From Lachnospiraceae bacterium (GTDB taxonomy: Bacteria; Bacillota; Clostridia; Lachnospirales; Lachnospiraceae): DNA of 44,683 nucleotides. Both the position numbers and the translations under genes were made by a program. The notes under the pieces are model-generated. The model saw only the letters and a list, made by a program, of their open reading frames with translations. It searched no databases and had not been told where the DNA came from. How positions within the stretch are numbered: position 1 is the stretch's first letter; each line of letters starts with the position of its first letter. Positions 1 through 44,683 of the stretch are shown here, one piece after another. The stretch lies in NCBI GenBank assembly GCA_020859905.1, contig JAJBVI010000160.1, positions 1 to 44,683 on the forward strand, read 5' to 3'.

Positions 1-121
1 TGTTGATTATATCTTATTAGCCACTCCTGTTACAACCTTAGTTTACCACATCAAAAAGACGGCACCGGCACGACGGGCGCTCACCCAACCCGGTCAAACG
101 GCACCGATACGGCAGATAAAT

Positions 122-193
122 ACCCGATGCAGATCGACCGCACCGCGGCAGACAGCCACCCGATGCCGGCTGCCGGCACCGCCGCGGCAGACA
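122..193. repeat. Imperfect tandem duplication in the alaA leader
   Basis: Two copies, 122-154 and 158-193, both begin ACCCGATGC and end GCGGCAGACA. They lie upstream of the alaA ribosome binding site. The first 246 bases hold no other gene I can support; an open frame runs through the repeat into alaA, but it lacks a ribosome binding site and its composition is just the repeat. Confidence 0.7.
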
Positions 194-246
194 ACCTCAT
201 ATGCAGCAGCCCCGTTGGCGGACAGACAGAAAAAGGAGAAACCAAA

Positions 247-1461
247 ATGCGAGAATTTAAAAAGTCATGCAAACTGAACGATGTGTTATACGATGTACGC
301 GGACCGGTTGTGGACGAGGCAAACCGCATGATCGAATCGGGCATCCATATTTTAAAACTGAACATCGGGAACCCTGCCCCTTTCGCGTTCCGGGCTCCCG
401 AGGAGGTCGTCTATGATTTCCGCCGGCAGGTCGCCGACTGCGAGGGATACTCTGACTCCAAAGGGCTGTTTTCCACCCGCAAGGCCATTATGCAGTACGC
501 ACAGCTGAAAAACATTCCCGATGTCGGGATCAATGACATTTATACCGGCAACGGTGTCAGCGAGCTGATCACAATATGCATGCAGGCGCTCCTGGACGAC
601 GGGGATGAGATCCTGATCCCCTCGCCGGACTACCCGCTCTGGACAGCCAGCGCCACTCTGGCCGGCGGCAGAACCGTCCACTATATCTGCGATGAAAAAT
701 CGGACTGGAATCCGGATCTGGAAGACATGGAGAAAAAAATCACGGACCGCACAAAGGCCATCGTCATCATAAATCCGAACAACCCGACCGGCGCGTTGTA
801 CCCGAGAGATATTCTGGAGAAAATCGCGGATCTTGCCAGACGGCACCAGCTGATTATCTTCTCCGACGAAATCTATGACCGCCTGGTCATGGACGGCGAG
901 GAGCATGTCTCCATCGCGTCGCTTGCACCGGATCTGTTCTGCGTCACGTTCAGCGGTCTTTCAAAATCACATATGATCGCCGGTTTCCGCATCGGCTGGA
1001 TGATCTTAAGCGGCAGCAAAGCCATGGCCCGGGATTATATCGAAGGACTAAATATGCTCTCCAACATGCGTCTGTGTTCCAATGTCCCGGCGCAGTCCAT
1101 CGTGCAGACAGCCCTGGGAGAATACCAGAGCGTGAAGAACTATATCGTGCCCGGAGGCAGGGTATATGAACAGCGGAATTATGTATACCAGGCGCTGAAT
1201 GATATTCCGGGCATCAGTGCCGTCAAGCCAAAGGCCGGATTTTATATCTTCCCGAAGATCGATGTCAAAAAGATCCATATCACAGACGATGAACAATTTG
1301 CCCTGGATCTTCTGAAACAGAAGCATGTCCTGATCGTGCAGGGAAGCGGGTTCAACTGGAAACAGCCGGATCACTTCCGCGTTGTCTATCTGCCGCGCGT
1401 CGAGGTACTGGCCGAGGCCATGGACAAACTGGCGGACTTTCTGAAAACTTACCGGCAGTGA
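247..1461 (+). CDS. alaA: Alanine transaminase (AlaA-like, PLP-dependent)
   Basis: Class I/II aminotransferase of 404 residues that would interconvert pyruvate plus glutamate with alanine plus 2-oxoglutarate in the cytoplasm. The start at 247 is chosen because AAAGGAG lies just upstream; in-frame extension to 127 only translates a repeat. It matches E. coli AlaA in length and along its whole run of motifs: GNPAPF near residue 35, GNGVSEL, PDYPLW, NPNNPTGA, SDEIYD, and the PLP-lysine motif SGLSKSH followed by GFRIGW. C-terminal motifs LVQGSGFNW and LPRVE are also AlaA-like. It appears monocistronic, with a terminator at 1522-1556. The family is clear; the exact amino-group specificity is inferred from similarity to AlaA. 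Confidence 0.9.
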   Translation: MREFKKSCKLNDVLYDVRGPVVDEANRMIESGIHILKLNIGNPAPFAFRAPEEVVYDFRRQVADCEGYSDSKGLFSTRKAIMQYAQLKNIPDVGINDIYTGNGVSELITICMQALLDDGDEILIPSPDYPLWTASATLAGGRTVHYICDEKSDWNPDLEDMEKKITDRTKAIVIINPNNPTGALYPRDILEKIADLARRHQLIIFSDEIYDRLVMDGEEHVSIASLAPDLFCVTFSGLSKSHMIAGFRIGWMILSGSKAMARDYIEGLNMLSNMRLCSNVPAQSIVQTALGEYQSVKNYIVPGGRVYEQRNYVYQALNDIPGISAVKPKAGFYIFPKIDVKKIHITDDEQFALDLLKQKHVLIVQGSGFNWKQPDHFRVVYLPRVEVLAEAMDKLADFLKTYRQ

Positions 1462-1521
1462 AATCCTGTCTCAGTGCTTTTTCTGCTCCGTGCACAGGTA
1501 AGGAACTGTCCCGTAAACAGC

Positions 1522-1556
1522 AGCCTCTCAGCGGTTTACACCGGTCTGGCTTTTTT
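1522..1556 (+). terminator. Rho-independent terminator after alaA
   Basis: A stem AGCC/GGCT encloses a second stem CGGT-ttac-ACCG and is followed by six T. It lies about 60 bp after the alaA stop and before the ferredoxin promoter. Confidence 0.6.
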
Positions 1557-1587
1557 AAGTTTGCGCCGTGGTAATTTTTTAAAGTTC

Positions 1588-1616
1588 TTGCAATCCAAAT
1601 GCATTTGTATTATTAT
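1588..1616 (+). promoter_or_regulatory. Sigma-A-type promoter for the ferredoxin gene
   Basis: -35 TTGCAA at 1588-1593, a 17-bp spacer and -10 TATTAT at 1611-1616. The palindrome AAATGCATTT sits inside the spacer. Confidence 0.65.
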
Positions 1617-1667
1617 GATACAAAGCATTTCCTGCTTTGCGAAGATTATTTAAAGGAGGGTTATATC

Positions 1668-1838
1668 ATGGCATATGTAATCGGTGACAGCTGCATTTCC
1701 TGCGGCGCCTGTGAGGGTACATGTCCGGCCGGGGCGATTGCGGAGGGCGACGCTCATTTCGAGATTAACGCAGATGAGTGTCTGAGCTGCGGCGCATGCG
1801 CGGACGGATGTCCGGTCGGCGCGATTGAGGCAGATTAA
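1668..1838 (+). CDS. 2[4Fe-4S] ferredoxin
   Basis: Clostridial-type ferredoxin of 56 residues, a low-potential cytoplasmic electron carrier for fermentative redox enzymes. It has two cluster motifs of the form CxxCxxCxxxCP, CISCGACEGTCP near residue 9 and CLSCGACADGCP near residue 37, giving two [4Fe-4S] clusters in the usual pseudo-twofold fold. The start at 1668 follows AAAGGAGGG. The gene stands alone between its own promoter (1588-1616) and a strong terminator (1876-1909), so it is probably an abundant, independently expressed transcript. A physical partner cannot be named; the dehydratase activase at 30.6-32.6 kb is the kind of enzyme such a ferredoxin can reduce, but that link is inference. 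Confidence 0.95.
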   Translation: MAYVIGDSCISCGACEGTCPAGAIAEGDAHFEINADECLSCGACADGCPVGAIEAD

Positions 1839-1875
1839 TCATACGATTTGCCCGGATACTACTTAACAGAAGGTG

Positions 1876-1909
1876 CTGCTATCTCCGTTCGGAGGTAGCA
1901 GTTCTTTTT
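1876..1909 (+). terminator. Strong terminator after the ferredoxin gene
   Basis: An 11-bp stem (CTGCTATCTCC with GGAGGTAGCAG, one G-U pair) with a GTTC loop, followed by TTCTTTTT. Confidence 0.9.
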
Positions 1910-1973
1910 CATCAGACATATTTCCCGGGCACAGGATACCGGAAACAGACATTTTGCGCGGGATACGGGATTT

Positions 1974-2064
1974 CATAAAAACGCGGCTGTATAGAGTACA
2001 CTGAAGAAATCTATGCGGAAACGGAACGCGATCACATAAAACGCGGCTGTTATATGGAGTACAC
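1974..2064. repeat. 60-bp-period duplication upstream of the DUF4317 gene
   Basis: The segment with core ATAAAACGCGGCTGT followed by a GGAGTACAC-like run occurs near 1974-2002 and again near 2034-2064. The second copy supplies the GGAG ribosome binding site of the gene at 2068. Confidence 0.65.
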
Positions 2065-2067
2065 ACT

Positions 2068-3255
2068 ATGAATAAAAGAGAAATTTCCGAAATCAAAAAG
2101 ACCTTTACGAAGGAACGCTGCTGCATCACCCGGCTGGCCGGCTGCTATGTGGACGCGGATAAGAATAAAGTCGTACAGTTCCGGGAATCTTTCCTCTCCC
2201 TCCCGGATGAGGAGTTGTATAAGTATCTCGACATTTTTCGCAAGGCACTGTCCGGAACCATTGGGAAAAACCTCCTGAACATGGAATTCCCTCTGGAACA
2301 GGAAGCCGCCGGCGGCACACAGGCGCGCCTGCTGCTGCTGCGCGACAGCGAATTAACGGACGATACCGTTCTGGAAGGTTTTTACGACCGAATCATTGAA
2401 AGCTGGTATCATCCGGAGAATTACCTGATTCTGCTGATCCACGGTGCCTACGACATCCCGGCCAAAACCTCGGACGGCATGGATCTGGATGACGCATCCG
2501 AGTATGTGTACCGTTTTGTCCTCTGCTGCCTCTGCCCGGTCGCGCTCTCCAAAGCGGGACTCTGTTACAATGCCGAGACGAACAGCATCGAGGACCGCAT
2601 CCGGGACTGGCTGGTGGATATGCCGGATCAGGCATTTCTGTTCCCGGCCTTCAATGATCGGAATACGGACATCCACAGCTTGCTGTACTACTCCAAAAAC
2701 ACAAAGGAGTTCTGTCCCGAGATCACGGAACAGCTCCTGGGCTGCGTACAGCCGCTCCCCGCTCCGCAGCAAAAGGAATCATTTCAGGCGATCCTCGAGG
2801 AGACCCTGGGCGACGCGTGTGTCTATGACACCGTCCGGAATATTCATGAAACGCTGAACGAAATGATAACGGAAAATCAGGACAGCCCTGCGCCGCTGGA
2901 GCTGGACAAACACGAAGTGCGCAGACTGCTTGCTCAAAACGGGGCGCCGGAGGAGAATCTGGAGCGCTTCGAGCAGCAGTATGATGAAGAAATCGGTGCG
3001 AATATGACTGTGATGGCAGATAATATTTCCGATACCCGGAAGTTTGAAGTCCGGACCCCGGAAGTTACCGTAAAAATAAACCCTGAGTACGCAGGAAGCG
3101 TAGAGACAAGGATCATCGACGGAATTCCCAGCCTGGTCATACCGCTGACAGGTGAAGTCGAAGTCAACGGGATTCATGTACGCCGGTCTGCGGAGGATCA
3201 GGAACTGTTCAGCAGCGATCCACGGAGAAACAGGGATGCAGAAAGCATTTTATGA
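2068..3255 (+). CDS. DUF4317 family protein
   Basis: A 395-residue cytoplasmic protein with no signal peptide or membrane segment. The N-terminal block (MNKREISEIKKTF, then RLAGCYVD and FLSLPDEELYKYLDIF) is the recognisable start of the DUF4317 family, common in Lachnospiraceae and of unknown function. The C-terminal third contains a run ending in VRTPEVTVKINPEYAG and a DGIPSLVIP motif. The start at 2068 has GGAG eight bases upstream. The 3' end overlaps the next gene by 20 bp, so the two are probably translationally coupled. No catalytic motif is visible to me and I assign no function. Confidence 0.8.
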   Translation: MNKREISEIKKTFTKERCCITRLAGCYVDADKNKVVQFRESFLSLPDEELYKYLDIFRKALSGTIGKNLLNMEFPLEQEAAGGTQARLLLLRDSELTDDTVLEGFYDRIIESWYHPENYLILLIHGAYDIPAKTSDGMDLDDASEYVYRFVLCCLCPVALSKAGLCYNAETNSIEDRIRDWLVDMPDQAFLFPAFNDRNTDIHSLLYYSKNTKEFCPEITEQLLGCVQPLPAPQQKESFQAILEETLGDACVYDTVRNIHETLNEMITENQDSPAPLELDKHEVRRLLAQNGAPEENLERFEQQYDEEIGANMTVMADNISDTRKFEVRTPEVTVKINPEYAGSVETRIIDGIPSLVIPLTGEVEVNGIHVRRSAEDQELFSSDPRRNRDAESIL

Positions 3256-3730
3256 CAGGCTCTCCCGCCCGTTCGAGGAAAATGAGGAAAAAAAGAAACG
3301 GCTGATCGCGGCAAACAGTGTTGTCACAAAAGCCTTTTATATCGCCTATCCGGTTCTGCTGGTCATTCTGGCGCTCACACGGGATGATCGCTTTTTCCGC
3401 GTCCTGCTTGTACCGCTGATCTCATTTGTGATTGTCAGCGTGTTCCGCAGGGTCTGCGGCGCCAGGCGTCCCTATGAGATCTGGGATGCCCCGCCTCTGA
3501 TCCGGAAAGATACCCGGGGGAACTCCTTTCCCAGCCGCCATGTCTTTTCCGTCTTCATGATCGCCATGGCAGCGGCATATGTCTGCCTGCCGGCCGCCAT
3601 TGCCATGATAGCCGCAGGCGTATTTCTCGCCGCGGTGCGCGTCATCATCCGTGTGCATTTCGTGAGAGATGTCGTCGCCGGAACCCTGATCGGCATTGGG
3701 CTGGGGCTGCTGGGTTTTTTTGTTCTGTAA
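3236..3730 (+). CDS. PAP2-family membrane phosphatase
   Basis: A 164-residue integral membrane protein of the phosphatidic acid phosphatase 2 superfamily, acting on lipid phosphates or undecaprenyl diphosphate at the membrane. The three PAP2 motifs are present in order: the RRP region (CGARRPYE), the PSRH motif (FPSRHVFS, a variant of PSGH), and RVHFVRDVVAG with the catalytic His and Asp. Several hydrophobic helices surround them. The start at 3236 is inside the DUF4317 coding end and has GGAG upstream; a longer in-frame start at 3152 has no ribosome site. The second motif has Arg where Gly is usual. The substrate cannot be told from sequence. Confidence 0.8.
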   Translation: MQKAFYDRLSRPFEENEEKKKRLIAANSVVTKAFYIAYPVLLVILALTRDDRFFRVLLVPLISFVIVSVFRRVCGARRPYEIWDAPPLIRKDTRGNSFPSRHVFSVFMIAMAAAYVCLPAAIAMIAAGVFLAAVRVIIRVHFVRDVVAGTLIGIGLGLLGFFVL

Positions 3731-3739
3731 CCCGCCGAT

Positions 3740-4246
3740 TCAGTCAACATCATCATACTGCAGCATATAATCCGAACAGTCAACCCCATAGTATTCAATC
3801 TGATCCGGGTTCACATACTGCATGCCAAGCTTCCGCAGGGCGACAGACTCCACCTCTGAGAGATTCTCCGAAGCAGCCAGCCGCTTTTCCGCAAGGTCAT
3901 TACTCTCAGCCAGCGCGGATACCTGCGCCTCCAGGGATGCAATCCGGTCGGAACGACTGTACACCTGATTTTGCAGAGCCAGAAACGAACAGCAGACAAT
4001 TACGAAAAATCCGAGCGATACAGCCAGAAATATCAAAGAACGGGCATTAATCGCCTGCTCTCTCTGCCGATTCTCCCGCGCGCGGCGCTGTATCTCTCTC
4101 CTGCGTCTCTGCTCCGCCCGTGCCGCCTTTACATGTGCCGGCACCTTCACAGGTTCCAGTACCCAAGAGCCGTTCGCCGCCTTTACAAAACGGCAGTACC
4201 TTCCCTTTTCCGATTCCTGTGCCCCTTCAGGCAAGAATTGATTCAT
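3740..4246 (-). CDS. FtsL/DivIC-like single-pass coiled-coil protein
   Basis: About 168 residues: a very basic N-terminal cytoplasmic stretch rich in Arg (AEQRRRREIQRRARENR), one membrane helix (LIFLAVSLGFFVIVCC), then a predicted coiled coil (RIASLEAQVSALAESNDLAEKRL) and a tail with LRKLGMQYVNPDQIEYY. This is the layout of septum-formation initiators FtsL/DivIC, where the outside coiled coil pairs with division partners. The start at 4246 has CGGAG ten bases upstream; an ATG at 4279 has poor spacing. The gene is convergent with the PAP2 gene, leaving nine bases between stops. It is away from any division cluster, so a specific division role is inference. Confidence 0.65.
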   Translation of the reverse strand: MNQFLPEGAQESEKGRYCRFVKAANGSWVLEPVKVPAHVKAARAEQRRRREIQRRARENRQREQAINARSLIFLAVSLGFFVIVCCSFLALQNQVYSRSDRIASLEAQVSALAESNDLAEKRLAASENLSEVESVALRKLGMQYVNPDQIEYYGVDCSDYMLQYDDVD

Positions 4247-4293
4247 ACCACAATATCTCCGCTGTTTATCATTCTCCAACCACTATATCTTGT

Positions 4294-4322
4294 AGTATAA
4301 ACCATTCTGTCGGATATGTACA
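4294..4322 (-). promoter_or_regulatory. Promoter for the FtsL-like gene
   Basis: Read on the minus strand: -35 TGTACA (4322-4317), a 17-bp spacer and -10 TATACT (4299-4294). Confidence 0.55.
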
Positions 4323-4601
4323 GCACTTTCGGCAAAGTTTTCTGACTGTGCGGCTGCAATCCAATGATTTGTCTGCGGCAATTTATTGCAATGCAGGCCT
4401 CTCATTTTCTGAAATTTTACATTTTTTTTAATATGGTGCATAGAAACTTAACAAAAAAACGATTGCATTCTCAGAAAAATGGTGGTAGGGTGTAAACCAA
4501 CCCTTAAACTGGCACATTAGTACAGCGCTCAGCCTGCTGCGCAAAGCGAATCACGCAGCGTATGTACGGAGTGTCCACGGCCGGAAAGGAGGAAATGCGT
4601 G
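4323..4601. other. Intergenic region upstream of the FUSC-type gene
   Basis: About 280 bases between divergent genes. I see a small stem AGGGT/ACCCT near 4486-4503, a GC-rich stem CTGCG/CGCAG near 4533-4556 inside a longer GTAC-flanked segment, and the AAAGGAGG of the next gene at 4586-4593. I could not find a convincing promoter with both boxes for the plus-strand gene, nor a known riboswitch. Confidence 0.4.
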
Positions 4602-6182
4602 ATGTTTGAGCAAATGAAGAAAATCAGAATGAACCCTGAGAGCCTGAAAGGTGCAGTGATCCCCACGATCGTGGTCACCTGCATTTTTTTCCTCAATTAT
4701 TTTTGTTTTGGGACCGACAATACGATCATCGGACCCTGCCTGACCCTGTCCTACCTGTATTTCCGCGGCATGAGCAATCCGTTCGGCAGTATGATCAAGA
4801 CCTTTCTGATCTATGTGTCGATCGCGATCCTGGCCTGGATCGCGGGGATCAGCCTGCCGCTTTGCATCATCGTCAACGCGATGGCCTTATTCTGGATCGT
4901 GTACGAGCTGAACGATGAGCAGCACCCCACGAACTACTACACGCCGGGGATGGCATTCATCCTGTTTCAGCTGTTTCCGGTCACCGGATCCGGCGTAGTC
5001 ACCCGGATTGAAGCGATCATCGCTTCCTTTGCCATCACTTTCTTTTTCCTGATCATCCTGCCTTCGAGAAAGAACAGGACGACGGTCCGGGATTACGTAA
5101 AAGAAGGGCTGGATCTGAGCGATGAGCTGATCCAGGCATACCAGATGGATGATGAAGACGGGATATTTCTGTATCAGGATCGGCTCCGGCGAAAGAACGA
5201 GCAGATCTCGGATGCCATCTACTTACATAACTACTCCTCCTTCCGGCATAACCGGAGAGTCAACTGGTACTGCCGCTTTGTCGCGCTGTTCCAGGTATTT
5301 ACGACATTGTGTGAGACGAAAGGCCAGGAAGACCGGACAAAGAACATGCAGAATCTCCTGAAGAATTTTAAGGAATTATTTGACGGTGAGGAACAGTACG
5401 GCAGCCGGACGAAGCTGTCATTCCGCACGGACAGACCGGATATCCGTTCCTTCCGCCTGCGTTTTGCTCTGCGGCAGGTCATTATCATGACGCCGTGTAT
5501 GATCTATGCGTACCTCTGCCTGCTGGGAAACGGTTACTGGCTCCCGGTGTCCGTGTTTTTCATGCTGGTTCCCCTCTATGAGAACATGGCAAACCGCGTG
5601 GGCGGACGGCTGAAGGGCACACTGGCCGGGGTTGTGCTGTGTCTCGTTCTGTATTCCGTCTTTCCGGGCATACAGGCGCATATTGTGCTTTTGATCATTT
5701 TTAATTTCCTGATCTACAGCGCGACGGGATATGCGACCTCCGTGGCCTATATCACCTGCGCCATACTGGCGCTCGGCATCACGCCGGACAACATCCTGTT
5801 CACTCTGGCGGAACGGCTGGTATACACCTTCGGCGGTGCCGCTCTGACTGTATTTGCCAGCAAATGTATTTTCCCGATCCGGATCAGGCCGGAGGCGGAT
5901 TTCCTGTATGAGAAGCTGATCGAACTCCAGACGCAGATGGAACAGCTGGCGACCAGGGAATTTGCAGACAAAGAAGAGGAACGTCACGAGAAGGATCAGC
6001 TGCTCATCCATTCCTACCTGCTGAGCCGGCGCCTGCGCCTTTATAATGAATCACTGCGCACGGAGGATCAGAACCGCGAGCTCATGGAACAGCTCAACGA
6101 GCATATGATGAACATGTCCTTCTATCTGATCCGGCATTTTACCGGGATCCGGGCAGACGTAGTCGAAAACGCGGAAGCATGA
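4602..6182 (+). CDS. FUSC/aromatic-acid-exporter-type membrane protein
   Basis: A 526-residue protein with two blocks of hydrophobic helices, roughly residues 20-155 and 295-430, separated by a charged cytoplasmic segment and followed by a charged C-terminal helical tail. This duplicated arrangement is that of the FUSC superfamily (YccS, AaeB, aromatic acid exporters), proposed to move small organic acids out of the cell. The start is taken as the ATG at 4602, eight bases after AAAGGAGG; the GTG directly before it is possible. The region after the stop holds a duplicated 67-bp sequence. The substrate is unknown. Confidence 0.75.
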   Translation: MFEQMKKIRMNPESLKGAVIPTIVVTCIFFLNYFCFGTDNTIIGPCLTLSYLYFRGMSNPFGSMIKTFLIYVSIAILAWIAGISLPLCIIVNAMALFWIVYELNDEQHPTNYYTPGMAFILFQLFPVTGSGVVTRIEAIIASFAITFFFLIILPSRKNRTTVRDYVKEGLDLSDELIQAYQMDDEDGIFLYQDRLRRKNEQISDAIYLHNYSSFRHNRRVNWYCRFVALFQVFTTLCETKGQEDRTKNMQNLLKNFKELFDGEEQYGSRTKLSFRTDRPDIRSFRLRFALRQVIIMTPCMIYAYLCLLGNGYWLPVSVFFMLVPLYENMANRVGGRLKGTLAGVVLCLVLYSVFPGIQAHIVLLIIFNFLIYSATGYATSVAYITCAILALGITPDNILFTLAERLVYTFGGAALTVFASKCIFPIRIRPEADFLYEKLIELQTQMEQLATREFADKEEERHEKDQLLIHSYLLSRRLRLYNESLRTEDQNRELMEQLNEHMMNMSFYLIRHFTGIRADVVENAEA

Positions 6183-6184
6183 CC

Positions 6185-6325
6185 CCGTCTTTCACTGCCA
6201 TACCGCAGATCCCCGCTGCTTTCGGCGGCTTCAGGTGGAACACGGCAGTAAATGGTTCCGTCTTTCGCTGTCATGTCGCAGATCCCCGCTGTTTTTCGGC
6301 GGCTTCCGGTGGAACACGGCAGTAA
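6185..6325. repeat. Tandem duplication, 73-bp period, directly after the FUSC-type gene
   Basis: Copy 1 (6185-6251) and copy 2 (6258-6325) share CCGTCTTTC at the start and GGAACACGGCAGTAA at the end. Each contains a stem of the type CCGCTG/CGGCGG within an outer CTGCC or CTGTC/GGCAG pairing, so each copy may fold into a hairpin at the transcript 3' end. Neither is followed by a T-tract. Confidence 0.8.
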
Positions 6326-6356
6326 TAGTAATGCACCATCTTTGACTCAGATACGG

Positions 6357-6986
6357 TTATTCTATGCTGTATTCTGAGTCAGAGACAATAATCCCCTCCC
6401 GCATCACACACTCCGCAAATTTCCGGTGTCCTTCCTCTGAAAAGTGTACGCCGTCAAAGAGTACCGGGATATCCCATTTTCCCGCACAGGTAAACGCGAT
6501 TTCCAGATCAGCTGCAATCTTCCGGTAGAGATCGTCCAGCCGCACGGATTCCCTGCACATATCGTCTGACTCAACCCAGACGCCGGGCTTAAGATGAACC
6601 GGTGAGATCAGGCGGAGCCTGACAGTTCCGCCCGCGATCTCTTCGCATTCCGTCAGTTTTCTCAGAAAATGCTCCATCCGCTCCGCCGCCATCCCGGCCG
6701 TCGTTCCCGGCGTGCGGAGCACGTCATTCGTTCCAAGCATGATCCACAGCCAGACCGGTGCCTCCAGCCTGCTCCACTGCCGGAGGCTGCCGCACACCGC
6801 CTGTATCTCTCCGGAATAACGCGGAATGCACCGGCCATTCTGCCCGCAATTCTTTACGTTCCAGTCCGTCCGCGCATGCAGTATCTCCGGCCAGCGCGTC
6901 TCCTCCGGAAAACGGGCGCCCAGAAACGGTCTGGCATCATAGCCGTATGTATTTGAATCGCCATAGCAGATAATCGTTCCCGCCAT
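6357..6986 (-). CDS. SGNH/GDSL-type hydrolase
   Basis: A 209-residue cytoplasmic esterase/lipase-like enzyme. All SGNH blocks are visible: block I GDSNTYG with the nucleophile Ser (about residue 11), block II Gly in NCGQNGR, block III GTND with the oxyanion Asn, and block V DGVHFSEEGH with the Asp-His pair. The start at 6986 follows GGAAGGAGG; an ATG 18 bases upstream lies before that site. There is no signal peptide, so an intracellular ester substrate (acyl or acetyl group) is likely, but the substrate is not deducible. A stem GACTCAGATAC/GTATTCTGAGTC overlaps the 3' end (6344-6380). Confidence 0.85.
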   Translation of the reverse strand: MAGTIICYGDSNTYGYDARPFLGARFPEETRWPEILHARTDWNVKNCGQNGRCIPRYSGEIQAVCGSLRQWSRLEAPVWLWIMLGTNDVLRTPGTTAGMAAERMEHFLRKLTECEEIAGGTVRLRLISPVHLKPGVWVESDDMCRESVRLDDLYRKIAADLEIAFTCAGKWDIPVLFDGVHFSEEGHRKFAECVMREGIIVSDSEYSIE

Positions 6987-7039
6987 ACAGCATCCTCCTT
7001 CCATTATCTTCCGACGCCATGATTTCCCGGCATTTTCGG

Positions 7040-7059
7040 AAAAAGCATCTTAACATGCT
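7040..7059 (-). terminator. Possible terminator after larB
   Basis: On the minus strand, AGCAT-gttaag-ATGCT followed by TTTT lies about 90 bp past the larB stop. The stem is only five pairs, so this is weak. Confidence 0.4.
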
Positions 7060-7077
7060 CCGTCCCGGAACGGTTCA

Positions 7078-7144
7078 CTATCCTCTCATATGGATGATCA
7101 TGCCCGTTTTCCATAACCCGGTCCATACCATCCTATGCGGCTCT

Positions 7145-7171
<27 letters not shown>
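7078..7171. repeat. Duplication of the larB 3' end, 67-bp period
   Basis: The 27-bp segment at 7145-7171, which encodes the last LarB residues and stop, recurs at 7078-7104 with two mismatches (core TATCCTCTCATATG and GATCATGCC). Confidence 0.8.
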
Positions 7172-7903
<732 letters not shown>

Positions 7904-8014
7904 TACTCTCCTCTAAAACTTGTCGTATATTTCTTAAGGAGCATCCCATTCTGTCCTGATTCGACTGATGCGGCGCAAGGGCGAACGGTGCAAAAGCTCT
8001 GGCTGCCTCACCAG

Positions 8015-8542
8015 TTACAGCTTCTCTGCGAACTCCACGACCTCCCGCAGCTGCGGGCAGTGTGCCATCGCGCCCTTCTCCTTCATCCCGGGGATCAGCA
8101 CCGTTCCCATATCCTTCCAGCTAAGGAAGCTCACACTGCGGCGGTACAGATAGAGTGCGCCGTCATAGCCCGGCGAACCGGAATCCATAAAAAGTGCAGC
8201 CGCCTTAATGCTCTGCCCTCTGCTGCCCGGCGCGTAAAAACGGTCGATCAGCGCCTTCAGCTGGGCCGATACCGTAAAATAGTAGAGCGGCGAAGCCAGA
8301 ACAATCATGTCCGACTGCTGCATTTTCTCATAAATACCCTGCATGTCGTCCTGCTGCACGCAGCGGCCGTCTGAGTGATTCCGGCAGGCGTTGCACGCCA
8401 GACAGGGCTGCGGGTGCGTCTCGCTCAGATAGACGATCTGACAGACATGCCCGTTCTTCTCAGCCGCCTGCGCAAATGCCTCCACCATAATGTCCGTGTT
8501 GCCGCCCTTTCTCGGACTGCCCGAAATCGCTAAAATCCTCAT
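8015..8542 (-). CDS. NADPH-dependent FMN reductase / flavodoxin-fold protein
   Basis: A 175-residue flavodoxin-like oxidoreductase. The N-terminal phosphate-binding loop for FMN reads GSPRKGGNTD (about residues 8-17), followed by a Cys pair CLACNAC, typical of the iron-sulfur-flavoprotein/NADPH-dependent reductase group, and by ASPLYYFTVSAQLKALIDRF, the flavin-contacting loop and helix. Only two of the usual Cys of cluster-binding flavoproteins are close together (CLACNACRNHSDGRC adds a third), so a cluster is possible but not certain. Start at 8542 with AGGAGG eight bases upstream. Physiological substrate unknown. Confidence 0.82.
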   Translation of the reverse strand: MRILAISGSPRKGGNTDIMVEAFAQAAEKNGHVCQIVYLSETHPQPCLACNACRNHSDGRCVQQDDMQGIYEKMQQSDMIVLASPLYYFTVSAQLKALIDRFYAPGSRGQSIKAAALFMDSGSPGYDGALYLYRRSVSFLSWKDMGTVLIPGMKEKGAMAHCPQLREVVEFAEKL

Positions 8543-8572
8543 CTTATGCTCCTCCTGTTCTAATACTCCGGA

Positions 8573-8700
8573 ACTGTATCCGGCTCTCTGTATCTCTTCT
8601 GCTGTTACATCCCGGGACTGTACCCGGCTCTGTGTCCCTTCTGCTGTTACATCCCTGGATTGTACCCGGCTCTGTGTTCCTTCTTCTGCTGCATCCCAGG
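8573..8700. repeat. Three tandem copies of a 42-44 bp unit at the 3' end of the XRE gene
   Basis: Units at 8573-8616, 8617-8658 and 8659-8700 share the core ACCCGGCTCTGTGT and TGCTG..ACATCCC. The unit length is 14 codons; the last unit and the start of the middle one encode the XRE protein C-terminus, and a TAA created in the middle unit ends the frame. Confidence 0.85.
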
Positions 8701-9111
8701 ATTATATATGTCTCCGGCTCCCTCTGCCGTGATCATCCGGTCAGCATCTGTATCAGGCTCCCACGGCGGAAATATAAGCAGCCTGAGGCCTTCCGCCAGA
8801 GCGGTATCACCTCGCGGCAGCGCGTAATAGCTCCCCGCCCGGCCCGCGTATGCGCCGAACGCACGGAGCGAATCAGGCTTTTTCAGATGCCTGTTCCCGC
8901 ACAGCATGACATCGACCGGTGTCTGGAGCAGCTCGCTCAGCGCGTAAATATTGTCCATCGTCGGCATGCTCGAACCGTCCAGCCAGTGATAGACGCTCTG
9001 CACGCATGACAGCCCCAGATACTGCTGTACATCCTTCACCGAAACCCCTGCGGCATCCATCAGCCGCCGGATCCGCCGTCCGGTAGCCTGTTTATCAAGA
9101 ATCGGATACAT
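8647..9111 (-). CDS. XRE-family helix-turn-helix regulator
   Basis: About 154 residues with an N-terminal XRE/Cro-type DNA-binding domain (residues about 8-65: GRRIRRLMDAAGVSVKDVQQYLG, with the SVYHWLDG recognition turn and MDNIYALSELLQ). The rest is a short region ending in the repeated sequence YNPGM. The C-terminal tail comes from a tandem 42-bp repeat, so it is probably a recent, dispensable extension. Start at 9111 with AAGGAGG seven bases upstream. It lies 77 bp downstream of rel on the same strand, with no terminator seen between, so the two may share a transcript. The target is unknown. Confidence 0.8.
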   Translation of the reverse strand: MYPILDKQATGRRIRRLMDAAGVSVKDVQQYLGLSCVQSVYHWLDGSSMPTMDNIYALSELLQTPVDVMLCGNRHLKKPDSLRAFGAYAGRAGSYYALPRGDTALAEGLRLLIFPPWEPDTDADRMITAEGAGDIYNPGMQQKKEHRAGYNPGM

Positions 9112-9188
9112 CATACGCCCTCCTTCTCGCACTGACATTGTAACGTATTCTGCCCGGAATGTCATTGAACTTATCGTATAATGGCATA

Positions 9189-11522
9189 TCAGGCCGTCGT
9201 CCGCTCTATATCAAAGATATTCTCAATCTGCCTCAGTTTCTCCGTCAGGGAAGTCAGCTCATCCTTTCCTTTTGTATGGAAGGAAACCGTGATCGTCGCC
9301 ACGTTCTTCTTGCTGGTGCGTGAATTAATCGTGACAATATCAATTCCCCGCTCCGTGAATATCTTAGAGATGTCTACCAGCAGGCCGGTCCGGTTATTCG
9401 CAAAAACCTTGAGTTCGGCCAGATAATTGCCGTGGCCGGTCTCCTCGTCCGCGGCGCCGGACTGCCACTCCGCGTTGATCAGGCGTTCCCGGTCCATCGT
9501 CGGAAGCCGGATGATATTCAGGCAGTCCGTGCGGTGGATAGACACGCCTCTTCCCCTCGTCACGAACCCGACGATCTCATCTCCCGGCACCGGGTTGCAG
9601 CATTTTGAAAAATGCACGGCCACGTCCGCAATACCCTGCACAATAATGCCGCTCTTTTTCTTTGCGGCATTCTCAGCGGAAACCTTTTCGCGGCTGTCGC
9701 CCGCGCCCTCCAGAACCTGCGTATCCGTTATCTTTGCCCGGAGTTCCTTTTTCCGCTCCTCTACCATACGGTTGATAATCTGAGCTTCCCGGAGTCCGCC
9801 GTGGCCCACAGCGGCCAGCACGGATTCCCAGTCCCGGAAGCCGTATTTCTTCTGTACCTTTTCCCGGTAGAAAGGTTTGTTGATCTCGGGAAGGCTGATC
9901 CCCTTCGCCTTACAGTAATTCACCAGCATATCCCGGCCGCGCTGGATATTCTCCTCCTTAAACTCATGACGGAACCACTGGTTTATCTTGTTGCGCGCCT
10001 GCGAGCTTTTCACGATATTCAGCCAGTCCCGGCTGGGACCTTTGGAATTCGCCGATGTCACAACCTCGATCTGGTCGCCGTTGCAGATCCTGTAATCGAT
10101 GGGAACGAGCTTTCCGTTGACCTTCGCGCCGACCATTTTATTGCCCACCGCACTGTGGATGCTGTAGGCAAAATCAATCGTCGTCGCCCCCATAGGCAGT
10201 GATTTTACATCACCGTTGGGTGTGAAACAAAATACCGAATCAGAAAACAGGTCGAGATCTGTCTTCAGCAGGCTCATAAACTCCTTATTGTCCGAAGTGC
10301 CCTGCTGCCACTCCAGGATCTGGCGCAGCCAGCTCAGCTTCGCCTCCTCACCGACAATGGCGTTGCCGTTATTCGCCTCTTTATACTTCCAATGTGCGGC
10401 GATACCATACTCCGCCGTGCGATGCATCTCCTCCGTCCGGATCTGGATCTCGAACGGCTTGCCTCCCGGTCCGATCAATGTCGTGTGGAGCGACTGGTAC
10501 ATATTCAGCTTCGGCATGGCGATATAATCCTTGAATCGGCCGGGAATCGGCGTGTAGTTCTCGTGGATGACGCCGAGCGCCGCGTAACAGTCCTTTACAT
10601 CCTCCACAATAATGCGGATCGCGAACAGATCATAGATCTGATCCAGGGTCTTGTTCTGATTCACCATCTTCTTATATATACTGAAAAAATGCTTGGCGCG
10701 GCCCATGATACTGGCACGAATCCCCGCCTCCAGGATGATCTGGCTTACCTCCGATACCAGAGAATTGATGTACTCCTCGCGGACGGACTTCCGCTCCGCC
10801 ACCTGTTTTACCAGATCATAATAAGCCTCCGGTTCCAGATATTTGAGAGCCAGGTCATCCAGTTCAATCTTTATTTTGGAAATGCCGAGACGCTGCGCAA
10901 TGGGAGCATAGATATCCATCGTCTCCCTCGCCTTTTCCCGCTGCTTCTCCAGCTTCATAAACTGCAGCGTCCGCATATTGTGAAGACGATCCGCCAGCTT
11001 GATGATGATGACGCGGATATCCTGCGCCATAGCCAGAAACATCTTGCGCAGGTTCTCCGCCTGCACCTCGATCTTGTCCGTATCATACGACAGCTGTCCC
11101 AGCTTCGTGACGCCGTCCACCAGAAGCGCGACATCCGAGCCGAACTGCTCAGTGATCTCATCATCCGTCAGAACCGTGTCCTCCACCACATCGTGCAGCA
11201 GACCTGCCACGATCGTCTCCTTATCCATCTCCAGCTCCGCCAGGATGATCGCCACGTACAGCGGATGGATGATATAGGGTTCGCCGGATTTCCGCGCCTG
11301 TTCTGCGTGGGCATCCCGGGCGATCCGGTATGCCCGCTCCACCATCGTCGTATCCTCGGACGGATGATATTTATGAATGCTGTCAATCAACTGTCCATAC
11401 AGCTCCTGCGGTTCCACAAAATCACGGATCTGCACAATCGGTTCCGGATCGGGTATCGCAATATTTTCCTTCTGCAGTGCACACTCATCTTTTGCCGCGG
11501 CAATTACTTTTTCTGTATCCAT
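9189..11522 (-). CDS. rel: Bifunctional (p)ppGpp synthetase/hydrolase (Rel)
   Basis: About 777 residues, full length for the long RelA/SpoT homologues that make and degrade the alarmone (p)ppGpp. Domains in order: HD hydrolase (HDVVEDT with the metal-binding His-Asp, residues about 95-105; KLADRLHNMRTL), synthetase (GRFKDYIAMPK, YQSLHTT), TGS (FTPNGDVKSLP, DFAYSIHSAVG), a zinc-finger/helical part (VHFSKCCNPVPGD, HRTDCLN) and a C-terminal ACT domain. The intact HD motif predicts an active hydrolase. The start is the ATG at 11522; a TTG 30 bases upstream is possible. A promoter is at 11614-11642. Confidence 0.95.
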   Translation of the reverse strand: MDTEKVIAAAKDECALQKENIAIPDPEPIVQIRDFVEPQELYGQLIDSIHKYHPSEDTTMVERAYRIARDAHAEQARKSGEPYIIHPLYVAIILAELEMDKETIVAGLLHDVVEDTVLTDDEITEQFGSDVALLVDGVTKLGQLSYDTDKIEVQAENLRKMFLAMAQDIRVIIIKLADRLHNMRTLQFMKLEKQREKARETMDIYAPIAQRLGISKIKIELDDLALKYLEPEAYYDLVKQVAERKSVREEYINSLVSEVSQIILEAGIRASIMGRAKHFFSIYKKMVNQNKTLDQIYDLFAIRIIVEDVKDCYAALGVIHENYTPIPGRFKDYIAMPKLNMYQSLHTTLIGPGGKPFEIQIRTEEMHRTAEYGIAAHWKYKEANNGNAIVGEEAKLSWLRQILEWQQGTSDNKEFMSLLKTDLDLFSDSVFCFTPNGDVKSLPMGATTIDFAYSIHSAVGNKMVGAKVNGKLVPIDYRICNGDQIEVVTSANSKGPSRDWLNIVKSSQARNKINQWFRHEFKEENIQRGRDMLVNYCKAKGISLPEINKPFYREKVQKKYGFRDWESVLAAVGHGGLREAQIINRMVEERKKELRAKITDTQVLEGAGDSREKVSAENAAKKKSGIIVQGIADVAVHFSKCCNPVPGDEIVGFVTRGRGVSIHRTDCLNIIRLPTMDRERLINAEWQSGAADEETGHGNYLAELKVFANNRTGLLVDISKIFTERGIDIVTINSRTSKKNVATITVSFHTKGKDELTSLTEKLRQIENIFDIERTTA

Positions 11523-11551
11523 AACATTCTCACCTGTATCTGCAGCAAACA

Positions 11552-11571
11552 ATGTAACTGTTCAGTACCTT
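11552..11571. repeat. Dispersed repeat, GTTCAGTACCTTCA family, copy 1
   Basis: A 20-base sequence with core GTTCAGTACCTTCA lies in the rel leader. The reverse complement of the same sequence, with one mismatch, is at 19748-19767 in the leader of the AI-2E transporter operon. The flanks GTAACTGT and ACAGTTGC can pair here. Confidence 0.7.
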
Positions 11572-11613
11572 CACAGTTGCAAAATCATACTCTCTTTTCG
11601 CCTATATTCTTGA

Positions 11614-11642
11614 ATTATAAATAAATTATGAAAAAAATGCAA
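11614..11642 (-). promoter_or_regulatory. Promoter for rel
   Basis: On the minus strand, a perfect -10 TATAAT (11619-11614), a 17-bp spacer and a weak -35 TTGCAT (11642-11637). Confidence 0.55.
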
Positions 11643-11669
11643 CAATTCCCCTTCTCTTTTTCGTTCTTA

Positions 11670-11698
11670 TTGCAATACATCCCATTTTCGGGTAGAAT
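11670..11698 (+). promoter_or_regulatory. Promoter for the cyclophilin gene
   Basis: -35 TTGCAA (11670-11675), a 17-bp spacer and -10 TAGAAT (11693-11698). It implies a leader of about 190 bases before the ATG at 11894. Confidence 0.6.
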
Positions 11699-11711
11699 AT
11701 AGGGAAAGCCG

Positions 11712-11789
11712 GCACACATCGCAGAGCACGGTACGATCACGATCTGCGGCAGCGTGTCAGGAGAAAACACTGCACGCATCGCAGAGCAC
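11712..11789. repeat. 60-bp-period duplication in the cyclophilin leader
   Basis: ACATCGCAGAGCAC (within 11712-11729) recurs as GCATCGCAGAGCAC (within 11772-11789), 17 of 18 bases matching across the aligned core. Confidence 0.65.
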
Positions 11790-11833
11790 AGTCTGCGAAC
11801 CGCAGCGGGCAGAATCAAACCCGCAGATGGAAT

Positions 11834-11855
11834 ATATCGTAGAATATTACGATAT
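11834..11855. promoter_or_regulatory. Perfect inverted repeat upstream of the cyclophilin gene
   Basis: ATATCGTA and TACGATAT are separated by six bases, 38 bp before the start codon and inside the predicted leader. It could be an operator or a small RNA stem; no regulator can be named. Confidence 0.4.
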
Positions 11856-11893
11856 GCTGGCTGCGGGCATCAGAATACAGGAGGAGACATACT

Positions 11894-12415
11894 ATGACAC
11901 AGAATCCCATTGTAACGATTGAGATGGAAAACGGCGACATCATGAAAGCGGAACTCTATCCGGAGATCGCCCCGAACACGGTAAACAATTTTATCTCCCT
12001 TGTAAAAAAGGGCTTTTATGACGGAGTCATCTTCCACAGAGTCATCGCGGGTTTTATGATCCAGGGCGGCGACCCGGACGGACGGGGCACCGGCGGACCG
12101 GGCTACTGCATCAGGGGAGAGTTCTCGGGCAACGGCTTTAAGAACGACCTGAAACATACGCCGGGCGTTCTCTCCATGGCGCGCGCCATGCCGAAGGACT
12201 CCGCCGGAAGCCAGTTCTTCATCATGCATGAGACCTCGCCTCATCTGGACGGCGAGTATGCCGCATTCGGCAAAGTGATCGAAGGAATGGATGTTGTGAA
12301 CAAAATCGCCTCCGCCAGAACGGACTGGGGCGACAAACCGCTTGAAAAACAGATGATGCGGCAGGTGACTGTTGAAACATTCGGCGCGGACTATCCGGAA
12401 CCGGAGAAGTGCTGA
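11894..12415 (+). CDS. Cyclophilin-type peptidyl-prolyl cis-trans isomerase
   Basis: A 173-residue cytoplasmic cyclophilin that isomerises proline peptide bonds during folding. Active-site motifs are FHRVIAGFMIQGGDP (catalytic Arg in FHRV, and Gln-Gly-Gly), GVLSMARAMP, AGSQFFIM and HLDGEYAAFGKVIEGMDVV. The single-domain form without a signal peptide is typical of PpiB. Start at 11894, with GGAGGAG upstream and an upstream promoter at 11670-11698. It is convergent with the PAP2 gene, only 31 bp between stops. Confidence 0.94.
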   Translation: MTQNPIVTIEMENGDIMKAELYPEIAPNTVNNFISLVKKGFYDGVIFHRVIAGFMIQGGDPDGRGTGGPGYCIRGEFSGNGFKNDLKHTPGVLSMARAMPKDSAGSQFFIMHETSPHLDGEYAAFGKVIEGMDVVNKIASARTDWGDKPLEKQMMRQVTVETFGADYPEPEKC

Positions 12416-12446
12416 GTTCCCGATAAACAGACAGGTCTCCATACAC

Positions 12447-13025
12447 TCATCTGCGTCTCCGCCTCGCCCTGCGTGCCCGGCGCCTGTATTCTTTCCCGCC
12501 GAACAGCCAGAAGATCACCAGACCGATCAGGAACCCGATGATCGCACCGCAGATCACGTCGCTCGGATAATGCACGCCCACATACAGGCGCGAGAGCGAG
12601 AGCAGACACGCCAGAACAAGGCACGGCCATCCCACCCACTTTCTGCAGCTTTTGCTGATCACGGTGGCGGCCGCAAATCCCGCGGAGGCATGTCCGGACG
12701 GGAAGGAATACCCATCCACTGCCCCCAGCAGACTGGTCAGCCCGCTGACGACCTCGTAAGGGCGAATCCGCGCTACATAGTTTTTCAGAAGGAGATTCGT
12801 TATACACAGGGAAACCGCAAGCGCCGCTATGGACAATACGCCTGCCCTGCGTGTCCTTCCCGGAATCAGGAGCAGGACAGAGATCACAATCCAGATAAGC
12901 CCGGCATTCCCCAGTTTTGTAAACCGAATCACCCAGGGCGTCAGCGCATCCGGCCGAAGATGATTCTGTATAAACAACAGAATCCATCCGTCTATGTTCT
13001 GTACCACATTCAGAATCGCTTCCAT
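12447..13025 (-). CDS. PAP2-family phosphatase (undecaprenyl-diphosphatase-like)
   Basis: A 192-residue polytopic membrane protein. The three phosphatase motifs are canonical: KNYVARIRP (KxxxxxxRP), YSFPSGHAS (PSGH with catalytic His) and SRLYVGVHYPSD (SRxxxxxHxxxD). Together with its size and five to six hydrophobic helices this fits BcrC/PgpB-type enzymes that recycle undecaprenyl diphosphate, although PAP2 enzymes acting on other lipid phosphates look alike. The C-terminus is a striking Arg-rich tail (YRRRARRARRRRR) in the cytoplasm. Start at 13025 after GGAGG. It is the second PAP2 gene here; the other, at 3236, has PSRH in motif 2. Confidence 0.88.
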   Translation of the reverse strand: MEAILNVVQNIDGWILLFIQNHLRPDALTPWVIRFTKLGNAGLIWIVISVLLLIPGRTRRAGVLSIAALAVSLCITNLLLKNYVARIRPYEVVSGLTSLLGAVDGYSFPSGHASAGFAAATVISKSCRKWVGWPCLVLACLLSLSRLYVGVHYPSDVICGAIIGFLIGLVIFWLFGGKEYRRRARRARRRRR

Positions 13026-13050
13026 ATACAGGTCCTCCCGCCCGTCTCCG

Positions 13051-13081
13051 TCAGGAACTGTTCAGAAATAACAGTTCCTGA
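13051..13081. repeat. Dispersed palindromic repeat, GGAACTGTTC family
   Basis: Perfect inverted repeat TCAGGAACTGTT / AACAGTTCCTGA with a seven-base loop, upstream of the PAP2 gene and downstream of glgB. Related copies are at 19559-19625 and 27027-27057. Confidence 0.8.
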
Positions 13082-13180
13082 CTCTCAGTTTCGCTCCTGC
13101 AAGCCGGAGCCATCAGAATCCGGCAACCCGCATGTCCCCGCAATGTCCTCCGGCATCCGCGGTATACCGCAGAAAAATCA

Positions 13181-15076
13181 TCAGAACTTAAAAACCGCTA
13201 TGCCGTAGGGATCCAGGGGAAACGCGAAGGAATACTTTCTCCCGTCACAGTCCTGCGCATCCGCCATATAAACCTCAGCCCGGCTCTCCCCGCTGCCGCC
13301 GAACCGCTCCTCCGAGCCGTCCAGCACGAGCGTGTATCTCTTTTTTTTCGGTACGCCGACCCGGTAATCCTCCCGCGCCACCGGGGAGAAATTAATCACA
13401 AACAGCAGGTTGTTCCTGCCCGTCTTCCCGTGACGCACGAAACTGAAAATATTGCGGAAACAATCGTCGGCATTGATCCACTCAAAGCCCTCCGGGTGAT
13501 CATCCAGCTGGTACATAGCCGGGTATTTCAGATACAGCCGGTTCAGCTCCTTCACGAAATCGCGAAGATGCACATGCTCCGGCACCTCCAGCAGATCCCA
13601 GTCCAGCTCGCGCTCCTCGCTCCACTCCCGCAGCTGTCCGAACTCGCCGCCCATAAACAGCAGCTTTTTGCCCGGATGTCCCATCATGTAGGCGTATCCG
13701 CACATGAGATTCCGGAACTTGTCAATGCCGAGTCCCGGCATCTTATTTAACATGGAACACTTCAGGTGAACAACCTCGTCATGGGAAAGCACCAGGATAT
13801 ACTTTTCACTGTAGTTGTAGCTCATGGCAAATGTCATCTTGTTGTGGTTGTCTTTCCGGAAATACGGATCCAGCTTCATGTAATCCAGAAAATCATGCAT
13901 CCAGCCCATATTCCATTTGTAAGAGAAATTCAGACCGTCGTCTACCACATTCCCCGTCACCCGGGGCCATGCGGTCGACTCCTCCGCGATCATCACCGCG
14001 CCGTTGTTTCTGCCGCAGATCAGCGTGTTCAGGTGTTTGAACAGCTCGATCGCCTCGAGATTTTCATTGCCGCCGTATTTATTAGCCACCCACTGGCCGT
14101 CCTTTTTCCCGTAATCCAGGTACAGCATAGAAGCCACCGCGTCTACGCGGAGCCCGTCCACATGGTACTGTTCCACCCACATCAGGGCGCTTCCGAGGAG
14201 GAAGTTTTTGACCTCCGTTTTGCCGTAATCGAAGATCTTCGTACCCCAGTCCGGGTGTTCGCCCTTTCTGGTGTCCGCGTATTCATACAGGCAGGTGCCG
14301 TCAAACTCTGCCAGTCCGTGGGCATCGCGCGGGAAATGCGCCGGCACCCAGTCGAGAATGACGCCGATTTTTTTCTTGTGAAGATAATTGACCATCCACG
14401 CGAAATCCTCCGGCGAGCCGTAACGGGAGGTCGGCGCATAATAACCGGTCACCTGATATCCCCAGGATCCGTCAAAGGGGTACTCGGACATGCCCATCAG
14501 TTCCACATGGGTGTATCCCATCTCATGGACATACGCGGCAAGCTCTACCGCCATCTCACGGTATGTATAGAAACCACTGTCCTTTTCATAACCGGCATGG
14601 CGCTTCCAGGAACCCGGATGAACTTCATAAATGTTCATCGGTTTTTCATAAATATTCCGGGTGTTGATCCGCTCTCTCATCCAGACATCGTCCGACCATC
14701 TGAGTTTGCTGATATCCGCCACGCGGGAGGCCGTACCCGGACGAAGCTCCGCGTAATTCGCGTACGGGTCTGCCTTGTACAGCTTCCGGCCATCCTTTGT
14801 CTCGATCAGATATTTATACAGATCTCCTTTTCGCGCCTCCGGAACAAACAATTCATATATGCCGTTTGGTTCGAGACGTTTCATCTCATTTTTTGTTTCA
14901 TCCCAGCCGCTGAAAGTTCCGATCACACGCACCGATTCCGCGTTCGGCGCCCACACGGCAAAGCTGACGCCGGAAACCCGTCCGCGTTTTTCCGGATGCG
15001 CCCCCAGTTTCCTGTAAATATCATAGTGAACCCCCGTCCCAAATAAATACATATCATACTCAGTAATATTCCCCAT
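13181..15076 (-). CDS. glgB: 1,4-alpha-glucan branching enzyme
   Basis: A 631-residue GH13 enzyme that introduces alpha-1,6 branches into glycogen. It has an N-terminal CBM48 domain (SFAVWAPNAESVRVIG, FSGWDE, residues about 35-120), followed by the catalytic barrel: the EVHPGSW motif, the GYTHVELMG strand, DWVPAHFPRDAHGL, the nucleophile Asp in DGLRVDAV (about residue 306), the acid/base Glu in IAEESTAWP, and LSHDEVVH with the transition-state Asp. It lacks the extra N-terminal module of long GlgB proteins, as usual in Firmicutes. Start at 15076 after AGGAGG. It is the last gene of a three-gene minus-strand run. No other glycogen genes are in the window. Confidence 0.95.
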   Translation of the reverse strand: MGNITEYDMYLFGTGVHYDIYRKLGAHPEKRGRVSGVSFAVWAPNAESVRVIGTFSGWDETKNEMKRLEPNGIYELFVPEARKGDLYKYLIETKDGRKLYKADPYANYAELRPGTASRVADISKLRWSDDVWMRERINTRNIYEKPMNIYEVHPGSWKRHAGYEKDSGFYTYREMAVELAAYVHEMGYTHVELMGMSEYPFDGSWGYQVTGYYAPTSRYGSPEDFAWMVNYLHKKKIGVILDWVPAHFPRDAHGLAEFDGTCLYEYADTRKGEHPDWGTKIFDYGKTEVKNFLLGSALMWVEQYHVDGLRVDAVASMLYLDYGKKDGQWVANKYGGNENLEAIELFKHLNTLICGRNNGAVMIAEESTAWPRVTGNVVDDGLNFSYKWNMGWMHDFLDYMKLDPYFRKDNHNKMTFAMSYNYSEKYILVLSHDEVVHLKCSMLNKMPGLGIDKFRNLMCGYAYMMGHPGKKLLFMGGEFGQLREWSEERELDWDLLEVPEHVHLRDFVKELNRLYLKYPAMYQLDDHPEGFEWINADDCFRNIFSFVRHGKTGRNNLLFVINFSPVAREDYRVGVPKKKRYTLVLDGSEERFGGSGESRAEVYMADAQDCDGRKYSFAFPLDPYGIAVFKF

Positions 15077-15130
15077 TTCATATGCCTCCTGCTAATGTAG
15101 TCAGATCATGAATCTGCCGTGCTTAAAAAC

Positions 15131-17953
15131 TCACGCAAAATCATTCTCTCTCAGAATCAGATAATCATTCTCATCATATTTTTTGGTAAACAGCTTTCTG
15201 AGGCCGCGTCCCTCCGCGCTCACGATCGCCTGATCCACGATTTCCTTGACCTCGGCGATCGTTGTCGGATGATCCAGCTTCTGAATATTATTAATCCGGT
15301 TATACAGCGCCAGAACACCTATCTCCTCGATCACACACTCCATCTCCAGCGCATAGGCTTTGCCGAAGACAACCAGCTCATCGATGGTAAAGACAGGTAT
15401 CTTTACCTTTCCTGTAAATTTCTTCGCGAAAGAAAAATCCAGATCCATCGCGCGGCGTATGCCGGCGCTGTCATCCTCCAGAATAACAACCATGCCCTGC
15501 GTATTCCGCTCCATAATCTGTGACATTCGGGCCACCGTCGCCTTTGTCAGCTCGCCGGCTCTGTCAACGATCAGGTAACCGCCTGCCAGTTTCGGGACAA
15601 GCGCCGCAAAATCCTTTGTGTTCAGAGAAGCTGCGCTGATCTTGCCGATCTTTGCATCCTCATTCCCGGCAATCCTCTGGATTGCCTTGATCAGACTGGT
15701 GGCAAGAACGGTCTTCCCGCTGCCTTCCTCACCCTGAATGAGCAGATTGCCCCTCAGGGATGTGATGGCATTGCTCTTATATCGGACGGCATCCTCTAAA
15801 ATCTGCTCGATCTGCTCCTGCATGCCCGGAACCGGAAGGAAATAGGAAAACAGCTGTCGGTTCTCTTCTGTCATTACGCCTGCATCCGTTCCCTCCTCCG
15901 CACGCTCAGCGGCATCATCCGGAACCGGTTCATCAATCAGTTCCTCCGGCGTAATCAGATCGGGAAGCTCTTCCTGCTCCGAGGCAGGCATTTTCTCCGC
16001 CGATATACCGCCGCTGACCGGCACCTCCACAGAAGCATTCTCCATCATCATACGCGTAGCGGAAGCCAGAAGCTTTTCGAGTTCTTCATCCTCGGACGGG
16101 GATTCGAATTTCGGAGACTCCGCGACGGGAAGCACGGTTTTTTCGTAAGATGCCATATCCGGCATCTCCCGTGTCGCCGCGGCGGACACTTCTGCGTTCT
16201 CTTTTGCGGATACCTCCTCCAAAGCCGCCTCCTTCTGTCTTCCGACTGTCACTTTATCCGCATCCCCGGCAGTTACTCCTGCTTCGCTGCCGGCCGATAC
16301 ATCTTCTTCGCCCCGTGCGGTTGTTTCTTCTTCGCTTCCGGCGGTTTCTTTTTCGCCGCCTTCGGCGGTTAATCCTTCTTTGCTGACGGCGGGTACCCCG
16401 GCTTCGCTCCCAACGGCTGTCTCATCAGCATCGCCGATACTCAGCCCCGCCGCGTCCGCGTCGGGTATTCCCTCTGCGCTGCCGGCAGTTACTCCGGCTT
16501 CGCTGCCGGACGTTCCCTCCGCCTCTTTTTTATATGAAGTACTGTCTGATGCCCCGGCTGCGGACGGTTGTTTCGGAATCTGCCCCTCCTCGGACGCAAT
16601 CGCATCACCGGAACTCTTCTCCTCCCCCGGCGCAATCGCATCACCGGAACTCTTCTCCTCCCCGGCAGCAATCGCGCCACCGGCATTCTTCTCCTCTCCC
16701 GCCGCTGCCGGCACGTCCGGAATCAGCTCTGCGGCAACCGTCTCCGGCGCTTCCGGTATATCCTTGCCCGGCGTAGCGGAAAGAAGAGGGAACAGCGCCT
16801 GAAGCCGCGCCATGATATCATTTGCCTCTGCTAAAGCCTGCTCCTTTGCCATATCCAGTTTCTTCTGCTCTGCGGCCGCGATAGCCGCCTCCGCAGCGTG
16901 CTTCGTCTTCTCCCACTCGGTCAGCACTTCCTCTATGCTCATCTGTCCGGCAACCTGCTGCTCGTCGATCGTACTTTCCGGAATTTGCAGACGGATCTGT
17001 CCGTCCGCGTCCTCCTCCAGAAGTTCTTTAAAATCCGCTTTCAGATCCTCATCCACCTGTTCATTAATCTTATCCCGGTCGAAAACCGATCCGTCCTCTT
17101 TCCCGGACTCCGCATTCAGATACGGAATGTCCTGAACAATCTTTTTGATCGCGGCCATAGAATCCTTGACCGTCTCCTTCTCTGTGGCAGACATGATCTG
17201 CGCCATGCTCTTCGCAAGCTCCTCCTGCAGATTTTGTGTATTAAACTTGCTGGCTGTCACCTTAATCTCGGGAAGTCCGCTTTCTGCGGAGATATTTGCC
17301 TCGACCTTTTTCGGAACATTCACCTCGACCATCCCCCTGCGGGAACGCAGCTTCCGGTATTTCTCCTCCTGGGAAACTGTCAGAGGCTGAAAGCTGCGTT
17401 TTAAATCCAGCGCTTTCTCAACATAATCTCCCTCGCCAAACCACAGAACCAGCTCATCACAGGTCGCCACGCACTTCTCCCGCATGCCGGCCTGTCCGTA
17501 CAGTGCGGCAAGCTCATAGGCCCATATTTCAGTGTATTCTTTTTCTTTAAACTCCTCCAGGATGGCGATGCGGTCACTCAGGGGAGCATCCTTTAAACAG
17601 CTGATCTTGTAGGCGAATATATAGCGCTGATTGTCCTTGGGCGAAACCTCCAGGAACTCCTGATAATACTCCTCCGCTTCCGCCGTATTCTTTGACTTGA
17701 TCGCTATGTCAACCAGACGGCTGACAATATTCCTCCCGATGGAAGAATGGTCATAGGCCTGCAGCAAAACATCTTTGCAGGCATCATACTGTTCTGTTTT
17801 CTCATAGATCTGCGACACCATAATCAGTGTCCTGGAGCTGCGTACCTTCTTCCAGTTGATCGAGTTCGCGATCTCCGCCGCCGTCTCATAGTCCTCTGCC
17901 TCCACCAGATTTTTCAGCTGATCCAGCTTTAAATTGTATTCATATTTATCCAC
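15131..17953 (-). CDS. Large TPR-like protein with C-terminal P-loop ATPase domain
   Basis: A 940-residue cytoplasmic protein, unrecognised as a whole. Residues about 1-200 form helical repeats resembling TPRs (YETAAEIANSINWKK, AEAEEYYQEFLEVSPKD). A long acidic, Ala/Gly/Glu-rich middle (about 380-650) contains three 12-residue units of the GEEKSSGDAIAP type. The C-terminal part (about 705-935) is an AAA-like ATPase with Walker A GEEGSGKT (about residue 741) and a Walker-B-like strand YLIVDRAGEL. It starts at a GTG (17953) after GAGGTGG. It sits between the AI-2E-family transporter (28 bp upstream) and glgB (54 bp downstream), so it is in one operon. A scaffold or chaperone-like role is only a guess. 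Confidence 0.75.
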   Translation of the reverse strand: MDKYEYNLKLDQLKNLVEAEDYETAAEIANSINWKKVRSSRTLIMVSQIYEKTEQYDACKDVLLQAYDHSSIGRNIVSRLVDIAIKSKNTAEAEEYYQEFLEVSPKDNQRYIFAYKISCLKDAPLSDRIAILEEFKEKEYTEIWAYELAALYGQAGMREKCVATCDELVLWFGEGDYVEKALDLKRSFQPLTVSQEEKYRKLRSRRGMVEVNVPKKVEANISAESGLPEIKVTASKFNTQNLQEELAKSMAQIMSATEKETVKDSMAAIKKIVQDIPYLNAESGKEDGSVFDRDKINEQVDEDLKADFKELLEEDADGQIRLQIPESTIDEQQVAGQMSIEEVLTEWEKTKHAAEAAIAAAEQKKLDMAKEQALAEANDIMARLQALFPLLSATPGKDIPEAPETVAAELIPDVPAAAGEEKNAGGAIAAGEEKSSGDAIAPGEEKSSGDAIASEEGQIPKQPSAAGASDSTSYKKEAEGTSGSEAGVTAGSAEGIPDADAAGLSIGDADETAVGSEAGVPAVSKEGLTAEGGEKETAGSEEETTARGEEDVSAGSEAGVTAGDADKVTVGRQKEAALEEVSAKENAEVSAAATREMPDMASYEKTVLPVAESPKFESPSEDEELEKLLASATRMMMENASVEVPVSGGISAEKMPASEQEELPDLITPEELIDEPVPDDAAERAEEGTDAGVMTEENRQLFSYFLPVPGMQEQIEQILEDAVRYKSNAITSLRGNLLIQGEEGSGKTVLATSLIKAIQRIAGNEDAKIGKISAASLNTKDFAALVPKLAGGYLIVDRAGELTKATVARMSQIMERNTQGMVVILEDDSAGIRRAMDLDFSFAKKFTGKVKIPVFTIDELVVFGKAYALEMECVIEEIGVLALYNRINNIQKLDHPTTIAEVKEIVDQAIVSAEGRGLRKLFTKKYDENDYLILRENDFA
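16595..16701. repeat. Three 36-bp in-frame tandem units in the P-loop protein gene
   Basis: Units at 16595-16630, 16631-16666 and about 16667-16701 (core CGCAATCGCATCACCGG). They encode GEEKNAGGAIAA, GEEKSSGDAIAP and GEEKSSGDAIAS. The units are directly adjacent, without spacers. Confidence 0.9.
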
Positions 17954-17981
17954 GATTCCACCTCATGTGTATATTGTCTGT

Positions 17982-19529
17982 TCAGGAATCCTCCCCGTCC
18001 TTTTCTTTTGGTTTCCGGAAACAGCTCCGCGGCTGCCTCATCTTCGGGGATCTGCTCACGTGTTCTATGATCCGGTTCGCGGACACATCCACGCGTTCCA
18101 GCCTCACATAAGCCATGGTATCCCGCGGCAGATGCTTCCTCCCGAGAAAATACTCCGCCACGCGCTTGATGATATAATAAATCAGCGCAAAAACCGGTAC
18201 GCCGAATATCATGCCGGCCACGCTGAAGCTCCCGCCGAACAGCAGGATCGCAAACATCACCCAGAACGGACTGAGTCCCGTGGAGTTCCCAAGGATCTTC
18301 GGTCCGATGATATTCCCGTCCACCTGCTGTAAGACCACAATCAGGATCAGGAAATACAAGGCCTGGATCGGGTTCACCAGGAAGATCAGGATCACGCTGG
18401 GGATCGCACCGATGAACGGTCCGAACACCGGAATGATATTCGTCACACCGATGATCACACTGACCAGCACCGCATACGGCAGCTTCATAATATACATGGC
18501 CGTAAAACAGATGCACCCGATGATCAGGGAATCTATGATCTTTCCAATGAAAAATCCGCCGAAAACCTCGTTGGCTCTGTGAAGCACTTCCATCACGGCA
18601 TTGCCGGTCCGCGGTTTAAATATCGCATAGACCAGCTTCTTTGACTGACCGACAAAGCGTTCCTTCGTCATCAGGACATAGACCGCAACGATCAGCCCCA
18701 CAAAAATATTAAACACTAGCTTCACGGCGCTGTACACGCCCTCATAGAGCGCCGTCATAATCTCACCGCCGCGGTTCTGGATATTCGTCTGCAGCCATTC
18801 CTCGATCCACTCAAAGATCTGTTCCGCCAGATTCTCCATCTGGCCGGCCAGCCGCGTATTCCTCATCAGCCGGTTGATCCAGTCCGTCAGGGCTTCCAGC
18901 TTCTCGCTCATCGTGGAAATAAGCTCCTGGATACTGACAACCAGCTGAGGCACGATCATCATGAGAAGCACCACAACGACCGCCAGGAAAACCACCATGG
19001 TGCAGGCAACCGCCAGCCCCCGGACCGTCCTGTCCCGTTTCCGCGTCCGGATCCGCGTATGCGCCCAATCCTGTGCCTGCGTCCGGTCATGTATCGTCTG
19101 ATCCTGCGCCGGTTCCTGCATCTGCATCCGACCCTGCGTCTGTGCCGGTTCCCGCGTATGCGTCCGGCTCCGCTGTCGCACTCGGCTCTCACGGGCGGAC
19201 AGCCGCCTGCGTATGCCGCGCTCGAAAAACTTCATGACCGGATTCAGCAGATATGCCAGAATCAGTCCGATGATGATACCCTGCAGGCTGTTGAGGATAC
19301 TCCCCACGCCGTTGGAAAAGCCATCGAAGCGAAACAGGAAAAAGAAAAGCAGCAGTGAAACAAAAATTACCAGCACCGCCGTCAGCGCCACTGCCAGATA
19401 CGGCCGGATATTCAACGATCCCCGCCCACCTGTCTTTGCTTCACGCGAAGGGTCATCTGCTTCACGCGGCGACCCATCCGGTTCCCGCGATGATTCATCT
19501 TGCTGTCTGCTGTCCGGATCCGATATCAT
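17982..19529 (-). CDS. AI-2E family (YdiK/TqsA-like) membrane transporter
   Basis: About 515 residues. After a charged N-terminus there are two membrane helices, then a polar insert and six more helices, the eight-helix layout of the AI-2E family. C-terminal family motifs are visible: LISTMSEKLEALT, GKIIDSLIIGCICF, GVTNIIPVFGPFIGAIPS and QQVDGNIIGPKILGNSTGLSPFW. The polar insert (about residues 90-160) is rich in HTR, PAQ and RDR repeats and is not usual for the family. The family exports small molecules, autoinducer-2 in the E. coli namesake; the substrate here is unknown. The ATG at 19529 has GGGAGG 12 bases away, a little far. First gene of the operon with the P-loop protein and glgB. Confidence 0.85.
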   Translation of the reverse strand: MISDPDSRQQDESSREPDGSPREADDPSREAKTGGRGSLNIRPYLAVALTAVLVIFVSLLLFFFLFRFDGFSNGVGSILNSLQGIIIGLILAYLLNPVMKFFERGIRRRLSARESRVRQRSRTHTREPAQTQGRMQMQEPAQDQTIHDRTQAQDWAHTRIRTRKRDRTVRGLAVACTMVVFLAVVVVLLMMIVPQLVVSIQELISTMSEKLEALTDWINRLMRNTRLAGQMENLAEQIFEWIEEWLQTNIQNRGGEIMTALYEGVYSAVKLVFNIFVGLIVAVYVLMTKERFVGQSKKLVYAIFKPRTGNAVMEVLHRANEVFGGFFIGKIIDSLIIGCICFTAMYIMKLPYAVLVSVIIGVTNIIPVFGPFIGAIPSVILIFLVNPIQALYFLILIVVLQQVDGNIIGPKILGNSTGLSPFWVMFAILLFGGSFSVAGMIFGVPVFALIYYIIKRVAEYFLGRKHLPRDTMAYVRLERVDVSANRIIEHVSRSPKMRQPRSCFRKPKEKDGEDS

Positions 19530-19558
19530 AAAAAAGCCAAACCTCCCGAGATCCCTTA

Positions 19559-19625
19559 GGAACTGTTCAGAAATAACTTTACACATTATCCTGCTCAATC
19601 TGCAAAGTTATTTTTGAACAGGTCC
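19559..19625 (-). repeat. Long inverted repeat in the leader of the AI-2E operon (GGAACTGTTC family)
   Basis: A 22-base left arm (19559-19580, starting GGAACTGTTCAG) and a right arm (19604-19625, ending GAACAGGTCC) pair with two mismatches around a 23-base loop. It lies between the predicted promoter (19664-19693) and the start codon (19529), so it would form in the mRNA leader. Confidence 0.8.
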
Positions 19626-19663
19626 TTACTGACATGATTGTCTCAATCTTCACATACAAAATC

Positions 19664-19693
19664 AGTATAACACACTTCTATCCGCTATGACAG
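19664..19693 (-). promoter_or_regulatory. Promoter for the AI-2E / P-loop / glgB operon
   Basis: Minus strand: -35 CTGTCA (19693-19688), an 18-bp spacer and -10 TATACT (19669-19664) preceded by TGT (extended -10). Confidence 0.55.
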
Positions 19694-19747
19694 ACCTGTT
19701 TTTAAAAAATTCTATGAAAAATATAAAATAGAAATAATGTAACTATT

Positions 19748-19767
19748 TGAAGGTACTGAACTGTTAC
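19748..19767. repeat. Dispersed repeat, GTTCAGTACCTTCA family, copy 2
   Basis: Reverse complement of the 11552-11571 sequence, 19 of 20 bases identical. Confidence 0.7.
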
Positions 19768-19774
19768 GAAATAA

Positions 19775-19810
19775 CGAACCCGGCGTGGCCGTAAAACCGC
19801 GCCGGGTTCG
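19775..19810 (-). terminator. Hairpin terminator after the hydratase gene
   Basis: A perfect 11-bp stem CGAACCCGGCG / CGCCGGGTTCG with a 14-base loop, 36 bp past the hydratase stop. The tail on the minus strand (TTATTTCG) is only moderately T-rich. Confidence 0.7.
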
Positions 19811-19845
19811 CAATTACAGAAATGGAATTCATGTGCGCCGATGAC

Positions 19846-22128
19846 TTAGCGCCTGTTATAGTTGATCAGGCATCCCTTTAAGATGATCTCTCTCTCGTCA
19901 TCCGTCAGGTCTCCCATTCTCAGGGTGAACGGAACCAGCGCCCCGTCTTTTACAACATAAGCCGGGATCTCCGTCTGTTTCTCCCCAATCGCCTTTCTGA
20001 TCTCCGGGATAAAGAGGTAATCGCCGTTTGTAAAGGGCAGGTCTCCCTCCGGAATCAGGAACGGCAGCATGCCCCAGTTGATCAGGTTCGAGCGGTAGCG
20101 CTTCGTCGCGTACTCATTGGCGATGTTCGCCCAGCCGCCCAGCACCTTCTGGCAGGAAGCCGCCTGCTCACGGGCGGAACCATCGCCCGGCTTCACCGCG
20201 AAGATCGTGCTGCCGATGCCGAAGTTATCCCTCTTGATATGGGGGTATTTCGTCCGGATCGCCGCGATAACCGGCACGATCTCCGGCAGGTAATCGGACG
20301 GTTTCTCACCGGAAATCCTCGCTTTCTCCGCTCTCTGTACTTCCTTCGCGCGCCCCACATACGCCGGGTCCTTTCTGGACAGGGTAAACTCTGCCAGCCC
20401 CAGCGGGTTCGAGCGGTAGGACGATGTCTCGCCGGAGGGAATCAGCTCGTCCGTCGTGGTAACCGGATCGTGGATCTCGGAAACCACCTTCAGGACAAGG
20501 TTCTCCGTCAGTGCGCTCATCTCGGGCCAATCCTTGATATTCGGACCGAGGTGAATCTCCGTATCGGGATCCGCCGCGCCTTTACTATCAAAAATACGGT
20601 TCTCATATATCTTACTGTCGAAGAAATACTTCTGCCCCCGGTACTCCACATCCAGCTCCGTAGCGGCGGTCAGATAGCCCTTATTCGCAGCAGTCGCCGC
20701 GATGGAACGGGCATCCATCAGCGCCACCGACGCGATCTGTCCGCTCTGGAGCTTCGAGCCCTCGCGGTTCGGGAAGTTCCTCGTGGAATGGCGGATGGAA
20801 AAGCCGTTGTTCGACGGGGTATCGCCCGCGCCGAAGCAGGGACCGCAGAACGCGGTCTTCATGATGGCTCCGGTCTCCATGATCCGGGCGGCGGAACCGT
20901 TTTTCACAAGCTCCATCCAGATCGGCATGGATGCCGGGTATACGCTCAGTGTAAACTCATCCGGCCCGATGCTCTTGCCCTCCAGGATGTCCGCCGCCGC
21001 ACAGATGTTCTCAAATCCGCCGCCGGCACAGCCCGCGATGATGCCCTGATCAACGTACAGTTTTCCGTCGCGCACCTTATCCTTCAGCGAATACTCCACA
21101 GCCCCGTCGAGGCTGACAAGCGCACGCTTCTCCACATCGTCCAGGATGTCCGCCAGGTTCGCCTTCAGCTCCTCGATCGTGTATGTATTGCTCGGATGGA
21201 ACGGCATGGCGATCATCGGCCGGATCTCACTTAAGTTGATCTCGATACAGCCGTCATAGTACGCTGTCGGATCCGGATTAAGCTCTTTATAATCGCCGGC
21301 TCTGCCATGGATCTCATAGAACTCCCGGATCTTTTCATCGGTCATCCAGATGGAGGAGAGGCATGTCGTCTCCGTAGTCATGACATCCACGCCGATCCGG
21401 AAATCGGCGCTTAAGGACGCCACGCCCGGTCCGACAAACTCCATCACCTTATTGTTCACATAACCGTTTTTGAATACCGCGCCGATAATGGCAAGCGCCA
21501 CATCCTGGGGACCGACACCCTTCACAGGCTCGCCGGTCATATACACGGCGACCACGCCGGGCATCTTAATGTCATAAGTCTGGCACAGCAGCTGCTTCAC
21601 CAGCTCCGGTCCGCCCTCGCCCATCGCCATGGTGCCGAGCGCCCCGTAGCGGGTGTGGGAATCAGAACCGAGAATCATCTTCCCGCCGCCGGCCAGCATC
21701 TCACGCGCATACTGGTGGATGACCGCCTGATGAGGCGGTACATAGACGCCGCCGTATTTCTTCGCGCAGGTCAGCCCGAACATATGATCATCCTCGTTGA
21801 TAGTTCCGCCCACCGCACAGAGACTGTTGTGGCAGTTCGTCAGAACATAGGGAACCGGGAACTTTTCAAGTCCAGACGCCCGCGCCGTCTGGATGATGCC
21901 GACAAAGGTGATGTCGTGGGACGTCAGCTTGTCAAAGCGGATCTGCAGCTGCTCCATATTTCCGGAAGTATTGTGCGCCTCCAGAATGTGCCAGGCCATC
22001 GTCCCCTTCGCCGCAGCCGCCCGGTCAGCCGTCACACCCTTCGATGCCAGGCAGGCCAAAGCCTCCGGTGTATCCTCGACAATCTCCGTGCCGTTCAGCA
22101 GATATACGCCGTTTTCATATAGTTTCAT
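19846..22128 (-). CDS. Aconitase-superfamily hydratase (YbhJ-like)
   Basis: A 760-residue enzyme of the aconitase/[4Fe-4S] hydro-lyase superfamily. Motifs include [32 protein letters not shown] (substrate and active-site loop), [10 protein letters not shown] and [16 protein letters not shown], whose Cys residues are the expected cluster ligands, and a C-terminal swivel-like domain with [11 protein letters not shown]. It differs from AcnA/AcnB and resembles the group annotated simply as hydratase (E. coli YbhJ). The start at 22128 has GAGGAGG eight bases upstream; a longer open frame upstream only covers a repeat. It could be a citrate-pathway aconitase or act on another hydroxyacid. Promoter at 22272-22300. 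Confidence 0.85.
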
Positions 22129-22157
22129 GTCAATATCCTCCTCGTAATTATTATAAA

Positions 22158-22220
22158 GTGCCGCCCGCGGCACCTCGTGCGCGAAATAAACTGCCTGCAG
22201 CACTTCGTGCGCGGTATAAA
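22158..22220. repeat. Tandem duplication in the hydratase leader
   Basis: Copies at 22158-22190 and 22191-22220 share GCAC(C/T)TCGTGCGCG followed by an ATAAA end. They lie directly upstream of the hydratase ribosome binding site. Confidence 0.7.
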
Positions 22221-22271
22221 TATAGAATAAACCGATGAAGGCTTCCATCTCCATCGGTTTCCGCTTTGTTC

Positions 22272-22300
22272 ATTATAATAAGGAAAAGCGTAAAAATCAA
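22272..22300 (-). promoter_or_regulatory. Promoter for the hydratase gene
   Basis: Minus strand: -35 TTGATT (22300-22295), a 17-bp spacer and -10 TATAAT (22277-22272). Confidence 0.7.
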
Positions 22301-22332
22301 GAGTGCCGGAAATAAAAGTTTTCAAAAACAGC

Positions 22333-22355
22333 TTGTGTGAGACAGTTTCACACAA
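22333..22355. promoter_or_regulatory. Operator-like inverted repeat between divergent promoters
   Basis: TTGTGTGA and TCACACAA, perfect 8-bp arms with a 7-bp centre, lie just upstream of the plus-strand -35 (22371) and 33 bp upstream of the minus-strand -35. A dimeric regulator could bind here; none is encoded next to it. Confidence 0.5.
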
Positions 22356-22370
22356 AATTTAAAAACGGTA

Positions 22371-22399
22371 TGGAAATTACCTCAGCGCACTGCTATAAT
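22371..22399 (+). promoter_or_regulatory. Promoter for the kinase/PqqD/ABC operon
   Basis: -35 TGGAAA (22371-22376), a 17-bp spacer and -10 TATAAT (22394-22399), 25 bp before the first start codon. Confidence 0.65.
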
Positions 22400-22423
22400 A
22401 TCTGAAAAGCGAGGTGAATCGGA

Positions 22424-23200
22424 ATGGATGTTTTCAATATAGAACTGGCAGGTGTGCCGATGGAAATAAGGAGCAGATACAGATACTGCCGCTGGTTTTG
22501 CCGCGGCTACCTTACGGACCGTGCGCCTGTATTCTCCGTCTATGCCGAGGATGACAGGCTGGCGGAGTTTCGGGAATATGCCCCCGATATGCGGGATGAG
22601 TTCCTGGAACGCGACGTTATCTATTCCGCCATTGCCTCTAAGCTTCCCCATTACAACAGGGTGACGCTTCACGGCGCATGTATTTCATATAAAGGAAAAG
22701 GTTATCTCTTCACAGCCGCCAGCGGCACGGGGAAAAGCACTCACATCGGGCTGTGGAGGCAGTATATCGGCACGGCTGTGGATATCGTCAACGGCGACAA
22801 GCCGATTTTCCATATAGAAAATGGCAGCATAACAGCCTGGGACACGCCATGGTGCGGCAAAGAGGGCTGGAACCGCAAACACAGCGCCAGGATGGCGGCG
22901 ATCTGCTTTATCCGCCGCACGGAGGACGGAAAGAACCGCATCCGCGGGGTGGAGCCTGATGAAGCTATTTCTCTCATGCTCCGGCAGATGTTTCATCCGT
23001 ATGAGCCGGAGGCCACAGGTCTTATGCTGGATCTGTTCGGCAGAATGATAGAGAGTCTGCCGCTGTATCTTCTGGAGTGCGACATTTCCGAGGACGCGGT
23101 CAGGTGCAGCTTTGAAGCGCTGACAGGCGAGAAATATACAAGCCCGGGGATTATGGCCACGCCTGAGGAAATAAATCAGTTTTGGCATATGCCGGGATAA
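22424..23200 (+). CDS. HPr-kinase/PEPCK-fold kinase-like protein
   Basis: A 258-residue protein whose core resembles the C-terminal catalytic domain of HPr serine kinase. The P-loop SGTGKSTH lies at about residues 99-106, preceded by HGACISYKGKGYLF, and followed by NGDKP (a metal or nucleotide acidic motif) and DTPWCGKEGWN. It lacks the N-terminal regulatory domain of true HprK and its signature loop is not obvious. Stand-alone HprK-like proteins beside a PqqD-like gene and an ABC exporter occur in peptide-modification (lasso and related RiPP) gene clusters, which is the context here. Start at 22424 after GAGGTG. The phospho-acceptor, if any, is unknown. Confidence 0.75.
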   Translation: MDVFNIELAGVPMEIRSRYRYCRWFCRGYLTDRAPVFSVYAEDDRLAEFREYAPDMRDEFLERDVIYSAIASKLPHYNRVTLHGACISYKGKGYLFTAASGTGKSTHIGLWRQYIGTAVDIVNGDKPIFHIENGSITAWDTPWCGKEGWNRKHSARMAAICFIRRTEDGKNRIRGVEPDEAISLMLRQMFHPYEPEATGLMLDLFGRMIESLPLYLLECDISEDAVRCSFEALTGEKYTSPGIMATPEEINQFWHMPG

Positions 23201-23369
23201 ACACAGACGATATCGTAAATGATACAAAATCATTTGCAGCTTAGGCATGTGCCAAAATCAAGAAGGGACATTACTGTGAAAGAAAGCAGATCTTTCATAG
23301 ATGTTGGCGCGCCGCGACAGCAGCGCATGAATGTTATGCCACCGACCTGGCAGCGGAATGGAGATTATT

Positions 23370-23648
23370 ATGAAAATCAAGGAAGGATTCGTCATCCGCA
23401 GGGTGGCGGGCAAGTATGTGGTGGTCGCCACGGGACAGGCAAGCCGAGAGTTCCACGGTATGATCAAGCTCAACGAGACGGGAAAGACCATATGGGAAGG
23501 CATTGCCGACGGGATGACCGAAGAGCAAATTGTGAATACGCTCGCGGAAAAGAGCGGCGCAAAGACCGGGGAAGACCGTGCGTATATCGCCGACGATGTG
23601 AAGTCGATGATAAAGGAAATGGCTGACGCCGGATTCCTGACCGAGTAA
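23370..23648 (+). CDS. PqqD-like small protein
   Basis: A 92-residue protein of the PqqD superfamily, a winged-helix-like fold that binds leader peptides and hands them to modifying enzymes. The visible pattern is typical: FVIRRVAGKYVVVATG (N-terminal strands), FHGMIKLNETGKTIWEGIADGMTEEQIVNTL and a C-terminal VKSMIKEMADAGFL helix. The start at 23370 has GGAG six bases upstream. It is 169 bp after the kinase-like gene and 46 bp before the exporter. No radical SAM enzyme or cyclase is adjacent, so its partner is unclear; a leader-binding role is inferred from family and context. Confidence 0.82.
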   Translation: MKIKEGFVIRRVAGKYVVVATGQASREFHGMIKLNETGKTIWEGIADGMTEEQIVNTLAEKSGAKTGEDRAYIADDVKSMIKEMADAGFLTE

Positions 23649-23694
23649 AAGCGGGAGCAGCGCATGGATGTTTACTAAGGAAGGATGATACAAC

Positions 23695-26019
23695 ATGGAA
23701 CATCCTGACACATGGCCAAGCCAACGCGCCGGACAGGACCAGCGCACCGGGCAAGACCAACGCACTGGACAAAGCCAATGCACAGGGCAAAGCCAATGCG
23801 CAAGGCAGGATCAGCGCACTGGACAGGATCAACGCACCGAACAAGACAAACGCACTGAACAAGACAAACCATCACAGACAACGAAGCTGGATGAGCTGGA
23901 AGCCGCCGGTTTTATCGTGATCCCCATTAAGGGTGTCAGTATGCGGCCGCTGCTCTATACCTGGTCCTCCCATGTGCTGATCCGGAAACTGGATGGCAGG
24001 CCGAAAAAGAATGACGTGGTGCTGTATGTCCGTCCTGACGGCGTACAGGTGCTCCACCGTGTCCTGAGCTTTGACGGAGACGTGTGCCTCATCCGGGGCG
24101 ATAATACTTTTGCTGTGGAACGCGTACCGCTGTCTGCCGTGAAAGGCGTGATGGAGAGCTGCTGGCGCGGAAAAGGCAGGCTGCGGGGAGAACGGGAAAT
24201 CAGGACGACAGATAAGCTGTACCGCCTGTATGTCCGGTTCTGGAACCTCATTTATCCTTTCCGTCTGTTGAAACATAAAATTACCGCAGGCGTTGTTTCT
24301 GCGGGCAGACGCATCCTCGGCGACACTTCCATCGGCTGGGTCATGAAAATGGTGAGGGGCAATCTCGCCGGAATACTGCTGCTGACTGTATGTACGGGTG
24401 TGACGGCTTTCCTTTCGGTTATCCTCGTGCTTGTTATGCGTAATGCCATAGATTACGCTGTCGCCCTCGACAGGGGAAAGTTTCTTCAATGGGCCGGTGT
24501 ATTCCTCGGCATTATCATCATCCAGCTTATCCTTTACGCAGTTGTCCGGCAGGTGGACGAGTGGACAAGGGCATCGCTTGAAAACAGGCTGAAACAGCAC
24601 ACCTACGACAATATCCTGCACAGCGCCTACAGCGGTCTGAAAGCCTATCACACGGGAGAGCTTCAGAACCGCATGACCAGCGATGTGAAGATTGTCGCCG
24701 ACTACGCGACGGAGATTATCCCCGGCGTTGTGTCCATGGCGGTGCAGCTTGTCTGCGCACTGGTGATTCTGATGTTCCTTGACTGGCGGTTCGGCAGCAT
24801 CTTTCTCGTCGGGGGAATCGTGATGCTGTGCGTGACCTTCCTCTTCCGCCGCAGGATGAAACGGCTGCATAAAGAGGTGCAGGAGACGGACGGCAAACTC
24901 CGCTCCTGGCTTCAGGAATCCGTGGAAAGCCTCCTGATTCTGAAAGGCTTTGAGGCGGAGGAAATGGCATCGATCCGAACGGATGAAAAAACCTCCGCGC
25001 ACAGAAGAGCCCGCATGAAGAGGAGGACATTCTCAAATATATGTAACCTCGGGTTCGGCGGCGTGATGCGGGGCAGCTATCTCTTTGGTTTAGTCTGGTG
25101 CGGATTCGGCATACTGAACGGCACACTGACCTATGGAACACTGACAGCTGTGCTGCAGCTCATCAACCAGATCCGAAGCCCCTTTGCCAACATCTCCGGC
25201 TTCGTGCCGCAGTATTACAGTATGCTTGCGTCGGCGGAGCGGCTGATTGAGTTGGAGAAGCTGCCAAAAGAAAGCGGCTCAAAGGAGCTGCCCGGCTTCA
25301 CAGGGCTTCACGCAAAAGATTTAACCTTTATCTACGACGACGGCGAGGAAGAAGTCATCAGCGGCGCATCGTTTGATATAGAGAAAGGCGAGATCGTCGC
25401 ACTGACCGGTATTTCCGGCATCGGCAAGAGCACGCTGCTGAAAATACTGCTCGGCATTTACGCGCCTGTGTCCGGCAGACTGTACGCGGACGGAGAGATA
25501 GATATATCCCCGGCAACGCGCCGATGGTTCTCTTACGTTCCCCAGGGCAATATGCTGATGTCCGGCAGTATTTACGAGGCTGTGGACTTTCTGCACTCCG
25601 CTCCGTATACAAAGAAGCAGAAGACAAGGGTGGAGCAGGCATGCAAAATCGCCTGCGCGGACGAATTTATCAGAGAACTGCCGAACGGATATGACACGGT
25701 CCTCGGCGAAAAGGGCGCCGGGCTGTCCGAGGGGCAGATGCAGCGTATCGCCATAGCGAGGGCTGTGTACCGAAACGCGCCCGTGCTGCTCCTGGACGAA
25801 GCGACCTCCGCGCTGGACGAGGACACCGAGCGCAGGCTGTTGAAAAACCTGAAAGACATGGGCGGCCAGACGGTACTCATCGTAACGCACCGGCCGGCAG
25901 CCATGGAGATATGCGGCAAACGGCTGGTGTTTGAACACTCAAATATTACGGTTGAGGGAGTTATCAAAGAAGAGAAAAAGCCGGCCAATGGACAGAATGG
26001 AGGTAATCAGGATGTATGA
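23695..26019 (+). CDS. ABC exporter with N-terminal S24/S26-like peptidase domain
   Basis: A 774-residue fusion. Residues 1-60: nine 6-residue repeats of the GQDQRT type. About 62-170: a signal-peptidase-like domain with KGVSMRPLL (Ser in the S24/S26 position), then LHRVLSF and RGDN; His stands where type I enzymes have Lys, as in ER/archaeal-type signal peptidases. About 215-480: six-helix ABC exporter membrane domain. About 525-745: nucleotide-binding domain with Walker A GISGIGKST, signature LSEGQMQRIAIARA, Walker B VLLLDEATSALDE and switch VTHRP. Known bacteriocin exporters carry a C39 Cys peptidase instead; this S26-type fusion suggests export coupled to a different cleavage. Its 3' end overlaps the next gene by 8 bp. 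Confidence 0.85.
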   Translation: MEHPDTWPSQRAGQDQRTGQDQRTGQSQCTGQSQCARQDQRTGQDQRTEQDKRTEQDKPSQTTKLDELEAAGFIVIPIKGVSMRPLLYTWSSHVLIRKLDGRPKKNDVVLYVRPDGVQVLHRVLSFDGDVCLIRGDNTFAVERVPLSAVKGVMESCWRGKGRLRGEREIRTTDKLYRLYVRFWNLIYPFRLLKHKITAGVVSAGRRILGDTSIGWVMKMVRGNLAGILLLTVCTGVTAFLSVILVLVMRNAIDYAVALDRGKFLQWAGVFLGIIIIQLILYAVVRQVDEWTRASLENRLKQHTYDNILHSAYSGLKAYHTGELQNRMTSDVKIVADYATEIIPGVVSMAVQLVCALVILMFLDWRFGSIFLVGGIVMLCVTFLFRRRMKRLHKEVQETDGKLRSWLQESVESLLILKGFEAEEMASIRTDEKTSAHRRARMKRRTFSNICNLGFGGVMRGSYLFGLVWCGFGILNGTLTYGTLTAVLQLINQIRSPFANISGFVPQYYSMLASAERLIELEKLPKESGSKELPGFTGLHAKDLTFIYDDGEEEVISGASFDIEKGEIVALTGISGIGKSTLLKILLGIYAPVSGRLYADGEIDISPATRRWFSYVPQGNMLMSGSIYEAVDFLHSAPYTKKQKTRVEQACKIACADEFIRELPNGYDTVLGEKGAGLSEGQMQRIAIARAVYRNAPVLLLDEATSALDEDTERRLLKNLKDMGGQTVLIVTHRPAAMEICGKRLVFEHSNITVEGVIKEEKKPANGQNGGNQDV
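23713..23874. repeat. Nine 18-bp in-frame tandem units at the 5' end of the exporter gene
   Basis: Consecutive 18-bp units with consensus close to GGACAGGACCAGCGCACC encode 6-residue GQDQRT-type repeats, diverging to EQDKRT and GQSQCT. The first unit (23713-23730) is degenerate. Confidence 0.9.
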
Positions 26020-26977
26020 ACGGCGATCAAGGGTTATCGGTATAATATGCGTAGTCATCTGTGCTCTGCTGGCAGGAATCCTGGTATACATGGTATACAC
26101 GAACAACCGGAACAGGCAGGCTCAGTCCGAGGCGATGACGGCGCTGCAGGAGGAAGCAAGGCCGTATGAGGTGGAGCTGCAAAACCTTAAGAGCGAGCTG
26201 GCATCGCTGGAGGACAGTGTCAGCTATACCAGCGAGGAAGCGGAAATCATGGTTGGCTTTGTAGTTTCCGATGTGTCAGATCTTTCGTTTATAGAGGAAC
26301 AGGCGGCGGACTATGGCTTCTCCCCCGTCATCATCATCGACTGTACGATGGATATGGACGTAATAGAGGAGATTCTGGAGACGGCGGACGAATCGTGGGA
26401 AATCATGCTCTACGCCTCCGATTTCCCGGAGGAGGTGAATGACAGCATCCTGTCCGTTATCTCCTGTCTGGAATCCATGAACCGCGAACACTGCGGTGTG
26501 TTCTTCCTGCGGGGAGACTACAGCACCGATTCCAATATACAGCTTCTTGCCGACGACGGGTTTATCGGTTATACTGACTACAACAGCGAAACACCGAAAG
26601 CCGGACAGGCGGAGGACGGCTCCGTGTATTTTGACTATTCCTACGTGAATTCGACGGGAACAATGATGTCCAGCAGGGTGTCCGCACTCTACAGCAGCAA
26701 GTCTTCGATCCTTGTGGCTATCAGCATGGCGAGTATCAATTTCGGGACATTGACGGAAGCTGATGCCGTGAACATTCTGGACAGCTTACAGACCTACACG
26801 GAAAACGACGACTGTTCCTTTTCCACCGTTGCCGCTGTCGTGGAAGAATACTCTGCGGTGAATGAACTGGAAACGGAGCGGCAGGCTGACTATGAGAAAC
26901 AGACTGCCGAGATACAGGCGCGGATTGACGAGCTGGAAGAGATAATCGATGAGATTTATGCCGGAAAACAGAAATAA
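26012..26977 (+). CDS. Membrane-anchored coiled-coil protein of unknown function
   Basis: A 321-residue protein with a short basic N-terminus, one membrane helix (IGIICVVICALLAGILVYMVY, about residues 8-28), a coiled coil (about 38-70), a globular extracellular domain (about 78-270) and a second coiled coil at the C-terminus (about 280-318). The globular part alternates hydrophobic strands and acidic helices (MVGFVVSDVSDL, VIIIDCTMDMDVIEEIL, CGVFFLRGDYSTDSNI) and could be a metal-free polysaccharide-deacetylase-like barrel, but I see no DHH metal motif, so this is a weak guess. The ATG at 26012 sits eight bases after GGAGG and overlaps the exporter stop (ATGTATGA), so translation is coupled. 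Probably an envelope partner of the exporter. Confidence 0.7.
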   Translation: MYERRSRVIGIICVVICALLAGILVYMVYTNNRNRQAQSEAMTALQEEARPYEVELQNLKSELASLEDSVSYTSEEAEIMVGFVVSDVSDLSFIEEQAADYGFSPVIIIDCTMDMDVIEEILETADESWEIMLYASDFPEEVNDSILSVISCLESMNREHCGVFFLRGDYSTDSNIQLLADDGFIGYTDYNSETPKAGQAEDGSVYFDYSYVNSTGTMMSSRVSALYSSKSSILVAISMASINFGTLTEADAVNILDSLQTYTENDDCSFSTVAAVVEEYSAVNELETERQADYEKQTAEIQARIDELEEIIDEIYAGKQK

Positions 26978-26980
26978 ACC

Positions 26981-27009
26981 GCCCCGGAAATCTCTTCCGA
27001 TTCCGGGGC
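26981..27009. terminator. GC-rich hairpin after the exporter operon
   Basis: GCCCCGGAA / TTCCGGGGC, a perfect nine-pair stem, directly after the last stop. The plus-strand tail is A-rich rather than T-rich, so termination there is uncertain. Confidence 0.45.
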
Positions 27010-27026
27010 TGACAAAAAACGGATAC

Positions 27027-27057
27027 TTAGGAACCGTTCAAAAACAACAGTTCCTTA
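27027..27057. repeat. Dispersed palindromic repeat, GGAACTGTTC family
   Basis: TTAGGAACCGTT / AACAGTTCCTTA with a seven-base loop. The TAA stop of the minus-strand gene is part of the right arm. Confidence 0.75.
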
Positions 27058-28362
27058 TTCATCTCTTCCGAAGATGAGTGTCCGCAGGAGACCGCCGTTT
27101 CCATGCTTCTCCCGGGCGGAACCATCCATCCGCTCCGCCTCACGCGTCAGCTCATCCTCCAGCACCGCCTGATAGATCGCCGCCTCATCAGGGAACTCGG
27201 GATTCGGAGATTCTGCTTCGTCCGCCCCTGAGAAACCGCTGTCTGTCATACTGTCCTGCGGATGTTCCGCTCTGACCGCTTCTCCCCGGAGCTGTCCCGA
27301 TCCGGCATTTACAGCACCCGGCACTTCACTTTCGGCTCTATCAGCAGTATGTTTTGAGATTGCATTTTCTGCTTTTGTATTTTCACACCGTCCCCGGGGC
27401 TCTGCTTCGGCTGCTGACTCCCAGTAGCGCTCCGCCGCGCCTGCTGTATCCCGGTAACGCTCTGCCGCTTCCTCCATCTTCTCCAGATGCAGTACGCTGT
27501 TCATCGCAGGCTCGGTCTGCCCCGCATCGAACGCTCCCGTCTGCGGCTGTCCTGCTCCGTTCGCCTCCGCCTGCGGCTGCCCGGCATCGAACGATCCAGT
27601 CTGCAATTGTTCCGCTTTTTCCCGCTCTTCTTTCCATTTAAAATACGCCGCATTCTGATTCACCCGGATATCCGGCTTCTCCGTCTGCGCGAAGACACGC
27701 TCCTCCGTGCTCTCCTCCGCGCCGTTTTCCATGCTCTGTCCCGCTTTTTCAAAATACTCTTCATTCACCCGGACATCCGACAGAGTGTCTGGGTGAGGCG
27801 CCGCACCGGCATACCGGCGATCGGACGCGTGCGCCGTCTCCGGACTGCGGTTCTCCCTCTCCCTGTCCCTCTCGCGCTCGCGGTTGACCTCCCGCAAGAG
27901 CGTCAGATATTTCCTCGTATCCGCCAGATCCGCCAGCTGCGACTCCAGCTCCGTCTCATGCGTCTTTAACAGATCCTTCTCCTCCCTCAGTTCCCTGCGG
28001 AAACGGCGGAACAGATCGTCCATCGAATCATTCGTCTCATCCATCAGATTGCGGATCCTGCCGATGGCATCCGCCGTATAGATGACAGACGCGGCATAGA
28101 TATCATCCGCACTGGCATTCGCTTTCTCAATAATCTCATTGCCCGCCCTGCGGAAACTGCGCTCCGCGTTCTGGCGGCTCTGGCGGGTCTGCTCATACTG
28201 CTCCATCATGTCAAATATGCCGTTATTCAGCCGGTCCAGAAGCCGCAGGAACTCCTTGCGGTCTATGATGATCTTGTCCGGCTGTCCGTTATAAGCGGAA
28301 CTTTTTGAAAATAATACATGTATTTCTTTTAAAACTCTCTCAACTTTATCCTGCGGGCTCAC
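27055..28362 (-). CDS. Coiled-coil protein, DivIVA-like organisation
   Basis: A 435-residue hydrophilic protein without signal or membrane segments. Residues about 1-165 are strongly helical (VLKEIHVLFSKS, LDRLNNGIFDMMEQYEQ, then heptad-rich LLKTHETELESQLADL), reminiscent of DivIVA/GpsB-like or V-ATPase-H-like coiled coils, but I do not recognise a defined family. Residues about 165-400 are low complexity, with 10-residue QTGSFDAGQP-type repeats. The C-terminus is short and charged. It starts at a GTG (28362) with AAGGAGG six bases upstream. It has its own promoter (28440-28468), divergent from the dehydratase operon. A polar scaffold role is conjecture. Confidence 0.7.
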   Translation of the reverse strand: MSPQDKVERVLKEIHVLFSKSSAYNGQPDKIIIDRKEFLRLLDRLNNGIFDMMEQYEQTRQSRQNAERSFRRAGNEIIEKANASADDIYAASVIYTADAIGRIRNLMDETNDSMDDLFRRFRRELREEKDLLKTHETELESQLADLADTRKYLTLLREVNRERERDRERENRSPETAHASDRRYAGAAPHPDTLSDVRVNEEYFEKAGQSMENGAEESTEERVFAQTEKPDIRVNQNAAYFKWKEEREKAEQLQTGSFDAGQPQAEANGAGQPQTGAFDAGQTEPAMNSVLHLEKMEEAAERYRDTAGAAERYWESAAEAEPRGRCENTKAENAISKHTADRAESEVPGAVNAGSGQLRGEAVRAEHPQDSMTDSGFSGADEAESPNPEFPDEAAIYQAVLEDELTREAERMDGSAREKHGNGGLLRTLIFGRDE

Positions 28363-28439
28363 GATATTCCTCCTTGTCGTAATCTATAATATTTGCCGGA
28401 GCGCACGAAAACCGGCAGAGATTTTCATTCGGTAATAGT

Positions 28440-28468
28440 AGTATAACACAGGCGCTGATTTATCCCAA
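28440..28468 (-). promoter_or_regulatory. Promoter for the coiled-coil protein gene
   Basis: Minus strand: -35 TTGGGA (28468-28463), a 17-bp spacer and -10 TATACT (28445-28440) with an upstream TGT. Confidence 0.6.
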
Positions 28469-28527
28469 TAAATTTTTTATGAGTCTTTTGCGTTAGTTTT
28501 TCTGTACAAAAATACAAAAACTTCCTC

Positions 28528-28556
28528 TTGCGCCGGCGCACATCTTTCATTATAAT
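28528..28556 (+). promoter_or_regulatory. Promoter for the dehydratase operon
   Basis: -35 TTGCGC (28528-28533), a 17-bp spacer and -10 TATAAT (28551-28556). The leader to 28713 is about 150 bases; I recognise no riboswitch in it. Confidence 0.6.
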
Positions 28557-28712
28557 GATGAGAACTGTATTGACACAGACAAACCGGAAGCAGTCACAGA
28601 CAACTTGTTCCCCGGACTGACGCCCGCCTGTGATATGAGGCGGTCTTTCCGGAGACGTACGGTCACTGACAGCCTGTTTTCCAGTACTGATACTCACCCG
28701 AGGAATACCGAC

Positions 28713-29981
28713 ATGAATATCGTCCAGGTCTATGGAAACATCATAAAAAAATATGCGCCGGACCACCCGCGCACCGCCCTGCGCATCATACAGCTCGGCT
28801 TTATGCTGGAGAAGTTCCGCTCGGGACATCTCGCGAACAAAGAGATTCCACCGGCCTGGCGCTACCTGAACCATTACGCGGTGAGCGAGGTGCAGCGTGC
28901 GCTCCGGCATCCGAAGCGCACCGTCTGGGCCAATCTCTTCGCGCCGGTGGAGATCCTGCAGTGTTTCGGCGTACACACACTTTCCATCGAATGCCTGTCG
29001 TCCTTCTTATCCGGGATGGGCACGGAGGACTATTTTTTAGACTTTGCGGAAAATGAGGGCATTGCGCCGACGCTCTGTTCCTACCACAAGAATTTTATCG
29101 GAGCCATCGACAGCGGCATCATCCCGCCCGCCGCGTTCGCCGTGACGACGTCCATTATCTGCGACGGCAACCTGTGTACGTTCCGGCACCTGGCGGAGAG
29201 GCACCGGGTGCCGGCGTTTCTGCTGGATATCCCGGAACAGTATTCCCCGGAAGCCGAGGACTATGTGGTCGAACAGCTCCGCGAACTGATCGCGCAGCTG
29301 GAGCATACGTTTCACAAAAAGCTCGATTATGACATGCTCTCCGAAATACTGCGGCGGGAAAACGAATCCAAGGCGAGCTACGACAGAACCCTGAAAATGA
29401 TGCGGACAAAGGCGTACCCTGCCACACTGACCCTGCATATGTACCTGCTGTTCGCCAACCACCTGAACATCGGCACACCGGAGATCCTGCGGTTTTACCG
29501 GCAGATGGAAGAGGAAGTGACCGCCGCGCCCGAATTCCACGGGACGAACATCTTCTGGGTCCACCTGCTGCCCTGGTATCAGCAGACCCTGAAATCCTGT
29601 TTTAACCTCAATCCGGATTACCAGATTCAGGGCATCGAGATGAGCCTGGACTACACGGATCCGCTGGACACCGGCCATCCGCTCGAAGCGCTGGCCAGAA
29701 AAATGATCTGCAATATTTATAATGGCTCTTATGAGCGGAAAGCAGACCTTGTGCAGTCTGTCGTGCAGGACATCCGGCCGGACGGCGTCATCAATTTCTG
29801 CCACTGGGGCTGCAAGCAGTCCGCCGGCGGCGCGATGATATTAAAGGAAAAAATGCAGGAGATCGGCATGCCCTTCCTCATCCTGGACGGGGACGGGATG
29901 GACCGCCGCAACAGCCACGACGGACAGATCAGGACGCGCGTCGAAGCATTTCTTGAGATGATCCGCCGCAAAGAAAATTAA
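28713..29981 (+). CDS. 2-hydroxyacyl-CoA dehydratase D-family subunit
   Basis: A 422-residue member of the HgdA/HgdB-BcrB/BcrC superfamily. These oxygen-sensitive proteins hold a [4Fe-4S] cluster and dehydrate 2-hydroxyacyl-CoA by a ketyl-radical mechanism after ATP-driven reduction by an activase. Candidate cluster or active-site Cys occur in SIECLSSFLSG (about residue 95), APTLCSYHKNFIG (about 123), SIICDGNLC (about 150) and NFCHWGCKQSAGG (about 365). The C-terminal TRVEAFLE motif recurs in the partner gene. Start at 28713 after GAGGAA. The partner subunit and activase are encoded at 30593, beyond an inserted toxin-antitoxin pair. The substrate cannot be deduced. Confidence 0.85.
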   Translation: MNIVQVYGNIIKKYAPDHPRTALRIIQLGFMLEKFRSGHLANKEIPPAWRYLNHYAVSEVQRALRHPKRTVWANLFAPVEILQCFGVHTLSIECLSSFLSGMGTEDYFLDFAENEGIAPTLCSYHKNFIGAIDSGIIPPAAFAVTTSIICDGNLCTFRHLAERHRVPAFLLDIPEQYSPEAEDYVVEQLRELIAQLEHTFHKKLDYDMLSEILRRENESKASYDRTLKMMRTKAYPATLTLHMYLLFANHLNIGTPEILRFYRQMEEEVTAAPEFHGTNIFWVHLLPWYQQTLKSCFNLNPDYQIQGIEMSLDYTDPLDTGHPLEALARKMICNIYNGSYERKADLVQSVVQDIRPDGVINFCHWGCKQSAGGAMILKEKMQEIGMPFLILDGDGMDRRNSHDGQIRTRVEAFLEMIRRKEN

Positions 29982-29992
29982 AAGAATTTTAA

Positions 29993-30021
29993 TTGTATTT
30001 TTCTTTCAAATCTCGTATGCT
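29993..30021 (+). promoter_or_regulatory. Promoter of the relB/yoeB-like cassette
   Basis: -35 TTGTAT (29993-29998), a 17-bp spacer and -10 TATGCT (30016-30021), directly after the dehydratase stop. Confidence 0.55.
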
Positions 30022-30047
30022 GTTTATTAAAAAGGAGGTGCTGTCAT

Positions 30048-30317
30048 ATGGCAAATGCTTGTAATGTTAATTTCAAACTGGACTCAGATGTAAAAAAAAG
30101 TATGGAGCAGGTTTGTTCTGAACTCGGTCTTTCCATGAGTGCGGCGTTTACGATTTTTGCAAAAAAAGTCGGTCGTGAAAAACGAATTCCCTTTGATGTA
30201 TCCATAGATCCGTTTTACAGCGAAGACAATCTTGCGCTGCCTGAGAAACGGATCCGAGATGTGCAAACAGGTAAAACCACCTTACATGAACACGACTTAA
30301 TCCGGGAGGATGAATGA
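30048..30317 (+). CDS. RelB/DinJ-family antitoxin
   Basis: An 89-residue protein with an N-terminal ribbon-helix-helix DNA-binding domain (NVNFKLDSDVKKSMEQVCSELGLSMSAAFTIFAKKV, in pieces across residues 5-42), the classic RelB/DinJ signature, and a flexible C-terminal part that would wrap the toxin. It normally neutralises its toxin and represses the cassette promoter. Start at 30048 with AAAGGAGG upstream. Its stop overlaps the start of the toxin frame by 4 bp (ATGA), the usual coupled arrangement. Since the toxin frame is disrupted, the antitoxin may now be a free repressor. Confidence 0.9.
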   Translation: MANACNVNFKLDSDVKKSMEQVCSELGLSMSAAFTIFAKKVGREKRIPFDVSIDPFYSEDNLALPEKRIRDVQTGKTTLHEHDLIREDE

Positions 30318-30576
30318 GAAAAACATGGCATGATGAAGCAGGGGAGGAATACCTTTACTGGCAGACTCAGGACAGGAAAACCCTGAGAAAAATCAACCAG
30401 CTTTTGCGCGATATAGACAGAAACGGATATCAATGTTCAGGGAAACCGGAAGCTCTGTCCGGTAATCTCACCGGTTTTTGGAGCGTTCGCATTGATAAAA
30501 AAACAGGATTGTATTTCGAGTTATCGATGAAACCATTGAAATTTATCAATGCGGTTCACATTACCAGGAAAAATAA
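30314..30576 (+). pseudogene. YoeB/Txe-family toxin with frameshift in an A-tract
   Basis: The first 60 or so codons encode a RelE-superfamily mRNA interferase of the Txe/YoeB type (KTWHDEAGEEYLYWQ, LRKINQLLRDI, SGKPEALSGNLTGFWSVRID). At about 30498-30504 a run of seven A breaks the frame. Reading one base back restores the rest of a standard YoeB end (NRIVFRVIDETIEIYQC, then GSHY) and a stop at 30574-30576. So one A appears lost from an original run of eight. It may be an inactive pseudogene, a sequencing error, or a gene expressed by -1 slippage or transcriptional slippage on the A-tract. In the unshifted frame it runs on into the next gene, which has its own start. Confidence 0.85.
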
Positions 30577-30592
30577 TATACGGAGAAAGTCT

Positions 30593-32620
30593 ATGATTAT
30601 GTACATGTGTAAATATGCACCGATCGAGATCATCGAAGCTTTCGGCAACACGGTGGTCCTGACGGAACCGCACGTCACAAATTTTACGCAGGCGGACACA
30701 CTGATGCATCCGAACATGTGCTCGTTTGTAAAAGCGGTGCTCGAGGATTTTGAAAACCGTAATTATGAAGGCATGCTTTTTACCGGCTGCTGCGACAGTT
30801 CGCGGCGGCTGTTTGACACGCTGAGGCGCCTCCATCCGGAGAAGTTTTTCTTCTGCTTCGACCTGCCGCGGAAGGTGAATGCAATCACTGTTTCTCTCTA
30901 TGTGAACCAGATCGAACAGCTGATCCGAGAGTATACCGCTTTTTCCGGGAAATCATTCGATCCGGACTGGCTTGCAAAAAAGTGCAGCCATGAGTTTGAC
31001 ATGCAGATCCGGAAAAAGGAACTCATCAAGGCCGGAAAGATCCCGAAGAAAGAGAGCGACTTAAGAATCTGCCTGGCGGGCGCCCGGCCCGGCTCCGAGA
31101 TCAAACAGCTGATCACGGATCACGGGGCAGAGATCGCTCTCGACCTGACCTGCACCGGCATCTGCCGGGAATACCGGGTGGATGAAACGAATGTGCTGCA
31201 CAGCTACGCCAACAGCCTGCTGAACCAGCTTCCGTGCATGCGGATGCATCAGACAGACAGCCGGAAACAGCGCGTCCTCGACATGGCCGGCGATCTGGAC
31301 GGCATCATCTACCACACCGTGAAGTTCTGCGATATTTACTCCTATGAGTATGCTGACATGAAAGCGCATGCGGGGCTTCCCATGGTAAAGCTGGAGACCG
31401 ATGCCACCAGTCAGTGCGCCGGGCAGATTTTAACCAGAGTCGAAGCCTTTCTGGAATCCTTGCGGACACGCAGGGGAACTCAGACAACCGGGCATACCCC
31501 AGACGGATACGGGAAACCCACCCGACAAAATCAAGACGCCCGGGACATGCCCGGAAACGCCCCCGGCAGCCGTAACGCCGATGACAGCACAGGCTCCGGC
31601 AAAACATCTGCCAATACAGCCTGTGGAACCTGCTCAGGAAATGTCACGGACACGTCCTGTGCGTTCTGCACGGAAAATGTCACGGACACGTCCTGTGCGT
31701 TCTGCCGCGGCGAAGACAGCTCCGATGTTCCCCGCCTGTCCGGGGAGGATGTAAAAGCGGATCTGGCCGAACACATGGGAAACGAATTTCCCCACAGTAA
31801 AAAAGGAGACCACCCTATGTATATTATGGGAATCGACAGCGGATCCACCTCCACAAATGCTGTCATCATCAACGAAAAACAGGAGATTCTTTCCTGGGCA
31901 GTCATCCGCACAGGAGCCAAGAGCGGAGAGAGTGCAGAACGGATTCTGCAGGAAATCCTGAACCGGACACAGCTGCAAAGAGAAGATCTGAACCTGATCG
32001 TGTCCACCGGATACGGCCGCGTCAGCATTCCGTTTGCAGACAAAAATGTGACGGAGATCAGCTGCCACGGCAAAGGCGCGCACTTTCTGAATCCCGCTGT
32101 CCGCACGATTCTGGATATCGGCGGTCAGGACAGCAAGGCCATCCGCTTAAACAAACATGGTGATGTGATTGATTTTGTCATGAACGACAAATGCGCCGCC
32201 GGGACCGGCCGTTTTCTGGAAATGATGGCGCGTACTCTGGAGATCAGCATCGATGAACTCGGTCCGCTCTCCCTGCAGTCAAAGGAAAATGTGGAGATCA
32301 GCAGCATGTGCTCGGTCTTTGCCGAGTCAGAGGTCATCTCCCTGATCGCGCAAAATAAAGAAACCGCGGACATCGCCCACGGCATTCACAAAGCCATCGC
32401 AGGAAAAGCGATTTCTCTGTTAAAGAGAGTCGGCCTCGAAAAAGAATTTATGATGACCGGCGGCGTGGCAAAAAACCCCGGCGTTGTAAAAGTGCTGGAG
32501 GAACAGCTCGACGCCCCCCTCTATATCTATGAACAGCCTGAGATTGTCGGCGCCCTCGGCGCTGCCCTGTTCGGGCTGGAAAGCCTGAAGCCAGGAGAAA
32601 AATCATTCGGCGCGCTATAG
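30593..32620 (+). CDS. 2-hydroxyacyl-CoA dehydratase subunit fused to its ATP-dependent activase
   Basis: A 675-residue fusion. Residues about 1-290 are a second dehydratase D-family subunit (Cys in FTGCCDSS, DLTCTGIC, VKFCDIYSYEY; ends in QILTRVEAFLESL). About 290-405 is a low-complexity linker with three CxxC motifs (CGTC and two CAFC in 12-residue units). From Met409 (31817) it is a BcrA/HgdC-type activase of the ASKHA fold: GIDSGSTSTNAV, IGGQDSKAI, the cluster Cys in DKCAAGTGRFLE and SSMCSVFAESE, and TGGVAKN. Start at 30593 after CGGAG. The internal ATG at 31817 has its own AAAAGGAG, so a separate activase could also be made. Such subunits are usually separate genes. Confidence 0.85.
   Translation: MIMYMCKYAPIEIIEAFGNTVVLTEPHVTNFTQADTLMHPNMCSFVKAVLEDFENRNYEGMLFTGCCDSSRRLFDTLRRLHPEKFFFCFDLPRKVNAITVSLYVNQIEQLIREYTAFSGKSFDPDWLAKKCSHEFDMQIRKKELIKAGKIPKKESDLRICLAGARPGSEIKQLITDHGAEIALDLTCTGICREYRVDETNVLHSYANSLLNQLPCMRMHQTDSRKQRVLDMAGDLDGIIYHTVKFCDIYSYEYADMKAHAGLPMVKLETDATSQCAGQILTRVEAFLESLRTRRGTQTTGHTPDGYGKPTRQNQDARDMPGNAPGSRNADDSTGSGKTSANTACGTCSGNVTDTSCAFCTENVTDTSCAFCRGEDSSDVPRLSGEDVKADLAEHMGNEFPHSKKGDHPMYIMGIDSGSTSTNAVIINEKQEILSWAVIRTGAKSGESAERILQEILNRTQLQREDLNLIVSTGYGRVSIPFADKNVTEISCHGKGAHFLNPAVRTILDIGGQDSKAIRLNKHGDVIDFVMNDKCAAGTGRFLEMMARTLEISIDELGPLSLQSKENVEISSMCSVFAESEVISLIAQNKETADIAHGIHKAIAGKAISLLKRVGLEKEFMMTGGVAKNPGVVKVLEEQLDAPLYIYEQPEIVGALGAALFGLESLKPGEKSFGAL
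31638..31704. repeat. 36-bp in-frame duplication encoding CxxC units
   Basis: Copies 31638-31668 and 31674-31704 are identical over 31 bases (AAATGTCACGG...GCGTTCTGC) and encode NVTDTSCAFC twice. Confidence 0.92.
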
Positions 32621-32656
32621 CCAGTTATAGTCTTCACATAGGATTATGGCAGCTCC

Positions 32657-33091
32657 CTACAGAGTACTGGCCAGTTTCCGGATCGAGTTGCCGAGCGTCT
32701 CCATGCAGATCTCATACTGGAGCAGTTCACCGCCGTAAGGATCGATGATCTCCAGTTCATCTCCGGTCAGTTCCGTCAGCACATAGACGTTTTTGGCGCC
32801 TTCCAGCTCCATCACCTTTTCCTTCATATCCTGATGGAAGGTAATCACCAGCGTGTCATCGGAAAAATCCTCCTGTGACAGCTGGCTCGCCCTGTAGTCC
32901 TGCAGGAAAATCCCATTCACGGCCAGCACCTCCTCAGCTTTCGGATTCATCGGCTCCGAAAACAGCACGACCAGTCCTCTCGCACAAACCTCCACAGGAC
33001 AGCGATCAAACGCTCTCTGCAGAAGTGCCATCGCCATCGGTTCCCTGCAAGTCCCGCGTCTTCCCACAAAAATCACTTTCTTATATATCAT
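32657..33091 (-). CDS. LMW-phosphatase-fold protein lacking the catalytic Cys
   Basis: A 144-residue protein with the layout of low-molecular-weight tyrosine/arginine phosphatases (YwlE-like). The N-terminal P-loop, normally VCxGNxCRSP, reads FVGRRGTCREP, so the nucleophile Cys is replaced by Gly and the usual Gly-Asn by Arg-Gly, while the second Cys and Arg remain. The acid motif DPY is kept near the C-terminus (IIDPYGGE). The family position next to the threonylcarbamoyl-AMP synthase, as ywlE lies near ywlC in Bacillus, supports the assignment. As written it should not be a classical phosphatase; a binding role is possible. Start at 33091 after AGGAG. Confidence 0.7.
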   Translation of the reverse strand: MIYKKVIFVGRRGTCREPMAMALLQRAFDRCPVEVCARGLVVLFSEPMNPKAEEVLAVNGIFLQDYRASQLSQEDFSDDTLVITFHQDMKEKVMELEGAKNVYVLTELTGDELEIIDPYGGELLQYEICMETLGNSIRKLASTL

Positions 33092-33181
33092 ATACTTCTC
33101 CTGACTACTCTATGTTTATGCCGATATCTCTTTTCCCAACACACCGATGTCCGGCTGCTTTGCAATATCTTTTTCTCTCCG

Positions 33182-34549
33182 CTACACATGCAGGACATGA
33201 TGTCCCGCCGCTTTCATCAGGCGGTTCATGACCGCAGTTCCGATCCGCAGCGATGAAAAACTCTCTGAATAAATGCGATCCGCACCAAGCGCATCCATCT
33301 CCCGCAGAACCGCAAACAGATGACGCGCAATGCTGTCCTCATCCGCACGGCTTCCAATGGAACGGACAAACTCCGCTTGATACCTGCGCTCTGTCTCCTC
33401 CGTGCAGATCACGCCTGTTTTGATTCCCCGCCGGCGATTTTCCGCCGCCATGGTGTTGATTCGCCGAATCACGGCTTCGCCTGCCCCGCTGACAATGAGC
33501 ATCTCCGCTTTCGGCGCGTAATGCCGGTACTTCATCCCCGGCGCTTTCGGGTATGCGGCTGCTCCTGCCGGATCAAAACCGACTATTTCTCTTAATTCGG
33601 GGTCAGCCGCCCCTGCCGGGCCGTTATCGGCTGCTCCTGCCGTACCTTTGTCTGTATCGCCGGTCAGTCCGGGGCTGTTGCCGACGGCTCCTGTCAGTTC
33701 TCTATCTGTATCCCCGGCCAGACCCGGATCGTCGCCGACAGCTCCGATCACCTCCGCCAGCATCTCCCGCGTGATATAACCGGGACGCAGAACCAGCGGA
33801 GTCTCATCCGCGACCCATGCGCCGTCCGCCGTCTGCGTGATGCAGCTCAGATCTATAATTGTGGATTCTATGCCGATGCCGACAGTTCCGCCGTCCAGAA
33901 TCAGCGGGATCTTACCGGCCAGATCCTCCGCCACATGCTCCGCCAGCGTGGGACTCGGCCGACCGGAAGTGTTTGCGCTCGGCGCCGCGATATAGCCGCC
34001 GCTCTCCCGGATCAGAGCCAGCGCGGCCGGGTGATCCGGCATCCGGACTGCCACGGTGTCCAGTCCTCCCGTCGTCTCGTACGGTACAATCTCGCTTTTA
34101 CGAAAAATCATGGTCAGCGGCCCCGGCCAGAACGCATCCGCCAGCAGACGCGTCTGCGGAGGTATCTCCCGCGCGATCCGGTAAAGGGCGTCAAAATCCG
34201 CTATGTGGATAATCAGGGGATTATCCGACGGGCGTCCCTTCGCCGCGTATATTTTTCTGGCCGCCTCCGAACGCAGCGCATCCGCCCCCAATCCGTACAC
34301 GGTCTCCGTGGGAAAAGCGACCAGTCCTCCCGCTTTCAGGACATCGGCCGCGGCACGAATATGATCGAAATCGGGATCCCGCGGGTCTATTTTCCGAATT
34401 TCCGTGATTACGTGACCGGGTTTATCATACTCCGCTATTTGCGGGTTATTCTCCTGATTGTTTTTCTCTCTGTCCACGGGACAGCATATATCAGATTCCG
34501 CTATTTGCGGGTTATTCTCCTGAATATTTTTCTCTCTTCCGGCAATCAT
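33182..34549 (-). CDS. L-threonylcarbamoyladenylate synthase (Sua5/YwlC)
   Basis: About 455 residues. It makes threonylcarbamoyl-AMP from threonine, bicarbonate and ATP for tRNA t6A37. The YrdC-like catalytic domain (about 55-255) shows GGLVAFPTETVYGLGADA, AAKGRPSDNPLIIHI, FWPGPLT, VRMPDHP and PSANTSGRPSPT; the C-terminal Sua5 domain begins at GMKYRHYAPKAEM. Two insertions are odd: a duplicated REKN(I/N)QENNPQIAE segment at the N-terminus and an 18-residue repeat (GAVG.(D/S)PGL.GDTD) in the linker. The start is uncertain; the ATG at 34549 is only eight bases after a -10 box, and no later in-frame start has a good ribosome site. Confidence 0.9.
   Translation of the reverse strand: MIAGREKNIQENNPQIAESDICCPVDREKNNQENNPQIAEYDKPGHVITEIRKIDPRDPDFDHIRAAADVLKAGGLVAFPTETVYGLGADALRSEAARKIYAAKGRPSDNPLIIHIADFDALYRIAREIPPQTRLLADAFWPGPLTMIFRKSEIVPYETTGGLDTVAVRMPDHPAALALIRESGGYIAAPSANTSGRPSPTLAEHVAEDLAGKIPLILDGGTVGIGIESTIIDLSCITQTADGAWVADETPLVLRPGYITREMLAEVIGAVGDDPGLAGDTDRELTGAVGNSPGLTGDTDKGTAGAADNGPAGAADPELREIVGFDPAGAAAYPKAPGMKYRHYAPKAEMLIVSGAGEAVIRRINTMAAENRRRGIKTGVICTEETERRYQAEFVRSIGSRADEDSIARHLFAVLREMDALGADRIYSESFSSLRIGTAVMNRLMKAAGHHVLHV
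33633..33740. repeat. 54-bp in-frame tandem units in the Sua5 linker
   Basis: Units 33633-33686 and 33687-33740, plus a further partial unit, encode GAVGDDPGLAGDTDRELT and GAVGNSPGLTGDTDKGTA in the linker between the two Sua5 domains. Confidence 0.85.
34431..34538. repeat. 66-bp-period duplication at the Sua5 N-terminus
   Basis: A 42-base segment (core CTATTTGCGGGTTATTCTCC) at 34431-34472 recurs at 34497-34538 with few mismatches, in frame with the protein. Confidence 0.88.
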
Positions 34550-34556
34550 AGGGATG

Positions 34557-34565
34557 ATTATAACA
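34557..34565 (-). promoter_or_regulatory. Extended -10 promoter element for sua5
   Basis: TGTTATAAT on the minus strand, an extended -10 (TGxTATAAT) with no clear -35. Transcription would begin about at the ATG at 34549, which suggests a leaderless message or a later start. Confidence 0.5.
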
Positions 34566-34630
34566 CAGATCATCTGTATTGAACAGGACTTTCTGCACTT
34601 TTACTGAACAGGTCTTTCCTTACTTTTTAC

Positions 34631-34659
34631 TTGTCAAAGGAAATGAGTTAAAGTATACT
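34631..34659 (+). promoter_or_regulatory. Promoter for the galactose mutarotase gene
   Basis: -35 TTGTCA (34631-34636), a 17-bp spacer and -10 TATACT (34654-34659). Confidence 0.75.
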
Positions 34660-34691
34660 GGTGAGGAAAATTGACTGGGAGGATATGCAAC

Positions 34692-35729
34692 ATGAGCATT
34701 ACGAAACATCCCTTCGGAACCACTTCCGACGGAAAAGCTGCATATTTATATTGTATGAAAAATTCGGAGGGCGCGTATGCCGTTGTCACTAGCTATGGCT
34801 GCAGGGTTGTCGACATCTGCGTGCCGGACCGGGAAGGAGAACTCCGGGATGTGTGTCTCGGATATGACACGTTAGCAGAGTATGAAAATGATACCGCTGC
34901 CTTCGGCGCCGTGGTAGGACGGCACGCAAACCGCATCGGGAAGGGCTTATTTACACTGGATCGCGTCACATACCGGCTCGCCGTCAACAACGGCCCGAAC
35001 CATCTGCACGGCGGCCTGCGCGGTTTTCACCATTATAACTGGGATTCCCAGATCTCCGGCAATACCGTCCGTTTCACCCGGACATCCCCGGACGGAGAGG
35101 AGGGTTACCCCGGAAACCTTACCATGACGGTCGTCTACAGCTGGAGCGAAGACAATGAGCTGTGCATTTCCTATCAGGCGAAGACCGACAGATCCACTGT
35201 CTTTAACACGACAAACCATACGTATTTTAACTTAAACGGGGAGGACGCCGACACGGTGCTGGATCACACACTGCTGATCAAAGCGGCGCAGTTTACGGAG
35301 ACCGACGAGTACAGCCTCCCCACAGGCAGGATTCTCGACGTGGCCGGGACGCCGATGGATTTTACGAAGGCCAAGCCCATCGGGCAGGATATCCGCGCCG
35401 ACTACTACCAGCTGAAATATTCCAAAACCTACGACCACAACTTTGTGCTGTGCGGCAGGGGGCTGACGGAAGCCGCCGTGCTTTCCTCGGCGGAGTCCGG
35501 CATCCGCATGACGTGCTTTACAGACCAGCCGGGCCTGCAGCTCTATGTGCCGGCAGGTTCCCCGGCGGAACATGGGAAGAACGGGAGACGCTATCCCGCC
35601 TGCGGCAGTGTCTGCCTCGAGACGCAGCATTTCCCGAACGCCACCAGCCACCCGGCATTCCCGTCCGTGACCCTGACACCGGACGAACCGTTCGAATCGA
35701 AAACGATTTACCATTTTTCCGTTTTCTGA
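34692..35729 (+). CDS. galM: Galactose mutarotase (aldose 1-epimerase)
   Basis: A 345-residue enzyme that interconverts alpha and beta anomers of galactose or other aldoses. Family motifs are complete: VVGRHANRIG (substrate Arg), NNGPNHLHGG, the catalytic His in NHTYFNLNGE, DHTLLI, YDHNFVL and the catalytic Glu in CLETQHFPNA. No signal peptide, so it is cytoplasmic. The start at 34692 has GGGAGG nine bases upstream; a TTG 21 bases earlier is less likely. It is driven by a clear promoter. No other Leloir-pathway genes are near, so it probably serves general sugar metabolism. Confidence 0.93.
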   Translation: MSITKHPFGTTSDGKAAYLYCMKNSEGAYAVVTSYGCRVVDICVPDREGELRDVCLGYDTLAEYENDTAAFGAVVGRHANRIGKGLFTLDRVTYRLAVNNGPNHLHGGLRGFHHYNWDSQISGNTVRFTRTSPDGEEGYPGNLTMTVVYSWSEDNELCISYQAKTDRSTVFNTTNHTYFNLNGEDADTVLDHTLLIKAAQFTETDEYSLPTGRILDVAGTPMDFTKAKPIGQDIRADYYQLKYSKTYDHNFVLCGRGLTEAAVLSSAESGIRMTCFTDQPGLQLYVPAGSPAEHGKNGRRYPACGSVCLETQHFPNATSHPAFPSVTLTPDEPFESKTIYHFSVF

Positions 35730-35851
35730 ACCGAATCACAGACACCCGCCACAGGCAGACAGACCATGCGGACTGATCTGTAACGATCTCTGCTATGGCT
35801 ATAGTGCCGAATGATTTTTCATGTGCAAGGCGGAGGAAGGAGGAATATTTT

Positions 35852-37807
35852 ATGCCGCAGGGAGAATACGCCGCCGCCCTCAAGGCAGGAAAAAAAGAGA
35901 TACAGGCACGGGCAGCGGCCGGACTGCCGACCGGGCTGCCCGCGCTGGATGACATTCTGGAGCATGTCGAGATCCGCGGGGAGGTACCGCTCGGTCTGAT
36001 CGACATCCCCGCGGAGCTAATCGTCGGGACGAAGACCGTCAGCCGCACCACATCCTTTGCCCCCAACTTCATGCCGATCCTCGAGGAAGGTTCGGAATTT
36101 TCCATGAAATGGAACAGTCTGTGCCGCGCACATCTGCAGGAGGGCATCCGTGAACCGATCAAAGTATATGAATATTTAAACAGATACTATGTCCTGGAGG
36201 GGAATAAGCGCGTCAGCGTCCTGAAATATTTCGATGCCACCAGCATCCCCGGCTATGCGACGCGCATCATCCCCGCCTGGAAAGATACGCGTGAGATCAG
36301 GATTTACTATGAGTTTCTGGATTTTTACAACGAGACCAGCATCAACTACCTGGAATTTACCCGGGAGGGAAGCTACCGGAGACTCAGCCACCTGACCGGC
36401 CACAGGGTGAATGACCGCTGGAGTCCGGACGACCGCATGGATTTCCGCTCCTGCTACAACCGGTTTTCGGATGCCTTTGAGGAACGGGGCGGGCAAAAAC
36501 TGTCCTGTACGACCGGCGACGCGTTTCTGACCTATCTCAGCCTGTTCGGCTATGAGGAAGTCAAAAAAGAAACGGCCGCCGATTTTAAAACAAATCTCAA
36601 AAAGCTCTGGGATGAGATCGAACTGAATTTCCGCGACGCCGGACCGGAGGAGAAGATCGACATGAAGCTGGATCCGACGCCGGATACCAGAAAAGGCCTG
36701 ATCTCACAGATTCTGACCGTCTCCTCGTCTTCCGCCCGCGCGGTTACCAAAATCGCCTTTATCCACACCAGGACGACGGACACCTCCAGCTGGACCTACT
36801 CCCACGAGCTTGGGCGCATGTACGTGAATGATATTTTTCACGGGGAAGTAGAGACCGCCGCCTATGAAAACAATTTCACCGACGCGGACGCACAGAGTGC
36901 CATTGAGCAGGCAATCAGTGACGGCAACACGATCATTTTCACAACGACTCCTGTTTTCCTCGCCGCCAGCATCAAGGCCGCGATCAACCACCCGGAGATC
37001 AGAATTTTAAACTGCTCCCTGAACACCTCGCACAAGTACATACGGACTTACTATGCCAGAATATTTGAGGCGAAGCTGCTGAACGGAGTTCTCGCGGGCA
37101 TCATGACGGACACCAATACGATCGGTTACATCGCCGACTACCCTATCACCGCCATGCCCGCCACCATCAACGCATTCGCCATCGGAGTGAAAATGGTGAA
37201 TCCTCAGGCGCGGATTTTTCTGGAGTGGTCCACCGCGAAGGAAAATAAGGGAGTGGATCTCACGGAAAAATTATACAGCAAAGGCGCCACTTACATTTCT
37301 CATCTGGATATGATTGTCCCCCGGCATGCCACGCGGCGCTATGGGTTGTACCGCGTCAACGGGGAGACGCCGGTGAACCTCGCTTTCCCGGTTCTTGACT
37401 GGGGGAAATACTACGAGCGCATCATCCGGAACATCCGGCACGGCACCTGGAATGCCGAGAGCAAAACCGACGCAAAAAAAGCGGTGAGCTATTTCTGGGG
37501 CATGTCCTCGGGAGTGGTGGACGTCGTCTGGTCTTCCGCCATCCCCGCGGAGACGAGAAATCTTCTGGAGACCCTGAAGCATTCCATTACGCGCTACGAT
37601 TTTAACCCGTTCGCCGGTGTGCTGAACTCACAGGCCGGCACGGTTCAGTCCGATCCCGCGCACAGGATGTCCACAAATGAGATTATAGCCATAGACTGGC
37701 TGGCGGACAACATAACGGGCTGCATTCCCGCCATCAGGGACCTGGTTCCTGAAGCACAGGCCGTCGTGCGCCAGGAGGGCATCCGCAGGGAGGATGGCTC
37801 CGAATGA
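35852..37807 (+). CDS. ParB-like/BMP-family (Med-like) fusion protein
   Basis: A 651-residue protein without a signal peptide or lipobox. The N-terminal part (about 60-140) resembles a ParB/sulfiredoxin-type nuclease-like domain (YLNRYYVLEGNKRVSVLKYF). Residues about 300-610 resemble the BMP basic membrane/substrate-binding fold (VTKIAFIHTRTTDTSSWTYSH, TIIFTTTPVFLAASIKAA, NTIGYIADYPITAMPATINAFAIG, SHLDMIVP). BMP proteins are usually secreted nucleoside-binding lipoproteins; here the location must be cytoplasmic, so a ligand-sensing role is more likely. Start at 35852 after AAGGAGG. Its 3' end is duplicated downstream. It lies about 120 bp after galM. Confidence 0.75.
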   Translation: MPQGEYAAALKAGKKEIQARAAAGLPTGLPALDDILEHVEIRGEVPLGLIDIPAELIVGTKTVSRTTSFAPNFMPILEEGSEFSMKWNSLCRAHLQEGIREPIKVYEYLNRYYVLEGNKRVSVLKYFDATSIPGYATRIIPAWKDTREIRIYYEFLDFYNETSINYLEFTREGSYRRLSHLTGHRVNDRWSPDDRMDFRSCYNRFSDAFEERGGQKLSCTTGDAFLTYLSLFGYEEVKKETAADFKTNLKKLWDEIELNFRDAGPEEKIDMKLDPTPDTRKGLISQILTVSSSSARAVTKIAFIHTRTTDTSSWTYSHELGRMYVNDIFHGEVETAAYENNFTDADAQSAIEQAISDGNTIIFTTTPVFLAASIKAAINHPEIRILNCSLNTSHKYIRTYYARIFEAKLLNGVLAGIMTDTNTIGYIADYPITAMPATINAFAIGVKMVNPQARIFLEWSTAKENKGVDLTEKLYSKGATYISHLDMIVPRHATRRYGLYRVNGETPVNLAFPVLDWGKYYERIIRNIRHGTWNAESKTDAKKAVSYFWGMSSGVVDVVWSSAIPAETRNLLETLKHSITRYDFNPFAGVLNSQAGTVQSDPAHRMSTNEIIAIDWLADNITGCIPAIRDLVPEAQAVVRQEGIRREDGSE

Positions 37808-37876
37808 AAACTATACCGCACAGGCCGACCGGAGACAGACAGGCCGGCATCCGCAGGGAGGATGGCTCCGAATGAA
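37778..37876. repeat. 31-bp exact direct repeat, 68-bp period, at the BMP gene end
   Basis: The sequence GGCATCCGCAGGGAGG with its continuation through GGCTCCGAATGAA occurs exactly at 37778-37808 and 37846-37876. Each copy contains an AGGGAGG ribosome site and an overlapping stop/start GAATGA. Confidence 0.95.
37804..37875 (+). CDS. Short coupled leader reading frame created by duplication
   Basis: A 23-residue frame starting at the first GAATGA and ending in the second. It has AGGGAGG upstream, starts overlapping the BMP stop, and its stop overlaps the metallophosphoesterase start. Its last residues, GIRREDGSE, repeat the BMP C-terminus. It is probably a by-product of the 68-bp duplication, possibly used for re-initiation rather than for a functional peptide. 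Confidence 0.45.
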   Translation: MKTIPHRPTGDRQAGIRREDGSE

Positions 37877-38480
37877 GATTATGGCGATCGCGGACGCTGC
37901 GTCGCCGGCGCTCTGGGAACACTACAATGACAACAAACTGTACGACACCGATCTGATCGTTTCCTGCGGGGATCTCGATCCCCGCTATCTGTCGTTTCTC
38001 GTCACATGCGTGAATGTGCCTCTTTTGTATGTACACGGAAACCACGACGAATGCTATGACGACATTCCGCCGGACGGATGCATCTGCATCGACGACCGCG
38101 TCTATGTCCATAACGGCATCCGTTTTCTCGGTCTGGGCGGCTGTTTCCCCTACAACAAAGGAAAATATATGTACACGGAAGCACAGATGAAGCGGCGGAT
38201 CCGCAGGGTCTCCCGCCAGATCCGGAAATACGGAGGTCTGGATGTGCTCGTCACACATGCGCCCGTGCGCGGCATCGGGGACGGGGAGGATCTGCCCCAC
38301 CGCGGCTACCAGGCATTCATCCCGCTTCTGGAAAAATGCCGTCCGCCGTATATGCTGCACGGACATGTCCACATGCAGTATGACTATACCCTGAAACGAG
38401 AAAACGAGTATCAGGATACTAAAATTATCAACGCGTACGAGAAATATTTCCTGGAGATACAGGATGGCGGGGCTGTTTAG
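37872..38480 (+). CDS. Metallophosphoesterase (calcineurin-like)
   Basis: A 202-residue cytoplasmic dimetal phosphoesterase. Motifs: IADAAS (first Asp; the usual DxH His is absent), SCGDLDPRY (GD), VHGNHDE (GNHD), THAPVRGIGD (metal His) and LHGHVHMQYD (GHxH). This is close to short YfcE/ycf-type metallophosphoesterases acting on cyclic nucleotides or phosphodiesters; the substrate is open. The start at 37872 has AGGGAGG ten bases upstream and overlaps the stop of the short leader frame, so it is coupled to the BMP-like gene. The missing first-motif His could lower affinity for one metal. Confidence 0.82.
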   Translation: MKIMAIADAASPALWEHYNDNKLYDTDLIVSCGDLDPRYLSFLVTCVNVPLLYVHGNHDECYDDIPPDGCICIDDRVYVHNGIRFLGLGGCFPYNKGKYMYTEAQMKRRIRRVSRQIRKYGGLDVLVTHAPVRGIGDGEDLPHRGYQAFIPLLEKCRPPYMLHGHVHMQYDYTLKRENEYQDTKIINAYEKYFLEIQDGGAV

Positions 38481-38554
38481 GCACTTATAAACATTTTATG
38501 CACAAAATGGCTAAATTTTCATTCCGGTTCACTTACATCACCTCAGAAAAAGCC

Positions 38555-39107
38555 TTAGCGAAGCCCCAGGTAATCGGATATCCCTCCGCAGATGGCCTCC
38601 ACGAGCCGCACCTGGTAATCCTCCGCGCCAAGTAGCGCCTCCTCTGTCGGATTCGAGAGAAAACCGCACTCCACGATCACGGTAGGCACTGATGTCTTTT
38701 TCAGAATGTAGTAGCTCTCATTTGCCTTCGCCGCGCGTGTGTTCGAAGGATCCAGATTCTCGATCAGGCTCCGCTGCAGAGCCTCCGCCAGCGCTTCTCC
38801 CTGCGCGGAATCCCCGTAATAAAACACCTGCGCCCCGCTGACCGCGCTGTCCGTATAGCTGTTCTGGTGGATGCTGACCGCCAGTGCCGGCGCGGTCTCT
38901 TCAATGAGTGCCACACGGTTTTTCAGGTCGGAAACCTTGACACTCTCCGCGTCCTCGTCCGCCAGACTTTCGTCCTCCTCCCGGGTCATCACGACCTCAT
39001 ATCCCAGCTCCTCCAGGGCATCACGCAGTTTTATGGCAATGTCCAGATTGATATCCTTCTCCTTCGTGCCGGACACGCCGACTTTACCGGGGTCATCGCC
39101 GCCGTGG
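38555..39107 (-). pseudogene. N-acetylmuramoyl-L-alanine amidase (CwlD-like), 5' end removed by the element
   Basis: The coding sequence from HGGDDPGKVG onward is a normal amidase_3 domain: KEKDINL (Glu ligand), VSIHQNS (His ligand) and VECGFLSN (catalytic Glu). Upstream of the first zinc His the sequence stops matching: the expected DPGHGG reads PPHGG, and what precedes it is AT-rich and unrelated. The signal/membrane anchor and first strand are therefore missing. An open frame continues to 39250 but its GTG start has no ribosome site. CwlD-type amidases make the muramic delta-lactam of spore cortex; the 5' half should lie at the far side of the element. Confidence 0.82.
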
Positions 39108-39191
39108 GGCGGTAGTAAATTGCGGTAATTTGTACCGATGTGGTACGTTTGATTTTTCTTAATGTGCTTCGTAGAAAATTGAAATCTGCTG

Positions 39192-39220
39192 TTGACAAAT
39201 TTCAAAAGAAATGGTATGTT
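39192..39220 (+). promoter_or_regulatory. Plus-strand promoter at the element end
   Basis: A perfect -35 TTGACA (39192-39197), a 17-bp spacer and -10 TATGTT (39215-39220). The only thing downstream on this strand before a terminator is the structured segment 39227-39300. Confidence 0.65.
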
Positions 39221-39226
39221 TCTTAT

Positions 39227-39300
39227 CAAAGAGAAGCGGTTTTTTGCCACTCGTCTACAATGCTTTGTAGTCCTTGAGTGGGTTGCTCGCTTCTTTTTTT
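39227..39300 (+). ncRNA. Candidate small structured RNA convergent with the nuclease-like gene
   Basis: Three nested stems: AGAAGCG (39232-39238) with CGCTTCT (39288-39294), CCACTC (39247-39252) with GAGTGG (39276-39281), and CTACAA with TTGTAG (39255-39260, 39265-39270), then six T. With the promoter at 39192-39220 this predicts a transcript of about 74 bases. It is antisense to the last codons and stop of the gene ending at 39255. It may instead be only the bidirectional terminator of that gene, but its T-tract is on the plus strand. Confidence 0.5.
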
Positions 39301-39779
39301 ATGTCCAGGAGATCGTATAAATACATCTTTCCAAACACTGTGCAGTTAATAAGCAACCGCGCCGAGTAGATATGATAAATATCCGTCTTAATCTCATTGT
39401 CATAGGTCGGCATTGCAAAACGTGTCTTATAGTAATACCAGCCATTGCCTGCCATAAAAGAATGCTTGTCCTTCTGATTCGCATGAAATTCCTTTTCCGT
39501 TGCGATTTCCAGCATTTCAGGAATTGCTTGAGCAGCATTCGCCTTCACTTTGGCATTTGACCCTTTAAGATGTCTTATGTATTTTGAACCGCTGAACTCA
39601 TCAGGAAATTCATTCCCAATATAAATGATATCCTGTGTTTCCGCGATTGTAACAATTTCACCAACATATTTCTTTAAATAACTCTCAACCGCATCCCAGT
39701 CAATACTATGCTTGTTTTTAAAAATAACCTCAGGCAAAACAACGATCTTATGACCATTTTCATCCATTACAATCTTCAT
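39255..39779 (-). CDS. PBECR/MuF-type nuclease-toxin-like protein
   Basis: A 174-residue protein with no signal or membrane segment. It resembles the stand-alone domain found at the C-terminus of MuF-type phage proteins and polymorphic toxins, the barnase-EndoU-colicin-RelE-like group (IIYIGNEFPDEFSGSKY, KANAAQAIPEMLEIAT, FMAGNGWYYYKTRFAMP, KMYLYDLLDIKKEASNPL). If correct it would be an RNase-like toxin, but I cannot point to catalytic residues and the family call rests on memory of the pattern. It is 35 bp downstream of the recombinase on the same strand, so probably co-transcribed. A candidate small RNA converges on its 3' end. Confidence 0.55.
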   Translation of the reverse strand: MKIVMDENGHKIVVLPEVIFKNKHSIDWDAVESYLKKYVGEIVTIAETQDIIYIGNEFPDEFSGSKYIRHLKGSNAKVKANAAQAIPEMLEIATEKEFHANQKDKHSFMAGNGWYYYKTRFAMPTYDNEIKTDIYHIYSARLLINCTVFGKMYLYDLLDIKKEASNPLKDYKAL

Positions 39780-39813
39780 ATTCTTTTATTCACCTTCTTT
39801 TTCGTCCATGACT

Positions 39814-41412
39814 TTAATTTTCATAGGTATCCGGAAATAAATGTGCCAGCTCGTCTGAAAAGTTGTAAGTGATTTTGATTCTGTGATCCTCGTAAACCCG
39901 AATCTCATGGATCATCTCCACTACCATATCCCGATCCAGCTTTTCTACATTCCGGAATGTGAGCAGCCGTTTTACCCACGGGCTTTCCAGAACATCTCCG
40001 GCAGTCCTCTTTTCTGACTGGCGCTCCAGATCTTCCATCTGCTTTGTAAGCATTTCTTCTTTTTTTACATAATCCTGTCTGTAAGCGACAAACTCGTCTT
40101 TGGAAATCAGACCCTCCCGGTAATCCTCATAAACTGCTTTTTTGAGGTTTCTCAACTTCTCCAGTTCCGCGGACAAACGGTTTCTTTCATTTCCGTTTTG
40201 ACGTTTTGCGAAAGCCTCCTGCGCCTGATTCTGCTCAAGCAATTCCTGTAGATTCTCCGCACTCTCTATGATTGCGTTCAGGTCGTTTCGTATCACATTC
40301 TCAAGAACCGAATATGGAATTGCATGTGCGCTGCAATACTGTCTGCCGGAGCGGACATAAGTTCCGCAATAGTAGTTGATATTCCCGGCGCCATGTCCGG
40401 ACGATCCGATTTTCTTCACCAGCGCCCTGCCGCAGTCCCCGCATTTCAGGAATCCGGCAAACACAGACATATTAGAGTTCAGGTCAAGCTCGCGCGTCCG
40501 GCGTCCCAATAATTCCTGTGTCTTCTGCCATGTTTCCGGATCAATGATGGCCTCGTATGTATGCTCCACAATAATCCAGTCCTCTTTGTCCACACTCTTC
40601 TGCCTGCCCTTCATCCGCTGGGTTTTCCTGCCCTGCACCATATTTCCGGCATACATCTCATTTTTCAGAATGCGGTTCACCGTGGAATACGTCCAGTAAG
40701 AAGTGCTTTCCAGCTTCCGGCTGTTCCGATAATTTTCGCCATTCATCCGCTTATATTCGGACGGACACACAATCCCATCTTCATTCAACGCTTTCGCAAT
40801 GCTGTTTTTCCCATATCCGCTGACATACATTTTGAAAATCCGGCGCACCACATTCGCGGCGTAATCGTCAATCACCAGCTTATTTTTGTCAATGGGAGAT
40901 TTCCGATAACCATAGGATGCAAACGCCCCGATAAACTCCCCTGCCTTCTGCTTGGTTTTCATGGAGGCATGGACTTTCTTTGAGATGTCCCTGGCGTACT
41001 GCTCGTTGAAAATATTTTTGATCGGCAGCAGGATATCATAAGCCTGTTTCATGCTGTCAATATTATCTGTGATAGCGATAAACCGCACATCGTTATCCGG
41101 AAAATAACGCTCCAGATACCTGCCTGTCTCAATATAATCCCTCCCGAAGCGGGATAGGTCCTTGACAATGACACAATTTACTTTTCCATCCTCGATATCA
41201 TCCATCATTCTCAGAAAAGAAGGTCTTTGAAAGCTAAGACCCGTAAATCCATCGTCCACATAAGTATCATAGACAACAAATTCGGTCCGTCCTTTCAGAT
41301 AATCCGCGATCAGTTTCCTCTGGTTTCCGATGCTGTCACTTTCTGCCTTATCACCATCCTCTCTGGATAACCTGATATATTCAGCTACGTTGAAAAGAGT
41401 TTGTTTCTTCAT
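39814..41412 (-). CDS. Large serine recombinase (site-specific integrase)
   Basis: About 532 residues. The N-terminal resolvase domain has EYIRLSREDGD with the catalytic Ser (about residue 15), DDGFTGLSFQRPSF and VKDLSRFGRDYIETGRYLE. A recombinase domain follows (YGYRKSPIDKNKLVIDDYAA, SIAKALNEDGI, WTYSTVNRILKNEMYAGN), then a zinc ribbon (CGDCGRALVKK ... YYCGTY ... YCSAHAI) and a long coiled coil (about 390-475). This full set is that of phage and ICE integrases such as TnpX/phiC31 types. The ATG at 41412 has AGGTGAG close by; a GTG at 41421 is an alternative. The upstream small gene overlaps it. Confidence 0.93.
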   Translation of the reverse strand: MKKQTLFNVAEYIRLSREDGDKAESDSIGNQRKLIADYLKGRTEFVVYDTYVDDGFTGLSFQRPSFLRMMDDIEDGKVNCVIVKDLSRFGRDYIETGRYLERYFPDNDVRFIAITDNIDSMKQAYDILLPIKNIFNEQYARDISKKVHASMKTKQKAGEFIGAFASYGYRKSPIDKNKLVIDDYAANVVRRIFKMYVSGYGKNSIAKALNEDGIVCPSEYKRMNGENYRNSRKLESTSYWTYSTVNRILKNEMYAGNMVQGRKTQRMKGRQKSVDKEDWIIVEHTYEAIIDPETWQKTQELLGRRTRELDLNSNMSVFAGFLKCGDCGRALVKKIGSSGHGAGNINYYCGTYVRSGRQYCSAHAIPYSVLENVIRNDLNAIIESAENLQELLEQNQAQEAFAKRQNGNERNRLSAELEKLRNLKKAVYEDYREGLISKDEFVAYRQDYVKKEEMLTKQMEDLERQSEKRTAGDVLESPWVKRLLTFRNVEKLDRDMVVEMIHEIRVYEDHRIKITYNFSDELAHLFPDTYEN

Positions 41413-41417
41413 GTTGC

Positions 41418-41609
41418 TCACCTGCGGGCCGCTGTCCCTGTGGCTATTGTACCGCAGGAAGCGACATTTTCCAATTCATTTTTACAAGTTTCATCCGGTT
41501 TTTGCAGATGCGTCCGGATCAGACGGCGGAGCATTTCCTCCGACGTGCAGCGGGAGAGAAATTCTCTTTCGATCACATATGATATTTTTTCGGATTTCTT
41601 TTCTCTCAC
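41418..41609 (-). CDS. Small protein overlapping the recombinase start
   Basis: A 63-residue frame starting at a GTG (41609) with AGGAG seven bases upstream; its stop overlaps the first possible recombinase start (AGGTGAGC). The sequence is helical and charged (EKISYVIEREFLSRCTSEEMLRRLIRTHLQ). Small genes of this type often precede serine recombinases in Firmicute elements, possibly as a directionality or expression partner, but I know no function. The good ribosome site and the overlap make it likely real. Confidence 0.6.
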   Translation of the reverse strand: MREKKSEKISYVIEREFLSRCTSEEMLRRLIRTHLQKPDETCKNELENVASCGTIATGTAARR

Positions 41610-41742
41610 CTTATGTCTCCTGTTTCGCTATCTGTAAAACATATGGGACAGGGCTTATCCTATATACGTTCTATTTGTTTGAAAATTCGTTTATAGATTA
41701 AAAATTTTGGTGTTGAGAATTAAGAAAAATCAATGGAATCAG

Positions 41743-41790
41743 CAATCTTTTTAATCTGCATGTTTTTGAAGAAGATGCAGATTAAGATTG
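41743..41790. promoter_or_regulatory. Long inverted repeat overlapping the fic -35 box
   Basis: CAATCTT(TTT)AATCTGCAT (41743-41761) pairs with ATGCAGATTAAGATTG (41775-41790), 16 pairs with a three-T bulge. The right arm ends inside the -35 box, so a bound dimer would block the promoter. Confidence 0.6.
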
Positions 41791-41816
41791 ACTTTGAGTT
41801 TGATCGATGATATTAT
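41788..41816 (+). promoter_or_regulatory. Promoter for the fic gene
   Basis: -35 TTGACT (41788-41793), a 17-bp spacer and -10 TATTAT (41811-41816). Confidence 0.75.
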
Positions 41817-41842
41817 AGGGCATTGAAGGAAAGGAGATTGCC

Positions 41843-42919
41843 ATGTTAAAAATGATTACTGAGAGAACAGCTGATTACAATGCGAACACTTTTATTAATG
41901 AACTTTTTGAGGCATCGAAATCGTTAGGCATACTTGAGGAAAAAATTTCCGGATATCATTTTAACAGTATTTTAATTCCGATGTTTCAGAATAAAGAGGC
42001 AATTTCTTCCATGCAGATTGAAGGAACTCAAACTACAATTTCTGATGTATTCGAAGACAGGATTAACACCACAAAAGACACCAATGATAAAGTTATGCTT
42101 GAATACCGAAATCATACTCAGGCGCTTCTTTATGGCAAAGATTATTTGAGGGGAAATGGCTTTACTGATGATTTTTTGAAAAAATTGCATCACATCATGA
42201 TGAAGGGAATTCTTCCGCCGCAAAAGAAGAAAAGCATAGGCCGCTACAAAAATAAAGATAACTTTATTGTTAACAGTGTTGGAACCGTAGTATTTACACC
42301 TCCTTCTTACACAGAAACAAGCAAATATATGCGCGAACTGACCGCATTTATGAATTGCAGTACAGATGGAATAAATCCGCTTATAAAAGCTGCCATAATA
42401 CATTCACAGTTCGAGTCAATCCATCCTTTCGAAGATGGAAACGGACGCGTAGGACGTCTTTTGGTCAGTCTGTATTTATATAAAGCGAAAGTGATTAATT
42501 TCCCATTCTTTTATATTAGTGAAGCTATTAGTCAGGATAAAGCTGTCTATTACAACAAGCTGACGGATTCCCGCATGAATAGTTATGATGATTGGATTAA
42601 ATTCTTCCTTCAAAAATGTATTGTTCAGGCAAACAACCATATTGGCTATATTGATTCTTTAAACAAGTTATATGAGAGAACCAAGTCTGTGGTAAAAGAA
42701 TCCATAAACAGTCCTAAATTTGATCAGATTATTGAATGTATTTTTACGCAGCCGATTATCACGGTGGCATATCTTGCAGACCAACTTTCCGTAAGTTCGG
42801 GTCAGGCAAAAAGATACATTGACAAGCTGGAGGATAAGCAAATTCTACTTGGTGATGATCGTAAGCGCGGACGTAAATATATTTTTGTAGAACTTTTGGA
42901 TTTGGCAAGACGAATCTGA
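41843..42919 (+). CDS. Fic-domain protein (class II, with winged helix)
   Basis: A 358-residue Fic protein. The active-site motif HPFEDGNGRVGR (about residue 195) is intact, so it should transfer AMP or a similar group from a nucleotide to a target hydroxyl. The inhibitory helix SMQIEGT is in the N-terminal part (about 55-61), matching the (S/T)xxxE(G/N) motif of self-inhibited class II proteins. The C-terminus is a winged helix-turn-helix (VAYLADQLSVSSGQAKRYIDKLE), usual for this Fic group, which could bind the inverted repeat at its own promoter. Start at 41843 with AAAGGAG upstream. The target is unknown; anti-phage and stabilisation roles are both possible. Confidence 0.93.
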   Translation: MLKMITERTADYNANTFINELFEASKSLGILEEKISGYHFNSILIPMFQNKEAISSMQIEGTQTTISDVFEDRINTTKDTNDKVMLEYRNHTQALLYGKDYLRGNGFTDDFLKKLHHIMMKGILPPQKKKSIGRYKNKDNFIVNSVGTVVFTPPSYTETSKYMRELTAFMNCSTDGINPLIKAAIIHSQFESIHPFEDGNGRVGRLLVSLYLYKAKVINFPFFYISEAISQDKAVYYNKLTDSRMNSYDDWIKFFLQKCIVQANNHIGYIDSLNKLYERTKSVVKESINSPKFDQIIECIFTQPIITVAYLADQLSVSSGQAKRYIDKLEDKQILLGDDRKRGRKYIFVELLDLARRI

Positions 42920-42920
42920 T

Positions 42921-43050
42921 AAGGAGGTGGCTCTATTGATTGTAAAAAATAAAACGCATTGAAAACTGCAGCAACAGGTTTCAATACGTTTCATCTGTGG
43001 ATGTGCTATGCACAACCGCTTACTGGTGTCAGTATAGCACATCCTTTCTT
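42921..43050 (+). other. Ribosome-site-like sequence and two consecutive strong stem-loops
   Basis: After the fic stop lies AAGGAGG with a TTG eight bases later, opening an 8-codon frame. It is followed by stem-loop 1 (AAACGCATTGAAA with TTTCAATACGTTT, 42952-42991, one mismatch, inner CTG/CAG) and stem-loop 2 (GGATGTGCTAT with ATAGCACATCC, 42999-43044, perfect, 24-base loop) then TTTCTT. The second may terminate the fic transcript. The set resembles the 3' region of small type I toxin loci, but no toxin frame is present. Confidence 0.5.
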
Positions 43051-43111
43051 AAGTGACAATTGGCAATTTATACAAAATGCACAAATCTCGCCCTGTTTAC
43101 AGGGAGAAAGG

Positions 43112-43744
43112 ATGATATTTATGACATCAAAAGAAATGCGGGAAAACCCGCTGTTTATGAGGAATAATTTTAAAACATCAGGGAGATGGGAACTTCCGTT
43201 AATAAAAAGACAGAAGTTGAACTCAGAAGATATTGCGCTCATCCCATACTCAGATACTCGGGCACATGATTCGGCAAGCAATACGCAAAGGGGAGTTCAT
43301 TTCTTTGTTGACGATTATCGCTTTACCGGAATTTATAATAATCCGGAGAAAAGCCCTGGGCGTTTGATGCAATATGCGTTTCTGCTGTCACCTGATTATT
43401 CCACTTATGCGGATATGAACGACTGGAGACAATTAGAGAGTGTAGCACATAGCCGATGGGTTGGAGCTTTTTGGCAAAGTAAAGAGGCTATCGTGTATCC
43501 GACTATCAGCTGGAGCACTCCATCAAGTTATGACTTTTGTTTTGAAGGAATTGAAAGGGGATCAATTGTAGCTGTAGGTATGATTGGATGCAAACAAAAC
43601 AAGATTAGTTTCATGCGTGGTTACAATGTTATGCTTGATAAAATTGATCCTGAGAAGGTTATTGTTTTTGGACGACCATATCCGGAGATGAAAGGCAGCC
43701 TTATTACGGTAGACTATTCAGATTCCAGAAGGGAGGCTGTATGA
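43112..43744 (+). CDS. DUF4417 family protein
   Basis: A 210-residue cytoplasmic protein of the DUF4417 family, frequent on Firmicute phages and integrative elements and of unknown function. Family blocks are clear: NPLFMRNNFKTSGRWELPLIK, cut here as separate motifs NPLFMRNNF and GRWELPLIK; VHFFVDDYRFTGIYNNPE; YAFLLSPDYSTYADM; NRW-like HSRWVGAFWQ; PTISW; GIERGSIVAVGMIGCK and FMRGYNVML. The start at 43112 has GGGAG five bases upstream; a longer open frame begins inside the stem-loops and is not supported. It is the first gene of a tight operon. Confidence 0.85.
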   Translation: MIFMTSKEMRENPLFMRNNFKTSGRWELPLIKRQKLNSEDIALIPYSDTRAHDSASNTQRGVHFFVDDYRFTGIYNNPEKSPGRLMQYAFLLSPDYSTYADMNDWRQLESVAHSRWVGAFWQSKEAIVYPTISWSTPSSYDFCFEGIERGSIVAVGMIGCKQNKISFMRGYNVMLDKIDPEKVIVFGRPYPEMKGSLITVDYSDSRREAV

Positions 43745-43745
43745 T

Positions 43746-44144
43746 ATGGGAGGCAGAGGAACATTTGCTGCGGGGAATCCGGTGCCTTATACATACAAAA
43801 AAGTGGGTGATGTAGAAGGTGTTAAGGTATTGGAAGGAATCAATGGAAAACATGGACTTCCAGAGTCCTCGCATTCAAGTGAAGCATATATTAAGCTCAA
43901 ACCAGACGGAACATTTCATGAAATGCGGTTTTATGATAAAGATCATGTTCTGTATATGGAGATTGCGTACCATCCGGAGTATTCACTGACTGGTGATCGT
44001 CACACTCCTGTTTTGCACTATCATTTGTATGATAGCAGCTTCAGCAAAAATAAAACAGGTGCTTTTTCCAGAAGTAAAGCGGCACGGCTGACAGAGGAAA
44101 TGAAATTAAAGTATAAAAAGTATTTCAAGGGGGTGAGCGTATGA
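43746..44144 (+). CDS. MGGRG-type small mobile-element protein
   Basis: A 132-residue protein starting two bases after the DUF4417 stop, with GGGAGG nine bases upstream. The glycine-rich beginning MGGRGTFAAGN is seen at the start of several phage/ICE proteins. The remainder has SSHSSEAYIKLKPDGTFHEMRFYDKD, with an His-rich stretch (HTPVLHYHLYD) near residue 95 and a basic C-terminus. A polymorphic-toxin-like or nuclease-like fold is possible from the HYHLYD-type His pattern, but I do not recognise it firmly. It is followed by an overlapping gene, which could be its partner or immunity protein. Confidence 0.65.
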   Translation: MGGRGTFAAGNPVPYTYKKVGDVEGVKVLEGINGKHGLPESSHSSEAYIKLKPDGTFHEMRFYDKDHVLYMEIAYHPEYSLTGDRHTPVLHYHLYDSSFSKNKTGAFSRSKAARLTEEMKLKYKKYFKGVSV

Positions 44145-44422
44145 TTAATGGATCTCCAAACGAATTTGTGGATAGGATTTATTCCTGCCAGGACACAGTA
44201 TTCATTTATAAGGGTATTAAATACTGGTTTCAAGGGTATATGCCATCTGATCATTCTGTACACATGGAAATATTTCAATATCATCCCTCTGACGAAAAAT
44301 GGTTATGGAAATATGACGGGAAAAGCATTGAGGAGTGTCAGTATGCTTTCTTATCTGCTCAGATTTTTGACGGTAAAACTTTTTGGGATGCTGAGCAGGA
44401 AATCGTATGGGTGGATAGTTGA
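44141..44422 (+). CDS. Small hypothetical protein, coupled to the previous gene
   Basis: A 93-residue acidic protein, start overlapping the previous stop by 4 bp (ATGA), with GGGGGTGAG upstream. Aromatic-rich motifs VFIYKGIKYWFQGYMP and WLWKYDGKS; C-terminus AEQEIVWVDS. No membrane helix or signal. I do not recognise a family. The order of a basic His-rich protein followed by an overlapping small acidic protein is the usual geometry of toxin and immunity, but this is only context. Confidence 0.65.
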   Translation: MINGSPNEFVDRIYSCQDTVFIYKGIKYWFQGYMPSDHSVHMEIFQYHPSDEKWLWKYDGKSIEECQYAFLSAQIFDGKTFWDAEQEIVWVDS

Positions 44423-44494
44423 TCGCTTCTCTACGTGTATATGAGTCGATTCTCTATTTGTGAGAACCGGATTGTATTATCAGACGAGGTGACC

Positions 44495-44608
44495 ATGAAA
44501 ATAAAGTCCTTTGTTCTTGAGGAATGCAGAAAATTCCAGTATAATGTACAAAGAATTTCAGCTTTGTATCAGATTCCGGTATCGGAATTTGTTTATGTAA
44601 ATCAATGA
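44495..44608 (+). CDS. 37-residue small protein
   Basis: A short frame starting at 44495 with GAGGTG three to four bases upstream and ending at 44608. The sequence (MKIKSFVLEECRKF ... RISALYQIPVSEFVYVNQ) looks like a short helix plus a turn. It continues the same strand and direction as the cargo operon. Real small gene or fragment; no function assigned. Confidence 0.5.
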   Translation: MKIKSFVLEECRKFQYNVQRISALYQIPVSEFVYVNQ

Positions 44609-44621
44609 GGGAGACCTTTAT

Positions 44622-44678
44622 ATGCCCACACTAGCGGTAGTTTACAAGTTACGTTCGAGCAGAGTCCACGACTGCTGA
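44622..44678 (+). CDS. Very short frame at the window edge
   Basis: An 18-residue frame beginning 13 bases after the previous stop, with GGGAG upstream of its ATG. It is reported only because of the ribosome site; it may be noise or the start of something interrupted. Confidence 0.2.
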   Translation: MPTLAVVYKLRSSRVHDC

Positions 44679-44683
44679 TTTTA

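Follow-up and report, generated by a model that had tools for sequence, protein, structure and literature searches.

A conserved fusion joins a predicted double-cubane reductase subunit to an activase and carries a second, internal start

A gene in a Lachnospiraceae contig (JAJBVI010000160.1; the stretch of 44,683 nucleotides that was analysed is called the window) appears to encode a dehydratase-family (HGD-D) subunit and an activase as one polypeptide, which raises the questions of whether this fusion is genuine, what kind of enzyme it belongs to, and whether the activase is also made by itself. The frame runs uninterrupted from an ATG at 30593 to a stop codon at 32618-32620 and specifies 675 residues, laid out as an HGD-D half (residues 1-294), a linker predicted to be disordered (295-408) and a BcrAD/BadF activase (409-675). 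Domain searches with Pfam and NCBIfam matched the N-terminal half to HGD-D and residues 413-661 to BcrAD_BadFG. The cut-off of PF06050 (HGD-D superfamily; 28.4) was passed by the fused half with a score of 151 and by the product of the upstream partner gene with 236, and the activase domain scored 227.8 with PF01869 (cut-off 31.5) and 273 with TIGR00241 (cut-off 125). The cluster cysteines C534 and C573 of the activase, as well as its nucleotide motifs, are invariant in the fused proteins. Coordinates of these and other features are collected in Table 1.

Table 1. Features of the alpha gene and of the fused gene, in window positions
Feature	Position	Strand	Basis
Gene for the alpha subunit, an HGD-D protein of BzdO/HadB type with three conserved cysteines; the mechanical ORF begins at 28605 and the ATG is probably that at 28713	28713..29981	+	
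Fused gene: beta-type HGD-D half, linker and activase, 675 aa	30593..32620	+	ORF, Pfam/NCBIfam domain matches
Beta-type half, residues 1-294	30593..31474	+	Alignments
Linker, residues 295-408, mostly disordered by prediction, varying among relatives	31475..31816	+	Alignments, AlphaFold
CGTC motif	31622..31633	+	Window sequence
First copy of the repeat of 31 exact bp (36-bp period), with CAFC (31658-31669) at its end	31639..31669	+	
Second copy of the repeat, with CAFC (31694-31705) at its end; judged by its place with respect to the RL motif, this is the CxxC that relatives also have	31675..31705	+	
Conserved motif of the genus, here RLSGEDVKAD (residues 381-390); the helix predicted at 384-396 overlaps it	31733..31762	+	Alignment, AlphaFold
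GGAG, core of the activase's internal ribosome site	31805..31808	+	Window sequence
Activase (archerase) domain with its own ATG; C534 and C573 are the invariant cluster cysteines	31817..32620	+	Profiles, alignment

The mechanical ORF of the fused gene begins at 30314 and would give 768 residues, its first part being a YoeB-like toxin frame behind a relB gene. A relB-yoeB toxin-antitoxin pair lies between the alpha gene and the fused gene at 30048-30590, and the yoeB frame of the window breaks and then runs into the fused gene. In the nearest relative, locus L085, the same pair occupies the same place, and there yoeB is intact and ends just before the start of the fused gene; 30593 is therefore the right start. 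A fusion extending back to 30314 was rejected, as the upstream part is the YoeB-like frame running in by accident.

The first-pass annotation of this DNA had reported the two halves in one continuous frame, had proposed a search for the same fusion in other Clostridia, and had pointed to a sequencing error removing a linker stop codon as what would undo the claim. The fusion was found across the genus, the family sample and the phylum sample, and both halves lie in a single frame in 58 of the 58 intact loci analysed. The continuous frame is thereby borne out, and a sequencing error or lost stop as its source was rejected. The first half is carried by all 20 genomes of the genus and by 55 of 397 sampled genomes of the family, and each of its complete close homologues in genus and family has an open frame of 550-700 aa that reaches through the activase. 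In the phylum sample, matches were found in 30 of 398 genomes, and nearly all strong matches were frames of 539-605 residues. One member of the genus (G004) is split; a run of Ns lies at the junction, and a truly split gene was rejected in favour of this assembly gap. In locus L234 of genome G654, about 1 kb of other sequence (2604-3615) interrupts the beta part of the fused gene.

The frame might still be accidental, with separate beta and activase proteins alone being used. This reading draws on the complete genome G789, in which the gene (L231, about 2650) is split by a single-base difference in a run of A at the linker compared to its fused sister G829 (L232), while the activase start is kept in both. 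Against it, the frame stays open in every intact locus although the linkers span about 10 to 130 residues, and the linker's dN/dS, much higher than that of the domains, stays under 1 (about 0.35-0.9) in each of the 11 pairs tested. Some fused genes have no internal start from which a separate activase could be made, and an independent fusion of reverse order exists in Planctomycetes. We consider an accidental frame extremely unlikely; the fusion of a dehydratase-family subunit with an activase is genuine, far beyond chance.

By the criteria used, an alpha-subunit gene is adjacent upstream in 55 of 58 fused loci, commonly with an overlap of 4-7 nt. In the window and in L085 the relB-yoeB insert puts about 610 nt between it and the fused gene. 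No other neighbour family recurs beside the pair in more than 17 of 58 loci, so the alpha and fused genes are a stand-alone two-gene unit with no conserved pathway around them, and a pathway assignment from gene neighbours was rejected. Elsewhere, contig C214 of genome G000 carries at 9302-10414 a second, unfused activase adjoining another HGD-D gene of the same genome. The window also holds an ABC-transporter-like gene (23695-26019) with an N-terminus of 18-bp repeats and seemingly a signal-peptidase-like stretch, as well as several further tandem repeats.

To which branch of the superfamily the pair belongs can be read from its cysteines. In the BzdNO structure, six cysteines of BzdN hold a double cubane and three cysteines of BzdO hold a [4Fe-4S] cluster (PMC11971306). 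The C-terminal ligands of BzdN were placed at C263, C293 and C327, positions deduced from the named residues Arg267, Arg290, Gln324 and His330 (PMC11971306), and they align with C187, C215 and C246 of the fused half, while the three N-terminal ligands of BzdN and DCCP align with C6, C43 and C67. All six double-cubane ligands of these two proteins are thus matched, and in the alignment of fused proteins the six cysteines are invariant in 58 of 58, as is C66. E. coli YjiM has all six, whereas HadC of C. difficile (L213) lacks the first and fourth and has Pro and Ala instead, a reduced set not seen in the fused proteins. The partner alpha subunit has three conserved cysteines, as in BzdO and HadB, and reading of the alignments places Asn where BzdO has His131.

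Predicted folds gave a similar assignment. In the VIA-align fold list, which covered the activase most heavily and also matched the beta half, the activase matched HgdC (Z 35.5), the beta half matched HadC (Z 26.1) and BzdN (Z 25.5), and the predicted fold of the partner matches HadB, MbdO and BzdO. Both sequence and predicted fold place the fused half with the beta (BzdN/DCCP/HadC) kind and the partner with the alpha (BzdO/HadB) kind. The NCBIfam cut-offs of the named systems were not reached, with scores of 89 versus 350 for the DCCP equivalog NF040772, 37 versus 453.8 for bzdN, 54 versus 448.6 for bzdO and 232 versus 380.2 for bzdQ; those of HadB and HadC were not approached. A second, different activase subunit, by which class I benzoyl-CoA reductases are recognized, was not found at the locus, which has one activase coding region.

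Could the pair be an ordinary (R)-2-hydroxyacyl-CoA dehydratase (HAD) of amino-acid fermentation, with its activator fused by chance and a single electron injected once and recycled? Membership of the HGD-D family, the HadB- and HadC-like folds, and named relatives that are anaerobes, many of them Lachnospiraceae, would all agree with this. The two ligand-type cysteines that HadC lacks and the fused proteins keep speak against it, as do the HadB and HadC profile scores, the absence of a fermentation operon, given how rarely neighbour families recur beside the pair, and a tree of 65 beta sequences that sets the HAD subunits, together with those of two-activase benzoyl-CoA reductases, in another clade (support 98/88). 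We regard an ordinary dehydratase as rather improbable. With six cysteines in all 58 fused proteins, two of them missing from HadC, and three in the partner, the balance favours a double-cubane reductase like BzdNO over a 2-hydroxyacyl-CoA dehydratase, and the beta half is predicted to hold a double-cubane [8Fe-9S] cluster, a cluster type read solely from the aligned cysteines. Of the earlier label "dehydratase subunit", the family stands and the dehydratase identity probably does not, since the six-cysteine pattern is that of double-cubane proteins and not of HAD beta subunits. For the same reason the model that went with it, a briefly docking activase delivering a single electron as in 2-hydroxyacyl-CoA dehydratases, is probably not applicable; a reductase that requires ATP-driven electrons in each catalytic cycle would be a better match.

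The linker between the halves had drawn attention for three CxxC motifs, CGTC and two CAFC, and for the idea that this array might bind a metal or cluster. The motifs are present (Table 1), although the CAFC pair, described as exact 36-bp units, has a period of 36 bp with 31 identical bases. The window's linker holds six cysteines and three CxxC, one at the place shared with relatives, one from the duplication of 36-bp period, and CGTC upstream. Members of the genus mostly have one CxxC per linker, three of them have no linker cysteine, and no CxxC was found in the linkers of other genera of the sample. The genus linkers, otherwise unalignable, share a CxxC followed 8-12 residues on by RL[ST]xx[DE][IV]xxD; a scan of 3.35 million translated residues found this combination of CxxC and RL motif (RLxxxDIxxD) in 16 genus loci only. 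AlphaFold gave very low confidence to residues 301-379, which hold all three CxxC, and the helix that it predicted at 384-396 lies over the RL motif.

The number of cysteines in the window's linker and the genus-specific pairing of CxxC with RLxxxDIxxD are what an iron-sulfur or other metal site relaying electrons from the activase to the beta cluster could build on. Such a relay is nonetheless very unlikely. The single CxxC of most relatives, its absence from linkers of some genus members and of other genera, the predicted disorder and the origin of the extra copy by tandem duplication argue that the array is not a conserved metal site, and it was rejected as a general feature of these proteins. 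The short CxxC/RL motif might serve this genus in docking or in redox chemistry.

The first-pass annotation had also noted a ribosome site and ATG of the activase's own within the fused gene, and both are indeed there, with a GGAG core ahead of the ATG at 31817. All 58 genes of the first (family) sample have, ahead of the activase, an in-frame ATG whose Shine-Dalgarno (SD) energy is at least as strong as -5 kcal/mol, compared to a background of 18% of equal-length windows in the two domains. The mean ribosome-site energy is -8.8 at the activase methionine (54 genes), -8.8 at the genes' own starts and -2.9 at other methionines, and the four genes without an activase methionine have another ATG with a ribosome site further upstream in the linker. 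These energies are partly due to the lysine, glycine and glutamate codons found there, the shuffled mean being -6.7 to -6.8. Synonymous shuffles (40 rows, mostly one per genus) gave z = -6.0 at the internal start versus -1.6 for other methionines, numbers that, like the other statistics of this start, serve as guides because the rows are related by descent. In a wider named set, an internal start with a strong ribosome site occurs in 22 of 36 genes; in at least three fused genes of this set the linker offers no codon that could serve as a start, and in several others no such codon has a good ribosome site.

Such genes, together with reverse fusions of Planctomycetes that have no strong ribosome site at the beta start, are in favour of a reading in which the full-length protein alone matters and the internal site is a relic of a once separate gene or a by-product of a linker end rich in Lys, Gly and Glu. 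We judge this to be unlikely, as every gene of the family sample keeps the site though the linkers are otherwise unalignable, including the four whose start lies further upstream, and the shuffles point the same way. Fused and free activase are thus probably both made, and the earlier suggestion of a free product besides the fused one gains support from the conserved start signal. Where the wider genes have no internal start, the fused protein presumably works alone, so that the free activase would be an addition kept mainly by Lachnospiraceae. The idea that all of these systems need free activase was rejected, since genes without a start codon in the linker cannot depend on it.

In the 65-sequence tree, fusions with the activase behind beta group together (support 78/84), in a set that takes in Bacillota, Actinomycetota (Coriobacteriales, Olsenella), Spirochaetota and Chloroflexota. 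In two Coriobacteriales/Olsenella loci (L179 and L181) the fused gene is preceded by a tandem pair of alpha-type genes. In Planctomycetes, Scalindua included (L171, L176, L183 and L167), the order is reversed, with the activase first and then beta, and a separate alpha gene follows the fusion in L176 and L183. The Planctomycetes fusion, with its opposite order, is independent, so at least two joinings of this pair of partners took place. Three separate genes are found in archaeal, syntrophic and other relatives.

From the observed fusion and its conservation, the cysteine patterns, the predicted domain folds and the conserved internal start signal, we propose, with a probability of roughly 60%, a two-gene, ATP-driven iron-sulfur enzyme of the benzoyl-CoA reductase/2-hydroxyacyl-CoA dehydratase superfamily, in which a double-cubane beta subunit is tethered to its activase and a free activase comes from the second start. 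The upstream gene would provide the alpha subunit with a three-cysteine [4Fe-4S] active site, and the fused gene a beta subunit with the predicted [8Fe-9S] double cubane, connected by a floppy linker to the activase. An activase dimer sharing one [4Fe-4S] cluster would use ATP to drive electrons into the adjacent beta cluster, which would hand them on to the active site in alpha. Since the beta subunit is what the activase reduces in known systems (PMC11574389), a fusion of these two fits the electron path, and tethering to the electron-accepting subunit would keep the activase at hand for every turnover. Free activase could pair with the fused activase domain to form an alpha-beta-activase-activase assembly like that of class I benzoyl-CoA reductases. 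The types of cluster, the route of the electrons, the activity as a reductase, the two products and the pairing of activases are inferred from the observations named first. A bolder version is tentative, with the odds leaning against it: an unstudied double-cubane reductase, widespread in gut Lachnospiraceae, in which one gene gives tethered and free activase, rebuilding the four-part class I layout from two genes, and which would reduce a low-potential substrate.

Very few enzymes are known to contain double-cubane clusters. The archetypal DCCPs have no known biological function (PMC11971306). The present family places a predicted double-cubane subunit, tethered to an activase, in many gut bacteria, cultured ones included, which opens the cofactor's role to tests beyond aromatic degradation. 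The tether indicates which subunit would receive the electrons, and the conserved second start offers a simple genetic handle on activase stoichiometry.

No activase-dehydratase fusion was found described in the open-access literature, to which the search was confined. A permanent complex of activase and partner is known for BCR- and MBR-type reductases. BzdNOPQ and the class I benzoyl-CoA reductases resemble the present pair in being heterodimers of a six-cysteine BzdN and a three-cysteine BzdO served by an ATP-driven activase (PMC11971306), and MbdQ is closest in sequence to the activase domain among solved structures. They differ in having two separate, different activase subunits, whereas the present pair has a single activase, joined to its BzdN-like subunit, has no conserved neighbours and does not reach the BzdN, BzdO and BzdQ cut-offs. 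DCCP/DCCR (E. coli YjiM/YjiL) shares the six cluster cysteines and an activase partner; DCCP, however, is a homodimer with a double cubane in each subunit and a separate activase, in contrast to a heterodimer with a three-cysteine partner and a fused activase. HadBC/HadI and HgdAB/HgdC belong to the same superfamily, with the same folds and activase family, but their activators are separate and HadC lacks two of the six cysteines. Large Firmicutes frames of about 1300-1480 aa likewise hold an activase domain within a larger polypeptide, of different size. A second in-frame start giving an extra copy of the C-terminal part is described for Cas11b and the short form of SpaO (PMC11899642, PMC13059759); these proteins are unrelated and their second products are experimentally shown, whereas that of the fused gene is predicted. 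Set beside these systems, the locus is a conserved fusion within a known superfamily, better described as a predicted double-cubane reductase subunit tethered to an activase, with a conserved second start.

Follow-up and report, generated by a model that had tools for sequence, protein, structure and literature searches.

The locus analysed here raises the question of what a binding protein of the BMP type, whose lineage is exported, does when it is joined to a ParB-like domain and apparently retained inside the cell. In the window (the whole stretch of 44,683 nucleotides that was analysed), the forward-strand gene at 35852..37807 encodes a protein of 651 aa. A GGAGG ribosome-binding site precedes the ATG at 35852, the stop codon ends at 37807, and the start position is common to the homologs; RNA folding upstream of the gene was nothing unusual (z -0.92). 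A whole-protein AlphaFold2 model built from 39 homologs (mean pLDDT 86) predicts, in this order, an N-terminal ParB/sulfiredoxin (Srx) domain, a helical linker and, at the C-terminus, a BMP domain (PF02608). The BMP domain was the sole match in a Pfam search of the 651-aa protein, and searches of NCBIfam, PHROGs and PADLOC returned no confident name. When the whole model was compared with the PDB using Foldseek, AtzT came first, and Noc of B. subtilis was also among the matches listed.

The C-terminal part is the most readily recognised. It forms a BMP (PnrA/AtzT-like) domain of the periplasmic-binding-protein (PBP) fold, residues 294-626 (36731..37729, plus strand), in which PF02608 matched residues 299-484 with an E value of 1.4e-18 and 67.4 bits, for a curated cut-off of 24.1. 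PDB sequence searches matched the same residues 294-626 to AtzT (6pi5) and to a Brucella lipoprotein (3s99). Among solved structures the nearest is that of the guanine-binding lipoprotein AtzT, which was recovered at E 1.4e-32 by sequence and at E 6.1e-24 by Foldseek, and whose match to the family profile covers positions 287-616 (E 1.3e-52). The BMP-like fold proposed for this region by the first-pass annotation is thus borne out.

Since the BMP domain is related to the substrate-binding proteins of transporters, the protein might conceivably be an atypical one of these, which would reach its place by a non-classical export route. As a control, nine stand-alone BMP proteins of the same class (358-407 aa) were examined with the same hydropathy measure. 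Their N-terminal maxima ranged from 1.57 to 2.84, whereas those of the 39 fused homologs were 0.23-1.35; a strict lipobox pattern was found in 6/9 of the exported proteins, and neither a lipobox, a signal nor a hydrophobic N-terminus in any of the 39 fused ones, in agreement with the earlier claim that the protein has no signal peptide. Furthermore, the stand-alone BMP proteins adjoin an ATPase and/or permease-like ORFs, whereas the flanks of the fusion show no recurrent ABC transporter cluster. The fusion, the sole protein of its genome that PF02608 matches, bears in addition a nucleotide-type domain and has a phosphoesterase partner. On the evidence of signal peptide and neighbours a transporter role was rejected, leaving non-classical export with hardly any probability, and the fusion protein is predicted from its sequence to be cytoplasmic, with no export signal.

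The nature of the N-terminal half had to be established by other means, since PF02195 matched neither the fusion protein nor its 39 homologs in Pfam, and TIGR00180 did not match the fusion protein; both gave weak matches in remote relatives of the family. The evidence for the ParB assignment therefore comes from the fold, the motif and intermediate families. Folded alone with AlphaFold2, the N-terminal 278 residues gave a pLDDT of 87.7, and all PDB fold matches listed for this model were ParB, Noc, KorB, PadC, sulfiredoxin or SbnI. The core of the predicted fold, residues 41-141 (35972..36274, plus strand), matched Noc (7ol9), KorB (8qa9), Srx (6ky4) and SbnI; superposition of the 6ky4 core gave a TM-score of 0.66 by target length and an rmsd of 2.8 Å over 88 columns. 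A PDB sequence search with the N-terminus alone found nothing. Likewise, the direct profile comparison of A2 with ParB proteins of related genomes was weak (E 0.019, probability 2.4%), and the remote family A3 bridges these profiles (A3-A2, E 8e-15; A3-ParB, E 1.8e-4). Within the segment EGNKRVSVLKYF (residues 116-127), E116, G117, N118, K119, R120, S122 and K125 are invariant in 39 homologs, and residues 116-120 (EGNKR; 36197..36211, plus strand) constitute a GxxR P-motif. According to a survey of ParB-CTPase-fold proteins (PMC12704722), GxxR is the P motif of this fold and served there as a binding-site control, and ParB/Srx domains bind CTP, ATP or GTP, for which the P-motif Arg is needed. 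Structure prediction thus recovered the ParB-like front end anticipated by the first-pass annotation: as modelled, the N-terminal domain has a ParB/Srx fold with a GxxR P-motif.

A ParB fold calls to mind DNA, and one may envisage a ligand-responsive regulator resembling PurR or LacI in which ParB-type DNA binding replaces the LacI helix-turn-helix (HTH). Such a plan, a PBP fold attached to a DNA-binding domain, is known from PurR, itself among the Foldseek matches, and the fold match to a Noc-DNA complex in the PDB covers 236 columns, helical segments included. However, whole-length superposition of the N-terminal model on ParB proteins was poor (rmsd 14-20 Å), which indicates that the second domain either takes up another position or is something other than an HTH. 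Moreover, no HTH family of Pfam matched the fusion protein or its homologs, and in the 20 homologs listed the first 265 residues carry a net negative charge. The helical middle domain (residues 147-259; 36290..36628, plus strand), predicted by AlphaFold2 and carrying an invariant YYEFLDFY at 152-159, corresponds to a region that resembles DUF4032 (PF13224) in remote relatives. Judged from HTH searches and charge, DNA binding by the fusion finds no support, and we regard such a regulator as decidedly unlikely. The source genome (2.25 Mb in 225 contigs), in which the window lies on contig C223 and which the homologs place near the Lachnospiraceae, also encodes two ordinary ParB_N proteins.

Some members of the wider family were encountered under phage names. 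Bacillus phage G gp57 (L085), a 202-aa protein, contains the ParB-like core, with 33% identity across 94 residues, and no metallophosphoesterase lies near it. Two contigs labelled as phage carry the family (MT836456.1, positions 1639-2454, and BFVD A0A8S5LUW4), one being 50% identical to the N-terminal part and the other showing a fold match along about 500 columns; either these are bacterial DNA under a wrong label, or phages do carry the family.

The more robust result concerns the gene that follows in the window. It encodes a metallophosphoesterase (MPE) of 202 aa (37872..38480, plus strand), assigned to Pfam Metallophos and carrying the motifs GD, GNHD, THAP and GHVH. Of 80 homologous loci taken from genome contigs, 77 have this one MPE beside the fusion and on its strand; it follows the fusion at 71 of them and precedes it at the other 6. 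The three loci with no adjacent MPE are one at a contig edge (L017), one that lacks it (L078) and a second gene copy (L021), the first copy in that genome (L013) being accompanied by the MPE. In a Lachnospiraceae sample of one genome per genus (n=150), the fusion was present in 54 genera, the MPE in 55 and both in 54, so that every fusion-bearing genus also has the MPE and a single genome has the MPE alone (hypergeometric p 2e-40, a value that ignores shared ancestry). No other neighbour of the fusion was conserved among the flanks outside the window's close relatives. The metallophosphoesterase partner suggested by the earlier reading is therefore a conserved one.

A common operon is not universal, given that in a few genomes the contig or the strand of the fusion differs from that of the MPE; in L200 (family f154) they stand tail to tail, with the fusion at 2501-4471 on the plus strand and the MPE at 4468-5055 on the minus strand. 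With regard to catalysis, GD, GNHD, H129 and GHxH are intact, and the Asp of the motif I DxH is kept but its His is missing in 21/21 aligned sequences, so the activity could be altered or lost. A PDB sequence search with the MPE alone found nothing. At the junction of the two genes (37778..37876, plus strand), the 31-bp segment GGCATCCGCAGGGAGGATGGCTCCGAATGAA spans the end of the fusion gene and is present twice, about 68 bp apart, the duplicated segment carrying the ribosome-binding site of the MPE and the second copy its gene start. As fusion and MPE overlap by 1-4 bases at this place in 19 relatives, the duplication looks recent and local.

The MPE also matches the PADLOC candidate family PDC-S10 (E 2.7e-16), and the distribution of the fusion is patchy (54/150 genera), as would be expected of an anti-phage defence pair. 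However, PADLOC has no family that matches the ParB-BMP protein, the flanking genes are housekeeping or unrelated, and the pair is usually present as one chromosomal copy with long-term co-inheritance. A role in defence thus appears very improbable.

Elsewhere in the window, the 768-aa ORF at 30314-32620 starts with a part that by eye is similar to a YoeB/Txe toxin and continues as a 2-hydroxyacyl-CoA dehydratase-activator-like protein, the two being separated by Cys-rich repeated linkers. Beyond the MPE, the region 38555-41421 contains an amidase-like gene, conserved beside the fusion/MPE pair in close relatives, and near it a serine-recombinase-like gene (39814-41421, minus strand), which is possibly a mobile-element insertion.

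The partnership is not confined to the BMP fusion. In 399 genomes of the phylum, the MPE subfamily was found in 25 (no borderline matches listed) and the ParB-like protein likewise in 25, the two occurring together in 24. In six families the MPE adjoins ParB-like proteins with a ferredoxin-like C-terminal module or none: in four of them (f65, f104, f18, f50) it lies directly upstream of a ParB-like protein of about 310-340 aa ending in Cys clusters, which match 4Fe-4S ferredoxin families in the f104 proteins, and in the other two (f107, f72) a tail-less ParB-like protein of about 200 aa precedes it. Four further families (f12, f27, f122, f141) contain both the MPE and a ParB-like core of 125-180 aa at non-adjacent positions. 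Since the same MPE accompanies shorter ParB-like proteins with a ferredoxin-like tail or no tail, the ParB-like/MPE pair probably predates the BMP fusion, and its third module varies and appears exchangeable. In two loci (L096, L097), the pair with the ferredoxin-like tail sits after a gene that resembles nagA by eye.

What the BMP module might sense was considered by aligning its sequence with AtzT. AtzT sandwiches guanine between Tyr45 and Trp194 and forms hydrogen bonds to it from Ser97, Glu165, Asn218, Asn220 and the backbone N of Phe98, and the ligands of the nearest BMP relatives are purine bases rather than nucleosides (PMC6834077). In the Lachnospiraceae-type fusions part of this pocket is kept, Tyr45 corresponding to W314, Ser97 to T366 or Ser, and Asn220 to the invariant D486. 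The remainder is altered: Glu165 is replaced by Gly (Ala in the window protein), the Trp194 loop is deleted, Phe98, the backbone NH donor of AtzT, becomes Pro, and Thr139 becomes an invariant Lys (K408). The stand-alone BMP proteins of the same class retain the AtzT residue set, with Asp at 220 and, like 3s99, His at 218. Among the fusions, only those of families f154 and f169 (L200, L189) have a purine-like pocket, retaining both Glu and Trp, which makes a purine-binding ancestor probable. The fused BMP domain thus probably derives from such an ancestor and was remodelled in the Lachnospiraceae branch, an order of events read from the alignment. The first-pass annotation had suggested nucleoside sensing; with purine bases as the ligands of its relatives, and with Glu165 and the Trp194 loop absent and Pro at Phe98, this is unsupported for the window protein.

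The reading that best accounts for these results taken together, to which we assign a probability of about 0.5, is a nucleotide switch or phosphotransferase of the ParB/sulfiredoxin type that is gated by a ligand inside the cell and works with a phosphoesterase; ligand, nucleotide and substrate are inferred. In this system of two intracellular proteins, the fusion would provide both the sensor and the switch. Its BMP domain, drawn from a lineage of exported purine-binding proteins and retained in the cytoplasm, would close on a planar small molecule and thereby alter the state of the N-terminal domain. The latter would bind a nucleotide through EGNKR and respond by a conformational switch or by phosphate transfer. 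This state may control the MPE, which would hydrolyse a phosphoester, or may be opposed by it.

A sharper version of the same explanation is a kinase-phosphatase couple, in which the ParB/Srx domain, like SerK or SbnI, would transfer phosphate to a small molecule, the MPE would remove the same phosphate, and the BMP ligand would set the balance. SerK, a kinase with a ParB fold that acts on free serine, was formerly annotated as ParB (PMC5120207), and the fold search with the N-terminal model also listed SbnI. The position just before the P-motif Gly is always acidic (E116 in the 39 homologs, D78 in the remote set), whereas ParB proteins of related genomes have Ala or Ser there, which mildly favours phosphotransfer. 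Remote relatives also match the SerK model NF053625 (E 1.7e-4 to 6.5e-4), but these matches are weak and far under its curated cut-off, and we consider the couple in this specific form rather unlikely.

The ligand-gated switch or phosphotransferase may belong to something broader. We tentatively propose, as a possibility, an undescribed two-protein signalling or metabolite-control system inside the cells of Firmicutes, consisting of a ParB/Srx nucleotide-dependent switch or kinase, a dedicated, co-inherited MPE and interchangeable sensors: BMP for a small molecule, a 4Fe-4S ferredoxin-like module for redox or iron state, or none.

ParB-fold proteins are increasingly recognised as general nucleotide switches, and to our knowledge a sensor or an output has been identified for few of them. 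The present system offers a candidate for each, namely a ligand-binding module, which other lineages replace by a ferredoxin-like one, and a single phosphoesterase that accompanies it in many families. If borne out, this would be a new intracellular sensing circuit in gut Lachnospiraceae and an example of an exported binding protein turned into a cytoplasmic sensor, with R120 as the candidate key residue of the fusion. No account of a ParB-BMP or ParB-MPE pair came to light in a literature search. Lineage-specific fusions are already known as a kind, being reported as such in the ParB-fold survey of December 2025 (PMC12704722), whose main text in PNAS makes no mention of phosphoesterase, BMP or ferredoxin; this suggests that the BMP fusion and its phosphoesterase partner are new.

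Compared with known systems, the fusion shares the ParB/Srx fold, the GxxR motif and a lineage-specific fused domain with the fusion proteins of that fold (ParB, Noc, KorB, SerK, sulfiredoxin, DndB); the domain search of the survey used PF02195, and the present family falls below that model. Canonical ParB of ParABS systems has an HTH, a C-terminal dimerisation domain and a parA neighbour, whereas the fusion has no HTH match and its recurrent neighbour is the MPE, with none of parA type. With SerK and SbnI it has the predicted fold in common, but the sequence similarity is weak and the BMP domain and MPE partner are particular to the fusion system. The MPE shares the Metallophos fold and the GD, GNHD, H and GHxH motifs with calcineurin-like phosphoesterases of the YfcE type; it scores well under the YfcE family cut-off and differs in the motif I His. 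AtzT and 3s99 share the BMP fold and sequence, including the stacking aromatic (W314), T/S366 and D486, yet these are purine-binding BMP proteins, whereas the window protein is predicted to be cytoplasmic, is fused, has no ABC transporter and has changed contact residues. With LacI and PurR, finally, the fusion shares the plan of a cytoplasmic PBP-fold sensor on a regulatory domain, but its N-terminus is ParB/Srx instead of the LacI HTH and its PBP is of the BMP type.

Follow-up and report, generated by a model that had tools for sequence, protein, structure and literature searches.

The closest described systems are elements that interrupt sporulation genes and are removed as development proceeds. 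The skin elements of C. difficile and B. subtilis split sigK and encode their own large serine recombinase; skin is prophage-like and measures 48 kb in B. subtilis (PMC517825), and the C. difficile element has a small recombination directionality factor, the 72-residue CD1234, under the control of sigma-E and SpoIIID (PMC5025042). The gin element in gerE of Bacillus cereus ATCC10987 is a 28.6-kb element with three recombinase genes and one target, and its serine recombinase is accompanied by an additional factor (GirC, GirX) (PMC5595907). Each discovery of such an element has so far concerned a single gene in a few strains. The window analysed here is a stretch of 44,683 nucleotides that makes up the whole of a draft contig (C223) of a Lachnospiraceae bacterium, and sequence comparison shows that its cwlD gene is interrupted, at the codons of the catalytic motif, by an intervening element of which the contig contains one end. 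The reading favoured here, at a probability of about 0.8, is that this element is one of a group of non-phage, skin-like sporulation intervening elements that switch between targets and whose excision in the mother cell rebuilds the interrupted gene.

On the minus strand, homology to Amidase_3 and CwlD spans 183 residues, from the His codon (CAC) at position 39106 to the stop codon at 38555, and so the break lies within the interval 39100-39130 in which the original prediction, made from the letters of the DNA, had placed it. The predicted identity of the gene, a CwlD-type cortex amidase, is supported by matches to Pfam Amidase_3 (E 1e-46) and to TIGR02883 spore_cwlD, to which the alignment runs from profile position 9 of 189. 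The 3' part alone scores 204.2 bits against the curated TIGR02883 cut-off of 221.55 bits, and the joined gene of the related genome G003 scores 229.2 bits, above it. As had also been predicted, the homology breaks at the HGG zinc-ligand codons with Pro replacing Gly: the junction reads ...VIVIDAGHGGDDPG in intact same-genus genes and ...NLLPPHGGDDPG in the window, indicating that the Pro is derived from the element. In 20 of 47 relatives, the open frame that runs from the 3' half into the element ends within 3 codons. Since this frame is not conserved, the 3' half is an orphan without a natural start, and an alternative start inside the element is ruled out. A metallophosphoesterase gene and an adjacent gene for a 670-residue protein flank the 3' half and also adjoin cwlD in intact relatives, indicating that the 3' half has kept its original genomic position. 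A short repeat at 38480-38531, immediately beyond the 3' end of cwlD, recurs at 6 other places in the genome with 79-88% identity. The recombinase gene ends at 39814, in agreement with the predicted distance of 0.7 kb inside the insert. Because the window is the whole contig, and its end at 44683 is inside the element, the other end of the element lies outside the window; the cwlD 5' half and its usual upstream neighbour gene are both absent from the draft assembly of this genome. The host has sporulation genes, as had been expected: SpoIVA is found above its cut-off in the window genome (G000; E 1e-184), together with sigma-K-type factors that score below the sigma-K cut-off in a family search too unspecific for naming individual sigma factors.

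Features of the split cwlD gene and of the intervening element in the window (positions are those of the window)
Feature	Position	Strand	Basis
3' part of cwlD, HGG zinc-ligand codons to stop	38555..39106	-	Pfam Amidase_3, TIGR02883, neighbour genes
Intervening element	39107..44683		Left end exact; right extent inferred, beyond contig
Shared crossover core CACGG (CAYGG in relatives)	39102..39106	-	CAYGG flanks complete amidase elements on both sides
Element-end arm, consensus TTtgCGCAAnTnACanCC next to core	39107..39126	-	Conserved at 47 junctions; inverted-repeat partner at 5' junctions
174-residue accessory ORF without family	39255..39779	-	Relatives in sister elements L073, L093 and in G016
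Large serine recombinase, 535 residues	39814..41421	-	Resolvase, Recombinase and zinc-ribbon domains
Small ORF, 63 residues, candidate recombination directionality factor, overlapping recombinase start	41418..41609	-	Conserved position
Promoter-like motif GTATATA-N15-CATATGTT before small ORF	41638..41667	-	Motif count against shuffles
Fic-domain protein, probable cargo	41843..42919	+	Element membership from position only
DUF4417 protein, probable cargo	42959..43744	+	Element membership from position only
Two small ORFs without family (43746-44144, 44141-44422), probable cargo	43746..44422	+	Membership from position only

The catalytic motif of cwlD, in the form I/V-D-x-GHG-x-DPG or close to it, is unbroken in 11 same-genus genomes (G006, G009, G010, G011, G012, G013, G014, G015, G017 and G019, plus G007, where a frameshift lies further along the gene) and is split at exactly the codon of the window in 4 more. 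The element end is of the window type in G016 and G001, and another element type is present in G003 and G008. With four other genomes interrupted at this codon, by elements of two types, the break at 39106 is not due to chance. G003 and G008 carry a complete element, with the two cwlD halves on one contig, about 3.75 kb apart; the stretch that separates them contains a small ORF, a serine recombinase gene, amtB and glnK. In G016 the cwlD 5' half adjoins its native upstream neighbour and is followed by a small ORF and a recombinase. The amidase 5' half predicted for the other end of the element is thus found in G003, G008 and G016, and it recurs in about 20 further loci. As judged from these alignments, cwlD is shown to be split at its GHGG codons, and complete sister elements end in both gene halves, in frame. 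The notion that the junction is an assembly artefact or a contig chimera draws on the draft state of the window contig and on two G016 contigs (C54 = L149 and C190 = L046) in which near-identical elements are joined to halves of different amidases, and it is hardly credible: the same junction occurs in independent genomes, complete elements are contained in one contig, and the hosts include cultured isolates, for example L108 (on a 2.4 Mb scaffold) and L120 (on a 3.1 Mb contig), so that the family as a whole contradicts such an origin and it is rejected. On the G016 contig C54 the cwlD 5' half is joined through the element to a CwlC-type 3' half, which could be an assembly crossing of the two near-identical elements or a real exchange. 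The G016 contig joins are left out as evidence because the near-identical elements may have crossed in assembly.

The element end TTtgCGCAAnTnACanCC precedes CAYGG at 47 amidase 3' junctions, and at 23 junctions on the 5' side GAtGCnGGgCAYGG, which belongs to the gene, leads into an element arm with TtGCGgAA. The element ends therefore form an imperfect inverted repeat around the core. Of 19 complete pairs, 16 have the same CAYGG core at either end, and the others differ at the C/T position alone. The complete elements that were measured are 1.8-9.2 kb long, and their cargo varies: amtB-glnK, a ParE toxin with a RelB antitoxin, an ABC transporter, a D-Ala-D-X ligase with a D-2-hydroxyacid dehydrogenase, PTS enzyme I and nicotinate phosphoribosyltransferase have been identified. 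In the window, the Fic and DUF4417 proteins, encoded on the opposite strand beyond the small ORF, presumably belong to the element. The accessory ORF between the junction and the recombinase matches no NCBIfam or PHROGs family and has sub-threshold matches to Pfam only. The amtB-glnK pair lies inside a removable element at L047:15242-16859, and the same pair is present in L054; G003 and G008 have no amtB besides the element copy at the threshold used, and amtB is found on other contigs in seven same-genus genomes, including that of the window. The D-Ala-D-X ligase and D-2-hydroxyacid dehydrogenase genes form a van-like pair in a cwlD element (L094:10865-12848), and L109 has a similar ligase. 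ParE-type toxin genes occur in short amidase elements at L105:7327-7641 and L106:7041-7678, the latter with a RelB antitoxin, and are possibly addiction modules.

Alignment of three recombinases retrieved the 80 nearest loci from a collection of species genomes, and the abutting genes were classified by tblastn with a panel of gene halves, by motif scans and by reading. A half of a spore-wall enzyme gene abuts 76 of the 80 recombinases. The target is of CwlD type in 24 loci, some of these genes being divergent paralogs, and of CwlC type in 19 (Amidase_3, with SPOR in the one tested, the joined L106 gene, where the SPOR domain follows Amidase_3 as expected of a CwlC-type protein). Another Amidase_3 gene is the target in 8 loci, with the element inverted in 2, and a PdaB-like gene in 25, with the element inverted relative to the gene in 20 and direct in 5. 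No target was assigned in the remaining 4 loci, 2 of which end at a contig edge. The label PdaB-like is used because two joined proteins score 218.9 and 225.9 bits, below the TIGR02764 PdaB cut-off of 237.4, although no other model scores higher for either of them. A further break in the pdaB 3' half, around residues 29-32 or 115-117, is present in L147, L145, L103 and L084 and may be due to a second intervening element in one gene. The abutting gene halves show that one recombinase family occupies CwlD, CwlC-type and PdaB-like genes. The family is mostly found in Lachnospiraceae, cultured isolates included (for example L095, L105, L108, L117, L118 and L119). Among cultured hosts, Lachnospiraceae bacterium 3-2, Blautia sp. 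An249 and Lachnospiraceae bacterium 10-1 have the whole element on a single contig. None of 67 control recombinases from viral contigs (31-50% identical, 3 kb flanks) has a match to the panel of gene halves or is accompanied by the small ORF, and the same holds for the paralogs of the recombinase in the genome from which the window comes. In phage and plasmid records, the identity of relatives does not exceed 39%, and among the related plasmid, phage and viral-contig recombinases seen, none lies at a half of a spore-wall gene. By PHROGs, no phage structural or packaging genes are found in the visible part of the window element, the right end of which is off the contig. A prophage origin is disfavoured by the lack of a close phage recombinase and of recognised structural genes.

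Halves joined at the shared core are open and in frame in 23 of 23 loci (14 amidase and 9 PdaB-like), which include G003 and several cultured isolates; the joins in L071 and L147 stop early, at a contig end or a second break. The amidase 3' halves examined, 47 in all, are full length with an open frame of at least 160 codons, and the eight flagged as not intact, by an over-strict motif test only, are all at least 184 residues long. In L094, L140 and L109 the interrupted cwlD 3' half has an omega of 0.025-0.035, a sign of strong purifying selection. The synonymous divergence in these three loci is 0.28-0.76 for the recombinase and 0.18-1.65 for the 3' half, so that element and host gene have diverged together, and such a low omega of an interrupted 3' half is hard to explain unless an intact product is made at some time. 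The short 5' halves are less constrained (omega 0.19-0.49). Between the window and G016, dS is 0.20 for the recombinase and 1.32 for the host gene, so that the element of the window lineage is recent and arrived by transfer, and selection on the window's own copy is unreadable.

These data bear on the alternative that a plain site-specific mobile element uses the catalytic-motif codons as attB and disables the gene without any sporulation control, the split genes being pseudogenes or their loss being tolerated. Spore-former status varies among gut Firmicutes, a point in its favour. On a recombinase tree of 82 rows the target labels need at least 34 changes (mean of shuffles 46.9; minimum 6), and close recombinases differ in target, such as L079 in cwlD and L081 in pdaB. 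So many changes indicate that the elements are transferred and take up new targets, all from a small set of genes; together with recombinases that are close across hosts whose genes have diverged more, they indicate that the elements are mobile, as this alternative also has it. However, it would leave unexplained the low omega of long-interrupted cwlD genes and the open frames of all orphan 3' halves, and the targets are almost only spore-wall genes even though other Amidase_3 paralogs exist in these genomes. A plain mobile element without developmental control is therefore an unlikely explanation.

A candidate control region precedes the recombinase. A short ORF of about 45-65 residues is found in this position in 71 of 83 loci; it matches no family in NCBIfam or PHROGs, and its position and size make it a candidate recombination directionality factor. 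Of 71 loci, 42 have the motif GCATATT-GGATAAGC-...-CRTATGTT upstream of it in relaxed form and 23 in strict form, where shuffled sequences give 1.4 and 0; the motif is missing from about 40% of the loci. Its spacing of 15 presumably fits a sigma-E promoter, with a -10 element that departs from what we take to be the usual sigma-E consensus, and its GGATAAG resembles, with one change, what we take to be the SpoIIID box. The region upstream of intact cwlD, ATAGGACAA...CATACSTTTTAAAG, looks similar by eye, as an unscored comparison, to ATAGGATAA...CATATGTTTTACAG of the window. Mother-cell control may be exerted through the recombinase or the directionality factor. Purifying selection, the near-exclusive targeting of spore-wall genes, the candidate directionality factor and the promoter-like motif lead us to infer that the interruption is reversed in a regulated manner.

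In the proposed mechanism of mother-cell excision, a mother-cell promoter would drive the small ORF and the recombinase during sporulation, and the large serine recombinase would act on the two att sites that share the core CAYGG. The element would then leave as a circle, and cwlD, pdaB or another amidase gene would be rebuilt in the mother cell. The spore genome would keep the element because the mother cell dies. Between hosts, the element would move and could switch among target genes, since these genes share the att motif. In B. subtilis, cwlD is under the control of sigma-E and cwlC encodes a late mother-cell hydrolase, a timing known for this species only (PMC517825), and both would fit the removal of the element from a doomed cell. 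A search of 295 genomes and of viral contigs for attP patterns gave no match, and thus neither an excised circle nor a rebuilt gene.

Two loci do not fit simple excision and look invertible. In both L100 (7025-9946) and L082 (1953-4720), the pdaB 3' half is followed by the small ORF and the recombinase; in L100 the element-end arm meets the 5' half of pdaB, which lies on the opposite strand, and in L082 an apparently complete attP inverted repeat, a palindrome, lies beside the recombinase, so that the two resemble an invertible pdaB variant in its split and its unsplit state. Such states would be expected of a vegetative on/off switch, in which excision and re-integration or inversion generates heterogeneity in sporulation or germination. 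As a general account of the family, phase variation of this kind is very improbable, since L100 and L082 come from different genomes, most loci have the direct excision layout and inversion layouts are few.

With excision in the mother cell as the preferred reading, a broader picture is rather probable: a single mobile family specialised in spore-wall genes of the mother cell, which changes between CwlD, CwlC-type and PdaB-like genes as targets, brings along cargo that is useful or addictive (the ammonium transporter, toxin-antitoxin and van-like genes), persists because it is excised only in a doomed cell, and has given rise to invertible offshoots. Here one recombinase clade is seen in several spore-wall genes of many uncultured and cultured gut Lachnospiraceae. 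Close recombinases in different targets make retargeting, and the tie of a mobile element to host development, open to experiment, as is the dependence of spore-cortex maturation and germination in gut commensals on programmed DNA excision. In surveys of gene content, cwlD or pdaB may be recorded, in error, as missing from these organisms. The open-access papers searched contained no earlier description of an interruption of cwlD, cwlC or pdaB.

The family shares with skin the split sporulation gene, a large serine recombinase encoded by the element and, in its candidate small ORF, a possible counterpart of the C. difficile directionality factor (PMC5025042). The two parts of the gene can be joined in frame in G003, G008 and others, the window showing the 3' side only; the elements have their own site-specific recombinase and short att repeats, and SpoIVA attests to a sporulation programme in the host. 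In contrast to skin, the present elements have no recognised phage structural genes, are compact and target spore-wall enzymes instead of sigK. Like gin, they are non-phage elements in a mother-cell gene, with a serine recombinase and a candidate additional factor (PMC5595907), whereas they have one recombinase, are compact and occupy several targets in many hosts. SPbeta in spsM, vfbin in spoVFB and yin in yabG likewise interrupt sporulation genes (PMC4191935, PMC10747680), but these are prophages or prophage-like and sit in other target genes, and YokA of SPbeta, which with TnpX provides the nearest solved structures of the window recombinase, is only distantly related to it (E 6e-17). TnpX, TndX and CcrA/B/C are large serine recombinases of the same protein superfamily, but they belong to transmissible transposons or cassettes. 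The family described here is thus probably a variant of the skin-like kind that is non-phage as far as seen, compact, and directed at several targets by one recombinase clade.
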